A DNA stretch of 64,000 nt. Source: Labia minor. Its lineage: Eukaryota > Arthropoda > Insecta > Dermaptera > Spongiphoridae. Below the pieces are notes generated by a model, which ran no database searches, was not told where the DNA came from, and worked only from the letters and a program-made list of their open reading frames with translations. How positions within the stretch are numbered: the first letter of the stretch is position 1; each line of letters starts with the position of its first letter. Location: NCBI GenBank assembly GCA_963082975.1, contig OY720348.1:56695564-56759563 (forward strand). The letters are read 5' to 3'. This document shows positions 1 through 64,000 of the stretch, in pieces. The position numbers and the translations under genes are program-made.

Positions 1-747
1 GATAGAAATTAACAAAAATATTAATTATAAATTTATTATGTAAGAATTAAATCCCCTAAATTAAGGAAAGAATCTTGAAATTCAAGTTTATATATGAATA
101 AACAACACATAATTGCAATTTTGATTAAATGATCTAAAAGGAGATGAACCCAAATAATATGTAAAATATTAATACTACATATTATAGAGTGTTAGTAAAA
201 TAGTTTTTTCAAAAATTCGGAAATTCAATGACAGATATTTTATGTCTAATATTATTAAATCTAAGTTTATTGTCTATTTAATTTTATAGTTTTCTACCTA
301 TTAGAGGGTTTCTCACTTGTTCCATTTTCCAAAGTAGGGAACCATGTTCCAAGTACATAGAGCTATCTCTATGTTAATGCCTATAAAAAAATCTACGACT
401 AAAAAAAATTCAAGATAGGTAGACCGAATTTGTCATCTGTCGCTAACTAAATAATTAATGGTTTGAGATGTTCTAGCTCTCAACTCTTTATTGTAAAGGT
501 ATAAAACTATCTCTCACACAGAATTACATATGCTAATTAAATTATCTATTTATCTATCTATCACTGTGAAAATTTTGAAACTGCAGCAACCATATTCCTC
601 TATCTATCTATTACTATTAATTTCATATTCTCTCGAATTTGCCATTTTATTCTGAGTTCATCGGATCTTTGGTATAGGAGTACTCATTGGTCTTTTCCTA
701 ATTGGTTTCCCTATAAAAATACTTCTCTATAACATTGTATATTATTA
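1..747. other. AT-rich sequence without a recognisable gene
   Basis: No supported ORF. It holds short tetranucleotide runs (tctatcta around 540-620) and a scrap near 576-600 (tgcagcaaccatattcctc) that matches the antisense of the LINE C-terminal tail repeated elsewhere in the window. Confidence 0.5.
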
Positions 748-776
748 AGTACCTGGAATACCGAGCTTTCACTCAA
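748..776 (-). repeat. family B, 3' end fragment
   Basis: The segment reads gtacctggaataccgagc, the antisense of the family B terminus (gctcggtgttccaggtac). Only about 30 bp remain and they directly abut a family A copy. Confidence 0.6.
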
Positions 777-781
777 AATTT

Positions 782-1223
782 GTAAATTGGATTAAATTAC
801 ATATATTATATTTAAATTAAATTTAATTAATTAAATTATTAATTAAAATTAATAAATAATATTTATTAAACCAGCGTGTGTTTGGCTCTTTGTTGATGGC
901 ACCACGTCAAGATTTGCAGTATTAAAAAATTAATTCCGGTAATTTCAGGAATTCAATCATGCTGAAATTCTATATATAGCAGTTTTATACAATTTTTAAT
1001 TATGTGAAAAAACTATCAAACATATATATTTATTTTTACGGTGAGTTTAGATGAAAAAAATGAAAATGTAGTAGGTAATGGTCCCCTTCCGGATGAGCTA
1101 TATTTCTCACATTTTTCAATAATGCCCCTGTACAAAATTTCATTATTCTAGCTCAAACCGTTTTTGCGTAATCTTATCTACATACACACATACATACACA
1201 CAAACACACTCTGGCGAGATAGT
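782..1223 (-). repeat. family A dispersed repeat, copy 1
   Basis: Antisense copy of a roughly 560-615 bp family found eight times here. It keeps the landmarks ttggctctttgttgatggca, tatatagcagttttatacaa and ctggcgagatagta. It lacks the ctggagtgtctccac end and an internal block next to the CA/TG-rich stretch at 1180-1207. It has no coding capacity and is probably a non-autonomous element. Confidence 0.8.
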
Positions 1224-1948
1224 AAAAAAAATATATATAAATTTAAAAAAAAATATATACCTATATAGTACTTTTGACAATTTTAAACCTTTCACTTTTC
1301 AACATTATCATTATCCAAAAATATTAATATTCATACCTTTTTATTATTATTTGAATTTAAAGGGATCTGTTTAACTCAGGCCATTAACACCTCATTAACA
1401 ACTTTGTTATCATCAGATTCATTAATAAAAATAAAAATTCAAAAAATAATATAAAAATAATTAATAATCCAAAAAATTATAAATAAATAAAATAAAGAAC
1501 TATAAAGAACTGACCCCGAACTAAGCTATAATAATTAAATAAATTAATAATTTACGCTTATTTCGATCATCGACATTAGACTATCAACCTAGAGATAAAG
1601 TATTAAAAAAAAATACTAAAACTATAGGGGTGACTGTAAAGAGCCTGCCCGGGTTAGACTTTATAAACAATTAAATAAAAATATTTAACCTAATATCGAC
1701 ATCAGGCACAAACAAAATTGCCTCCCAATACTGATTTCTTACTTTATGCGAAGAGAGAGGATTATAAATATAATTTACCCATTGATTAGAGGAGGTGGTT
1801 ATTTATAAATAGAATATGCATACACAAATCTAGGGTAATTTATTACATTGCCCGGTCTGCTATTATTTCTCTAGTTACTTTAATTAAATGACATTTGTGT
1901 GATTCTTGCTGTCATATATATTAAATAGTATATGTATAATATTACATA
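1224..1948. other. AT-rich sequence
   Basis: No gene seen. Weak internal similarity exists between about 1500-1580 and 1635-1710, possibly an old local duplication. Confidence 0.4.
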
Positions 1949-2317
1949 CTTATTATACTAGCAAAAATTGTATATATATTTGCATTTTTGAAATATTAAA
2001 CCGCTAGTAGAATTTTTTTGAAATTCACACGATAGATTTTATAAAGAAAAATCGATCTGTATTGGTTTCAGTCTCGGGATAAATCATCTTTATTAGTTTT
2101 TTCTCAAATTAAAATAGGAAATTTAAATGACGTCAGCAACTACGTCAGACAATGCTTTCTTAAATACAAAATATTATAAATATAAATCAAATCAAATTAT
2201 GAAATATATATTGTTATATCCACAAGTCATACTTTACTGTCTTTCAGAGAATTAATATTTTTTTTTAAATTTATGTTCTTTTAAATTATATGAACGGCGG
2301 CTCGGTATCTCTGGTAC
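1949..2317 (+). repeat. family B dispersed repeat, copy 1
   Basis: Starts cttattatactagcaaaaa and ends ggcggctcggtatctctggtac. The core has cgatctgtattggtttcag, a TGACGTCA octamer at 2128-2135 and a second ACGTCA at 2142-2147. It is non-coding. The same core recurs about ten times in the window on both strands. Confidence 0.85.
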
Positions 2318-2521
2318 TGACATATTATTATTATAAACCAATTTTCGAAACACTATGCATATATAACCAAATGCGAAAACATACTGTATGCATAAATAGC
2401 CATGTCCTTTAAAAAAACTCTGATATCTGTCCTAGACCCACCCCTTTTAACCATATCCTTTATTAAAATATTCGATTTTTAATTGTTATTTATTTATTAT
2501 ATCCATTTTTTATATTTTTTA

Positions 2522-2642
2522 CAGTGAAGGAATAATGTAAATGTCATGGAGGCGCTGAAGCCGGACATTGTCAATGGTTATTCTCAATCGGTTGATTGCC
2601 CGACAACAGCGCCCTCATGGTTTTTACATTTTTCCGTCACTA
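2522..2642. mobile_element. short palindromic MITE, Tc1/mariner-like
   Basis: A 121-bp unit whose two ends are imperfect inverted repeats of roughly 45 bp (cagtgaaggaataatgtaaa on the left, and the antisense of tttacatttttccgtcacta on the right). It is flanked by TA on both sides, and its TA target and CAGTG-like end suggest Tc1/mariner mobilisation. The centre is GC-richer than its surroundings. No ORF. Confidence 0.65.
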
Positions 2643-3564
2643 TACAAACATAATGTAATAAATTAATTGGATTATAATCAGTTGGCAGGCTTACATCAGC
2701 ATTTATAGTTGTCAAGTTAATTAGAAATAACATAATATCATATTTTGATGTATTTTTGTAAAAATCTGGTACAAATTAATTCACTCAAGAAGAAGGAAAT
2801 TTTTCCCTTGTATAAATTTCTTTTTATCTATTTTTTATAATCTTGAAAAAAAAGATGACGGATAATATTCATAATCGATTACTAAGATAATGAAAATATA
2901 TAATAATAATAATAATAATAAATAATAATAATAATAATATTCTTGATACAATCACCGGGGTTTCATGTTAATATTTTTTAATCTTATTAAATATTTATAA
3001 ATATTATATATATATATAAGTTTTTAATCTTAATTTAAGTAATAATAAATAATATGGGAAGCAAAATAGAAAGAAAATCACATTCAAATGACTGACTGAC
3101 AGACAATGATTGTCAATGGATTGCGGTTGCATGTCAAAGATATTGTGATGAGAATTTTCATCCTGCTCGTGATTTGCCTTAATGCCTTCGTTTCGGTTCA
3201 TGATTTTACAGGTTAAATCCCCATTCATCATTAATGCGGCAACCAAGATATCTTCTACATGAGGTCACGCTCTACAATTTCGTTCTTAACCTTCTAATGG
3301 CCTTTATTGTTCACCTTAAAACATGCCATTTCATCTTTTTATATACCTTCTTTAATTTTACTGATATCCATTTGTAAAAAGAAGAATAACTAATCAAATA
3401 AATCGCACTTCAAAAAAAAAAAAAATTCATAATAATTAATATAAAAAATAAATAAATATTCACAAATTTTGTAAACCTTTTTTTTTTATTCATTTATAAT
3501 TTAGTTATTTAATCTGAAATTCAAACATAATTTATCAAATAAAAAAAATATCTTTCTAATTTTT
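2643..3564. other. AT-rich sequence with (AAT)n run
   Basis: (AAT)n occurs near 2900-2940 and A or T runs near 3410-3490. An open frame at 3004-3246 (antisense) has no recognisable domain and no coding character, so I do not call it. Confidence 0.4.
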
Positions 3565-4180
3565 ACCGACCGACGATAGTAAGGGAGGTATTGTTTTCAC
3601 ACCAAATTTCACATGTGGAGATTTTTACATATCTCCACGAATCATGCATTTTCTAAACAGAAAAAAGTATTTTTAGCATGATGTCTGTCCGTCCGTCCGT
3701 CTGTCCGTCCGTCCGTCCGTCCGTATAGCCTGAACGGCTCAACCGATTTTGATGAAATTTGGTATATTTACTTAATGCATCAGTGGGATGAATTGATCAA
3801 CTTTTGGTGCAATTCCGGAAACCGGAAGTGGTAGTATTAGCGATCGACGATAGGAAGGAAAGGGTTATTTTCACACCAAAGGAGATTTTTTTATATATCA
3901 CCACGAATCATGCACTTTGTATTGGTTTTATCCTCGAGAAAAATCATATTTATTAGTTTTTTCTTGATTTAAAATTATATGACGTCATCCAGCCATTCAT
4001 GACGTCACAGTCTGGTCTTACATATATATTATAAATAAAATAAAATTAAAAATATTTATGTTATATCCATATCTGTTTTTTATTACATTAATATATATAT
4101 TAAAATTATTTGAAATTGTTTCTGTAGCTGGAAATTAATTTATTTCAAACAGTCGGTCGGTTCGGACCTGGCCACAGGTC
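3565..4180 (+). repeat. family C dispersed repeat, copy 1
   Basis: Starts accgaccgacgatag; its inverted complement gtcggtcggt occurs near the end, followed by a terminal hairpin gacctg-gcca-caggtc (4165-4180). The interior has two TGACGTCA octamers (3980-3987, 4000-4007) and the sequence tgtattggtttta...cctcg shared with family B, so B and C seem related. It also contains an internal tccg run and a second acgatagg motif near 3845. Non-coding. Confidence 0.75.
3684..3724 (+). repeat. (TCCG)n simple repeat
   Basis: About ten tgtccg/gtccgtccg units inside the family C copy, directly before the motif gaacggctcaaccgatttt. Confidence 0.9.
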
Positions 4181-4187
4181 AACTTAT

Positions 4188-4804
4188 TACTATCTCGTAA
4201 GAGATAGTATTGCGATCACGAAAATTTTCGATGTTGAGATTTTGATGTTTTTATACGTTTTGAAGGTTCCTGAATCATTTTCACTAAGGTTGAGAAAAAT
4301 GTCTGTGTGTGTGTATGTGTATGTGTGTGTGTATGTGTGTGTATGTATGTAGACAAGATTATGCAAAAACGGTTTGAGCTAGAATGATGAAATTTGGTAC
4401 ATGGACATTATTCAAAATTCCTAGTTTTCTATAAACTTTTGAGAAATGTAGCTCAACCGGAAGAGGGTCATTACTTACAACGTTTTGATTTTTTTTCCTC
4501 TAAAGTGACCGTAAAAATAAAGATATAGGTTTGATAATTTTACACATGATTAAAAATTGTATAAAACTGCTATATATAGAATTTCAGCTTGATTGAATCA
4601 CTGAAAGTACCAGAATTAATTTTTTAACACTGCAGATCTCACGCGCCAACACGTGCCATGGTGCCATCAATAAAAAGCCAAACATGCGCTGGTTTAATAT
4701 TTATTATTTATAATTTATAATTAATTAAATTTAATTTAAATATAATATATTATGTTATTTAATCCAATTCAAATTTGCGAGATAGTCGAGTGGAGACACT
4801 CCAG
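4188..4804 (+). repeat. family A dispersed repeat, full-length copy 2
   Basis: Opens with actatctcgtaagagatagt (a small palindrome) and closes with gcgagatagtcgagtggaga followed by cactccag. The opening actatctcg and closing cgagatagt are inverted repeats. A (TG)n tract lies at 4305-4345. It abuts the end of the family C copy. No ORF. Confidence 0.85.
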
Positions 4805-4971
4805 CTAATTTTTTTTAATTTAATGAAATTTGAGCATAGATTTTTAAGAATTGATTGAGGAAAAAAATATTTTCTATATACTTTTGTATATACTACTTTT
4901 GTATATAAATTATATATGGTTCACGTAATCGACATATCTATCTGTCAATCTATATATATATTCATTTTTAT

Positions 4972-5236
4972 TAGCCATTTTCAAAGGTGTTTATTTAGGA
5001 TAGAATTTTTTTTTTGAATTTTGGGTCTTGTGTTGGGGTTTTGGGTTGAATGGGTCTAGATTTTAGACTTACTGTATTCCGAAGGTCCGAGAAATCCTGG
5101 GCACTAACACTGCCACTAACACACGTCTGCTCCTGAACACAGCCCAAAGCCTCTCTTGAAAATGGCACCAGAATGAGCGCCTAAACGTTTAGACTCAAAT
5201 CTCACAATTAAACGTGATAATGCCCGGAAATAATTT
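4972..5236. mobile_element. foldback MITE, diverged copy
   Basis: Shares gccattttcaaaggtgttta, gggttttgggttgaatgggt and the right end acgtgataatgcccgg with the better copy at 12206-12528. The outer arms are more eroded here. Confidence 0.55.
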
Positions 5237-6429
5237 CTCATAATAATAAAAAGTATCACGAAAACCTAACACAAACATATATATTTATATATAAAATAAC
5301 ATATAGTAACATAAATAAATAAATAACTTATAGTTAGCCACTATCATGTATCTAATAAATTAAATAAAAAATAATTCAAATTTTAAGAGAAAATTAAATA
5401 TAATATCAGTTGATTTAATTTCGTATAGAACAATTGTACTAATTTTATTAATATTCAAGTGATTAATATTAATTACATATTACTTTAAACAATATATTAT
5501 CAATTTTTAAAATTTAAAACTAAATAGAATTCAAAGAGAAGTAAAAATACATTCATTTGTCCAATATTTAATAAATAAATTAATTAAATTAAAATAAAAG
5601 AAGTCATTTTTTTATTATAAAAAAATTCGAATAATTTATTTATTTTTGGAATATAAAATATAAAACACTCTGTAATAGAAATGACATTTTGAGTTTGTAA
5701 TTAATGCATGGTCTAATTTGAGCATTTATTTAGGACATCGATTACTAACCCTGAACCTGGATATGCATACTACATCAAAAGATAATAGAATTACAAATTA
5801 TATACTATCTAGTTATAAATAACTTAAAATTAATTTCAAATTTTAAATAAATTTAGATATGTTAATGAATTTAACAATTTAATATTTTAACATCCTTACA
5901 TTTCTCTAACTGAATTGAATTTAAAAATATTTTTTATGTTATTATTTTAAAAATTTATGAATTTTACATGAATTTTGTATTTCATGGGTCTTAGCTTTAA
6001 AACTAAATTAAACAGAAGTGCCCTTTGACATAATTCAGTTAATCATCTTGGCCATCTTCATGAAAAGGATTGTCTGCCTGCCTAGCTTACCCCTTAACAC
6101 TAATAAAGCCTTAAAATAATTATTCAGCCTGCTGCACATGAACATTGCTAGAAGATTAAGAGAATTAAATCTGAAAATATTATTATCAATTTATTAATAT
6201 CTAAGGTAGCAAAGTATTTTTAAAAATCCTTACTAACGACGTCATGAAAATGGTTCACTAGGTTTATTTCTCAAATAAATTGATATATAAACTTTCATAT
6301 TGAAAAGAAAGTTTAAATTGAAGCAGTTGTCAACATATTTATTGTAAAATTGTTATAAAAGTATTATAATAAATTTAATTGAATTTAAGTTCATTGATCA
6401 TTATAAAAACATATTTTTTGCACATACTG
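5237..6429. other. AT-rich sequence without features
   Basis: A/T-dominated, with no homology to families in this window and no gene seen. Confidence 0.4.
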
Positions 6430-6566
6430 TGAAAAAACAGAGCTGATTAAGCCGGTTGCCGCCTAAACAGGGTAGAGGTAGTGTATGATCATCTTAACAC
6501 AGATTTTCTTGATCAGCGACCGCTACTTTATATTTCGATTAGCTTCCCAATTATGATCATGTAGAC

Positions 6567-7146
6567 CAGGGGTCAGCAAAAAAAGGGCTAAATATAAAAA
6601 ATTTAAAGATCTGGGGGCCAGACATGTTAGTATATATATTTTACTGTCCTAACCAAGAATCTAATAAAAATCAATTTTAAATTAATTAATTAATTAAATA
6701 ATAAATTTTGCATTAATGTGATGAATGTAATTGTTTCTTTAAGATATTGTTTCATCATAATTGGGTACAAAGTTAGTACTTCCTATAATTAAAGTTGTTT
6801 GCAAATGGTCATCTGTTAATAATAATTTATCTGTTTTGCGATTTTGTATACTTCTTCACAATGGTATGTACTTTCAAATACAGAAATAAGCCCTCGTGCA
6901 TATGATTTTAATTGATCGTATTCATTCTCTGAAAGATATTCATAGAATTGTGTTAGATCCATACCTTGGAACTTCATTTTTAGTGTGTCATCACTTTGCA
7001 AATCACTGACTTCTAACTGAAGTTCTGACAGAAGTTCGTCAATCGTACACTCAAATGAAAATTTCTTATGCATTTGCATAAAAAATGACAATCTTTACCT
7101 GCGAGCCGGATAAAAATAGATAGTGGGCCGTAGTTTGCCGACCCTC
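6567..7146 (-). mobile_element. hAT transposon relic with 8-bp target duplication
   Basis: The ends are caggggtcagcaaa (left) and tttgccgaccctc (right), imperfect terminal inverted repeats of the hAT type. Both sides carry ATGTAGAC (6559-6566 and 7147-7154), matching the 8-bp duplications made by hAT transposases. At 580 bp it is heavily deleted; only a C-terminal piece of transposase remains. Confidence 0.85.
6816..7091 (-). pseudogene. hAT transposase C-terminal fragment (ZBED/GTF2IRD2-like)
   Basis: A 91-codon antisense open frame. The visible motifs LQLEVSDLQ (about residues 25-33), LTQFYEYL (46-53) and SVFESTYHCEEVYKIAK (70-86) correspond to the C-terminal dimerisation (hATC) region of hAT transposases related to the general transcription factor II-I repeat/ZBED proteins. 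In the family this region lets transposase subunits associate in the nucleus and lies at the end of a protein of roughly 500-600 residues. The RNase H-like catalytic core and the zinc finger are absent, so this copy cannot transpose on its own. The start codon is an artefact of truncation. It lies within the hAT relic bounded by 8-bp duplications. Confidence 0.75.
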
Positions 7147-7154
7147 ATGTAGAC

Positions 7155-7347
7155 CAGTGTTTCCCAACTTTTTTTCTGCCATGCCTCAACTTAAGCCTTT
7201 CCAAAATTCTTATGCCACCCTATGTAACATATACATCATTTTTAATATCAAAAAGGGTTAAACTCGTGTCGAGTCCATTTTAGAATTGCATCCCTTCAAA
7301 TCAAATTTCCCCCCTGTGAAGCGTGGACACGATGTTAGAAAACACTG
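7155..7347. mobile_element. hAT-type MITE, 193 bp
   Basis: Ends cagtgtttcccaac and gttagaaaacactg form a 14-bp imperfect terminal inverted repeat. The flanks are ATGTAGAC (7147-7154) and ATGTATAC (7348-7355), a 7/8 match. It shares its left flank with the preceding hAT relic. No ORF. Confidence 0.8.
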
Positions 7348-7470
7348 ATGTATACTTGTGAACCTGGTTCTTGTAGACCCGAGCTAGAGAGAGAAATTCC
7401 GTTGCCACACTTGGGACAAGAACCTGGGATCACAAGATTAAGATTAAAGCCCCTCCACTGTGTCGTGTCT

Positions 7471-7925
7471 TTATTATGAAAATATTGAAATGTGGTTTTA
7501 CCTATTTTTTACAGTGTTACTAAATATTTTATTATATCCATGAATATTTAACTAGATCCAAAAAATACAATTTTCAACTCAATTTAAAATGACTTATAAT
7601 TTCATAATTGTTTTAATTAAACCAAGTAAAATTTTTCAAAACTGGAAGGGAAATTTTTTAACTCATCTTGTGGCATTATTCCAAACCTTATAAATATAAA
7701 TAAGGTTTTGAGTAATGTCAAAGCCAGTAAGAAATCCATACTGGTTAATTCCACAGGGAGACACTTGGCAGTCCTTTGCCCCAGCAGTCAAAACTGTTCT
7801 TTTGAAAAATATATTCTAGATAGTTTAATTTCTATCCAATAGAAAATTTCTTTGGGATAAAATTGAAATTTATTTTTGTAAAGTATATCCACCACAATAA
7901 ACATGTTACTATTATGTTATAAGAA
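7471..7925. other. AT-rich sequence; unassigned complex block at 7660-7805
   Basis: The block at 7660-7805 is less AT-rich than its surroundings but gives no recognisable protein on either strand. Confidence 0.35.
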
Positions 7926-8564
7926 GTCTGTTCAAAAGAAAAGGTGAATTTTGAATTATTTCGAAAAGTATTTATTTATATATATATATTCATCAATATC
8001 CTTTTTCTTCCCTTCAAAGTAATTCCTCTCAGATATAGTGCACTTATGCCAGCGCTTCTTCCAATCTTCGAAGTACATCTGAAATGCGCTTTTCGGTATG
8101 GCTGCTCGTTCTTCGATTCCGACTTTATCTAATCAATTGTGGCAAAACGCTTTCCTTCCATTCAGTTTTGGGAATAGGAAAAAGTCGCAGGGAGCCAAAT
8201 CTGGTTAATACGGTGGTTGGGGAATGATTACGATGTTGTTTTTAGCCAAAAAATCACGAACAAGCAATGATGCTCTGAAATCTATGATTTGTTTTTCCAC
8301 AATTCCGATTGTTTGAGCCGTATTGCTTCACGCAAACGCTGCATAACTTCTTTGTAGTATTCCTTATTTTTTTTAAAGTAAAAATTCGAAGAACACACAA
8401 AACATGACTAACTTTTTCAGTTGTCAAAAACATACTACTAATCCAAAATGGCTGATAATGTACACAAATGAGAAACATATATGTACCAACATAACAAAAA
8501 ATTTCAATAATCGAATGAACACAGCCCAAGAAAATTCAAAATTCACCTTTTCTTTTGAACAGAC
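7926..8564 (-). mobile_element. internally deleted mariner transposon
   Basis: Near-perfect terminal inverted repeats of about 32 bp: left gtctgttcaaaagaaaaggt..., right ...accttttcttttgaacagac. The element is about 640 bp, against roughly 1.3 kb for an intact mariner. The 5' half of the transposase has been lost and only the C-terminal third remains, with lesions. Confidence 0.85.
7950..8385 (-). pseudogene. mariner transposase, C-terminal third
   Basis: Read on the minus strand across frame breaks, the segment shows KEYYKEVMQRLREAIR (about 8385-8335), an FLAKNN-like motif before 8250, an eroded PYSPDLAP-type region near 8200, then GKRFATID and a final GDYFEGD-like region eroded to LRGITLKGRK near 8030. 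These are landmarks of mariner DDE/D transposases, which cut and rejoin DNA at TA dinucleotides. The catalytic HHDNAPAH region is damaged at about 8270-8285 (ISEHHC), several frames must be joined and the N-terminal DNA-binding part is absent. It cannot encode an active enzyme. Confidence 0.8.
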
Positions 8565-9470
8565 CTATAGTATATGTATACATAATATATACTACTCCTA
8601 TTTTCACTTTGTCTATAGATCATCAACCAATATATAGGTGTATATACAAAAACCTATAATTTTTGGTATGTAACCCTTAATGGTTATTTATGTAAACATC
8701 TACGCTGTTTATCCAAACCCTTAATCGATTCAAAGACCCTGCCTATAACATAACATAATAGTTCGTAAATGAATACAAAAATATTAATTATAACTATTCT
8801 CAAAATTATTCAAATATTATACATTTTAAATTTAATTTGATATTATCAATCCGAAATGATTAACCGAAAGTTACTAATTCAATCACATCAATTTATCTCA
8901 AAGTGATCTTTTAATTATCTGCCATCCATTAATTATTATTAAATTATGGTAAAAGTTTTTTTTTTCATTAATTTAATAAAATTATTAGATCACATTTATA
9001 TTTAATATTTTAATCTACATCATTTTTTATATATCTTCATTTTTCAATTTAAAATAATATATTTAAATCAAATAGTAATAGTATATATATATATATCAAT
9101 TACTATTGGAGCATATATTATATTATAATATTATTAATCCTTATATAGCTATCTATATACGAGAAAGCTTTGATTATGAAAATTTAATTCTGAAAATGAC
9201 AATAAAATAAGGACCGAAACGCGTTGACATTTATATCTAAAAACAACCCTGAATTAACTTTTATTTATAACTTTTATATATATTTGTTTACTAGCGAAAA
9301 ATTATTAAAAAGAATATTATTTATAATTTGATTTTAATTTTGCATAATCCATAAATAATTTTTTTTTTATTTTTAAGGGACGATTTGATTTTTTAAATAA
9401 TACATTAAAGTGATTGTGATCGTACTAATTGATCATTTTCTATTCAAATCAATTTATAAAGTATCTCCTT
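8565..9470. other. AT-rich sequence
   Basis: No gene. The segment 8851-8935 is a diverged copy of 9482-9565 (shared accgaaagt, tcaattatctgcca). Confidence 0.4.
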
Positions 9471-9760
9471 GTTGGTTAGACATCCGAATTGAGTAACCGA
9501 AAGCCAGTAATTCAATCGTTCCGATTTGTCCCATAACGATCTTTCAATTATCTGCCACGACTGCTGCAATGGCTAATAAACAATGAAGGGTAGATATGGT
9601 GGTGTTACGTCTACTTCACTCCACTTTAATTAACGAAAGTCGAGCAGACATCATCAGATTAAAATGCAATTGACGCTGTTTAATGCAAAAACAATGTAAA
9701 GCAAAGCTAAGGAAGTAATTTGAAACTAATTTTTACTGACTAAACAAACATCTATTTTAA
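9471..9760. promoter_or_regulatory. candidate host regulatory or conserved block
   Basis: One of the few non-repetitive, compositionally complex stretches. It holds a ttaatta homeodomain-type core, aacaatg HMG-box-type words and a 3-kb-unique sequence with no ORF. Part of it (9482-9565) is duplicated at 8851-8935. Regulatory function is inference from composition and duplication only. Confidence 0.2.
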
Positions 9761-10530
9761 TGAGAAGCTCAAGAGGTATACTTCATTGAATAGCTTGTAG
9801 TTAGAACCTGGATGAATTTATTAAAATTAAAAAAAAAATAACCCAACTGGTGGTTATTCAACCATTTTCATTCAATCTCTATTAGAAAATATTGTTATAT
9901 AATTGTTATATATATCTAGGGGAATGTGTGTGTGTGTGTATGTCTATTATCTCTATATAAAGTGTAAAAATATCAAATAATTTCAAATGGATTATCCCTA
10001 TCGGCAATTAAATACAATTGTTTTCATTATTGTCATCCATTGTTGAATATTCAAATTTAAATTTTTTTTTTATTTGAGTATTCTAATCCGTTAAGTTTCC
10101 TTGAATCCATAAAATTGAATGATGGATTTAACGAGAGAGATTTTGGCTTTTTACATTTATCTCATCCTCCTTTAATGTGGGATGCTTTTGATATTTCATT
10201 TGTGTGCAAAATCGCAGATTTACCAACCAATTGATATCGAAATATTATGTTATGAACACAATCAAGTCTTTGATCTGTTTTGGTAGACTTAATTGCAAAT
10301 CTATTTTTGTATAACTCTTTCTTTTTAAAGATTTTAAAGCTTGAAAATCTAATTTACCCTTTTTTAATAAAAATTACTACATACATTTTTTAATATTATT
10401 TGACTTTCCACTTTTAATAACGAAATAAATTTAGCTAATAAAAAACGCTCAACAATTTTTGTATTTTTTTAAATAAAAAAAGTCTATTTTTGTGACACAA
10501 TGGAACACGATTTTCTTGGTTTCAGTAAAC
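9761..10530. other. AT-rich sequence with short (TG)n
   Basis: A (TG)n tract near 9925-9942 and otherwise A/T runs; no gene seen. Confidence 0.4.
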
Positions 10531-10957
10531 ACATTCCTCCAACCATCTCTATCCTGAGTCACTACTATCCAATTTTTACATTCCTCCAACCATTCCTATC
10601 CTGAGCTACTACTATACAATTTTTACATTCCTGCAGCCAGCTCTATCCTTGAGCCACTACTATACAATTTTTACATTCCTTCAGCCATCTCTATCCTTGA
10701 GCCACTATTACTCAATTTTTACATTCCTCCAACCATCTCTATCCTGAGTCACTACTATCCAATTTTTACATTCCTGCAGCCAGCTCTATCCTTGAGCCAC
10801 TACTATACAATTTTACATTCCTCCAGCCATCTCTATCCTTGAGCCACTACTATCCAATTTTTACATTCCTGCAGCCAGCTCTATCCTTGAGCCACTACTA
10901 TACAATTTTACATTCCTCCAGCCATCTCTATCCTTGAGCCACTACTATACAATTTTT
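10531..10957 (-). repeat. nine-unit 47/48-bp minisatellite derived from a LINE reading frame
   Basis: Nine tandem units begin acattcct at 10531, 10578, 10625, 10673, 10721, 10768, 10815, 10863 and 10910. Units 1 and 5 are identical, and 6 and 8 are identical; 6-7 and 8-9 look like a duplicated dimer. On the minus strand a 48-bp unit reads as 16 codons, KNCIVVAQDRDGWRNV, which is the AQDRDxWRNV segment at the C-terminus of the LINE tail seen at 12661-12872 and 58570-58850. The 47-bp units break the frame. Confidence 0.9.
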
Positions 10958-11160
10958 ATCTTTTTCTAATTTTCTCAATTGTTATTTTTTATATTGCCCC
11001 CCCCCCCCTCCCTCCAGTCGTCATGTGCATCATTTATATCGGATACACATTAGACTATTAACATTTGGATTTTTGAAAAATTTCTTTAAAATTGATTATA
11101 ATATATAAACTCTTTTAATAAAGTTATATTATGTCTATATCTCTATCTTTATTGCTCTAT
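10958..11160. repeat. poly(C) tract and short dispersed repeat E
   Basis: A C-run with ctccctcc occupies 10996-11014. The following block (catgtgcatcatttatatcg to about 11110) matches 23660-23760 (catgtgcattatttatatcg), defining a short dispersed repeat of about 90 bp. Confidence 0.55.
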
Positions 11161-11345
11161 TGAACTAGAAAGTTCTTTCCTGCAGCAACCTCATTTCTCC
11201 AACCATAACTATACTGAGCCATTTCCTTCATTTTCCAATTTCCTCACATATCTACCTTTAAATTGTCAACCCTCATCTTGGTTACTGTCCTTTCCAAATT
11301 GATTTTTTCATTCACAAACCTCCAACTAAACTTTTATTACTCATT
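11160..11345 (-). pseudogene. LINE reverse transcriptase C-terminal tail, decayed
   Basis: The minus strand gives a tail with MRVDNLKVDM and SYGWRNEVAAGKNF, clearly related to the same terminal region at 12661-12872. It ends at the conserved stop after the KNF motif. No catalytic domain is present. It is a 5'-truncated or eroded LINE copy. Confidence 0.6.
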
Positions 11346-12102
11346 CGAACCACGTTTATTCTATCAGCTATGGAATTATGTTATATAAATATAATGAATT
11401 TCTGTATATAGAATAAAATATAAACAAATTATCATATTTTTCTTTATTTTATATTAACATTTTATACACATTACATATTCATATCAATATATTCTATTAA
11501 AAAAGAAATAATTATGTATTTTTTATCTAAACAAATTATATATATATTTTAATAAAAAATAAATTCATATAAATTAACAAATAAAAACTGTATCTTTTAA
11601 TATAAATTATGAAATTATTTATATTTATTTATTTTTTGATTAATTAATAATTAGTTATTAAATCGTTATATATTATTTACAATTCATTAAAAATTGATTC
11701 TATAAATCAAACGTTATTTATAAATAATTATATTAAAAATACTCATTAATCAATGATAAAAATGGAAATGATAAGGATTTGAGAGGTGAATGTTGCCTTG
11801 TGCCTCCACTCACATTTTTTGCAAAATGTCTATTCTGATGTCTTCCTCGGCACAAGATTAAGATGCTGCAACGAGTCATGTATTCTAGAGTTGCTCACCA
11901 ACTCGCCAAGCCACATTTGTTCTCATTGGACCATAAAACATCCCTCTTTTGCACAGCTAAACACCCCTCTAAACTTTGAATATACCTTGTGCAAAAAAAT
12001 ATCTTTTTTTTTATCAAATCTATCAATCTATCTATTTATTAAGAGACGATCTCTCAAAAAATTAAGAATATAACCTTCATTGACACAACAGATTACAATA
12101 TT

Positions 12103-12156
<54 letters not shown>

Positions 12157-12205
12157 CTTAGATTTCCGTAGTTTAATTTATTGTTATGTATTATTATTAG
12201 AGAGA
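11346..12205. other. AT-rich sequence; unassigned ORF at 11786-12073
   Basis: A 95-codon forward frame (11786-12073) lies in a block of unusually balanced composition (tgcctccactcac...gccaagccacatttg). No family was recognised on either strand, and a decayed transposon piece is as likely as a host exon. Confidence 0.3.
12107..12153. repeat. (TA)n microsatellite
   Basis: About 23 uninterrupted TA dinucleotides. Confidence 0.95.
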
Positions 12206-12528
12206 TGGATATAATCACGTTTATTTGTGAGATTGTTTTCTTGAAGTGTCTGCACCCATTTTGGCGCCATTTTCAAGAGGTTATTTAGAAAGGAATATTT
12301 TTGGGATTCTGGGTTTTAGTCTGTGTAACCAAGAGTCGGGATTTTGGGTTGATAGGTTGGGTGGTTTCAGACTTACTGTGTTGCTGCGAAGCTCTGAAGA
12401 GACACTATCACTGACACTGACACAGAATCCTAAAAATCTTCCCGCCTAAATAACCTCTTGTAAATGGTACCAAAATGGGTACCGAAAAGTCAAGAAAACA
12501 ATCTCACAAACATACGTGATTATATCCC
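12206..12528. mobile_element. foldback MITE with arms of about 90 bp
   Basis: Left arm ggatataatcacgtttattt...ttcaagaggttatttag and right arm ctaaataacctcttgtaaat...acgtgattatatccc are inverted copies along about 90 bp. The unique middle carries gggattctgggttttag and ttttgggttgatagg. A diverged copy lies at 4972-5236. The 67-codon frame inside is incidental. Confidence 0.8.
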
Positions 12529-12660
12529 GGATAAATCTGACTATAATAATAATATATATATATAATCAGTAAATGAAACACATTACTACAGTTTTTTTTT
12601 CCACTCACTACCTATCAGCTTATTTCATTTTTCTAAATATATGTTTTTTTCTTGAAACAA

Positions 12661-12872
12661 GAATGGGTGATGATGATAGACTAACGTAAAATATATTTGT
12701 GGAAAAACCGATTGGGAAACGTTCGGTTGGAAGGTCAAAGACGTGGTGGATGGATAATGTAGGTAGGGTCGTGAGAGATATGGTAGAGAATAGGAGTTGG
12801 ATGGATGTAGCTCAGGATAGGGATATTTGGAGGAATGTGGTTGCTGCGGGTAAGAACTTTCGAGTTTCGTAG
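12661..12872 (+). pseudogene. LINE reverse transcriptase C-terminal tail
   Basis: The frame reads EKPIGKRSVGRSKTWWMDNV, then SWMDVAQDRDIWRNVVAAGK and NFRVS, stopping at 12870-12872. The pattern GKR-x-x-GRP-x-x-RW-x-D-x-V ... AQDRxxW is typical of the end of LINE ORF2 proteins, after the reverse transcriptase. The RT and endonuclease domains are missing and a stop lies upstream, so this is a 5'-truncated fossil. It is the best-preserved member of a tail family found about eight times here. Confidence 0.75.
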
Positions 12873-13449
12873 AACCAAGGATATAGGTAGATAGATTGAT
12901 TTTTCTTATCCATCTAATCTACTTATACAAGCAAACATTTAATTTATATTCTATAATCTATACCAATGTCCGTAGAAAACGGATCTAAATATTTTTATAA
13001 AATTTACATACCATATTAAGGAGTTTTGGAAATGATATTTCGATCTGTATAGTTCTCATTTTTTTTGAAAAAATAAAAAACAAAATTGTTTAGATTTTTT
13101 CTTAATTAATATTAAATAATATGAAATTAATAAATTTAGTCGTAGGTACTGGTTGAAACATTTTCTTAAGTTATATAAACTTAAAAAAACTTTAAAAAAA
13201 TATAAAATTTAATAGGAATAAATTTTAATTAAACTTTCAGTGAAATGTTAATTTTAAGGATATATTTGCTTTATGCTTTATGGTTGTTAAACTATCATCA
13301 GAACTTTGGTAAGAAAGTATGTTTTTAACTATAATAATATATATATATTAAAATTAGTATATTTTGAAATTTTGTAATGTAATTTAATGCAAGGGTACAA
13401 AGTGATCTGTTCTGGAATATAGATAACAGCTTTTCTTGTGTTGTTACAG
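12873..13449. other. AT-rich sequence upstream of the exon candidate
   Basis: No repeat recognised. A pyrimidine-rich stretch (gcttttcttgtgttgttacag) ends at 13449 and would serve as the 3' splice site of the next feature. Confidence 0.4.
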
Positions 13450-13578
13450 AAAAGATGAACATGGCCCTCAAGCTACCATGGATCCGAGGACTATCCTTAC
13501 ATACAAACACAAAATCTGTACAGCTTCATCACATAAGTGACCGTTTGTCTTCAACCACGACCGATGAAAAAGTTCAGG
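13450..13578 (+). CDS. candidate host coding exon, N-terminus of a possible mitochondrial protein
   Basis: Flanked by a strong acceptor (ttcttgtgttgttacag, ending 13449) and a consensus donor (cagg followed by GTAAGTAA, intron from 13579). From the ATG at 13455 the frame stays open for 41 codons plus one base: it begins MNMALKLPWIRGLSLHTNTK and continues through SVQLHHISDRLSSTTTDEKV. It is rich in basic and hydroxylated residues and poor in acidic ones until its end, as in mitochondrial presequences. GC content and third-position C/G are far above the surroundings. The frame is also open upstream of the ATG to the acceptor, so it could be an internal exon. No partner exon is recognised; the downstream intron would contain the family A copy and the BEL element. 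I do not recognise the protein. Confidence 0.5.
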
Positions 13579-13689
13579 GTAAGTAACCCTCATAAAACCA
13601 TTACTTAAAAACATTTATAAATTTTCCTTCCACCCTGTTATATAATAGATTTTTTAATACAACCAAACCAACTAGTAAGTTTCTTTAAT

Positions 13690-14296
13690 TTTATATCTCG
13701 CGATCATGAAAGTTTTCGATGTCGAGATTTTGATGTTTTTATAAGTTATAAAGGTCCCTGAGTCATCATTCACTAAGGTTGAGAAAAATGTGTGTGTATG
13801 TAGACAAGAGAACGCAAAAAGGGTTTGAGCTAGAATAATGTAATTTGGTATAAGGGCATTATTCAAAATTTGTAGTTTTCTATCAATTTCTGAGAAATGT
13901 AGCTCAACCGGAAGAGGGTTATTACCTACCACGTTTTCATTTTTTTCCTCTAAACTGACCGTAAAAATAAAGATATATGTTTGATAGTTATTCACATGAT
14001 TAAAAATTGTATAAAACTGTTATATATAGAATTTCAGCTTGATTGAATCGCTGAAAGTATCAGAATTAATTTTTTAACACAGCAAATCACGCCCCAGCAC
14101 GTGACGTGGTGCCATCAACAAAGAGCCAAACACCCGCTGGTTTAATAAATATTATTTATAAATTTTAATTTATAATTTATAATTAATTAAATTTTTAATT
14201 TATAATTAATTAAATTTTTAATTTATAATTAATTAAATTTTTAATTTAAATTTAATATATGTTAATTAATCCAATTCAAATTGCGAGACACTCCAG
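13690..14296 (+). repeat. family A dispersed repeat, copy 3
   Basis: Begins atatctcgcgatcatgaaag and runs to gcgagacactccag, with the terminal gatagtcgagtgga block deleted. Internal short duplications of taattaattaaatttttaat lie at 14170-14240. A long antisense open frame across it is not a gene. Confidence 0.85.
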
Positions 14297-14566
14297 CTTA
14301 TTAAAATATATTTTAAAATAATTGCAAAACAAAAATAATTTTTTAACATAAATATTTCATTCGTTGAAATATCATATAATTGTACATTTTTATTTATTTT
14401 AAAACTTTATTTTGTTGGGGAAAAGTCATAAGGGGACTAACATATATCACACTTTATTTAAAATATATAAATAAAAGGCTTTCATATTTATTTATATGAT
14501 TCTATTTTTGATAACCTATTTTATCTAGTAATATATATAGTAAAATATTTATTTGTTAATATTTTG

Positions 14567-14571
14567 ACATA
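14567..14571. repeat. 5' target-site duplication of the BEL element (ACATA)
   Basis: Matches ACATA at 20493-20497, just outside the 3' LTR. Five bp is the usual size for this superfamily. Confidence 0.85.
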
Positions 14572-15346
14572 TGTTTAAGCCAAATCTAAATTTCACTTAA
14601 TAATTTTCCATTAATATTATTCTACGTTTTTTGAATTATGAGACTAAGGTAACTGTTGAGGGTTCGGGTTGGTTCGGATAGTCTCGCTATGATTCGTATA
14701 TGCTGAGAGGGAGAAAAATTAGCTTCGCGTGGATGGGCTGGGAGACATATTGGATAACTGGATAACATGCTTGAGGTTGCCGGCAAGACAACAGCTGAAA
14801 GATGACACGTTTCTCTACACAACGAATTGTATTCTCATATTCTTTCTTCATTATTTACATTTCAACATGTATATCAGGATTGTGTAATCGTAATGTATTA
14901 TAATATAACATATTCCAAATCGAAAAGGTATTTATTTAATATATATATACGAATGATTCGCTCAACGCTGGCTCAACTTACTGTGACGCCATTACGAACG
15001 ATCATTCAATGCATTTATATCAGGCCTATTGGCTATTATCATATAACAGACCTCTTGATCATTACTATATACAATTAACATTTATAACAAACACACTCCT
15101 TTTCGTATGCATATAGCTTTCATCAACTGAATAATCTTCAGGGAGTTTTTTCCTTAGTTATACTAAGGTTTTCTCCCTTCTTGGGGCTAATAAATTCTTC
15201 AATATACACCCCAAATTGAGTATAATTATTTAATAATACCTATTCATATTTAATCCTTCTCCAAACATTTATTTTACAGTAAACAAAAAAAGGGTTTAAA
15301 ACTGAAGCACGAGAATTAGGCTTAAGGACTAGTTTTCGACGAAACA
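14572..15346 (+). repeat. 5' LTR
   Basis: 775 bp, starting TG and ending CA. Two embedded open frames (14622-14822 antisense and 14827-15078 sense) recur identically in the 3' LTR and only reflect identity. A stem ctgaataatcttcagggag and a ttccttagttatactaagg palindrome at 15150-15170 lie in the second half. Confidence 0.93.
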
Positions 15347-15348
15347 AA

Positions 15349-15365
15349 TGGTGCCTCCTGTGAGG
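15349..15365 (+). promoter_or_regulatory. candidate primer-binding site
   Basis: tggtgcctcctgtgagg begins three bases after the LTR end. TGG is the complement of the tRNA CCA end. The tRNA identity is not assigned. Confidence 0.6.
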
Positions 15366-16036
15366 TTATGGACTGATAATATCTACATACAACGAGATTA
15401 AAAATTGAAAAACATTTCTAAATCAGTGCCTGATCTCCATCAACATCGTGAAACGCAATCAAATTAAGATAAGTTACAAATTTAACTTATTAACAACGCT
15501 GTATCCTTTAATTCTATTATTTAATTATTATTATTAAAATTTAATTTTCAATCAATTATCAATTTTAAATTTTCAATTCGATCAATCAATTCTTATAAAG
15601 ATTAATAACGCTATATTCTTTAATTCCATCATTTACTTATTATTATCAAAATTATAAATTTAAAATTTGTCAATTCCATCAATTAATTCTTATAAAGATT
15701 AACGACATTAAACATATCAATACATTATTAATTGGTATTTTTGTTATTATCATTAATTAATATTTCTGCTATTGATTGCTAATTATTGTTTTTCAAATAC
15801 TCTTTTCTAATAATGGTATTACTAGAGATATTCAAACATTTCAAAATTATACAAGAAATACTATAGTAACTATAGTTATTAAAACATTTCAGAATTAAAC
15901 AAGAAATAGCAATTTTGCAATTTGCAAAGTTAACAAAACCTTCTTTATAGAACTCTCAAGGGTACAATATGTAAATATATGTATTGTATCAATTTTATTC
16001 ATATACATTATACTAATTTATCCATATAATTAGTAT

Positions 16037-16572
16037 CTACGAATCGAACGATATGTTCATTAAATCCATTCGGTTATGGTGTATCTATATCCTCATGGCT
16101 ATTCTACGAATCGAACGATATGTTCATTAAATCCATTTGGTTATAGTGTATCTATATCCTCATGGCTATTCTACGAATCGAACGATATGTTCATTAAATC
16201 CATTTGGTTATGGTATATCTGTATCCTCATGGCTGTTCTACGAATCGAACGATATGTTCATTAAATCCATTTGGTTATGGTATATCTGTATCCTCATGGC
16301 TGTTCTACGAATCGAACGATATGTTCATTAAATCCATTTGGTTATAGTATATCTGTATCCTCATGGCTATTCTACGAATCGAACGATATGTTCATTAAAT
16401 CCATTCGGTTATAGTATATCTATATCCTCATGGCTATTCTACGAATCGAACGATATGTTCATTAAATCCATTCGGTTATAGTATATCTATATCCTCATGG
16501 CTATTCTACGAATCGAACGATATGTTCATTAAATCCATTCGGTTATGGTACATCTATCTCCTCATGGTCTCC
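16037..16572 (+). repeat. eight-unit 67-bp tandem array inside the BEL element
   Basis: Units start ctacgaatcgaacgatat at 16037, 16104, 16171, 16238, 16305, 16372, 16439 and 16506. They differ by a few bases (catttggtt/cattcggtt, ggctatt/ggctgtt). Since 67 is not a multiple of 3, the open frames here simply cycle through three units and are not a protein. Confidence 0.95.
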
Positions 16573-17077
16573 ATACATATCATACTAATTAATTTTTATA
16601 ATTAGTAAACTTTTCATGAGATACTTTTTACAATACATATCACTAATTTATTCATATAATTAGTATCTTCCTTTTTCCGATATTAAACTATATACATTAC
16701 ACAAATTCATTCATTGAACCTACTTGACTATTCATTCATTAGGCCCACTTGGCTATCATATACTCTTTAAGTGTCCAACGTTCAACTCTCTCGATTGATC
16801 AACGCATATGATATGATGTTTATAAAATCCTCAATACACTACCCATCATTTAACAATATCTCATAATGATACGTCTAGATGATTAGTCACACACAATCTC
16901 ACGCGCGATTTATCTTAAACATCCTAGATTCCAATTAATGATGAGTGCCATTATAATGATGCAGGATTCATTAGGTGATTTCATAACAGCTCAATCAGTG
17001 CACGATACCTGTGCGACTGCTAATTTCATTGTTGAATCGTTAACACATAAATTTTAAATTCGCAAACAAACACGTTA

Positions 17078-17300
17078 TATAATGGAATTTTGTGGATTGG
17101 ACCGCGTATTGATGCTTGTTGTTGTGGGTTTGTTCGGGGGATGCGGGCCTGTGCGCGGCGCCTCGGCTGCCGCCTCCGCGGTCGCCTGGTGGCGATCAAG
17201 GGGGTGACGGTCGGGGCGCTGTGTGTGTGTTTGTGTTCTTTGGATGGATTCGCGATGGCGGGTGTCGGTGTGTGGTTTGGTTTGCGGGGTTCCATTGTAA
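17078..17300 (+). mobile_element. palindromic MITE-type insert saturated with A-to-G changes
   Basis: A GC-rich island with arms of about 80-100 bp. The ends are unedited (aatggaattttgt at 17081; ttccattgt near 17298). Compared with the related sequence at 46911-47043, the left arm differs almost only by A to G (for example attcaaaaaat against gttcgggggat), about 25 of 27 changes by eye. The right arm, aligned as its reverse complement, also differs by sense-strand A to G (about 25 changes). Only about 13 A remain between 17091 and 17297. Several overlapping open frames here, on both strands, are composition artefacts. Confidence 0.85.
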
Positions 17301-17644
17301 ATAAAAACAACCACCAAAGCGTTGATAATTAAACATGTTCTATTCCTGTAGGAGTAATTAATGGAATGCAAACTTTCTCAAAAAATCTAATACAAATAAA
17401 GTGCAAATCCATGAATAATAAATTCTAAAGATCACTATCCTTCTTGACAGTTAATCAAATTGCTGATCTGAGTACCAGTCAAGTTTTTCCACGTGACATG
17501 TTAACGCTCCTACGAAACATTTAATTAACTGATCCACAATTCCATTTACCACGTTCAAAAGATGTTCTTATTGGCTCAGGAACAAGTTTCTCTCTTCTAT
17601 CCATTGGACAGATCAATCTTTCAACACATGATTGTTATTGAATT

Positions 17645-18500
17645 TTGCAAAAAACACAACCGGTGTCCTGTCAACTGACTGATCTGTCAAATCAATTAAC
17701 TCAATTTTTGGAAATTGAAAACACAAATCAAAGGAGCTCTAGATCTTTAGATGATTTCATATGTGAAACTTATTATCAAATTCACACTACTCGCAATCCA
17801 TATGGTCAATATATTGTTAAATTGTCATTCCATATAAATAATCTAGAAATCAAGCTTATCGACGATTTTTATCTTTACAGAGGAGATTGAATGCTAACTC
17901 ACAATTAAAAACTGAATATTGCAAGGTAATGCAAGAAAATATTGATATGGGCCATATGATATATGTTCCCGATGTCCCAGAGCCAGGATATTACATGCCT
18001 CATCATCTAGTAATCAAAACCTCCAGCACTACTACTAAGGTGCGGGTCGTGTTCGATTGCTTCTGCCAAATAAGAGAAAGGTATCTCATTGAATGAGGTT
18101 CTATTGATTGGTCCTACTATCCAAGATGGTCCATTCACTATGCTGCTACGTTTTCGATCTTACATCTATGTTATGACTTCAGACATCGCTCAGATGTATT
18201 GACAAATCCAACCATCGTAAGTTTCAAAGGATTCTATATTATCATAATAATGTTATCAATATCTTTGATCTTCAGAGAATTATCTTTGGAGTCTCTGCTC
18301 CATACTTCCTTGCTATTCGAACTGTTAATCAGTTTGTTGATGACCAAGCTCATAACTCTTCTAGAACTTTCGAAATTCTAAAAAAAGGGATCTTTATGTA
18401 GACGATCTCTTAACTGGAACCAATTCTCTGGCTGAAATTCTTCGACTGCGTGTTGATATTAATCAATTGACAAACAACGTGTTTTAATAGTTGGATGGCA
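17645..18500 (+). pseudogene. BEL/Pao reverse transcriptase remnant
   Basis: Reverse transcriptase copies the retrotransposon RNA into DNA in cytoplasmic particles. The frame fragments follow the BEL/Pao order. FLEIEN (about 17708) is the start of the RT region; HTTRNPYGQYIVKL (17785-17825) is the usual RDxxGRYxVxLP block; YYMPHHLVIK (17990-18020) and TTTKVRVVFD (18028-18056) are the PHHAVIK/LRVVFD blocks. The catalytic YVDD is preserved at 18395-18406, followed by LLTGTNSLAEI. At least three stops or frameshifts interrupt it (17888, about 18094, 18196) and the block between LRVVFD and YVDD is badly eroded. Not translatable as one protein. It was identified by motif recognition, not a search. 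Confidence 0.88.
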
Positions 18501-19620
18501 TTTAAAACATGCCGCACTCTCATTCACGAAAAGAAAAAAAACCTCTATCTCTCTCACCTTCTCATCGTCACGTGACCGATTTGATTATCCGTGATATACA
18601 CAAATACACATCTCATGCCGGAATCCAAACTTCTCTATCCAATCTTCGTCAGAGACTTTGGACTCTGAATGGTAAGGGTCCAGTTCGACGAATCATTCGA
18701 TGATGCATTCGTCTTCGATACAGACCAGTGTTATTGCATGGAAAGATGGTAGATTTACCTTCTGCTCGGGTCACCGAGTCAGCTGCATTTTCTCATGTGG
18801 CTGTCGATTACTTCGGTCTCCTGTACATCAAGGAATGAAAATTCCGTAATCGAACAGAGTTTTTTATATGGATGTCTCTTCATCTGCATGGCTACAAAGG
18901 CCGTACATCTCTAGATAGTGAGTGATCTAACAGCTAACGGTTTTTAGGATGCATTTGGACGGTTCATTGGTTGACGAGGTGTCCCATCTCACGTGTATCC
19001 TGACAATGGTACAAATTTCATAGGTGCAAACAATCAATTACGTGAGCTTTATATATTGTTCTCATCTAAATCCCATCAAGGCATTGTCAACGATTTTGCC
19101 TTGGAAAAAAGCTATTACTTGGCGATTTAATCCACCCCCTATCTTCTCATTTAGTGACATTTGGGAAGCTGAAATGAAATCCTTTAAACATCATTTCAAA
19201 ACGAGTGGTGAAAGATCAATTATTAACTTTTGAAAAACTTAACTAACTTGCTATACATATAGAATCTATATTCAATTCTCACCTTTTGTCTTCATTATCT
19301 AACGATCCTAATGATCTTATTGTATTAACTCTTGCTCACATTCTAATCTCTCACGATACTTCCCGAAAATAATATCTCTGATGTTCCAGATTATCGTCTC
19401 AACATATGACAATTCATTACTAAGGCCACACAGTAACTCTGGAAACGATGGTATTTAGAATATCTACACGAACTTCAAACTCGTCAAAAATGGCAATGTT
19501 CTCAAGGTAAACTCGAGATCAATCAGATCAACGTCGACGTCCTTCCTGCAGATGATGGAATATCTCGAGTCGCAAGGGATTTTCAAACAAAAACATCACT
19601 TTGCTATGTTTTTTAACAAT
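18501..19620 (+). pseudogene. BEL/Pao integrase remnant
   Basis: Integrase would insert the cDNA into chromosomes. Visible in order are HAGIQTSLSNLRQRLW (18617-18660), the zinc-binding-region motif before the core; LPSARVTESAAFSHVAVDYF (18750-18810), holding the first catalytic Asp; YPDNGTNF (19000-19023), holding the second; IWEAEMKSFKHH (19160-19195), the region of the catalytic Glu; NDPNDLIVLT (19305-19332); and a C-terminal DDGISRVARDF (19552-19585). Stops interrupt after VRRIIR (18701), within the core (about 18836, 18920) and after 19233. The order and spacing match BEL/Pao Pol, but the gene is dead. Confidence 0.88.
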
Positions 19621-19705
19621 TAATTCATCAATACTTGTTGTTAACATTCTAAACCATTGTCCATTCTATTGTAATCACTATACATATATTGCTCATTGAT
19701 TCGCA

Positions 19706-19716
19706 ACGGGGGGAGT
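19706..19716 (+). promoter_or_regulatory. polypurine tract
   Basis: acggggggagt directly before the 3' LTR, the expected position for plus-strand DNA priming. Confidence 0.75.
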
Positions 19717-19717
19717 G

Positions 19718-20492
19718 TGTTTAAGCCAAATCTAAATTTCACTTAATAATTTTCCATTAATATTATTCTACGTTTTTTGAATTATGAGACTAAGGTAACT
19801 GTTGAGGGTTCGGGTTGGTTCGGATAGTCTCGCTATGATTCGTATATGCTGAGAGGGAGAAAAATTAGCTTCGCGTGGATGGGCTGGGAGACATATTGGA
19901 TAACTGGATAACATGCTTGAGGTTGCCGGCAAGACAACAGCTGAAAGATGACACGTTTCTCTACACAACGAATTGTATTCTCATATTCTTTCTTCATTAT
20001 TTACATTTCAACATGTATATCAGGATTGTGTAATCGTAATGTATTATAATATAACATATTCCAAATCGAAAAGGTATTTATTTAATATATATATACGAAT
20101 GATTCGCTCAACGCTGGCTCAACTTACTGTGACGCCATTACGAACGATCATTCAATGCATTTATATCAGGCCTATTGGCTATTATCATATAACAGACCTC
20201 TTGATCATTACTATATACAATTAACATTTATAACAAACACACTCCTTTTCGTATGCATATAGCTTTCATCAACTGAATAATCTTCAGGGAGTTTTTTCCT
20301 TAGTTATACTAAGGTTTTCTCCCTTCTTGGGGCTAATAAATTCTTCAATATACACCCCAAATTGAGTATAATTATTTAATAATACCTATTCATATTTAAT
20401 CCTTCTCCAAACATTTATTTTACAGTAAACAAAAAAAGGGTTTAAAACTGAAGCACGAGAATTAGGCTTAAGGACTAGTTTTCGACGAAACA
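19718..20492 (+). repeat. 3' LTR
   Basis: Same length as the 5' LTR, and every stretch compared by eye is identical. Followed by ACATA at 20493-20497. Confidence 0.93.
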
Positions 20493-20497
20493 ACATA

Positions 20498-21230
20498 AAT
20501 ACCATTAGTGTGTTTTCAAAAGCTAAAGCAATCTGGATAATATATCTGGAAACATACATTTACACTCATGTCATTATTCACTAAACAAATGAGATGACAA
20601 AAATTAGAAAAAATTTCAAAAAAAATTATCTTTCTTTATCACACTAAACACATGAATAAAAAATTAAAAAAATATTTTTTCAATACAATAACAATTGAGA
20701 TTATTTAAAAAAATTCCAAAAAACTATCCTTAGCACATGAACCAAATCAGATTATTTAAATGATAAAAAAAATCAACAAATATTCCTTTTTAACAAGTAA
20801 CATGATTCAAATCAAAAAAAATTATTCTTAACACATCCAACAAATTAAATTATTTCAATCAAAAAAAAAAAATTTCTTAAAAATTATATTTTTTTCAAAA
20901 CAAGAGTTATATATTTTTTTTTTAATCGATAAAAAAATATAAAAATAAACTTTGAACACAGAAAACTAACTCGATAATTCAGTTATTAATAAAAAAACTT
21001 TAAAAATAGAAATATATATAATTTTTTTTTTAAACACACGCATGTTACCTCTCCTTCCAGAAATACCCAACTCCGAGATGTGATAGGAAAGTGAAAGTAG
21101 GGGGGGGGGAAGTGGGGAAAACAAGGAAAAATTTAAAAAAAAAAAATATTTTTTTTTTTTTAATTAATTAATTAATCACACTTACTGCCCGATTATTCAT
21201 ATCCCGGTGGGACCTCCATGAAGAGTTTTT
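20498..21230. other. low-complexity A/T sequence
   Basis: Loose repeats of aacacat...aaatcagattattt spaced irregularly through 20500-21010, G-run at 21101-21110, and a 10-bp inverted pair cttactgccc/gggcagtaag (21181-21190, 21235-21244) at the edge of repeat G. No gene seen. Confidence 0.5.
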
Positions 21231-21815
21231 TTGGGGCAGTAAGGTATAAAATAAAAAAAATAATTTCATAAAAAAAATATGTTAAACATTTTATTTAAAT
21301 TTTAAGTGTGTGGAAAGATATCTAAAAAAAAGGTTAGAAGGATGAATATTGGGTGTAATGGTCGCAACAAGGTGTATAATGGTAACCAAAAGGTGTGTTA
21401 AGGTAGCACTTTGGAACTCGGATATCCAACTTCAGGGTGTGTTTCTTTCTGGAAGGGTGTAGAATTCAAAGAACGAGATGTGGCGAGAACAGCTGATTCC
21501 TGGCGAAGGCTGCGTGGACAGGTGGTCCCGGAGAGAAACAGCGCTGGACCGTGATATTGGGGTTGTAGACACCCCATCGACCAATTACAGATGTCGTCAG
21601 CCCATGCTTCAGGACTCCTTCTCGACTGCTTGTCAACTCTTTTAGGACTGGTTCTCGACTGCTTGTCGAATCTTTTCGGACTGCCCTGTCTTGCTGCTCG
21701 CCTCAGGCTAGCTTTTCCCCTCTCTTCTTCATTACTTCTTGCAGACATCCAATCAAATTCTCCAATTCGGATTTCGATCAGGGAGAATTTGATATTTGAC
21801 CCCGGTTAGGAAGGA
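21231..21815. repeat. repeat G, copy 1
   Basis: About 585 bp, GC-richer than its surroundings, matching 62231-62800: shared ggggcagtaaggta, ggtcgcaacac/aag, acagcgctggaccgtgatat, gtcagcccatgcttcaggac, ttttccccttcttcttcat. The middle has a roughly 33-bp internal duplication (ctcgactgcttgtc, twice). Antisense frames in both copies share QYHGPAL and GTTC, but I recognise no protein. Confidence 0.8.
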
Positions 21816-22017
21816 CTTCTGTGGAACTTGATTTTGATCCTATTTTCACTTTAATATCCCTTTCTGGAGAATATCCTATTTTTATATTCTTTTATAGGAA
21901 ATTCTCCCAAAATAAAACTGATACTATTAAAATTTGCTTCTGCATTCAACAATGGCCTCGAATCAAAGTGAAAAAAGACCTAATAAAAAATAATTTAGGT
22001 ATAGGTATGATTTATGT

Positions 22018-22395
22018 AATAAACTTTTCTTATGAAATTTTTCCCGGCATCTTATAGTTTTCAAGATAAAAATTATTTAAATAAAGATTTTTTAAGTTTG
22101 ACAGATTAGTGATGAACGGCGAAATGTGCCATTAAGTAATGTTTTATGACTAATTCACTAATTATTCACTTATTCACTAATTTTCGGTATTTATAAGTTC
22201 GGTTTGGATATAGGAAAATTATTTACGCAAATCTAGACCGAACTTATAAAACCGAAAATTAATGCGTCATCTGGTAGCCAAACGGATAAAAGATGCTAGC
22301 TAAATAGAATATCAATTGATTTATATGCAAATTTTAATAGTTTTTATTTAGAAAACTATAAGATGCCAGGAAAAATTTCATAAGAAAAGTTTATT
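22018..22395. mobile_element. nested inverted-repeat (foldback) element
   Basis: The outer arms at 22018-22075 and 22335-22393 are inverted copies of about 58 bp (taataaacttttcttatgaa... against ...ttcataagaaaagtttatt). Inside, a second pair of about 32 bp lies at 22166-22200 and 22228-22262 (aattttcggtatttataagt). The whole segment can fold on itself. No ORF. Confidence 0.75.
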
Positions 22396-22729
22396 TGGAA
22401 TTGATAAAGGAACCCACTGGTAATGTATTATCAAAATCCGCGAAAATGAGTTTACCTGAATAATTACCATAATAGTTAATTAAATTTTATTAATAAATTA
22501 ATATTATAGTAAAAACATGTATTAAAATCAAGTGTCATGTACTATAAATTTAAAAAGTACATTTGAACTTAAGTAAATGAATAAAGTATTTTATTAATTT
22601 TTAAAATTCTTTAAAATTTTTACAAGAAATTGATATATATACATATATATAGTGAGAATTTAATCTAATTGTAGGAATGTAAAAAATTATTTTTTCTTAT
22701 CAATACATTCCATAAAATCCTATAATTCT
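22396..22729. other. AT-rich sequence
   Basis: No gene or repeat recognised. Confidence 0.4.
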
Positions 22730-22978
22730 CAGTGACGTATTGGTAAAATAAGAAGTAAGGGAACGCATAGTGGCAGCAAAAAAAAGTCGTGTTTTTAGAA
22801 AATATTTTTTTCCATACAAGTTTTTATTTTTTCTTATTTAACGAACACAAAAAAAGAAATTTTAGCAGTAGATCTAAGTGGGAGTTGTCGGGTCATGAAA
22901 AAGCACTGGAACACGTTCCGGTTCTGAAAAAAGGTAAGGGAACGTCGTTCCCCCCGTTCCCCTCCCAAAACACCACTG
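22730..22978. mobile_element. hAT-like MITE
   Basis: Ends cagtgacgtattgg and ccaaaacaccactg are 14-bp imperfect inverted repeats with the CAGTG start common in hAT elements. Internally it has ggaacgtcgttccccc. The flanking 8 bp do not match, so the duplication has decayed. The right end recurs at 28771-28809. Confidence 0.65.
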
Positions 22979-23659
22979 ATATATATATATATATATAATT
23001 CTCCTATTTATATAAATAATTTTTCATTTAGTTAAATTTTATATGTACTTAACTTTCTATCTATCATACATAATGAATGAATATTATATTTAATATTATT
23101 TTTTTTATAAAATAATTTATTGAATTTTTTGTTTTATTATTATCAATCTGAATTTTATTCAATAAATATTATAAAATAATTATAATGTATTCAATATTTA
23201 TTGATTTATTTTTATTTTATATTCATCCTGAAAAAAAATATCATTAGATAACAATATTCAGTCCACTAAAAAGTGTGCATTTTAAATATTTGATCCACTG
23301 GCTTTCCCACTTCGTTTCGCTCTCAGGGGAAAATTTGCTCGTGTTTTTTTATACATAAAAATATTCGTGTGTGCCGGTATCCTGGCCTTAGCTTAGTTTC
23401 CTTGTATGTCTTCAATATACATATAGTACGTTATCAGGATCCGGCTTTATACAATATATTTTATTGTTGTAGTCAAGAATTGCATATAAATGAACGCATG
23501 GAATAGAATATTTTGAAATTGAAGAGAAATATAAACAGCATTCTTTATTTGCTCAGTTTAATACAAATTGAATGTAGCCAAGCCTCAATGTCAATTGAAG
23601 AATTAGGACATTGGTTCATTTCCATTTTTGTTATGACTCAATTTTAATAAATCATCAAC
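22979..23659. other. AT-rich sequence with a (TA)n run
   Basis: (TA)n at 22979-22997. The block 23290-23480 is somewhat more complex (ctggctttcccacttcg) but matches nothing known to me. Confidence 0.4.
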
Positions 23660-23760
23660 CGCACCCAACCATGTGCATTATTTATATCGGGTATACATTT
23701 GTCAATAAATATTCACCATTTGGGATAAATCTTTTTAAAATTGATTCTATGTTACCTACT
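23660..23760 (+). repeat. repeat E, copy 2
   Basis: Matches 11020-11110 (catgtgcattatttatatcg, aaaattgatt). Confidence 0.5.
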
Positions 23761-23785
23761 ATCATTTATATAAAATAAAATTATA

Positions 23786-24401
23786 TCTTATCTTATTATA
23801 CTAGCAATATATACATATATATATATGTATATTTTTTAATTAATTTATTAATTAAGGATTTTTTTTGAAATTCACACCATAGATAATATTTATAAAGAAA
23901 AATCAATCTGTATTGGTTTCAGCCTGGAGAAAAATCATCTTCATTAGTTTTTTCTTAATTTAATTTATATGACGTCACAAATAACGTCATCTATATTAAA
24001 AAAAAAAACAAATATGGCTTGGTAATTTATTTGTCTTGCAAACATTGCAAGAATTGTTATTTTTTTTTTCTCTAAAATATTTTAAATTTTTTAATCTGTT
24101 TTGTCGTTTAATTTTTTGTTAATTCTTATATAAATTTTTATTAGTTAATTTTATATGTTTTTTTTATTAAATTAATAATTTATATATATTTATTAATTGT
24201 TCTTATATTAATTAATTTTTAGGTAGTATTATAATTTTTAATATTTACTAATATTATTTATTATTATTGAAGACCCCAAGTTCCATTCATTTTAATCAGA
24301 TTGGTGCAATGAAATAACATTTAATAATTTTAATAAATAATTAAAGAATTGTATATCAATATTTTTTAAAGGGTCGAGCGATAGCTCGGTGTTCCAGGTA
24401 C
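23786..24401 (+). repeat. family B, full-length copy 2
   Basis: From tcttatcttattatactagc to gagcgatagctcggtgttcc-aggta. It keeps both termini. The 3' end forms the hairpin cgagc-gata-gctcg. TGACGTCA lies at 23970-23977 with a second acgtcat 10 bp on. Confidence 0.88.
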
Positions 24402-24709
24402 TATATACATATGTATATATATTTGTATTTTTGAAATATTATACCGCTCGAAGGATTTTTTGAAATTCACAAGATAGATAATTTTTATAAAGAAAAATCG
24501 ATCTGTATTGGTTTCAGCTTCGGGAAAAATCATCTTTATAAGTTTTTTCTTCATTTGAAATAGGAAATTTAAATGACTTCAACATACTACATCAGACAGT
24601 GCTCCCATGAATACAAAATATTATAAATATAAATAAAATCGAATTACGAAATATATATTATTAATATGTTCATTTAAATTATTTGAACGGCGGCTCGGTG
24701 AACCAGGTA
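24402..24709 (+). repeat. family B, copy 3, in tandem with copy 2
   Basis: Starts within one or two bases of the end of copy 2 and in the same orientation, but belongs to the subtype ending gaacggcggctcggtgaacc-aggta. It lacks the outermost 5' bases. Confidence 0.82.
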
Positions 24710-24714
24710 TAAAT

Positions 24715-24930
24715 GCAACTTAACTGCAGCAACCTCATTCCTACAACCATTTCTATAATAAGCCTATAATATTCTAATCTTCTACCTATTTATTCATGCC
24801 TCTACCTTTATATAGAAACCCTTCCCCTTATTTTATTCTAGCTGTCATTTATTAATTCATTTTCTCTTAACAAACCTCCAACTATCCGGTTTTAATCATT
24901 CCAGCCATGTGTCCATTGCACACATATCAG
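24715..24930 (-). pseudogene. LINE C-terminal tail, decayed
   Basis: The antisense of ctgcagcaacctcattccta and of aacaaacctccaactatccg corresponds to the LINE tail at 11160-11345. Codons are too eroded for a continuous reading. Confidence 0.5.
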
Positions 24931-25475
24931 CTATTGAATAATTTAAATATAAACAATTGCTATAGATAAACTAAATTTTAATTTAAACAAATCTCATCAT
25001 ATTTTTCTTTATTTTTATATTAATATTTAATATAGATTGCATATTTACATTAATACGAGATTATAATTAAAAACGAAATAATTAAATATTTTTTTTATCT
25101 AAACAGGATTATTTTAAACACTGATAATAATATCATATAAATTAATAAACAAGTGTAGATATAAGAATGAAATAACCTCCCCTTCTCCAAAAAAAAAAAA
25201 AAAAAACATAAATAAATTTAAAATTTTTATAAATTCAAAAATTATAGTTTTAAATTTTATACTAATTAAGTATGTCGGATTGTAATAAAATTTTGTACAG
25301 ATATAGTGTTATATCAGAAAAAGAATTGATGATTTACAATATTTAAAAGATTTTAAAGGGTAACTTTTTTTCATAAGAAAATCGTTTATTATAAAAAATA
25401 CACAAAATCTTTTAATTAGATTGAATTAATTATTTTCCTTTTTATTAAATTGGTTACTGGTAGAAAAATAACACA

Positions 25476-25507
<32 letters not shown>

Positions 25508-25510
25508 GAT
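24931..25510. other. AT-rich sequence with A and TA runs
   Basis: A-run at 25190-25206 and (TA)n at 25482-25507; no gene seen. Confidence 0.45.
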
Positions 25511-25720
25511 TATTTATCGTGGCGGTTCGGAACTCAAAGTTTTTGGTTTCACAACTACATTCTTTCAATCCATGCCACGTCCATCCAAATTCTATACTCT
25601 CCTATCTCCCTACTGTCTTCCTTATATTGTCAACATATTAAGTCTTTGGTTTACCAACTTATCACTCCCTAAGTAGATCCGCCACATATAATTTTTTTAC
25701 TTCATTCATTCTAGTCACCG
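25511..25720 (-). pseudogene. LINE C-terminal tail, decayed
   Basis: Read on the minus strand it gives a VDNIRK-like block followed by ECSCETKNFEFRTA, the same terminal pattern (DN-x-x ... KNFRV) as at 12661-12872, with stops between. Confidence 0.5.
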
Positions 25721-26131
25721 ACCAAATATTTTGGATTTTACAAACCCAAATGCTTTTTATTAATTAATTAATTAATTAATCATTTATATATATATATAAT
25801 TCATCAAATTACCAAAATGTCAAATTCTTCTCTCGTTTATGCTAAATATTCAAGAATGTTTTATATTGTTAAAGAACATTGATTGTTCAATGTGGTAAAC
25901 AAATTCTATAGTATATTTTATTTATATACCACTTAATTATTTACTCATAAAAATTACCATTTATTTTCTTATTTTTAAATTTTAACTCTATAATTACATA
26001 TATATAGATCAATTATTTTGTTGTGACTGTATTCTTAATTTGATTAATAATAATTATAATATATATATATATATATATATATGGTATAATTTATTATATA
26101 TAATATAATTTATATAATAATAGCCTCTTCA
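25721..26131. other. AT-rich sequence
   Basis: (TAAT)n near 25760-25780 and (TA)n at 26058-26082. No gene seen. Confidence 0.45.
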
Positions 26132-26262
26132 GAGGTTTAGTGGTTAGCACGACAGTCTACCACAGTGAATGCTCGAGTTCGGGCCTAGGGAAATTTAATA
26201 ATTAATAATTTCTCTTTAAAGCTTTGCGTGATCCTCAGGGTCTATCCACAAATAATAATAAA
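26132..26262 (+). mobile_element. short tRNA-derived SINE
   Basis: The head has a box A-like ggtttagtggttagcacgac and a box B-like cgagttcgggcctaggg, about 45 bp apart as in tRNA genes. The tail gctttgcgtgatcctcaggg ends in (aat)n, and the same tail appears antisense in the elements at 33378-33893 and 34562-35095. At 130 bp, the middle of the family is missing. Confidence 0.7.
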
Positions 26263-26439
26263 TAATATATAATATATATATGTTTAAGGTTTAATTAACA
26301 TTCATCAAATAATAAAAATCTCGAGGAAAAAAAAAATAATATAATAATCATTTTCTTTACAAAGAAAATCTCTCATATCGCTTCTCAACCGCCACTTTAT
26401 GATTTTAATGCAAATGATATAACTTTGTAATTTGTTTAT

Positions 26440-26715
26440 TATTCTATGGCCTCCGGTTCTATTTGTTTAGATTAAAATGTTATCGGCTCGTTGCTCACCC
26501 CATATATCATATTGAAGTGGGGAATTAGTGTTAATGCGCCTTGTAGCTGCAGTAAGGGCCTCCTCTCTAGTGGTATAGGAGTTGAAAGGGGCCGCAGTGA
26601 GGGATCGATCTCCATTTGCCAAAGGGTGAGTATGGGAGTGGAGAGAAGGCCTAGCCACGGGCATACCAAATGTTGTGGTTGCACCGATTTACAACAGAAA
26701 TTACTTTTTGTTTAA
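26440..26715 (-). repeat. unassigned GC-richer block, possibly SINE-derived
   Basis: The antisense carries gagatcgatccctcactg, a box-B-like word, and tggtatgcccgtggctagg upstream. Three overlapping open frames exist on both strands, none recognisable. A host exon is not excluded. Confidence 0.3.
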
Positions 26716-26849
26716 TTCATTATCTAGTCATGGAAATAAAAAAAAATCATTATGTTTAGTTATTTTTTGTTTGTTTTGTTTTAAATTAAGCATTGATATC
26801 TATTAAAATTAATTAACACAGGAAAAAAAAAATCTAATGAAATGCTCTT

Positions 26850-27160
26850 TCTAATATCAGCAATTAATGAATGGATGAATGGAATAATAATCAATTAATA
26901 AAAAATTTCAAGCGTCCATATTTACTTTGTGGCGAGTAGAAAAGTGCAGTGCTGTTGAATTAAGGTAAATAAACATCTGCCAATTAGATTTGCAGTTGGG
27001 CAAAATAAATATGCCAAATTATTGCCGTTATTTAATTTCGCGTAACCAAATTATTATTAACAACTTAGTAGGATCATAAAATCTGTTATAGATCTGTTTG
27101 TTTTGTTAACGGAGATTATTTGAGTATAACACGTTGAATCCCCACCCACCATTATGGTTA
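26850..27160. promoter_or_regulatory. complex non-repetitive block, possible conserved non-coding DNA
   Basis: Contains words such as caattaatga, aataaacatctgccaattag and atttcgcgtaacc and has no match elsewhere in the window. Any regulatory role is a guess from composition. Confidence 0.15.
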
Positions 27161-27631
27161 TTCATAATATTATTATTTCACAGATCTCTTTTGTGTGATT
27201 TTAGTGATTTCCAATTTTTTTTTTCTGTTTTTGAATCTATTTTCAGTATTTATTTTTAATGGGCACATCGAGACTACTTATACTCTGAATAAATAAAATT
27301 TAATGTTTTAATACTCTTCTTCACGGAGCAATTAATTAATTAACTAAAAATAGTTTATAGCTCCAATATTCTATTTATTTTATATTTATAAATATATTCC
27401 TCAGGACATACCACACAAAACACAATATGATCAAATCATTACAAAATATTTATAATTAAAAATTTCTTGAGGTATATTTATTTAAAATTATAAAAGATAA
27501 TATCTTCATTGTCGTCATCTAAATGATATACAATTTAATTTTTCATTGTTTTATGTATATTATGTTTTATTTTTGCGGAATCTATACAATTCTGCATGCA
27601 CTTTATTTATAATACAAATATAATTTAATCT
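27161..27631. other. AT-rich sequence
   Basis: No gene or repeat recognised. Confidence 0.4.
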
Positions 27632-27760
27632 CAACCGTAGATAAGTGGTTAGCACACATAACCGCTGCCGCGTTGACTTATCGCGAATTTCCAGTCTCAG
27701 AGAAGAAATTTCTCTTTTTGGGGTCTAGTATGAGACAAGTCCATGTGATTATAATTGGTG
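27632..27760 (+). mobile_element. SINE head and body fragment (family D type)
   Basis: Box A-like gataagtggttagcacacat and box B-like gcgaatttccagtctc are followed by gaaatttctctttttggggt, the block that follows the head in the copies at 51690-51905 and 7380-7470. Confidence 0.6.
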
Positions 27761-28149
27761 TTAGCTACTTAAAATCAGAAGAAGAAGAAAGATCAAGAAA
27801 ATTAAGGTTATTGATGATAGGAACCATTGAACAGATCATACGGCCTCTGATTTTTTTCAAAGACTTGGCAAACTGTCAAACCCACTAAAACTACCTCCTT
27901 TTGATTTCTTCACAACTACTCCGTGGAGCTGCCGATTGGCCTGACTATTTTTCATTAATCAACATTCGTGACAAAAGGTATAAATAGTGATTAATTTCGC
28001 TTATTTTTGTTTAAAGGGTGTTTCTAAATAGAGAGGTTAAATTCGTCATTCGAAACCAATGAATCAGCTACATTGTTTATTGTTTTTTTTCTTTTTACAA
28101 ATTTCTTCACTTTCCATTCTGTATTGGCTCCATCTTATGCAATTGAATA
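27761..28149. other. unassigned sequence
   Basis: A moderately complex block at 27780-27960 and then A/T-rich sequence; no family recognised. Confidence 0.35.
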
Positions 28150-28745
28150 CTTACTATATGTGACAGGGTATCAATCACATTGCAATACTAACATATGTAA
28201 TTCCCCTATTTGACTACTAAAGATACGAGGTCAAGGTCCCATACCCCATCATCATCTGGGTTATATAAATGTCTCCTTAGCCTCATTTTCAAGTATACCA
28301 TTTTTTTTACTTCTTTTATGAATGTATTTTTACAGCATACATTTTTGCCATACCATTTCGAATTGGATCATTGTGTGATTTTCAATCTATGTTTATATTA
28401 TTCTCCATTGTGTAGAATTGCAATTCTTTTCTCTATTTTTAACATAATTGGAGGTTACCTGCATTTGCATGGACAGGCAGTGCAGTTCTAGAGACCGAAG
28501 TTATCCGAAGTGCCATTTTTTATTGATCCCCTCCAGCATGTTTTTGTAGTGCCGATGCACTACACCACATAGACACTCCATAAAATTCTATGGAAAAAAG
28601 AACAGACGTCAATACTTTAAAATTACTACTACTTGGACCACCTATAATGGGTACTCCTTTCAAGTTTCCTTAAGGTCTTGTTGACTTTATCACAGATATT
28701 AATGACATGGGTAGTATAAGAAGAATATCTTTATCAATGTAGATT
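28150..28745 (-). pseudogene. R1/LOA-like LINE reverse transcriptase, C-terminal remnant
   Basis: On the minus strand a broken frame reads YIGIYIDKD (just below 28745, the KYLGxxID motif), later PIIGGPSSSNFKVLTSVLFS with IEFYG (the VGGPS..KR.LL..VV.S.LLYG block), then KMALRITSVSRTA (RKMALRVxxAYRT) and finally DIYITQMMMGYGTLTSYL near 28260-28210 (xFxLTQxLTGHGxFxxYL). These mark the post-RT region of R1/LOA-type LINE ORF2 proteins, which make cDNA at a nicked target. The finger-palm RT core and endonuclease are not visible. At least four stops are present. The fossil is clear by motif order. Confidence 0.75.
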
Positions 28746-28770
28746 CCTATATATCATATTATTTTCTTTT

Positions 28771-28809
28771 AACGTCGTTCCCCCGCGTTCCCCTCCCAAT
28801 ACACCACTG
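28771..28809. repeat. terminal fragment of the hAT-like MITE at 22730-22978
   Basis: aacgtcgttccccc...cgttcccctcccaat-acaccactg matches the right end of that element over about 39 bp. Confidence 0.65.
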
Positions 28810-30600
28810 ATCCCAAGATGAAGCACCTTTGTTCTTCATGCTAATAATGTCATTTCTGTTTGGTACCCAGGCTTAATAGCCCTTGTTCTCTCATAGGAAG
28901 TTCATCAGCAAGTGGTATGAAATTCTGTTAGCAAAAATTTTCTTATTTTTATATACAAATTTCTAATATTTGTAATTTTTTTTTAAATTGGTGAATTAAT
29001 CAATTTAAGATTATTAAAGTTTATGTCTAATATTATTTTTCGTTTGTGATAGTATTATGACTTAAAATTGACTAAAATAAATTAAATTGCATTTTCACTA
29101 TGCATCAATACAGTAAAATCTTCTATCGATTTGTCTCCATTACATTAAATTAATCCATTCAGGCAATTTACTTCACTTGGACTGATCAACAGAATAGAAA
29201 ATTAATGAATATAATAGATTGCTATGTAGTTTTCATTGGTCATTTTATATATATATATAAATTGGTGACATTTTACAAATAATATTTTCCAATAAAAATT
29301 GTGTTATACATTTTTCTTCTAATTGGAATTTCTATAATTTTTCTATATTAATTATTATACTCTTGAAACAATTAATATGTTTGTTTTGTAGTTTTTTTTT
29401 TTACTATTTAATTCTTCTATTGACTCAATATATCATGAAACTGACATTTTAATTTATTGTTATTCATATTAAAAGAAAGATGAGAACAAAAATCATTGAA
29501 CTTGTTTGTTTTGTTTTTTTATTGTAAAATAGATTGTGCAATGATAGAGATGAAATATCAGTTCAGTTTAGATAATATTAATATGTTATGGAATCATGGA
29601 TATGTTATGGAATTGGATTAGGATTTTCTGATCTGGATCTAAATCCTGTTTTTTCTTTCTTTTTTTTTTTTTGTTAAAGATTCAGATCCGAAATTCCTAG
29701 ATCCGATCTTCGGATTTTAAATCCGAAAAGGATTACTATTCTGCTAATCTCTGTGTGGAATTAACTAAGTAATTATTAAAAGAAATTGAAATATCACTAA
29801 CGTCCGTCATGCAAAAATTTCTGCGATCCATTTTTTGTATTGTCGACATTCTCTTCACAAATGACATTGCCTTGAGAAGCTTGTAATTATTCTTACTATT
29901 CTAGTATAGAATATTTGTGTTAGAACCCTTCGAAGAATATCTTCAAAATAGTGCCCATTCGACTTGGAATGCTTTCAAAGGGGAAAAGAGCCTGAATGCT
30001 ACCAAGTTCAAATATCTGACATTTCTTGCAATAACTATTAGAATTCATCTGATAGTCTATTAAACTCTGTTTATTTTATAACTATTAAAAATATTCTTTT
30101 GATTGTTTGGATTACACTGCAAGGATAAAAGTGAAAAAATACCGGTAAACTGTTTCGAAAGAGTTTTTTTTTTTGGAATTCGACTACTTAAGAACCTCCA
30201 TTTTGTTTAACCCAGCTTTGATCATATAACTATATTCTTATACTAGCTGCTACTTTTCTATTTTTATTAATTCTATTTAAACCCATTTATGAAAATATCA
30301 AAATAATATTCCAAAAAACCTAAAATATATATAATATATCTATCATCTTGATATTATACTATAATTCATATTTTATTTTCCAATAATTTCTTTTAAAATT
30401 TTTATTTGTTTATTTTTTTTCCAAAATTGATAACCATTCGTTTCTTATATTAGAAAATTCAAATATATAAATTTATTTTAAAATTTTTGCATGCTTATTA
30501 AAATTTTTTATGGAAATATTAGATGCAGAATTAATACGATTAATAATTAATAATAGAGTATACTATTTAAATATTTCAAGTTTAAATTGGGTGGCTTGTA
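28810..30600. other. AT-rich sequence with one loose inverted repeat
   Basis: 29630-29745 has ggat/atcc-rich arms (attttctgatctggatctaa and agatccgatcttcggatttt) that can fold. An unassigned complex block lies at 29920-30010. No gene seen. Confidence 0.4.
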
Positions 30601-30745
30601 TTGCTGGTTGCCTAAATGCCAGGGGCTCCTAGTCGAGTGAACGCTCGCTCAGTCAGTCAGTCGATTTCGTTGTGTGAATGCGCATGCCAACTCACAAACC
30701 AGGCGGGCGGCGGTGACGCTCTCTCTCTACTAATACAAAAGCGTA
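30601..30745 (+). promoter_or_regulatory. candidate host promoter and non-coding first exon
   Basis: The GC-richest stretch that no repeat explains. It has three overlapping arthropod-type initiators (tcagtcagtcagtcg, 30649-30663), an NRF1-like tgcgcatgc at 30679-30687, a ggcgggcggcgg run and, after a ct-rich stretch, a donor-like GTAAGTG at 30743-30749. A transcript starting near 30651 would have a first exon of about 92 bases with only a short ATG frame (30678). The elements are seen; promoter activity is inferred. The exon-end AAAAGC is a weak match to AG before the donor. Confidence 0.4.
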
Positions 30746-32215
30746 AGTGTATTTTCTATTGAAATTATCATAATTCACCAATATAAAGTGATCAATTAAC
30801 ATCACCTCTACCATCATTGTAATAAAGTTTCAAATGATTTACTGATTTTTTTTAATAATTATTTTAATAGAAAAATATCATATTTGTTTTTTATTTCATA
30901 TTCATATTATGAATGATATTTTATTTATTAATATATATATATTTAATGTGATATATCTGCACATTACTCAAAATTTAATTTAAAATTATTTACACATTTT
31001 ATTAGAATTTGAAAATGTATATATCTTCTTTTCTTCTAATTAATCTCTTTTCTATTTCATTTATCTCATGTCATTTAATATAATAGGATTTATTATATAT
31101 CGTACCCTATATATATATTGGTATATATATTTCTATTTATTATTATTATTCTATTTTTTAATATTTTCTATTCAATATGAGTTGATTTTTTTAATATATT
31201 ATTATTCATTTAAGTAAATATAATTTTTTATTTTCACAATTTGAAGTGATATTTATTCTAGAGACGCCCAAGCGGCAGGGCTAATTTATTTTCTATTTTT
31301 CTTTTATCTTGTAATTTACTGTTTAATTTATCTAAAAAAATGATAAATTCTGATAAATATTTATTATTTCAATATCAATTATTTTCTGAGTATTCTACAT
31401 GATTATCAAAATCTAAAATCAATTGAAATTTAAATAGAAATCATTTTAACATTCTCTTTTAATTATAGATAATAGAAAAGGTCAGTTTTTAATACTTTCA
31501 TTTATTAAACAAGAATTTTATTATGTGTCTTTGAAATATATCTAAATATTATTATTTCATTAAAAGTTATAATAACGAAAAATTAATATGTGATACATTG
31601 ATTAACAACAGTTTCAAAGTATTTTTAATCTGCATTAAAAAAAATACAACTGATTACAAAGGCAGACATTTTATTAGAATGAATGAATTATAAATTTGGA
31701 AATAATTTTAAAGCTCGGAAGCTTCTATTAGCTAAACAGCGTAGTCGTTACGTTATATATATTATATATTACTCGTATTCTATATTCTATTGTATATATC
31801 TCGAGACAACTCTCAATATATTTACTTGTTTTTCTTATTTTGATTTCAAGCCAGAGCTATTGAACTAATATATATATTTTCATGTTATCTTTTTTATAAT
31901 TACACACAAAAAAACATCTGATCAGTTAATTTATAAAATATTTCAGTTAAATAGAATTTCTATGCTGAATTTAAATTTGAATATAAGAAATAGAAAAATT
32001 CGTAATTCTTAAATGTTATACCATTATGTATTGATAAATATACATTTATGTAATATTTTAAGTGTTTTATTTGGAATTTTTCAATTATCACTTGTAAGTA
32101 TATTGAATTTCTATTTATACACAGACAATTATATATTATTTTTATAGATGAAGTTCACAAGCATTTGAATTTGTATTTGTAATTAAATTTAATAGTTGTG
32201 TGTAATGTATTTTAT
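30746..32215. other. AT-rich sequence
   Basis: No gene supported. The 61-codon frame at 31683-31868 lies in A/T-rich sequence with no family resemblance. A small complex spot is present at 31260-31285. Confidence 0.4.
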
Positions 32216-32293
32216 CCTTTGAGGCAATGCCTCCATTGTATGGCCACTGGCCGAGCCAATGTAATAATAAATAAAATAAAATAAATAATAAAA
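32216..32293 (+). repeat. SINE-like 3' tail
   Basis: gaggcaatgcctccattgta...ggccgagccaatgtaataat followed by an aata-rich tail resembles the 3' end of a SINE. No head is visible. Confidence 0.35.
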
Positions 32294-32341
32294 ATTAATC
32301 CAATCCAAATTTGCGAGATAGTCGAGTGGAGACACTCCAGA
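32294..32341 (+). repeat. family A, 3' terminus only
   Basis: aatccaaatttgcgagatag and tcgagtggagacactccag: the last 48 bp of family A. Confidence 0.8.
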
Positions 32342-33228
32342 TTTTTTTAATATTCTAAACTTGTAAATTCTTTTTTGAAAGGACGCCAAATTTTGTTTTA
32401 CCAGGGGCGCTCAAAACCCTAGAACCGGCTCTTATTTCCAGAAACTATATTTTTGAAAACTTTCGATTAAACAACCTCTATTCTTCCAAAATAAGAATAA
32501 GTATAATTTCATTAAGAAATCTATACTTTTCATTTATATTTGTCTCTTTTTTCTATTTCATTTTCATTTTAAAGAAGTTGTTTTGGATTGAGATTATTAA
32601 AACTTGTTTTTGTTTTGTTTTTTCTTCAATTTTTATTTCCAATGAATAGTTTATTCCGTTTGTCTCAATTCGTTTTTATTTGAATTCCAGTCATGAAGAT
32701 CATATATATATTTTTTTTCCATCCCCAAGTCTTCATTTTCAATGAAACAGTGGAAAAATGAGATAAAATGACAATGAGAGAAAAAGTGTTAGAGTTTTTT
32801 GTTATTAACTAGGTAAAAGTAACTGACTTTATCGATATAGCTCAGTGACTTTTCTCTTTTATTTTGTTATCTAACGTTAAAATGATTGTTTTTTTTTTCT
32901 ATCCAAGATTTAAGAGTGATATAATAAATATATTTGAAATCAATGATGTTCATAAAATATATATATATTTTTTTTTTGAACAAAAGTTTCTATTAAATTA
33001 TTTTTTCATCATGATTTATGCTCCCAATATTTTGAAAACTATTAATTGTTCATGTTTAGGTAGAAACTTTTTTTTTAAATATATGATCAAATATTTTTTT
33101 AGCTGTTATAAAACAATATGATAATGAATATTATTTTCATATATGTAAACAAAAAAAAAAAGATTTATTAATAAATACAAGATCCAAAAGAGTTAATGAA
33201 AATGAACATTTTTTTGTTTTAATTAATA
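32342..33228. other. AT-rich sequence
   Basis: No gene or family member recognised. A forward frame at 32864-33121 is T-rich and unconvincing. Confidence 0.4.
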
Positions 33229-33968
33229 AGTACCTGGAACACAAACATATCGCTCGACCCTTTAAAAAATATTGATATTCAATTCTTTGATTATTTATTT
33301 CAATTATTAAATGTTACATCATTGCATCAATCTGATTAAAATGAATAGAATTTGGGGTCTTCAATAATAATAAATTATTATTATTATTATTTGCGTCTGG
33401 ACCATCTAGGAACACGCAAAGCTCCCATATACAAGGGTATTGATGTTAATTGTGCCCATATATGCATGTTCTTTAGGTGTTAACTTCATTCTTCTTTTTT
33501 TGTATGCTCATGAAGATCCGGTGTTATTCTCATCACGAACCATTGTTGCTTGAATAAGGGTAATGATGTTAAGTGTGCCCATATTTGAATGTTCTTTAGG
33601 TGTTAACTTTTATTCTTCTTTTTTGAGAGCTGGTGAAGATCCGGATCCTCCAGGTGACGGGTAGATTGGGTACCAACTGGAGTTATTCTCATCACGATCC
33701 ATTGTTGCTTATGGTTGCTTGTTTTTGAGGAAGTCCTGCTGGTGCAGGGTTGTATAGAACCAGGGCTTGTCAGTTCCTGGAGCCGGAGGCAGCTGATGTT
33801 AAATTGAATTTATTAGAAAAATCCGTTATTGGTGAGAATCGAACGTTCTTGTGTAGAAGGTTGCCACGCTACACTCTCAGCCAAGCCACCTCCAATAATA
33901 ATAAATAATATTAATAAATATTAAAAATTATAAAACAATCTAAAAATTAATTAATAAAAGAACAATGA
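33229..33968 (-). repeat. family B copy interrupted by a SINE
   Basis: 33229-33377 (gtacctggaacac...gggtcttcaataataata) and 33894-33968 (aataatattaataaatatta...agaacaatgaata) are consecutive parts of family B, as in the uninterrupted copy at 60998-61826. The gap is the insertion 33378-33893. Confidence 0.75.
33378..33893 (-). mobile_element. tRNA-derived SINE inserted in family B
   Basis: The minus-strand head at about 33890-33830 shows ggcttggctgagagtgtagc (box A-like) and aacgttcgattctcacc (box B-like). The body shares agctgcctccggctccagga and aaacaagcaaccataag-type blocks with 34562-35095. The tail is gctttgcgtgttcctagatg plus (aat)n. The middle contains an internal duplication of about 120 bp (aagggtattgatgttaattg at 33436; aagggtaatgatgttaagtg at 33556). 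Confidence 0.7.
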
Positions 33969-33973
33969 ATAAA

Positions 33974-34125
33974 TGAGTCACAGTGGATCATGTTCTTGTC
34001 GAATGTCCATCGTACGCATTGGCAAGAAGGTCATGGAAAATGGAAAATTTGACTATTAATGATCTATTCGGAAAGTTTGAAAAATTTTCAGAATTTGTTT
34101 AGGTTTCTACATAGGATTAGATTGC
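33974..34125 (+). pseudogene. LINE ORF2 C-terminal HxxxxC-type remnant
   Basis: The frame gives VTVDHVLVECPSYALARRSW, matching the DTxEHxLxECPxYxxxR motif at the very end of R1-type LINE ORF2 proteins (the Cys/His motif after the RT), then KFEKFSEFV before a stop. Only about 45 codons remain. It follows directly after the family B copy. Confidence 0.65.
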
Positions 34126-34339
34126 TGCACAAAATATAGTATTTATTTATTTATTATTATTATTATTTATTTATTGATATTTATTTATTTATTTGTAAAT
34201 AAAAATTGTTGTTTTTGTCATTATTATTTTCTGCATAGTTTATTGTTATTATTTTTATTATTTATTCATCTATTTATTTATTGTATATTGTATTTGTTTA
34301 TTGGTAATTTATCGAATAGATTGTTTTTGGTCTAAAAGG

Positions 34340-34572
34340 AAAAAATCATTTTCTCCAAGTGATCTACACGGGGAGCGTGGAGACTGACACAATGGAATCG
34401 GTCAGGATTCAGAATTCAGTAATTTACCTTTTGCCTGGCTGTGCCCCGGTGAAGAAGATGAAATTCACCTTGCTTGGAGATAAATGAAATTTATCTTATA
34501 CGATGGATGATTTCTTTAAGGCACAAATAGCCGTAGTAGCTGAAGTGCCTCTATCCTCAAATAATAATAATA
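34340..34572 (+). repeat. repeat I, SINE-like
   Basis: gatctacacggggagcg and ggctgtgccccggtgaagaa recur, diverged, at 55010-55075 (attcacatggggaac, ctgtgccccggctc). It ends ctgaagtgcctctatcctca and (aat)n, consistent with a SINE tail. Confidence 0.45.
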
Positions 34573-35095
34573 TTAATAAATATTATTATTATTATTAATT
34601 GCGTATGGACCGTCTTGGATCACGCAAAGCTTCCATAAATTTTTAGAAGCGCATCGCATCCTCATGGTCATGATGCGATTGCTGATGGCATTGACTTCTA
34701 ATATTGAATCGATGATCTTCTTGTTCACAATGAACGCCACGCCCAGAAGTGGTAAACCTCTTCCAATTCGCTTGGCCGTCTTGCTCTTGAATATGCGATA
34801 GTTCTTATAGTCCATTGTATTTTTCATCCGTGAATCTTGTCTCTTGAAGAGCAATTATCTGGATATTCTATCACGATTCATGGTTGCTTGTTTTGAGGTT
34901 ATCCTGCCGGAGCATGCTTTGTAGAACCAGAGCTTGTCAGTTCCTGGAGCTGGGGCAGCCGATGTTAAATTGAATTAAATTTTTTTTTTTTATTTTTATT
35001 AAATAAATATTTAATCTTGAGTTCTATGCTGGGATTCGAACTCAGGCTTCCTGTGTAGAAATCTCGTACTCTACCCACTCAGCCTTGCTGCCCCT
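34562..35095 (-). mobile_element. chimeric SINE carrying a LINE endonuclease fragment
   Basis: The minus-strand head (35095-35030) is clearly tRNA-like: aggctgagtgggtagagtac (box A) and gagttcgaatccc (box B). The body (ggctgccccagctccaggaa) is shared with 33378-33893. It then contains about 80 codons resembling a LINE apurinic-type endonuclease, and the SINE tail gctttgcgtgatccaagacg plus (aat)n. Head, insert and tail all lie in one orientation. Confidence 0.65.
34605..34872 (-). pseudogene. LINE endonuclease fragment inside the SINE
   Basis: The minus strand reads IQIIALQETRFTDE (about 34872-34830), the QETR motif that holds a catalytic Glu in LINE apurinic/apyrimidinic-type endonucleases, then after a frame shift GVAFIVNKKIIDSILEVNAI and SNRIMTMRM, the GVGFxVNxxxxxxxxxxxxISxR strand typical of RTE/craft-like LINEs. 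The catalytic His/Asp C-terminal half is absent. Alone it has no function; its interest is its position inside a tRNA-headed SINE. Confidence 0.6.
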
Positions 35096-35189
35096 AAATA
35101 TTAATAAATAATATAAATATAAACATTTTTTATAAAATAACGTTTTTCCAATGGACTATAAAGAATAAAATAATTTTTCTATATTATAA

Positions 35190-35475
35190 GAAAAATTTCT
35201 AAGTTTTTTGAGAGTAAAGATTTTCTAAACCCGATTGAAACTATCGATATACTTTTGACAGATCTCCACGTTTCAAGTCATTCTAATGGCCAAATCATTC
35301 TAATGACCAAAAATTGATTTCCCCGTTGACATAACATATGAGTGTATGTGGCAGAAACCTTGTGAACAAAATTACGGTCAAACGGAAAAACTGATCATAA
35401 CCAAATTTATATTATTGGTTTTGTTGGATATCTCTAACGACCTGGCAACTTTTTCTCTTAAATACGTTCATAAAT
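35190..35475 (+). repeat. repeat H, copy 1
   Basis: Inverted relative to 52823-53085: here acagatctccacgtttcaag and ctggcaactttttctcttaa, there the complementary cttgaaacgtggagatctgt and tgttgccagg. Non-coding. Similarity may extend towards the C-run near 35683. Confidence 0.65.
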
Positions 35476-36000
35476 AAAACAAATAAATAAAAAAAAAAAT
35501 GGAAAGTTTTAATGAAACAATTTTAGAGAATTTTATTTTTCAAATTTCAACATTTATGAAAAATATATATTTTTAAAAATTCAAATATCCAAGATAAATA
35601 GTATTAAAATATTAAAATAACCATATTTCTTAAAAAATATCAAAAAATTTAATTGAAATAATTTTATTCAATAAGGATTTGACCCCCCCTTCAATGTCTC
35701 ACATAATTTTAATTTTTTAATAACCTTTATACTACTATTCAATTTCTTTTACAAATGGTTTTGAAAAGTAATATTTAATACATTTTTATGTTTTTATATT
35801 TTAGTCATTTTTAAACTATAGCATACTTTCTCTCCCATTAACGCCAATTTTCATTCATTACCCAAGCATTGAATAACATTAATAATAATTATTATATGTT
35901 TTATAATAATAATTATTATAATTATATATTAAATAAAAATTATAATTATAAAATTACTGTATATGTCGATTGAAGGCTACCTCATATATTCCACTGTTTA
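35476..36000. other. AT-rich sequence
   Basis: Includes an attat-type palindromic run at 35880-35955. No gene seen. Confidence 0.4.
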
Positions 36001-36443
36001 TACTATCTCGCCAGAGATAATATAAACATATTCAATATTCAAAATTTATAGTTTTTATCAACTTTAGAGAGATGTAGCTCATCGGAAAGAGAGTCATTAC
36101 CTACAACGTTTTGATTTTTTTACCTCTAAAGTGACCGTAAAAATAAAGATATATGTTTGATAGTTTTTCACGTGATTAAAAATTGTATAAAACTGCTATA
36201 TATAGAATCTCAGCTTGATTGAATCTCTAAATGTACCGGAATTAATTTTTTAAATTCTTTAACTCGTTAACTGCTAATCACCCGCCAGCACGTGTCGTGG
36301 TGTCATCAACAAAGAGCCAAACACGCGTTGGTTTAATAAATAATATTTATTAATTTTAATTTAATTAATTAAATTTAATTTAAATCTAATATATATTAAT
36401 TAATCCAATTCAAATGCGAGATAGTCGAGTGGAGACACTACAG
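36001..36443 (+). repeat. family A, copy with internal deletion
   Basis: tactatctcgccagagataa at the start and agtcgagtggagacacta-cag at the end; the block between the palindrome and the attattcaatattc region (including the TG tract) is deleted. Confidence 0.85.
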
Positions 36444-37258
36444 TTTTTTTTTTCATAAAAAATTATCATTTTTTTTTTAAATTAAAAATTTTCTAAATTG
36501 AAAATCAAATCATTGTTTATCATTTAAATTTTTTATTATTATTTATATAGTATTTTATTCCAGGTAGTTTCAGTAAAATGTTTTTACTTTTATAATTAAA
36601 AAAAAGGACTTAGAAAAATAATTTAAAAGAAATGTGGAATAGAAAATTATATTATTCCCATTACTCTACATAAATTGCAAAATTAATTTAAGCCAAGCTT
36701 TTTGTAAAGGAAAGATAGTCAAGGAAGCGAGGAGGGGTTAGGGATCAAATGGACGGTTTAGCATCCCACTGAGAGGCGATTCCATTAGACAAATTAAATT
36801 CAAAATAAACAGTCATAATTTGGTATTCCATCATTTTAAGATATATTTTTTTCGTTAGTACAGTGGTTGAAATAAAAAGAAATCTATCTATACTTATATT
36901 CTATAAAATGACCAAATTTTCAAAGTAGTGATTAATAAAAAAATTTTACACCTTTTTATAAAAAAAAAAAAATTATTATTATCATTTAAAGAATATTTTT
37001 GATATTTTTTAATCTATTTTTCTCTCTCATTTTATTTTTATGAAAATATATATGATCAGTGAATTATATATACTTATAAAAGGTACATTTATTTGTATAT
37101 AACATTATTATATATAAAAGCCCTAATGTATCATCACATAACCACATGAGTTGGCCATATAACACTAGATGGCGTCGTTGGACGTGGGTCTTTCAAAAAA
37201 CAAAAAATAAAACTAAAAAAAGATAATTTTACTATTTTTCAATATAATGTATTAATAT
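36444..37258. other. AT-rich sequence
   Basis: A complex spot at 36690-36790 (ggaagcgaggaggggttagg) is unassigned. No gene seen. Confidence 0.4.
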
Positions 37259-37297
37259 TTTATCTTATTATACTAGCAAAAATTGTATATATATATA
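37259..37297 (+). repeat. family B, 5' end fragment
   Basis: tatcttattatactagcaaa followed by the aattgtatata stretch; the rest of the family is absent. Confidence 0.65.
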
Positions 37298-37927
37298 GAT
37301 ATAGATAAATTCATAAACCACGATAAATACATTTTAAACTAAAATTGCAAACAGCGTTTGCAACGGGTTCGACTAGTATATCTATCTATCTATCTCTCTA
37401 TATATATATATATATTAATATTAAATTGAACATGATAATTGATTTCTAATTTTCACTCACATATATTCTATTTAATATTCTTTTTAAATTCACACTCAAT
37501 AATTCATCGAATTGTATGATTATCTATCTATATATTGATCCTAATTATAAATATGATTAAATTTTAATTTTATATTTCATCTGTTTATATTACTGATCGA
37601 GATTATAAAAAAAAAAATGAAAAAAAGAAAAAGATGGTTGGGTGTTGGATAGAGATTGCAATTTGGATTAGCAATAAATTCTATTGATTAAGCTAAATAA
37701 TATTTGAATTTTAATCAGATTAATCGAATGGGACGTAATTAGTATAATGTGTTCAAGTCAACTCCTTCTAATTACTCTTATTAAATATAATTAATTCATT
37801 AAATCTAATGATGGCAGTGTGTGAGCTAGAAAAATATTATGTTTAAAAGGGTTTTTAAGGTTCCTCACATTTCATCTCCTTTAGTAAAATAATTTTAATT
37901 AGCCTGATCCTAGATTCTTTATTCTTC

Positions 37928-37964
<37 letters not shown>

Positions 37965-38319
37965 GATATTAATATAAGCAGCTTAATTTTAAACAAATCT
38001 CAATTAATGTTTTTAATTCTGAAATATAATATTTTAATATAAATAACAAGTTTATATTGTCAATTATATAGATATACAATAATTTTTTATATACATTAAT
38101 TAACGTATATAATAACGTATATAATATATATAATAAATATTATTAGAAATTTACACCTCTTTATAATAATAATTATTATTATTATTATTTGGGTTTGTTT
38201 TTAGTTACTAAGAACATTTGAGCTATTAATTAATTATCAATTTAATTTTTATTAATTTTTATAAATTTAATTCTAAACTAAGAAACAGTATTGAAGAGGG
38301 GATAGACACGTGTTTTATC
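37298..38319. other. AT-rich sequence with simple repeats
   Basis: (ATCT)n at 37380-37395, (TA)n, and (ATT)n at 37930-37965 and 38170-38190. No gene seen. Confidence 0.45.
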
Positions 38320-38470
38320 GGGGCACATTTGGCTTTTGGAGTTCAAATTCACCGTCATTCAATCGGGATAAAGGGTTTCTATGATCAGTAGAATGGATCA
38401 TCTCAACCTTTGTTTTGATTTTCTTGCTCTGAGGCGCTACTTTTTATTAAGTATCTTCTCATAATAATAT
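38320..38470 (-). mobile_element. SINE family D fragment
   Basis: The minus strand reads attattatgagaagatactt, then aaaaagtagcgcctcagagc and gagatgatccattctactg, matching the 3' half of the SINE at 6430-6558. The block contains the family's internal hairpin (gctactt / aagtagc). Confidence 0.55.
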
Positions 38471-38592
38471 ATGGATATATAATAACTAATATTTAAATAA
38501 TATAAATAATATAATAGGGCAGAGAGTTGGAATATTTTATTTAGTGAACATTAATAAACTATTAAATGAATATATATATATATATATATAAA

Positions 38593-38653
38593 TATTATTA
38601 CTCTTCGAAATCTCGTCAACCTTTTTCGATGACCCTTTCGAAGAGTAATAATA
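38593..38653. repeat. perfect 18-bp inverted repeat
   Basis: tattattactcttcgaaa (38593-38610) and its exact complement tttcgaagagtaataata (38636-38653) surround 25 bp. The loop word tttttcgatgaccct recurs at 43929-43943 on the far side of the LINE insertion. Confidence 0.85.
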
Positions 38654-38654
38654 A

Positions 38655-38665
38655 CCGTAATACAA
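38655..38665. repeat. target-site duplication, LINE 3' side (CCGTAATACAA)
   Basis: Identical to 43304-43314 and directly adjoining the LINE poly(T). Confidence 0.88.
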
Positions 38666-38898
38666 TTTTTTTTTTTTTATTTAGCATCCAATTATTTTGT
38701 ACATCTGCCCGAAGGCAATAATACATGGTTTACAATAAAGAGTAATAAAAGGGGGATGGAGGTAAAAGGAAATTATAGGGCAGGTTAAGGAGAGTGAGTC
38801 ATTGGAAGTGTGGGTAGGAAAATAGTCGAGGAGGAAGAAGGGAATGTCACTGAATTATTAGCCTGATGGCTAATCCCAGCAAGGGCACCATCGCGGGT
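38666..38898 (-). other. LINE 3' UTR and poly(A)
   Basis: About 220 bp between the ORF2 stop and the poly(A) tail. No recognisable element. Confidence 0.75.
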
Positions 38899-40651
38899 CT
38901 ATTTATTAATGTCTCTTGTCAAGTCCTGTGGTTTGAGTCTTTTGAGTCGTCTCAGTTGTCCTTGTGTGTCTAATAGTTGTCGGGCTTTGGGATTAGGGTG
39001 TTTAAGGAGTCTGTCTTTGTAGCGAAGGCTGTAATTTTTAATTTCCATTTCGATTGTATCTATTCCGAGGTCCCTATGAATCAGTCTGTTAGGGACATAC
39101 CAAGGAGCACCGACTATCAGTCTAAGTGTTTTGTTTTGAAACCGCTGAATCAGGTCTCTATTGGATTTGCTAGCGGTCCCCCACATCTGAATGCCATAGG
39201 TCCAAATGGGTTTAAGGATCATTTTGTAAATTAGAAGTTTATTGTCTATCGTCAGTTGAGATTTTTGTCGGAGCAGCCAGTATAATTTGTTAAGTTTAAG
39301 TCTCAGTTGTTTTTTGATTTGATGTGCATCTCCCACGTTAGGCGTCTGTCAAGGTGCATACCGAGGTACTTTACAGAACTTTTAGTCGGAATGGGTTTGT
39401 CTAAATTTACGCCGGGGCAGGTCTGTCTATTCAAAGTAAAAGTCAAGTGTGCAGATTTGTCTTCGTTAACTGCTATCCTCCATTTCTCAAGCCAAGGCCT
39501 TAATTGGTTTAGACTTTCCTGGAGCATAGCAGAAGCCACGATTGAGTCTTTATGTGAAGCGACAAAGCGGTATCATCAGCAAAGGTCGCTGTGGTTATGT
39601 TCGGGTTAGCCGGCAAGTCAGCTGTAAAAAGTAAATACAAAACAGGCCCCAAAACACTACCATGTGGTACTTCAGATCTAACAGGATAAACCTCACTAAT
39701 GGCGTCATTCATCTTAACTCTAAAGCTTCTGCCATCGAGGTAAGAACGAATCAGCCTGTAATAAATTATTGGGAGTATGTCATAAAGCTTCCGAAGTAGA
39801 CCCTCATGCCAAACTTTATCGAAAGCCTGAGATATATCAAGAAAAACGGCTGAGCAGTATCGTTTGTTTTCAAGATCTTTGTGAATTACATCAACAATTC
39901 GATGTACTTGCTCAATAGTGCCGTGCTTCTCTCTAAAGCCGAATTGGTGGATTGGGATTAAATCTATTAGAAAGGGACGGAGTCTAGAAAGAAAGACCCT
40001 CTCGAACAATTTAGAGATGGCAGAGAATAGATTAATAGGTCTATACGAGTTTGACTCCTCAGGAGGTTTCCCAGGCTTGATGATCATTTTCACCAAGGGT
40101 GTTTTCCACTGTGTTGGGAACTGGGACTCTAAAGATGGAGTTAAATATGAGGGTCAGGAAGAGGATTGCCTTATCAGACAAGTTCCTCAACATTTTACCT
40201 GAGATTAGATCATTTCCCGGGGCCTTTTTATTTTTGATTGTCTGTCGTATAATGCCTTTTAATTCAGACGTCTGTATTAGTTTGGGGAATGGCATTGAGT
40301 AATTGTGTGTTTTGAATTGGTGTGTTGGCTGAGAAAGTTATTGTCAGGTGGAGTGTTCTTTGGTGGGAGAGGAGTAAAAACGATAGAAAGTTGACTAGCG
40401 AATGTATTCGCCTTATCGATGTCACTCTTCGCCCATTCATTATTTTGTCTACGTAGTGGGGGGATTCTTTCAGTTGGTCTTTTAAGTTTCTTTGTCGCTT
40501 TCCAGAGAGAGTAGTCAGTTGAATGAGTAGGGGTAAGGTCTCTCAGATACTTTTGAATGCTTTGATTCCTTTCAGTTCTGAGTAGATTCCCAATTTGTTT
40601 AGATAAATTATTAGTTGTCGTTTTAAGCTGTGGGGATCTGTTTGTCTGCAA
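38899..40651 (-). pseudogene. jockey-like LINE ORF2, reverse transcriptase and C-terminal part
   Basis: ORF2 would reverse-transcribe its own RNA at a nicked chromosomal target. Read from 40651 downwards: a linker; KNKKAPGNDLISG (40215-40177); SYRPINLFSAISKLFERV (40050-39997); HQFGFREKHGTIEQV (39950-39906); AVFLDISQAFDKVWH (39855-39811); VPHGSVLGPVLYLLFTADLP (39664-39605); the catalytic FADD at about 39585-39574; KYLGMHLDRRLTWEMHI (39372-39322); LKPIWTYGIQMWG (39213-39175); and a stop at 38899. At least three frameshifts are needed (near 40280, 40070-40095, 39520 and 39310), so it is dead, yet all RT blocks are visible. Each break may be a single-base event, which suggests moderate age. Confidence 0.9.
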
Positions 40652-40758
40652 TTGTCGTCTGAGCCTATTTTTTTTAGTTATTAAGTCTTTAATGTGTTTT
40701 GGTGTGTCTTGGTTTAAGTCTTTAGGAGTAATTTTGGTGTTGACAGACGTGCTGCCAT

Positions 40759-41586
40759 TTATATAGTATTGGTTATATGGTGGATTGCTTTGTCAATGTC
40801 AAGGCTATATGTCAGAGGTAAGTTTAGGTCGAGGCTTTGGTTTAGTATTTCTGCATATTTATTCCAGTTAGTTTTATGATTAGTCAAGTAGTGAGAGTTT
40901 GATTTGAGAGATGCACAGGTGTTTAATGTAAGTTGTACTGGGGAGTGGTCAGAGGAAAGATCAAGGCAGGATTCAATTAAGCATCCCTCCCCGTTAACCC
41001 CTCTTGCCACAAAAAAGTCAATTAAGTCTGGGATTTTGTTTCTGTCAGAGGGCCAATACGTAGGTCTTCCAGTTGAGATAGTAATTAGGTTGTATTTTTT
41101 AATAGTCTTAGCGAGATTTCGGCCTCTAGGAGTATTAAGTCGAGATCCCCAGTCATTATAGTCACCTCCAGCAAGGAACCTCGACCCCAGGGTCTGGAAA
41201 AAATCCCAAAAATCCCCAGACGAAATTCGATGCTTGGGAGGGCAGTAAGTAGAAGCAATTGTAATAGGTTCGTTTTTGTCTTGAATTGTCAAAGAGGTTG
41301 CTTGTAGATAGTCTTTGTAAAAAGGAGGGTTTTCGTAATGAGATATTTTGTCTTTAATTATAATGGCTGTTCCTCCGTGTGATGTACCGTCTGGGTGATT
41401 GGTAAAGTATAGGTTGTAATCGGGAATTTTTAAGTAGCTTCGAGGGTTGAAATGAGTCTCAGCAATTAGCATAATGTCAATGTCTTTGTCTATCAGGTAG
41501 TGTTTGAGTTCACAAGAATGCCTCAATAGGCCGTTAGCATTCCATAATGAGATTTTAAGCAATCGATCCATTGGGAATTCTCGCAA
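40759..41586 (-). CDS. jockey-like LINE ORF2, endonuclease domain
   Basis: A 275-codon open frame. The apurinic/apyrimidinic-type endonuclease nicks chromosomal DNA to prime reverse transcription. Landmarks are SLWNANGL (residues about 13-20, catalytic Asn), LIAETH (about 40-45, catalytic Glu), GGTAIIIKD (71-79), GGDYNDWGS (140-148, catalytic Asp/Asn), and SSDHSPVQLTL (211-221, the terminal SDH motif). Key residues are intact, so this domain could have been functional when inserted. It ends at a TAA (ITNTI*), after which the ORF2 linker resumes in other frames. The start MREFPMDRLLK overlaps the end of ORF1 by about 30 bases, usual for this clade. It is part of the same insertion as the RT remnant. 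Confidence 0.9.
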   Translation of the reverse strand: MREFPMDRLLKISLWNANGLLRHSCELKHYLIDKDIDIMLIAETHFNPRSYLKIPDYNLYFTNHPDGTSHGGTAIIIKDKISHYENPPFYKDYLQATSLTIQDKNEPITIASTYCPPKHRISSGDFWDFFQTLGSRFLAGGDYNDWGSRLNTPRGRNLAKTIKKYNLITISTGRPTYWPSDRNKIPDLIDFFVARGVNGEGCLIESCLDLSSDHSPVQLTLNTCASLKSNSHYLTNHKTNWNKYAEILNQSLDLNLPLTYSLDIDKAIHHITNTI

Positions 41587-42151
41587 TGAGGGTGGTCAGA
41601 AGGTTAAGTATAGTGTCCATGCGATCCATGAGTTTAACCAACATGCTTTCCAGAATAGGTGTTTGTGTTTGTGTCGGGAGAGATTTGGTGTTGTCGTTAT
41701 TATTAGATTTTAGTATGTCAGAGTAGCGAATGTTTGGTTGTGACATGGAGTTAAGTGTTTGTCGTTTGTCATGTGTTGAACTAGTTGGTAGTGGAGGGGG
41801 TACAGTCTGTAATTGTTTAGGTCTAAAAGAGGGATATTTGTTTTGTCGTAATTCGACATAATGTTTGCAGCCCTTAAAGTTGGCTGGATGGTCACCGCCA
41901 CAGAGTACGCATTGGGGTGGAGAAGTCTTGTCTTTTTGGCAGTCAAATGTAAGATGGTCTTTAGTGCATTTAACGCAGCGTGGTCTCAGCTTACAGTATG
42001 CCCTGGTATGCCCATAATGCTGACATCTCGTACATTGAGGGATATCTCTACGAGCACGCGGTGCCTCAATTACAACCCTGCTATGACAGAGGTATTGAGT
42101 AGTATAGATGTCTTTATTGTTGGGTGCTGGTTTTAGGTCTAAGAAGAACAC
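41555..42151 (-). CDS. LINE ORF1 C-terminal half, three zinc knuckles
   Basis: ORF1 proteins of jockey-like LINEs bind their RNA and form particles that reach the nucleus. This half begins at FFLDLKPAPNNKDIYTTQYL, the end of the PRE_C2HC domain, then CTRCQHYGHTRAYC (Cx2Cx4Hx4C), CVKCTKDHLTFDC (Cx2Cx3Hx4C) and CVLCGGDHPANFKGC (Cx2Cx3Hx5C). A Pro/Ser/Thr-rich stretch and a helical end, LVKLMDRMDTILNLLTTLIA, follow. Fully open, 198 codons. The ATG at 42151 is not a true start: the N-terminal half of the same protein lies inverted at 42562-43302, and the sequence reads open upstream to the inversion junction near 42155-42160. It overlaps the start of ORF2. Confidence 0.9.
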   Translation of the reverse strand: MFFLDLKPAPNNKDIYTTQYLCHSRVVIEAPRARRDIPQCTRCQHYGHTRAYCKLRPRCVKCTKDHLTFDCQKDKTSPPQCVLCGGDHPANFKGCKHYVELRQNKYPSFRPKQLQTVPPPLPTSSTHDKRQTLNSMSQPNIRYSDILKSNNNDNTKSLPTQTQTPILESMLVKLMDRMDTILNLLTTLIARIPNGSIA

Positions 42152-42159
42152 AATAGTTA

Positions 42160-42561
42160 ACTAACCATCAAGCAGTTAACAACTCTCTAAGTGATCTTTA
42201 GTGCCGATCTCATTACTAGGCCATTTCGACCTAAATACCTCATTATACATCAATTACATATTTTAATATATATTATATATAAAATCTTATATTGAATTTT
42301 CAACTTTTTCAATTGTATGTATAAAATTTTATTTAAATATCACCTTTAAATTTTAAATATCTACTAATATATAAATATACATATATTTTATACCCTCTTT
42401 CCAAGGCCTCTGTTTTCCCAGTCAGCCACACCGTTTAGGCCGCGAGTGTGTGAAGTCTACCCCTCCCCTTCCCACCCCAGTTTCATTCTCTCTCATCCAT
42501 GCCCCAAGTACTAAATACCATTTTTAAAAAAAATAAATAAATAATAATAATAACGCTAGAA
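42160..42561 (+). other. LINE 5' UTR within the inverted segment
   Basis: Lies between the inversion junction and the ORF1 start. It has an A/T-rich part (42240-42400) and a pyrimidine-rich part (42400-42510, ctacccctccccttcccacc). Jockey-type LINEs carry internal promoters in this region; here that is inference. Confidence 0.5.
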
Positions 42562-43302
42562 ATGGCAATATGTCAATATTGCAAACTCCACATTCGTGGT
42601 GAGAAATATAAATGCAAGACATGTTGTAAGGGCTTCCACGCAAAATGTGCAATAGAACAGCAACTTTTTCACAAGGACCAGCCCAACCCCTGCAATGTAT
42701 CTTTTGAAAAAATCACGCTAGATATCGATAACGCTGGACCTTCAACATCTTCACATTCAGACGTCTCCACTCCTATAGACAACGATAAAAACAACTGGCA
42801 ACTGGTAAATCACAATAAAAGACTACGTGACAGCCCAGAAACTCGATGTGTGAAACAAAAGACTTTGGATGATTATACTATACCTACACACACTAATAAA
42901 TTTCAAACACTCTCAGAACTAACTGACAATCAACCTAACTTCTTCTAAAGAAACTATACCAAACAAACCCCCCCTATTTTTATTCCTAATGTCACTAATT
43001 ATAATGACATGTTGGTGTGTCTTGTCAGGTTAGCCCGAGACGGGTTCGTTTGTAAACTAATCAAAAAAGACGAAGTCAAAATCATTAAATAAAAACCACT
43101 AGACTACACTTCCATAATTAAAATGTTAGATAACAACAAATATGAATACTATACCTTTCAACCCAAATCTGAAAGAAATTTTAGAGCTGTTATCAAACAA
43201 CTACACCACTCGACTGACCTTGATGACATTAAAAAATAAATTGAAGACCTTGGTCACTCAGTGGCCAATATCTTTAATATAAGAAAATAAACGACAAAGG
43301 AA
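42562..43302 (+). pseudogene. LINE ORF1 N-terminal half, inverted relative to the rest
   Basis: Starts at the ATG at 42562 with a Cys/His cluster: CQYC...CKTCCKGFHAKC (residues about 4-30), a PHD/zinc-binding-like module. A polar linker with TSSHSDVSTP follows, then the PRE_C2HC-type domain typical of LINE ORF1: NYNDMLVCLVRLARDGFVCK (about 43000-43060), NNKYEYYTFQPKSERNFRAV (about 43132-43190), DLGHSVANIFNIR (about 43248-43286) and TKEP at the edge. Four in-frame TAA codons interrupt it (42946, about 43090, 43237, 43288) but no frameshift does. The protein continues at 42151 on the opposite strand. Native ORF1 length would be roughly 440 codons. Confidence 0.85.
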
Positions 43303-43303
43303 C

Positions 43304-43314
43304 CCGTAATACAA
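43304..43314. repeat. target-site duplication, LINE 5' side (CCGTAATACAA)
   Basis: Matches 38655-38665. It lies exactly at the end of the inverted ORF1 half. Confidence 0.88.
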
Positions 43315-43925
43315 ATGGTAGAATATTTATTTATACATCAAAAGATTTAAAATCAAAATCAAAAATCTTAAACTTTTTATGTACTTTTTAAAAGTTTCGA
43401 TGTGTGCTCCCCCCATCGCATGACAACCATCTAGCCGATAATCAATCTCTCGCCACGTACTTTGAAACATTGCAGGAGTTACAGTTGCAATGGCTGCGTA
43501 AATTCTTTTATAATTTGAAGAGTTTGTGAAGAATATTCTGTACAGTTGTTTGAGCCTTAGTTCCAACTTTCTTGATATCAACACTTTCAGTTTCCATAAA
43601 CTGATTAAACCAACGAACAATAGCTTTTTCCGTAGGTGGATTTTGTCTAGAAGTACGCCTAAAATGACGCTGCACTAACACAAGTGATTTACCACAAAAC
43701 TCACTTGCACTATCTGCTGTACGGTAGTCATGGCGTCTGTGAAGTGACGGACCCAGTCGAGCTGCATGGTAATGGCGACACACTGCAAGTTAGTGACTGC
43801 GCATGCGCTCATCTACCTCGAGTAAATGCTACTCAAAATATTTATAATGCTACTCAATCTCTCGTTAATTTCTTTTTGATGACGTGTTTATTTATCGAAT
43901 AGTTGTACAACAAAATCCCGTTCAT
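43315..43925 (-). mobile_element. internally deleted mariner-like element
   Basis: The ends at 43315-43345 (taca...atcaaaaga) and 43880-43915 (ctttttgatgacg...ttgta) are loosely inverted. The coding content is the first and last parts of a transposase fused, with the catalytic centre deleted. The LINE at 38666-43303 sits at its left edge. Left boundary uncertain. Confidence 0.65.
43327..43783 (-). pseudogene. mariner-like transposase, N-terminal domain joined to C-terminus
   Basis: From 43783 downwards: LVLVQRHFRRTSRQNPPTEK and AIVRWFNQFMETESV (about 43690-43590), the helix-turn-helix (DUF4817-type) DNA-binding module common in insect IS630/Tc1/mariner relatives. A short degenerate stretch and a frame change near 43510 follow. 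Then ATVTPAMFQSTWREIDYRLD and GGAHIETF (43490-43400), the extreme C-terminus of the same protein class. The DDE/D catalytic core of about 200 codons is missing. Such deletion derivatives can be moved by an intact relative but encode no enzyme. Confidence 0.75.
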
Positions 43926-44900
43926 CTTTTTCGATGACCCTGCATTTTAAGAAAACATATCGTGATCATTATAAAATTAGCAACGGGTGCATTATTACCT
44001 GTATAAACTTTAATCACTTTGAAATTAATCATAAGTAGTTTAGTATTATATAAGAATTTTTTTTCTTCCTACCACCAATTACTTCATTCTATCGTTCAGT
44101 GTCTTAACGATGAAATTGTATATTTATTCTCATCAGGGACTAATGACGGCATTATCTAGTTAAAATCGAAACGTTTTTTGTTATTGCGAGTTTTCATTCA
44201 AGAAAGGTTATCCCGCTGGCTGATATTCCTTTCCCATTTCATAGATCTATTTCTATTTTTATATCCTCTGGTTATATGATATTCACATTCTATATTATTC
44301 GTTGAATTTATTCAATACCTTATCTGCTCTTAATATAAGATATAATATTTATATGTTATGATTTAAAAAACAAAATAAGTTTTTGTTTTAGTTCAAGCCT
44401 TAACCGTTTTACCATGCTACATATATATATATATTTTTTCTATTCTTTTTGTTACATTTTATTCAATATTGTTTTTATTAAATTATAAATTAACGTCAAC
44501 TTCGATCCATCTTCCTTAAGTTCGACAGACCAGAAATATACCTATTGTATAACAACATACTCAATGGTTAGTAATTTATATGTATTTCAAGAGTTATTTC
44601 GGATTTCAGAAAATCTGCCTATTTCGTTTGAACAATTTCCATGAAGAATTTATAGTCTAAAGTTAGATATCTTAAAAATTTTAGAATTGTAGAATTTATA
44701 ATTTTAGATTCAATCCGATTCCTCAAATGTACTTATATAATTTATTGAAAATGGATGATGTTTAATTGGCAGGATCGTAAATTTCTGTTGGAATCTCTAA
44801 TTAGAATATTTTAGGCATCCAATTACTATATTCAGAATTTAAAATTAATTTAAATTCCAAAAAAGTAACTAAATTGTCAATTTGTCGAGATAAAAATTGA
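43926..44900. other. AT-rich sequence with two repeat motifs
   Basis: 44128-44180 has ggactaatgacggcattatc ... aatcgaaacg, similar in layout to the antisense of 52060-52115. 44188-44290 (ttttcattcaagaaaggtta, ggctgatattcctttcccat) matches 50035-50115. No gene seen. Confidence 0.4.
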
Positions 44901-45060
44901 TTATATATTCTATTTAATCTAACGATTTTGGTGCTGCGTATAGTGATTTAGAAAATTCTTGGCTGCCGAAATTTATTTTTACATCCGTCTCTATCCACTT
45001 TCCATTAACCTTACCTCACTCTTTCAATCACGTTAAAATACAATCCGTTCCATTCTATAA
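44901..45060 (-). repeat. LINE 3' UTR/tail repeat, copy 1
   Basis: tatattctatttaatctaac and gctgcgtatagtgattt, followed by a block with ccgtctctatcc, match 47336-47490. The second half resembles the antisense LINE tail of 58570-58850. Confidence 0.55.
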
Positions 45061-45195
45061 TATATAAGTACCTGAAACACCGAGCTATCACTCAATTCTT
45101 TAAAAAATATTGATATAAACTTTTTAATTATTTATTGCAATTATTAATGTACATCATTACATCAATCTGATTAAATTGAATGGAATTTGGGGTTC

Positions 45196-45206
45196 TCAAT
45201 AATACA
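45196..45206. repeat. target-site duplication (TCAATAATACA)
   Basis: Identical to 46719-46729; flanks the LINE poly(T). Confidence 0.88.
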
Positions 45207-46718
45207 TTTTTTTTTCCTTTATTTTATTTACAATCAGCTCAGTTTTGGAGCTATAAGTAAATTTGATAATAATTTATTTACATACACTCTCACACTCAGA
45301 CACTCATACATTCATTCATTCATTCTCACATTCACACATCACTTGAAGAGAAAGTCGGCCATCGACGACGTCCCTATTTTAGTTTCACCCTCCAGTTTTT
45401 TGATATAGCACGCTCCTCAATATCGAGAACGTGGGTCTTCTTAAGTCTCCTGAAGACTTCACTGTTGTCTAGGAGAGCAATCGCTGATACATTTGGATGA
45501 TTTTCTAGTTTTTTAATATGTTTGATGAATGACTGATGGATCACTTCTCTGACTGGTGGGACGAGAAGGTCATTGTGCAAGCTTGCATTTGAGACGTACC
45601 AGGGTGCATTTGCTATGCATCTAAGTATTTTGGATTGCACTCTTTGTATTTTATTTATATTGGACTCGCTGGCACAGTTCCCCAGATTTGACATGAGTAT
45701 TGCCAGATTGGCTTAAGCATTGACTTGTAAAGCAGTACTTTTGTTTTAAGTGTAAGTTGTGAGTTTTTTCCCAACAGCCAATACATTTTTTTATATTTGA
45801 TGTTTAATTCATTCTTCTTTTTGTCTATGTGAATTTTCCAGTTTATTTTCGAATCAAGATACAGTCCAAGATACTTCACAGAGTTACTTTGGGGAATGAT
45901 TTGGGAATTTAGGTAAACGGATGGACATATGATTTTTCTATTTGTGAAAGTGATGTGATTCGATTTGGTCTCGTTTACATGAATCCTCCACCTATGAAAC
46001 CAATTTTGGATGGTGTCAAGTTTTTCTTGAAGTTTATTCGAAGCAGTACCTGGATCTGAGCTGGTTACTAGTATGGAGGTATCATCAGCATAGGTAGCAA
46101 TGAATGAGTCTTCACTTGTTGGTATGTCCGCAGTATACAGAGAATAAAGAAATGGTCCAAGAATGCTGCCTTGGGGAACTCCTGCACGTATTGGATGATA
46201 TTGAGATAACTCATTTTCTACCCGAACTTGGAACCAACGATCTTGAAGGTATGATTTAAATATCCAATAGTAATGGTCAGGAAATATTTTTTTTATTTTA
46301 TATAAAAGTCCTTAATGCCAAACTTTGTCAAATGCTTGTTTTACATCAAGAAACACGCCGGAGCATATCTTGTTTTCTTCCAGGGTTGTTTGGATAACGT
46401 TAACAATTCGATGAATTTGTTGAGAAGTAGAGTGTTGGCGTCTAAATCCATATTGATGATCGGGTAATATTTCGTCAATTTCAACATCAGTCTTTAGTCG
46501 CGTTAAAATAAGTTTTTCAAAGATTTTTGATGTTTAGGGAAGAAGACTAATTGGTCGATATGAGGAGACTTCCGACTCTTGTTTTCCTGATTTAAGAATC
46601 ATGATAATATGAGCAATTTTCCATTGAATTGGGAAATTGCGAGTTCTTAAAATTGCATTGAATATTTGAGTGAGTAGAAGTATTCCTTTTTTCGGGAGTT
46701 TTTTAAAGACCTCAACAG
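45207..46718 (-). mobile_element. 5'-truncated jockey-like LINE
   Basis: 1512 bp between two TCAATAATACA copies. Poly(T) at 45207-45215 marks the 3' end. It begins inside the reverse transcriptase; ORF1 and the endonuclease were never copied. Confidence 0.88.
45374..46718 (-). pseudogene. jockey-like LINE reverse transcriptase, truncated ORF2
   Basis: The minus strand, from the truncation point: VEVFKKLPKKGILLLTQIFN (46716-46657), SYRPISLLP (46560-46534), then after a stop a KIFEKL/HQYGFRRQHSTSQQ block (about 46520-46435), GVFLDVKQAFDKVWH (46360-46316), GVPQGSILGPFLYSLYTADI (about 46182-46123), catalytic YADD (about 46090-46079), KYLGLYLDSKINWKIHI (45876-45826), LKPIWQYSCQIWGT (45720-45680) and a final stop at 45374. 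Only a few stops or frame changes interrupt it (46534, about 46315, about 45680). It is related to, but clearly distinct from, the LINE at 38666-43303; the 3' half of the two proteins aligns block by block. Confidence 0.88.
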
Positions 46719-46729
46719 TCAATAATACA
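46719..46729. repeat. target-site duplication (TCAATAATACA), 5' side
   Basis: Matches 45196-45206. Confidence 0.88.
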
Positions 46730-46910
46730 TAAATATCTATTATTATGTTCCTAAGTTCCTAAATATTTTTTTTTTTTTGTGGAAGAGTGATAACTATATA
46801 TCGTAATTAAATTATAAAATATTATTAAAATAAATATTTTTAATTTTATTTCGAAATTAAATAAAAAAAATTTAAAATATTTTAAATATAAAAAATATTA
46901 ATACAATATC

Positions 46911-47043
46911 TATAATGGAATTTTGTAAATTAAACCACATATTGATATTTGTTATTGTAAATTTATTCAAAAAATACAAACATATACACATGCTACTTCT
47001 GCAATCGTTATCAAGCGACTGCACTGTTCGAGTGTCTAGTGAC
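46911..47043 (+). mobile_element. unedited relative of the palindromic insert at 17078
   Basis: 133 bp flanked by aatacaatatc on both sides (46900-46910, 47044-47054). Its first 90 bp (tataatggaattttgtaaat...) align with both arms of the element at 17078-17300 and with the ends of 56044-56186. The right arm is missing here. The A-rich form restores complementarity of the arms, so it represents the ancestral state. Confidence 0.75.
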
Positions 47044-47260
47044 AATACAATATCATTTAAAAACAAGGCGGGAGTCAAATTTCAATATGGATGACATAAT
47101 GACGTCACATAATTTTGCTCTTTTAATTTAAGAAAATAATAATAAATTTTATTTTTCCTGAGGCTGAAACCAATACAGATCGATTTTTTCTTATATGGAT
47201 TACCTATGGTGTGAATTTCCAAAAAATACTTGAACTGTTTAATATCTCAAAAATATACAA

Positions 47261-47294
<34 letters not shown>

Positions 47295-47335
47295 ATATAT
47301 ATATATAATTTTTGCTAGTATAATAAGACAAGATA

Positions 47336-47490
47336 AGATTATATATTCTATTTAATCTAACGATTTTGTTGCTGCGTATAGTGATTTTGAAAATTCTTGC
47401 CTCAGAGATTTATTACTACATTTGTCTCTATCCTGAGCTAACTCTATCCAATTACTATCTTCTCCAAATTCCTTCAGGTATTTTATTTTA
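47336..47490 (-). repeat. LINE 3' UTR/tail repeat, copy 2
   Basis: Same order as 44901-45060: tatattctatttaatctaac, gctgcgtatagtgattt, tctctatcctgagctaa. Confidence 0.55.
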
Positions 47491-48098
47491 TTTTATGTAT
47501 TTTCAGGCTAAAAAAATTATTTTGTCATTTATATATTATTTTTAAAATCTAACAGCAATTCTTATATATATATTTATATATATTAAATATATAAAATTAA
47601 ATTTAATTTATATGTAAGATATTATTACTCAAAGTAGAAAAATTTTATAAAATCTAATTATAAAAGAAAAATTATAATTCATTAATCTAAATATTTTATT
47701 TTCCCATAAGAAATAAGAACCCTTGATATAAATCACTCTCATTTGCATAGATCATTTAATTTGAATTACGTTTGAAATTGTTATACAAATTTTAGTGAAA
47801 ATTTAATTTCAAATTGCATTAGTCAAAATGATATATGCAAATGAGTGAATAATGTATAATATATAGATTCACAACATTTATTTCGTTTCAACTAAATTCA
47901 AGAAAATATTTTTTTTTTTTTTATTTTCAAGATTAAATTAAAAGTGAATTCATGGGGTTGAATACCGCCTGAAATATTATATAATTTAATTAAGTTTTGT
48001 ATTTACTTTAAGCACTATTCCCCTATAGAAAGAAATCATTGAATAAAAAAAATTAAAAAAAAAAATAAAAATTATCATCAAATAAGTTTAAAATTTTT
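47491..48098. other. AT-rich sequence
   Basis: No gene or family member recognised. Confidence 0.4.
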
Positions 48099-48441
48099 AC
48101 CGATAGTAAGGGAGGTATTGTTTTTACACCAAATTTCAAATGTGGAGATTTTTACATATCTCCACGAATGATGCACTTTGTATTGGTTTTATCCTCGGGA
48201 AAAATCATTGTCATTAGTTTTTTCTTAATTTAAAATTATATGACATCACCCAGCCCTTCATGACGTCACTGGCAGCGCCTCCTTATATATTATAAATGAA
48301 AAAAAATTAAAAATATTTATTTTATATCCATATCTGTTTTTTATTGCATTAATAGATATATTAAATTTATTAGAAATTGTTTCTGTAGCTGGAAATTAAT
48401 TGATTTCAAACCGTCGGTCGGTTCTATGCCTGACCCAGGTC
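48099..48441 (+). repeat. family C, copy 2
   Basis: From accgatagtaagggaggtat to cagtcggtcgg-type end (ccgtcggtcggttc) and cctgacccaggtc. It lacks the (TCCG)n internal block of copy 1. TGACATCA at 48241 and TGACGTCA at 48261. Confidence 0.78.
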
Positions 48442-49288
48442 AACTTATTACAATTAAAGTGATATCAAATTTTAATTTCTATCTATTTTATTATATTTAT
48501 TTATTTTTTTTTTTTATTTTTTTGTTTATTGGAAATAAGTTTACGTGAAATTCTAAATGGTTGAACGGTGTGAACGAATCACCCCCCTCCCCAAAGTAAA
48601 AAGTTTTCTCAATAGTAAATCAATGTCCACTTAATGGGTTTTCCTATCAAAAAATTTTTCTCTCCACTATAACGATAAAAGTCAAAAACGAGAAAAAAAA
48701 ACAAAAAAAAAAAAAAGATCAACGGCCAAGTGAGACTCTGTGTCATTTTTTATTTATCGCAACGAAAATGAAAACATAACATTTCTCATATATCTCCGAA
48801 ATTGCTGTAATTTTAAATTAATTCATATAGATATCTGTTTTTCGCAAAGAATTTCAGTGTTATTTCACATTTATTATTCACTGCGTTTTGTCTTCCATTG
48901 CAAAAGAAATGATCAACAATTCTCTTTTTATAGTATGGAGAGAGAGAACCTGAATATAAATCTATCTATTATTGTTAAAATATTCTCAAAATAAAAGGAA
49001 AAAAAAAGAAAAAAATTTTAAAAGGGAATATAGCTAAAGATATTTTATTTACAAAAATAAGCCAGTCCATTCAGTCAAGCACAAGACTAAATATTATTAT
49101 TATTATTCTATTTTTTTTAAATCATTTTTCCAGAGTATAATTTTTTAAAAATTTGCATCTGTAAAAAAATAATGAATAAATAAGTTTTTTAAATATATAT
49201 ATTCATTAAATTAATAGTTTCTTAATGTTCACTTGACCATGTTCTTTCTATTTCTCTTCCCTATTATATTATTTATATTATTTAAATA
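48442..49288. other. AT-rich sequence
   Basis: A/T-rich, with A- and T-runs. A forward frame at 48740-48994 has no recognisable domain. Confidence 0.4.
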
Positions 49289-49994
49289 TCTTATCTTATT
49301 ATACTAGCAAAAATTGTATATACAAACCGCTCTAATGATTATTTATTTGAAATTCACACCATAGATAATATTTTTAAAGAAAAATTGATCTATATTGGTT
49401 TCAGTCTCGGGATAAATCAACTTCAGAAGTATATTTTCTTAATTGAAAATATTAAATTTAAATGACGTCACAAATTACGTCATCGATATTGAAAATCGGC
49501 TCCTGACATTCTTTTTTAATTGATATTGTATTTATATTTTTTTATATTTAAAATATTTTAAAATTTTTTATTTAATTTCGAAATAAAATTAAAAATATAT
49601 ATTTTGATAATATTTTAGAATCAAATTACGAAATATATTTATTAATCTCTCGCCAAAAAAAAGAAAAAAATTATCCATAACCTTAGTTAGTAATCCTTGT
49701 GGTCGAAACAGTCTATAAGCTATTGCTTCTTTGAAAAATATATAAAGCCATCTAATTATAACAACATGTATTCAAATTTATTTGATAAAATACTTGATCC
49801 TCTATTATATATATATTTTTGATCTTGAATTGAAAAATCAAGTATTTTAATTAATTTGTACCATTTTAAGAAACAAATTTTTAATGGGTCATTTTAGGTC
49901 ATTGTAATAAATAATTGTAAAATTTTTAAAATTTATAATAATAAATTGTATAAATTTGATAAAGGGTCGAGCGATAGCTCGGTGTTCCAGGTAC
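49289..49994 (+). repeat. family B, full-length copy
   Basis: From tcttatcttattatactagc to gagcgatagctcggtgttcc-aggtac. TGACGTCA at 49463-49470 with a second acgtcat. 49650-49900 diverges from other copies. Confidence 0.85.
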
Positions 49995-49999
49995 TTAGT

Positions 50000-50115
50000 T
50001 ATTATATTATTATGAGAAGATACTTAGTAAAAATGTTTTCATTCGAGAAAGGATACACTATATGGCTGATTCTCTTTTCCTTATCATAGATGGATTTGTT
50101 TGATACCTACCTTCT
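50000..50115. repeat. short dispersed repeat also at 44188 and 38450
   Basis: attattatgagaagatactt is the antisense of 38450-38470, and ttttcattcgagaaaggata...cttatcatagat matches 44188-44260. Confidence 0.45.
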
Positions 50116-50659
50116 ATATCTCATTATTTCAAATAAATTATATAAATATTTAATATATCAAAGTAAAATAATTTTTATTTGATATGTATTTTTATAAATA
50201 TAATATTATAATATGAGAATTATTTCATTTTAATCATAACGATTATCTATTTATTAATACTTTGACAGTTTCTATTCAGGTTTCCATTTAAATACGTAAA
50301 AACTTTCTATTAAACTACAATTATTTTTAATCAAATAAATTATTTCCATTCTCTATTATTTCCAATCCTGAATAATTAAAATTATAACTATAACAGTCTT
50401 TATCATAAATCATGTAGAATGGTTTATTTTAGAATGTCCATCTTTGATTATTAGTGAACATTAGTACCAGTACTTAATAATAGCACATAATCCAATTATA
50501 TATTTATCTTTTATTTTTGAATTATTTAATTATTTCATTATACTTAAATATCCGAATTTAAATGGAAGAGAGAGAAGCTAAAATAATTCAATCATTAATC
50601 TTAATTTGCTTTTCTTTTAAGGTTTTTTTTTTGTTGTTGTTGTGGATGTGGATGATATT
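50116..50659. other. AT-rich sequence
   Basis: No gene supported; a G/T-rich run (tgttgttgttgtggatgtgg) lies at 50630-50650. Confidence 0.35.
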
Positions 50660-50812
50660 TTTTTTTTTTCGTTCCATCGTACGACATCAAGTTTTCTTTG
50701 AATCTCTTGCAATTTTTATGTGTTCGACTCGGCTGGTTGCAAACTCGGATGTTTTCTTTTGCCACACGAGTGTCTTTGACCCACCTGCATCGAATTTGTT
50801 AATATAGGTAAG
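50660..50812. other. weak host exon candidate
   Basis: More balanced composition than its surroundings. On the plus strand it ends aatatag before GTAAGG (50806-50812), a good donor, after a T-rich tract. On the minus strand gatgcag (an acceptor) precedes a frame containing GGSKTLVWQKKTSEFATSRV that closes at a TGA. The strand is undecided and no family is recognised. Confidence 0.25.
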
Positions 50813-51115
50813 GAGCCCAGATGTCATATGTCATACGATAAGAGGTGGATGGGTATATTTTACTACTTACTTCATTTTACTACTTATTCAACCAAGGTTT
50901 GTTTACTGCAAAAACTGTTTAGTTATTCATTCAGGTTAGTATTATGCTCCACTTTTAATGAACTAGACAACATTTGATATAAACTCAAGAATTAATATTG
51001 TACATGATATATTCTAACCTTTAGAATAATTGGTTTCTTAAATAAATTAATGGCACTACTGAAATTGGAAGTTCATTTTCGCAGAATCCATATTTCTTCA
51101 ACTACTTATATTTTT
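50813..51115. other. unassigned sequence
   Basis: A/T-rich; no gene seen. Confidence 0.35.
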
Positions 51116-51248
51116 ACTATCTCGATTGAGATACTATTGTGATAACGAAAATTTTTGATGTCGAGATTTTGATGTTTTTATACGTTTTGAAGGCATGTAA
51201 ATCATGTATGTGTATGTAGACAAGATAACGTAAAAAAGGTTGAACTTT
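51116..51248 (+). repeat. family A, 5' part
   Basis: actatctcgattgagatact ... gtagacaagataacg...aaaggttgaac; cut short where repeat J begins. Confidence 0.8.
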
Positions 51249-51250
51249 TG

Positions 51251-51366
51251 TGATTGAAATGCTTAGCGCAAAGTCTACTTTGTTCTTCCTCTTTTCTTTG
51301 TATATTATCTCCCTACTACAAATCAATTCTAAATTACTAAAATTTTAAATTAAACAATCGATTTTT
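51251..51366 (+). repeat. repeat J, copy 1
   Basis: gattgaaatgcttagcgcaa ... ctactacaaatcaattctaa ... ttaaacaatcgattttt; about 90% like 60787-60903. Confidence 0.8.
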
Positions 51367-51635
51367 AGTATCTCGACAGATCACGAAAATTTTCGATTTC
51401 GAGATTTTGATGTTTTTATACGTTTTGAAGGTTCCTGAGTCATTTTCACTAAGGTTGAGAAAAATATCTGTGTGTGTGTATGTAGACAAGATTACGTAAA
51501 AACGGTTTGAGCTAGAATAATGAAATTTGGTACACGGGCATTATTCAATAGCCAAACATGCGAATTAAATTTTTAAATTTTGACTTAAATTTAATTTAAA
51601 TATATGTTAATTAATTAATTTAATTTCTCTAATTT
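51366..51635 (+). repeat. family A, second copy in tandem, internally deleted
   Basis: agtatctcgacagatcacga through acgggcattattcaatagcc; the block from attattcaa to ccaaacatgcg is deleted and the 3' terminus is missing. Confidence 0.8.
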
Positions 51636-51689
51636 ATATTAGCAACACATCCAACTCAAGGACAGCGCTTATCAAGTTGGTTATATTAA

Positions 51690-51905
51690 TTAGGTGTCTT
51701 ATGATTACTAAAAAGGATTCTATTAACTTTTATCTTGATTTTCTTGATTGGAGCCGCTACTTTTTTATCAAGTAGCTTCCCGAAAGCTGGGTTGACTAGA
51801 TCCCATAAACCCCAGATAGAAAAATTCCCTTTCAAGGAAAAGAACTTTAACTCGGAATCACGAGGATGTGAGTTAACACCGTTAACCACCAACCTTCGTC
51901 TATAA
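51690..51905 (-). mobile_element. tRNA-derived SINE, family D
   Basis: The minus strand starts gacgaaggttggtggttaac (box A-like), then gtgattccgagttaaag (box B-like), a ctatctggggtttatgggat block, and gggaagctacttgataaaaa with the hairpin partner aagtagcgg. (AAT)n runs lie just upstream (51905-51955). A 68-codon antisense frame across it is incidental. Confidence 0.65.
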
Positions 51906-52822
51906 TAATAATAATATAATAATAATAATAATTTAATAATAATAATAATAATAATATAAACTAAGGTTATTTATTTTTAATCATTTTACTCTTTTTCTAT
52001 TGTTTGAAAATATCCAGGCAGGCTGAGATGCTTCTTCTTAAGTTATTCAATAAATAAAGAAACCAGTCACCAAAGCAAGTTCGAAACTTTTCCAATTTCA
52101 TCATCAGTCCCCAGCAAATAAATTCACAAATATTTACAAACACTTCTAAAGAGTGTTTAGAGAAAATATTGATTTATTGAATTTTGATTTCCGATATTGA
52201 GTTCCAATAATCCGGAAAACCGCAAATTCTGTTGCGGTTCATAGAGGTAAACAGCCCATCGATTGATAATAAATTTGCCAGATATTATTTTTAATGTTAT
52301 TATTAATTTTAGATAAAAAAAAAATGATGGTCGTGATAAGGTTTTTATTCCGTCATTATTCACACCGAATTTCATTCTCAATATCCTACTTTGTCATGAA
52401 TCCATTCAATTTAGTTGGCAATTATTTTTTTTTTCTGTTCATGTTTTAGCTTTTTCCAAGTGATATTCATTTTACAGAAATACAAAAGGTTTGCAATTTT
52501 TGACTTCTATAAAAAATTTGATTTACTCTTATTTCTAAATAAGTTCATATTAAAACTAAATAAATAGTTAAAAAAAAACAATTTAATATATGTTGTAGCC
52601 CCCATATATAACTTTTCAATCAATATATACAGTAGATTAAATATATATGTTTCCATTTGGTTATCTAATTATATTTTAAAAAAAATGTTTTAAGCAGTAA
52701 AAGGAGGAGAGGGGGGGGGGGCGAAAAAATTCTGAAAATACTCTATTCATTTTTTATATAAATTTTCTATATTTGTTATAGTTTTGAAAATAATATTTGA
52801 TATTTACTTATTTATTTATTTA
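51906..52822. other. AT-rich sequence with hammerhead-like motif and G-run
   Basis: (AAT)n to 51955. 52060-52115 antisense reads ggactgatgatgaaattgga then agtttcgaactt, reminiscent of a hammerhead core. An unassigned complex block lies at 52200-52270. A G-run is at 52710-52721. No gene seen. Confidence 0.4.
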
Positions 52823-53085
52823 TAAATGTATTTAAGCGAAAATGTTGCCAGGGCATCATGACAACAAAAGATCCTTTCATATATATAAAAAAATTGTTAT
52901 GATCAATTTTACCATTTGTTCTCACAAAATTTGTGCAATAAACACATTCACATGGAAATGGAAAAACACATTTTTGTTTAAAAAATCAAAATGACTTGAA
53001 ACGTGGAGATCTGTCAAAAGCATATCGATAGACAATTGGGATTACAATAGCTTTGCTCTCAAAAAATTTTTCTCTATTGAAAAGT
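52823..53085 (-). repeat. repeat H, copy 2
   Basis: Inverted counterpart of 35190-35475 (tgacttgaaacgtggagatc, caaaagcatatcgatagaca). Confidence 0.65.
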
Positions 53086-53139
53086 AAATAATAGATATAA
53101 TAATAAAATAAATTTATTTTTTTCTATTTTACGAGTAAA

Positions 53140-53260
53140 GCCATATTTCTTCAGCCATTTCTATCTTGAACCATTTCTCTCAATTTCCTCATATCTACAT
53201 TTATTTTGTCAACTCATTACGTACTTAATTTTCGAACCTCAAATGGTAAAAACAGGTGTG
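53140..53260 (-). pseudogene. LINE C-terminal tail scrap
   Basis: The antisense of catttcttcagccatttcta and tcctcatatctacatttat matches the arrangement at 11200-11280. Too eroded to read as codons. Confidence 0.4.
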
Positions 53261-53557
53261 TATGATTTTTAGAAAGATTTTTTTGGAGAGTAAAAGTTGA
53301 AGATGATAATAAAAAACAAGCAATACAAGAAAATTTACTACTTTTTCTATTTTTTATATAAATCTTTAATTTTTACAAATCTGTTTGTATGCATTGGCAA
53401 TCGCCTCACCTTTGCCAAAATTGGAGCGCACACCACAGTTTGTGCATTTCTGAATTAAATAATATACTCCTCGTTAACCTTTCTTCACCTATTCAAACCA
53501 TTTGTTCATCGATCAAAACTTTCTCGATTTTATGTCTCTAATTGATATTAAAAATAT

Positions 53558-54085
53558 ATCTTATTATTCTAGCAATATTTGTATTTTTGAAATATTAAAC
53601 CGCTCGAAGGATTTTTTTGAAATTCACACCATAGATAATTTATATAAAGAAAAATCGATCTGTGTGTATTGGTTTCAGACACGAAAAAAATCATCTTTGC
53701 TAGTTTTTTCTTAATTTAAAACAGAAATTTGAATAATAAAAAATGACGCCGAACAATTCCAGACAGCACTTCTTTAGATACAAAATATTATAATATAAAT
53801 AAAATAAAATTAAAAATATTTATTTTAATAATATTTTGTAATCAAATTACAAAATATATATTATATTATACCCACAGATTATACTTTTCTGTCTTTCAGT
53901 GGATTAATACGTACTTTTAAGGGCTGTATGTTTTAGGACTATTTTATTTTCAATTTATGTTCTTTTTTAAATTATTTAAAATTGTTTGATATATTTTGTC
54001 GTTTATTTATTTTAAATTTTGTTCATAGTTCATAAGGAATAATTTTTTTTAAAAGTACCGAGTGGCGGTTCGGTGAACCAGGTAC
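53558..54085 (+). repeat. family B copy
   Basis: tatcttattattctagcaat ... cgatctgtgtgtattggttt ... gtggcggttcggtgaaccag-gtac. The TGACGTCA is degraded to tgacgccg here. Confidence 0.82.
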
Positions 54086-55494
54086 TTAATAATTATATTC
54101 TTAAATTGTTAGAAAGAGAGAGAGAAAGTGAGATATTATATGAATCTATATTAAATTAAATTAATAAATATATTCTTTTATAGAAAGTATACAAATCTTT
54201 TAACTAATAAATATATGTAAATAACTACATATTTATCAAAATAAAAATTGATTAAAATAATAACAATGATATATTGAAACATAAATAAAACTTAAGTACA
54301 AATAATATAATTATAGGTGTATTACGTTTTATATACATATAATCTAATAAAAAAAAAATAAATAAAAAAATATGAAGATAAAAAAAGGAGGAAAAAAAAA
54401 TTTCTCTCTAATTTCTGTCTAATGAATCTCGGTGAGGTCAGATCTCTTGCTTTGTTGCCCTCCCTGTTGGCCAATTCTCCAGAAATAGCTCTGGTTTGTT
54501 TCATTTCTCCTTTTGGCCAAAAAGTTTCAATAGTGCCGGAGGGGTTTCATCTACCATTCAACTTAAAAAATTGTATTCATAATTTTTTTTTTTTTTTTTT
54601 TTTTTTAATCAATTAATTCATGCTCCCGGGCCACTTAATTTTCATAAATGAATAAAAACATTATTATTATAAATATTATAATATTATAATTAGGAACATC
54701 ATGAAAAATTAATGTGTTTCTGTTTATAAATTATTTATTTACAAATTAAAAATTAAATATCAATTAATATTTTCAAATCGTTCATTGATGATTTATATAC
54801 TTTTTAATAAAATTTTAATTCAATTAATATAATTTTCATAGAAAATATTTTCTTTTATTTTTTAGCTTTTTAAAAGGTTATAAATTGGTTGAGTTCAATT
54901 TTAAATTGATCCATTTAACTGGTAAAATATTATTATTTTGGTATTTCTTTATAAATTTCTTTATTTATTTATCTAGTTATTTATTTTTGGAGATGTTTTA
55001 GTCTTTTTTTTTTGATCTAAGTAATTCACATGGGGAACTAATGGCCTATCTGTGCCCCGGCTCAATTCATTTTAAATATCTTTCTTGTTGAATAAATAAT
55101 AATTATCATATATATTCAAGGGAAAATATTATTTAAAAAAATTGATTAACTTAAGGATCAAAATCAATTCATGGATGGTGTGGACGAATCTGATAAAATG
55201 CTATACTCATTCTTATTGCATGGTGTTTGTGTAGGAAAACACGCGTTTGTAAATAATTTGTCTTCATTCTTCATATACTTTCTATAATTTTCTTGTCAAT
55301 AAATATGTTGTATTCAATTTCTGTGTTTTTATTATCATAGTATAAAATGAAGAGAACGTTGAAAAAATTATGAATATTGGAGTATTGTAACGGAAATGGT
55401 GAATATTTCTCTTGTTCATATAAATTATCTATAAAAATGCACTTTTTTACTGGCATTTTTCACATATATCGGTAAAATATGTATAAAAAGGTTA
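54086..55494. other. AT-rich sequence with two small blocks
   Basis: 54415-54560 is a balanced block (gatctcttgctttgttgccc, gtgccggaggggtttcatc) with no recognised product on either strand. 55010-55075 resembles repeat I at 34340. A T-run is at 54584-54606. Confidence 0.4.
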
Positions 55495-55797
55495 ATAAAT
55501 TCGTAATTTGATTACAAAATATTATTAAAATAAATATTTATATGATTTTATTTTATATTTTGTATTTATATAAGGTCTGACGTAGTTGTTGGTGTCATTT
55601 AAATTTACTATTTTAAATTAAAAAATATACTAATAAAGATGATTTTTCCTGAGGCTGAAACCAATACAGATCGATTTTTCTTTATAAAAATTATCTATGG
55701 TGTGGGTGTGAATTTCAAAAAAATCCTTAGAGGGGTTTAATATATCAAAAATATAAATATATATATATATACAATTTGCTGATATAATAAGATAAGA
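55495..55797 (-). repeat. family B copy, 5' half
   Basis: taatttgattacaaaatatt ... aaaccaatacagatcgattt ... gctgatataataagataaga; no hairpin end. Confidence 0.78.
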
Positions 55798-55892
55798 TAT
55801 ACATACCCTTGAAATCAATTTGAAGTCAATTATAGTTAGCTTAGTCATTGAATAGACAATCTATTCAATTAAATTAAATATTATATATTTTT

Positions 55893-55955
55893 ATAAACTT
55901 GACGCGATTTGAACACTCGACCTCAAGAGATCTAAATAACCATTGAGCTACGCTC
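55893..55955 (-). repeat. tRNA-like sequence, probably a SINE head or tRNA pseudogene
   Basis: The minus strand reads gagcgtagctcaatggttat (D-arm/box A-like) and gagtgttcaaatcgcgtc (T-arm/box B-like). The T-stem mispairs at two positions by eye and the acceptor stem is not convincing, so I do not call a functional tRNA. Confidence 0.4.
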
Positions 55956-56043
55956 ATTAAAAGTAAATCAAAAATAAATATCAAGTAAAAGTAAATGACA
56001 ATTTGTAGATATTAGATTGTTAAAGCTTGGGGGTTGTTTTTAT

Positions 56044-56186
56044 TTATAAGGGAATTTTTTGTAAATAAAACCACATATTGATATTTTATTTTTAATTTAT
56101 TCAAAAACACAAAAAATACACAACGTTTCGATTCCAGAAGGAGAAAAATATCAATATATAGTTTTATTTACAAAATTCCCTTATAA
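56044..56186. mobile_element. palindromic MITE, intact small member
   Basis: 143 bp with inverted ends of about 42 bp (ttataagggaatttttt-gtaaataaaac / gttttatttacaaaattccc-ttataa) around acacaacgtttcgattccag. The arms match those of 46911-47043 and, apart from A-to-G changes, those of 17078-17300. Confidence 0.8.
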
Positions 56187-56349
56187 ATTTCAATTTATAT
56201 TATATTATATAGTGTTATAGAGTGGTGTTTACCAGTTACAGAACTTCTTGTAAATTATTTACCTGGAATGAACAAATTGGTTTCTTGATTTTAAATTACC
56301 ACAATTGTTCTATCCGATAATTAATAAAAATAGATACAATGGCATGTCT

Positions 56350-56580
56350 AATGTAGATATGTGGGTGGTGGTTAGAATACCACGACCGATAAGTGTTACG
56401 CCTCCCTGCCGAGTCCATTCCCAGGCGGCGGTGGCCTGGATTATTTAATTCCGGCTACAAATCAATGGTTGATAACGGTTCTCCAAGTTAAAGGTCAAGT
56501 GTGAATCACTCGGACAAACACACCTCGGCCAGTGACTCTCTCCCTTTCCAAATGAGCCATTATCATTATCCACATCCACC
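56350..56580 (+). mobile_element. SINE-like element
   Basis: gggtggtggttagaatacca and gccgagtccattcccaggcg are box A/B-like at tRNA spacing; then cggctacaaatcaatggttg, a (t/c)cggac...cggccagtgactctc stretch and an A-run (56588-56612) as tail. A head-body-poly(A) layout, no copy elsewhere in the window. Confidence 0.45.
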
Positions 56581-56626
56581 CCCTCCCAAAAAAAAAAAAA
56601 AAAAAAAAAAATAATAAAAAAAAAAT

Positions 56627-57189
56627 CTGGAGTGTCTCCACTCGTCTATCTCGCAAATTTGAATTAGATTAATTAACATATATTATATTTAAATTTAATT
56701 TAATTAATTAAATTATAAATTAAAATTAATAAATAATATTTATTAAACCAGCGCGGGTTTGGCTCTTTGTTGATGGCACCAAGTCACGTGCTGGCGCTTG
56801 ATTTGCAGTCGATTTAAATAATTCCGGTACATTCAGTGATTCAATCAAGATATAATTCTATATAGAGAAGTTTTATACAATTTTTAATCAAGTGAAAAAT
56901 GATCAAACATATATCTTTATTTTTACGGTCACTTTAGAGGAAAAAAAATCAATACGTTGTATGTAATGACCCTCTTCTCGTTGAGCTACATTTCTCAAAA
57001 GTTGATAGAAAACTACGAATTTTGAATAATGCCCGTATACCAAATTTCATTATTCTAGCTCAAACCGTTTTTACGTAATCTTGTCTACCTTAATGAAAAT
57101 GACTCAGGGACCTTCAAAACGTATAAAAACATCAAAATCTCGAAATCGAAAATTTTCGTGATCGCAATACTATCTCTGGCGAGATAATA
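56627..57189 (-). repeat. family A, full-length copy
   Basis: ctggagtgtctccactcg-tctatctcgc through gatcgcaatactatctctgg-cgagata. The best antisense example; the (TG)n microsatellite is absent. Confidence 0.88.
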
Positions 57190-57749
57190 AAAAACAGTAG
57201 ATAAGTAAGAAATTTCACACTTGACTGATTTGATGTTTAAATTACAATTCGTAAGTTAATCACATCGGTTATTTGTAACAAAATGCAAAAAAAAAAAAAA
57301 ATAATATCCAATTATCGTTTATCGTTATATAATAATGAAATTATACTTTCATTAAAAAAAAATAAAAAAAAAAAAAAAATAAGTTTTAATTATCAATTTT
57401 TAAATAATAATTTCATTAAGAATTGATTCCGTTTTTATTGTGAAAAAAAAAATATTTGGAATGAGAATTAGAATCGTTACTGTATTGAAATTAATATATA
57501 TATATACAAGATAAAAATGAGGTGTAATTATATAATCAAGGTAGGGAAAATATTTGATGTTTCAATTCTCTATTTGGAACTAATGAATCTGTCAGAGTGG
57601 ACCAACAAGAGAGCATCAATACCGATTATAGCCCCCCTCCACCCCTTCGGTAGGGGGTAAATATTTTAATAAATAATTACCATTAATTCTTGATCGTTTT
57701 ACATTATTTAATTTTCTATTGAATGAGAAAACTACTGAAATATTTTTTT

Positions 57750-57785
<36 letters not shown>

Positions 57786-58569
57786 ATAATTTATATATAA
57801 TTTATTCAAACTGAAGTCTTTTGATGTTTTAACAATTAACATATAATGTTAAAATTATAATCGCTTGTATATATTACTAGTACATATATATATATATTAT
57901 AAAATTATAATATAAATACATGTATTAACAATATAATTTATATGCATCTATTTTTCTATAGTATACTTATATTTTCATAAAAAATTCAAAATAATAAAAA
58001 AAAACTATTTAAATATTTAATTATTCATTTTCAATAGTAAAAAAAATACTAATTAGTTAAAGAATTTAATTTATTATTAAGAAATTTTGTTTTTGTCATA
58101 AATTTGATATCTTTTCAAAGAATATAAAAATAAAAATAAAATTAAATAAATATATATGTATATATAAATATTTTAATATTAAAAGTAATTAGTATAGTAA
58201 TTTTTTTGGAAATTTTAATATAGCTATATAATATCTAGATATATATATATATAATATATAATTTTAATATATAAAAAAACAATAGATTTTATCTTTTAAA
58301 AATAAATTCGATTTAATATTTATTTTTATTATTAATATTAAAAATAATATTAATGTCTTATAATGAGAAAGGAGTTTGATAAGCAATTTCTTTGAAAAAT
58401 AATATTAATAATAAATTAAATAATAAAAAAAATAATATTTTTTTTTCATATTTAGTATGCATTCATTAGTGAATATGACAGGACGCTATGTAACCTAAAT
58501 CTGCGTTGTTTGGTAATTATTAACTACATATTTTAATTATTCACTTTAATTATTAACTATCTATTTAAC
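57190..58569. other. AT-rich sequence with simple repeats
   Basis: (TA)n at 57750-57780, A-runs at 57290 and 57353-57380. A small stem accccttcggtaggggg is at 57635-57655. No gene seen. Confidence 0.45.
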
Positions 58570-58850
58570 ACTGTGGCTCTACGGAACTCGAAAGTTCTTG
58601 GCCGCAGCAACCACATTTCTCCAAGTGTCCCTATCCTGGACCACTACCATCCAACTTGTACCTTCTCCTATCTCTCTCAATTCCTTTTATAAATTATCCA
58701 CCCAACGCGTCCCTGGGCTTCCAAGCGTATATTTTCCAATCGGTCTCCCCACCAATTTATTTTTCGCCATTCATTTCTCTCCCATTCTAGCCACCTCCCC
58801 TGCCCATCGCAGCCTTCTCGATAACCCTAACTATTTCTGGAGATGCATAG
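58570..58850 (-). pseudogene. LINE ORF2 C-terminal tail, longest copy
   Basis: The minus strand reads RRLRWAGEVARMGE (from about 58815, the RWxGHVxRM motif), KLVGRPIGKYTLGSPGTRWV (GxxGxRxxGRPxxRW), DNL then a stop, KELREIGEGTSW, VVVQDRDTWRNVVAAAKNFR and a final stop. This arrangement ends many insect LINE ORF2 proteins, after the RT. Two in-frame stops interrupt it and the RT is missing. A forward open frame of 106 codons over the same segment is a shadow. Confidence 0.75.
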
Positions 58851-59153
58851 AGGTCATGCGATTCCACACTTTTATAATAATAACTAATATAAGCTGTAAT
58901 TTAATGTACCATATATAATAAATTTGAAATTCTTCTGGAATAATTCTTTTTTTTCTAGTTCTATTCAATTTTGGTTTAATTCGTATTTGAATTTTTTTAA
59001 TGATTGTTTTCTAGTTGCTCATAATTTAAAATAATATATAATATATATGTTATATTCAATATAAAAGGTTCTTGTAGGCCCTAGGCGCGTTGTAATAATA
59101 TAATATTCCAATAGAGAGATGCTAGAAAAATAAATATTATATTATTTTAATTA

Positions 59154-59184
<31 letters not shown>

Positions 59185-60586
59185 CATATCGATTTAATAT
59201 ATTATTTATGAGATAATTTATATATATAATTAGTAAAATAAAAAGAAAAAATAATTATATAATTTTAAAAAATATTTAAAAAAAAAAAAAAGATGAAACA
59301 AGTAATAATATAAAAACTTAAAACTGCTAAGACTACAATTAAATTATTAAAAATTATTTGAAAATAAAATAATAATTTTTTTGCTTAATTAATTAATTAT
59401 TAATTAAATGAATTAATTAATATCTGAAAAAAATTGTATTAACATCAAAAGTTGAAAAAAGTGAATAAATAAAAAGTTTTTTTTTTAACGATTGAAAATG
59501 TTTACAAGAAAATTTTTATAAATTTAAAGAGAATGTTACCTAATAGTAGAAAATTAATAAAAATAAATTAATTATACAATGAAAAAATGGAATAAAACAT
59601 AATATTAATTTTTCAATATATTATAGAATATAATAATAATCAAGGGTAGCGGGTAGAATCTTCTTTACACAATTCCAATAAAAAAGATTTCTACTTCAGG
59701 GAGTAGCGTCCCTGCCCTCACGTGAGCTCATGATTTTATCACTCTCTTCTTATGTGGAAAAATCATGTCATTTATCCTTGGGCTTTGAAAATATCCCTTT
59801 AATAGGATTAGTCTATATTTTCCTAAACAAAGTAAGACATATAGAAAATAAGGTTATCATGAGCGGATCATGTGATTTATGAATTTATGGATTGTATTAT
59901 ATGAATATGAGGCGTGGTCAATGACTTAAAAGAACGAATATAGTTTCATGGTGAATGGGTTAAGAATATAAAAATATATACGAGGGAATTGGGAGAAGAT
60001 ATGAATTAAATAAATGTAACTCAATGCTCACTAGTCTCAAACAACAACTTAAATGAGGTTCTTTTCTCAAAGAAAATTTACTAATATTTCTATTTGTAAA
60101 ATAAAATGATTGATTGTATAGTTAAAATATTTTTAGTGATATGACAGTACTAATTACATTTTGATATTGGATATCGAGTTGGATTTTATCATATAATTAG
60201 ATAGAATTTGATTAAAATTGGAAAACTTTTTAATTTGGTATTTTATTTTCATTCTAAAGAATAAATATTTCTATCAATTCTCTTAAAATATATTCAAGGA
60301 TGTGATAAGGGTTGACATTTGTTGAAATTTTATCAATTTAATATATCAAGAGTTAATGAATATTTTATTTTATTGAAATTTATTGAAATTTATTTTATTT
60401 TATATTATTTTTATAAAATTGAATAAATTAACGAGACAGGAGTGATAAAAGTAAACTTGGAAATAATTTTATATCCTTAATTTATTTTTATTTATTTTTT
60501 TTTTTTTTTTGACACAATTATATCTTTTAACGAAATTAATTTGATATTTATTTATTCATTTGCTAAATTTAGTTGATGGTCCCTTG
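58851..60586. other. AT-rich sequence
   Basis: A/T-rich; 59640-59790 has a balanced block with a ctacttcagggagtag hairpin (59690-59705). No gene seen. Confidence 0.4.
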
Positions 60587-60910
60587 AGGTGACAAAGGGC
60601 TATTTTCTAGCGAGAAGTTGCCAATCGACGTTTGCTATAATCTCCCCCACCATATCAACTAATTGCCTGATTCTATTTCTCTCAAGTGATTCTAACCCTA
60701 CGTTTCTTTAGGGAACTCTAAAATAAGCTTGGAACCCTCTTTTTTTTACTCCCTCTTGGCTCTTAATTCTGTTCAGATGCCTCTTTGTGGTTGAAATGCT
60801 TAGCGGCAAAGTCTACTCCGTTCTTTCTCTTTCCTTTGTGTATTCTCTCACTACTACAAATCAATTCTAAATTACTAAAATTTTAAATTAACTATCGATT
60901 TTTTTTTTTT
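60587..60910. repeat. repeat block including repeat J, copy 2
   Basis: 60787-60903 matches 51251-51366. The upstream part (60590-60785) is balanced in composition. Its antisense contains a LERNRIRQLVDMVGEIIAN-type frame but no family is recognised. Confidence 0.5.
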
Positions 60911-60997
60911 TTGGTTTACAAAATAAAACGCATCCCATATTTGAATGCATAAATAACAATATTCCTTGTCATTACTACTCGTATCTATAATATAAAA

Positions 60998-61826
60998 TAT
61001 CTGGAACATGGAGCTATCGCTCGACTCTTTAAAAAATATTGATATACAATTCTTTAATTATTTATTACAATTATTAAATGTTACATCATTGCATCAATCT
61101 GATTAAAATGAATGGAACTTGGGGTCCTCAATAATAATAAATAATACTAATAATTATTAAATAATATTTTAGTGAAAAATTATTAAAAATTATAAAACTA
61201 TCTCTAAAAATTAATTAATAAAAGAACAATGAATAAATAAATATAAATTAGTAATTTAATAAAAAATAAACACAAAAATAAATTTTAAAAAATATAAAAT
61301 TAACTAATAAAAATTTATAAGAATTAACAAAAAATTAAAAGACAAAACATTAAAAAATTTCAAATATTTGAGAGAAAAAAATAACAAAACTTATATTTAA
61401 TGTTTTCAAGACAAATACCAAGCCTTATTTGTTTTTTTTATTTTTGAAAGAGATTAATAAATATATTTTATTAAAATAAATATTTTTAATTTTATTTAAT
61501 AAATTTCAAAATATTTTAAATATAAAAAAAATATTAATACAATATCATTTAAAATCATTAAATGGCAAGAGGCACATTTGCAATATGGATGATGTCATTT
61601 GTGACGTAATAAAAATTTAAATTAAGAAAAGACTAACAAAGATGGTTTTTCCTGAGGCTGAAACCAATACAGATCGATTAGTCTTTATAAATATTAACTA
61701 TAGTGTGAATTTCAAAAAAATCTTTCGAGCTGTTAATTAATAAATTAATTCAAAAATATATAAATATATATACACATATATATACAAATATATATACATA
61801 CAATTTTTTTTAGTATAATAAGATTA
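60998..61826 (-). repeat. family B, longest uninterrupted copy
   Basis: tctggaacatggagctatcg through tttttttagtataataagat. It serves as the reference for the interrupted copies at 33229-33968 and 45067-47345. Confidence 0.85.
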
Positions 61827-62230
61827 AAGGGTAACTCATTATGAATTTTACAACTACAATCAAATGTATTATAATTATTTATTGAGATCGGATACATATT
61901 TAGTTTCTATGTAATTATATTATTAAACACTAAAAGTATTTCTAACAAATAATTTAAATTTCAAAATGTAAAGTGTTTTTTCTACATTATAAAGCCGCGG
62001 CTCTATTCTGTGAAAATTTTTTAAGAATATAACAAATTTGTCTGGGAATATTAATAAATACGCTAGGAGGGGAATTATAATAAATATCTTCCCCTTTCCA
62101 CTATTCTTATCTTGTAATCATTCCTGTCACTATTTCCACACAAAATTATTCAAATATATAAATTTTTATATCTAATAATTATTTATATCATTTATTAAAG
62201 AAAAAAATATAATATAATATTGAAGTGTTA
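61827..62230. other. AT-rich sequence
   Basis: No gene or repeat recognised. Confidence 0.4.
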
Positions 62231-62800
62231 TTTTGGGGGCAGTAAGGTAAAATAGTAAATAATAAAATTTTATAAAATCATAATATTGAACATTTTATTT
62301 AAATTTAAGTGTGTTATTTGAATATATAAAAAAAAGGGTTTGATGGATGAATATTAGGTGGAAAATTGGTCGCAACACGGGTGTAATGGTAGCACTTTGG
62401 AAGAGTAAATCCAACTTCAGGGTGTTTCTTTCTTTTTGGAAGGGTGGAGAATTGTATGATAGTGATGTGTGTCGAGTACAGATGGTTTCTGGCGAAGGCG
62501 GCTTGAACAGGTGGTCCCGTGGAGACACAGCGCTGGACCGTGATATTGAGATTCGGTCCGATTATAGATGGTGTCAGCCCATGCTTCAGGACTCTGCTTC
62601 ACCTGTCCCCTCCTTCAGGACTCTCCTCTGTCAACTCTTTTTCTGGACTCCCTTTTTGGACTGCCTGTCGACAGCTCTCAACCGCTTGGCTCAGGCCTGG
62701 TTTTCCCCTTCTTCTTCATTTCTCCTCCCAGGCACCCAATGAAATTTACGATTTGGATGCAAATCAGGGAGGGTTTTTACTTGACCCAGCTTAAAAGAAT
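62231..62800. repeat. repeat G, copy 2
   Basis: Aligned with 21231-21815 along its length. The two copies differ by small indels and the length of the ggactg-type internal repeats. Confidence 0.8.
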
Positions 62801-63644
62801 TTCTGGCAACACTATTCTTGTACAAAATTCCTATTAAATAGCCTTTTCTTCATAAAAAACTATTTTAAAGTTGTTTCTCAAGGAATTTTATACAAACAGA
62901 ATTTTCACAAGAAACCCTATGATTAAAATTTCATTACAATATTAATAGACAATATTTATCAAATATCCGAATATAATCTAATTTGAAATAAATAAATAAT
63001 AAAAATAAAAATTGATTTTAAAATTCATATATAATATGATGACAATTTCGAAGTTCAGAAGGATATAGGTATATAGGTATATACAATTTTTACAAGTATT
63101 ATATAATTTGATAAATTTTATATTAATATATTAATGGAAATAATATTAATGATTCTTCAATTATAATTGTTTATTTTATTATTATATTGCTAACTTCATA
63201 GACATTTGTTTTTGTTTATATGTTGAAAGTTAAATGAATATCAAAGAGAATTCTTTTTAAATACCAAATAATTAATATTTATATAAATGTTAATAATGAT
63301 AATTATTATTTATATATAAATATATATAATGTTTTCCAAAGCTACATTGAATGATTGTAATGTTTTGATTTGGACATTTATTGACACCTGTTATATATTA
63401 TTTTAATTATGGAAAAAACAATTAAAATGATTTTTCTTTTTAATGAAACCTACCCATATCTACGCTTCACCTCAAAAACTCCCCTTTACGTGAATTTCAC
63501 AAAAATTATTGTGCACAATTTTGCTATTCTAATAAGATTAGATATATTAAATAGATATCGGAGACTGTTTTCGATTTCTATAAATAATTACAAATGATAG
63601 AAGTTGTAAGAATTCTTCATGTAATTTATTGATATAAAATTATA
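62801..63644. other. AT-rich sequence
   Basis: No gene supported; the 62-codon frame at 63409-63597 has no recognisable domain. Confidence 0.4.
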
Positions 63645-64000
63645 TATACACGAGGGTAATTCATTAAGTAAAAAGACAAAAAAATCTTATAATTTTAAAA
63701 CTATTCATTGAATGTGCCAAATCTTTTCAAGGGTGTTAGTTGGCAACCTTGCTCTGATCAGCTGTTTCGTCATTTTATATCAACCTAACCTCAAAATTTT
63801 AAGTTCCTCATGGAAAGTCCATTAGATAATTGCACCTTAGAAGAGCACCGCTCTGTAGATTTTTAGTCGCAGAAAGTAAACCCAAGTGAAATTTTTTCTA
63901 GAATGTTGAAGGTAAAAGTTGTATGAACCTTTCGAATTTTTACAATTGGGTTGATCGATTTATAATGGCCGAACAAGTATATATATATATATATAGAGAG
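63645..64000 (+). mobile_element. mariner transposon, 5' end, running off the window
   Basis: Starts with a typical mariner terminus (acacgagggtaattcattaa). After an untranslated stretch, an ATG at 63810 opens MESPLDNCTLEEHRSV, the start of a mariner transposase N-terminal helix-turn-helix region, followed by NPSEIFSRMLKV. A TAG at about 63864-63866 and further stops (63924) break the frame, so this copy is dead at its N-terminus. It is a different subfamily from 7926-8564. Confidence 0.7.

Follow-up and report, generated by a model that had tools for sequence, protein, structure and literature searches.

How has a hairpin inside a retrotransposon come to carry G, in both of its arms and on the same strand, at positions where its relatives elsewhere in the genome carry A? 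The hairpin in question is located in the window (the whole 64,000-nucleotide stretch of Labia minor DNA analysed here; 28% GC), which lies on contig C10 of a 604-Mb assembly of 71 contigs. ADAR enzymes edit long double-stranded RNA, converting A to I, and reverse transcriptase reads I as G; as a rule such edits are observed at the RNA level alone and are lost with the transcript. We propose, as the probable explanation for this locus, that a foldback sequence carried in the RNA of a BEL/Pao-type retrotransposon was edited by ADAR and reverse-transcribed, and that the resulting copy founded a lineage which was subsequently amplified.

The host of the hairpin is a complete LTR element at 14572-20492 (sense strand +), the sequence of which was compared with the window by BLAST. 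Its 5′ LTR (14572-15346; +; 775 bp; TG...CA) is identical to its 3′ LTR (19718-20492; +), and the element is bordered on both sides by a 5-bp target duplication, ACATA (14567-14571 and 20493-20497; +). A purine-rich tract, GGGGGGAGTG (19708-19717; +), which we take to be a candidate polypurine tract, is positioned directly before the 3′ LTR. Comparison of seven pieces of the element with Pfam identified, both on the + strand, an Integrase_H2C2 piece (the integrase zinc-binding domain; 18506-18700; E = 1.9e-4, below the curated cut-off) and a DUF5641 piece (19437-19613; E = 3.9e-8, above the curated cut-off); an EzrA match of a third piece fell below cut-off and was taken as chance, and four pieces had no match. 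Pfam named no reverse transcriptase family for two pieces which, judged by eye, presumably resemble reverse transcriptase. DUF5641 has a typical place in BEL/Pao polyproteins, and both the TG...CA LTRs with a short target duplication and the presence of integrase and DUF5641 pieces on the sense strand are as expected for this class; our description of the element as BEL/Pao-type rests on DUF5641 and the reverse transcriptase-like pieces recognised by eye. The sense strand is assigned as + because the H2C2 and DUF5641 pieces lie on that strand and the purine-rich tract precedes the 3′ LTR. The identity of the two LTRs indicates a young insertion, yet this copy has only broken coding frames, with no stop-to-stop frame of at least 120 aa inside 14572-20492, which points to movement in trans. 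A 67-bp tandem array (16036-16567; pieces 94-97% identical) is also present inside the element, upstream of the hairpin, and in another carrier of the hairpin (L042) 66-aa frames are repeated in a similar way ahead of the hairpin.

The edited hairpin (17078-17299; +) comprises two stem arms (17078-17186 and 17191-17299) connected by a loop (17187-17190), and is followed by a single-stranded tail of the foldback insert (17300-17333; +) in which A is kept. The last bases of the tail overlap the right target duplication of the insert, AAACATGTTCT (11 bp; 17331-17341; +); the left duplication reads AAACACGTTAT (17068-17078; +), with most other copies ending CACGTTCT. When 17060-17320 is folded as RNA, a single hairpin spanning 17078-17299 is obtained (-142.6 kcal/mol; z = -11.55; 0/200 shuffles as good), the 104 stem pairs of which are 51 G:U, 37 G:C and 16 A:U. 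This shuffle test, together with the strand asymmetry described below, rules out chance or base composition as the source of the hairpin. At the DNA level a repeat finder reported no inverted repeat at 17078-17299; the arms fall below its reporting level because the changes they carry are on the same strand.

The nearest unedited sequence in the window, identified by sequence comparison, is one arm plus the start of a foldback interior at 46911-47024 (+). Relative to it, the left arm of the hairpin has 33 differences (28 A-to-G, 4 T-to-C and 1 A-to-C) and the right arm 41 (34 A-to-G, 4 T-to-C, 2 G-to-A and 1 C-to-A), all read on the + strand; the claim in the original prediction that both arms, although reverse complements of each other, changed from A to G on the BEL sense strand is thus borne out. 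Its count of about 25 A-to-G in 27 differences per arm is also close to what is obtained against the majority sequence of the foldback family, where A-to-G accounts for 21/23 differences in the outer left arm (17078-17149) and 23/25 in the outer right arm (17228-17299). Across the 49 BEL copies described below, at least 90% have G at 67 of the 84 family A positions versus C at 5 of the 83 family T positions (p = 3.9e-24), the other changes that reach this level of sharing being one G-to-A and one C-to-A, and each of the 49 has 78-83% of its hairpin A changed.

The changes are confined to the part of the insert that is predicted to be double-stranded as RNA. In the tail of the same insert (17300-17333; 34 aligned bases) none of 19 A has a shared change (p = 3.5e-11 versus the stem), although a single tail A reads G in 15/30 copies. 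The sequence flanking the hairpin in the window copy remains A-rich, and when the flanks of a copy with an empty site (L072) are compared with those of the window copy, the 189 differences over 1,273 bases include 27 A-to-G, 23 G-to-A, 28 T-to-C and 54 C-to-T; three further empty-site copies (L071, L075 and L083) give a similar spectrum, and no A-to-G excess is seen in the retrotransposon flanks outside the hairpin in these comparisons. The A-to-G changes therefore stop at the ends of the palindrome, next to A-rich neighbours with an ordinary flank spectrum, as was originally described. Dense A-to-G change on one strand, with no balancing T-to-C and restricted to double-stranded RNA, is the pattern expected of ADAR; of the G-to-A change on the plus strand expected of APOBEC there is one shared instance, versus 67 A-to-G.

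In addition to the 67 shared-edited positions, four A read G in roughly every second copy and 13 are never G. Seven of the eight A in the terminal 10 bp of the stem fall outside the set edited in every copy (p = 3e-5), although an A near the right stem end (17297) is edited despite this end effect, and spared A of the interior tend to precede T (8/10, versus 20/66 for edited A; p = 0.004). In the excerpt of PMC2790459 used here, ADAR is reported to spare 3 nt from a 5′ end and 8 nt from a 3′ end, with a 5′ neighbour preference of A = U > C > G. The end effect at this locus is broadly as in that excerpt, but with a spared zone on the 5′ strand that is wider than the limits it gives. The effect of a 5′ G in the hairpin is weak: when pre-edit neighbours are considered in the outer arms, 1/44 edited versus 2/15 unedited A follow G (p = 0.16), and over the whole hairpin 5/8 A following G are shared-edited versus 62/76 A following other bases. 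A 5′ G bias, which does not reach significance once pre-edit neighbours are used, was accordingly rejected as proof of ADAR, and the suggestion that most surviving A follow a G has to be replaced by sparing at the stem ends and before T.

The parent of the insert appears to be a uniform family of foldbacks. A genome search with the relative at 46911 gave at least 51 matches (best 40 of 238 candidates scored), and the 40 loci sampled consist of L001-L030, the first of which is the window's own relative, plus ten more. Over 6,506 aligned bases (local alignments, with gaps left uncounted) their 59 arms depart from the majority at 35 positions, 2 of which are A-to-G; because the sample was drawn by similarity to an unedited query, it could miss edited free copies. 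A diverged unedited copy in the window (56041-56201; +) likewise has 0 A-to-G among 10 differences over 119 aligned bases. Both arms are present in 18/40 loci. A typical copy has one short arm and another arm with a tail of ~34 nt, and the insert in the BEL element has this same layout with its tail on the right; loci among L002-L035 form a highly uniform family with one tailed arm. Adjoining the unedited arm in the window is a repeat (47044-47328) that recurs several times in the window with 75-80% identity, for instance at 61536-61823, 24402-24581 and 55594-55771.

The target duplications of the free foldbacks are variable, with words of 11-18 bp (score at least 9) in 14/17 loci tested, which beat their own 15 shuffles at 13/17 loci; at the remaining 3/17 the duplication is either shorter or unconvincing. 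A MITE would be expected to have a fixed short duplication made by a DNA transposase, and this is not what the foldbacks show, the duplication within the BEL element being 11 bp. The variability rules out a classical MITE as the class of the insert, as it had first been labelled, and suggests that the family may be retroposed rather than moved by cut-and-paste, with Penelope-like and LINE-driven elements among the candidate classes.

Copies of the host element were retrieved with the sequence beside the hairpin (query 17305-18400; best 40 of 77 BEL candidates scored; 93-100% identity), and a G-rich hairpin occupies the same position in 30/30 of the first loci. Together with 9 more from a query across the junction, the 40 give 49 places, the window's own included, and the edited hairpin is present in 49/49 copies examined, two of them with a 63-bp internal deletion. 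No unedited or partly edited BEL copy at this site was found among the 49 (from the best 40/77 and 40/74 candidates), so the copies examined do not include the unedited hairpins that had been looked for at the same position, and a state common to all of them rules out a recent change confined to the window copy. Seven of the 49 carriers (L087-L092 and L094) are located within 63 kb in one orientation (C6:7490573-7553835), a cluster that is possibly the product of nesting or local duplication.

A query made of the two flanks joined together matches 14 sister loci across an empty junction (best 40 of 74 candidates scored). Thirteen of these retain the 11-bp target word AAACATGTTCT intact where the insert would lie, the site being shortened in the fourteenth (L071), and the hairpin carriers have the word on both sides of the insert, with small changes. 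In a midpoint-rooted tree of 30 of the 49 carriers and the 14 empty-site loci, all 30 carriers form one clade (support 0.919; stem branch 0.050) that contains no empty-site copies and has L071 as its nearest empty-site relative. The state shared by 49/49 copies, the empty sites and the single clade together imply that an edited copy founded the lineage; by parsimony, the shared changes would fall either on the stem branch of the carriers or on the foldback before its entry. The original idea of an ADAR-edited hairpin fixed within a BEL element thus survives in its spectrum and confinement, although the event is placed in the founder of the lineage and not in this copy. A long reading frame spans the empty site in 2/3 sister copies looked at, and 3/3 hairpin carriers looked at have short frames only (at most 144 aa); judging from these six copies, the lineage looks non-autonomous and probably relied on related elements to move it in trans.

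The direction of change follows from three observations: the free loci are A-form, as are all 59 of their arms, the 14 sister sites are empty, and the G-form arms are not complementary as DNA. A is therefore ancestral, as first proposed, and the following course of events would account for the locus. A foldback inserted into a BEL/Pao-type element, making the 11-bp target duplication. Sense transcription would then give an RNA in which the insert forms a hairpin with arms of ~109 bases, and a deaminase of the ADAR family would turn ~80% of the hairpin A to I, as is suggested by the spectrum, the strand and the confinement to duplex; on the same grounds, reverse transcription of the edited RNA would write G into a new DNA copy. 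That copy would have founded the lineage now present at at least 49 places in the assembly, with 67 A-to-G changes in at least 90% of copies, and the lineage, in which the three carriers looked at have broken frames, would have been copied in trans by related elements. A few further A-to-G changes occurred in part of the lineage, and may reflect renewed editing.

We favour editing of the BEL RNA over editing of the foldback's own RNA prior to insertion. If the foldback's own hairpin RNA had been the substrate, and had entered the BEL element by retroposition after being edited, the unedited single-stranded tail would be explained equally well, and the variable target duplications of the family, in suggesting retroposition, also suggest that a hairpin stage of its own RNA existed. 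However, the match between the edited strand and the BEL sense strand would then be a coincidence with even odds, and the 59 free arms, which would also have passed through RNA, are unedited, albeit in a search that favoured unedited copies. The extra A-to-G in some BEL copies, at 4/17 residual A, additionally points to BEL RNA, and we regard prior editing of the foldback as rather unlikely.

A strand-biased misincorporation by reverse transcriptase on a structured template, with no deaminase involved, is consistent with changes that are confined to the structured part of the insert, but is considered very improbable. The shared changes are of one type at 67/84 A, accompanied by 5 T-to-C, one G-to-A and one C-to-A, and we know of no enzyme error pattern that matches this; moreover, the later copying of the hairpin has left it only moderately more variable among copies than its flanks (variable columns: 34/222, versus 50/461 and 60/606).

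Changes that postdate the founder bear on the number of editing rounds and on a possible role of selection. Later A-to-G is seen at 4/17 residual A of the hairpin versus 25/505 A/G flank columns (p = 0.011), in a comparison where columns are not independent and the direction of the flank changes is not known; this excess fits more than one round of editing. T-to-C is seen at 19 hairpin sites in part of the 30 copies, versus 45/562 flank columns variable for C/T (p = 5.6e-5), and many of these later changes turn G:U into G:C. Editing of the sense RNA by ADAR leaves the T-to-C changes unexplained, and mismatch repair of hairpin DNA, quasipalindrome correction and selection are candidate causes. 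Full-length copies have either 10-16 T-to-C (L041-L056 and L096-L104) or 6-7 (L057-L070 and L086-L095), and the two deleted copies (L049 and L051) have 6 each.

Could selection, or repair of hairpin DNA, also have made the arms G-rich over a long time? The T-to-C still accumulating at those 19 sites, many of them converting G:U to G:C, and the maintenance of pairing over the 30 copies (2,956/3,058 pair cells still pair; 102 do not) would be in keeping with such a process. Selection for pairing, nonetheless, would not weaken A:U to G:U on one strand only, and at least 90% of copies share the 67 A-to-G, whereas 19/24 T-to-C sites differ between copies; selection on stem pairing is thus thought an unlikely cause of the A-to-G, and gradual enrichment by either route is scarcely credible.

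The reverse direction, with an ancestral G form from which the A form arose by APOBEC-type G-to-A change through minus-strand DNA or by C-to-T decay, is just as hard to credit, since, although C-to-T change also turns G:C pairs into G:U and APOBEC-type editing of retrotransposons is reported in the part of PMC2873906 cited here, independent foldback loci are A-form and 0/59 of their arms descend from a G form, a target duplication borders the insert and 14 sister loci are empty, and non-complementary G arms would need ~67 directed changes to parent perfect foldbacks. C-to-T decay in particular is ruled out by free loci that are A-form and by sister sites that are empty. Although the original prediction had counted G-rich arms shared by many copies, along with ordinary C/T changes, as evidence against editing, and both are indeed found, the free foldbacks are A-form and the sister sites empty.

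The closest precedent for editing of the BEL RNA, by analogy, is provided by avian retroviruses with edited inverted repeats. A-to-G hyperediting is reported for the U3 region of Rous-associated virus 1 (Felder 1994) and for avian leukosis virus (Hajjar and Linial 1995), both as cited in the excerpts of PMC12925331 and PMC8586724; the excerpt of the former gives nearly 50% of A changed in an avian retrovirus inverted repeat, and that of the latter names ADAR-linked hyperediting for both viruses. As described in these excerpts, the viral cases resemble the present one in that A-to-G change on one strand of the U3 or inverted repeat was reverse-transcribed to DNA and attributed to ADAR. They differ in being exogenous, with nearly 50% of A changed, whilst here a germline BEL/Pao-type lineage has 80% of A changed in 49/49 copies examined. 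Since ~80% exceeds the viral figure, several rounds of editing may be needed.

Other systems, so far as the excerpts cited describe them, share fewer features. A-to-G hypermutation attributed to ADAR is reported from an insect for Drosophila sigma virus (PMC2790459), which is an RNA virus and has no DNA stage. The APOBEC editing of retrotransposons in PMC2873906 is likewise a deaminase footprint in DNA copies of retroelements, but it is G-to-A, arises by deamination of cytidine in cDNA and needs no hairpin. Palindromic transcripts, for example in Xenopus (PMC2873906), share the hairpin RNA substrate and the dense A-to-G, but there the edits are in RNA, over an unedited genome, and are not inherited. 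Among the titles and abstract openings of the literature consulted, with subscription papers mostly outside, no report of an ADAR footprint in a germline family of retrotransposons stood out; it therefore seems that, whereas the mechanism is known in exogenous retroviruses, a germline retrotransposon lineage founded by an edited copy is new.

At this locus, reverse transcription seems to have turned RNA editing into germline DNA sequence, which has since spread to many places in the genome. Unlike the avian retroviruses, the locus comes with internal controls, namely the unedited relatives of the parent foldback family, the unedited tail of the insert, the empty sister sites and flanks with an ordinary spectrum of change. 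These make it a clean case in which to test how frequently edits in RNA turn into inherited mutations, and whether hairpin-bearing retroelements are rescued or restrained by editing. It is conceivable, if rather doubtful, that editing is what let the lineage live, the RNA of a perfect A:U-rich foldback otherwise feeding double-stranded RNA sensing and silencing by the host. If so, heavy editing would have yielded a G:U-rich hairpin with few A that can be copied and is a poorer target for editing or slicing, and ADAR would be a heritable, lineage-founding source of mutation that tames the double-stranded RNA of an element, beyond its role as an antiviral mutator.

Scanning the window for Rfam families and for tRNAs yielded no matches. 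Frames of non-LTR retrotransposons are present on its - strand at 38899-42160 and 45655-46311, and resemble reverse transcriptase and endonuclease by eye.
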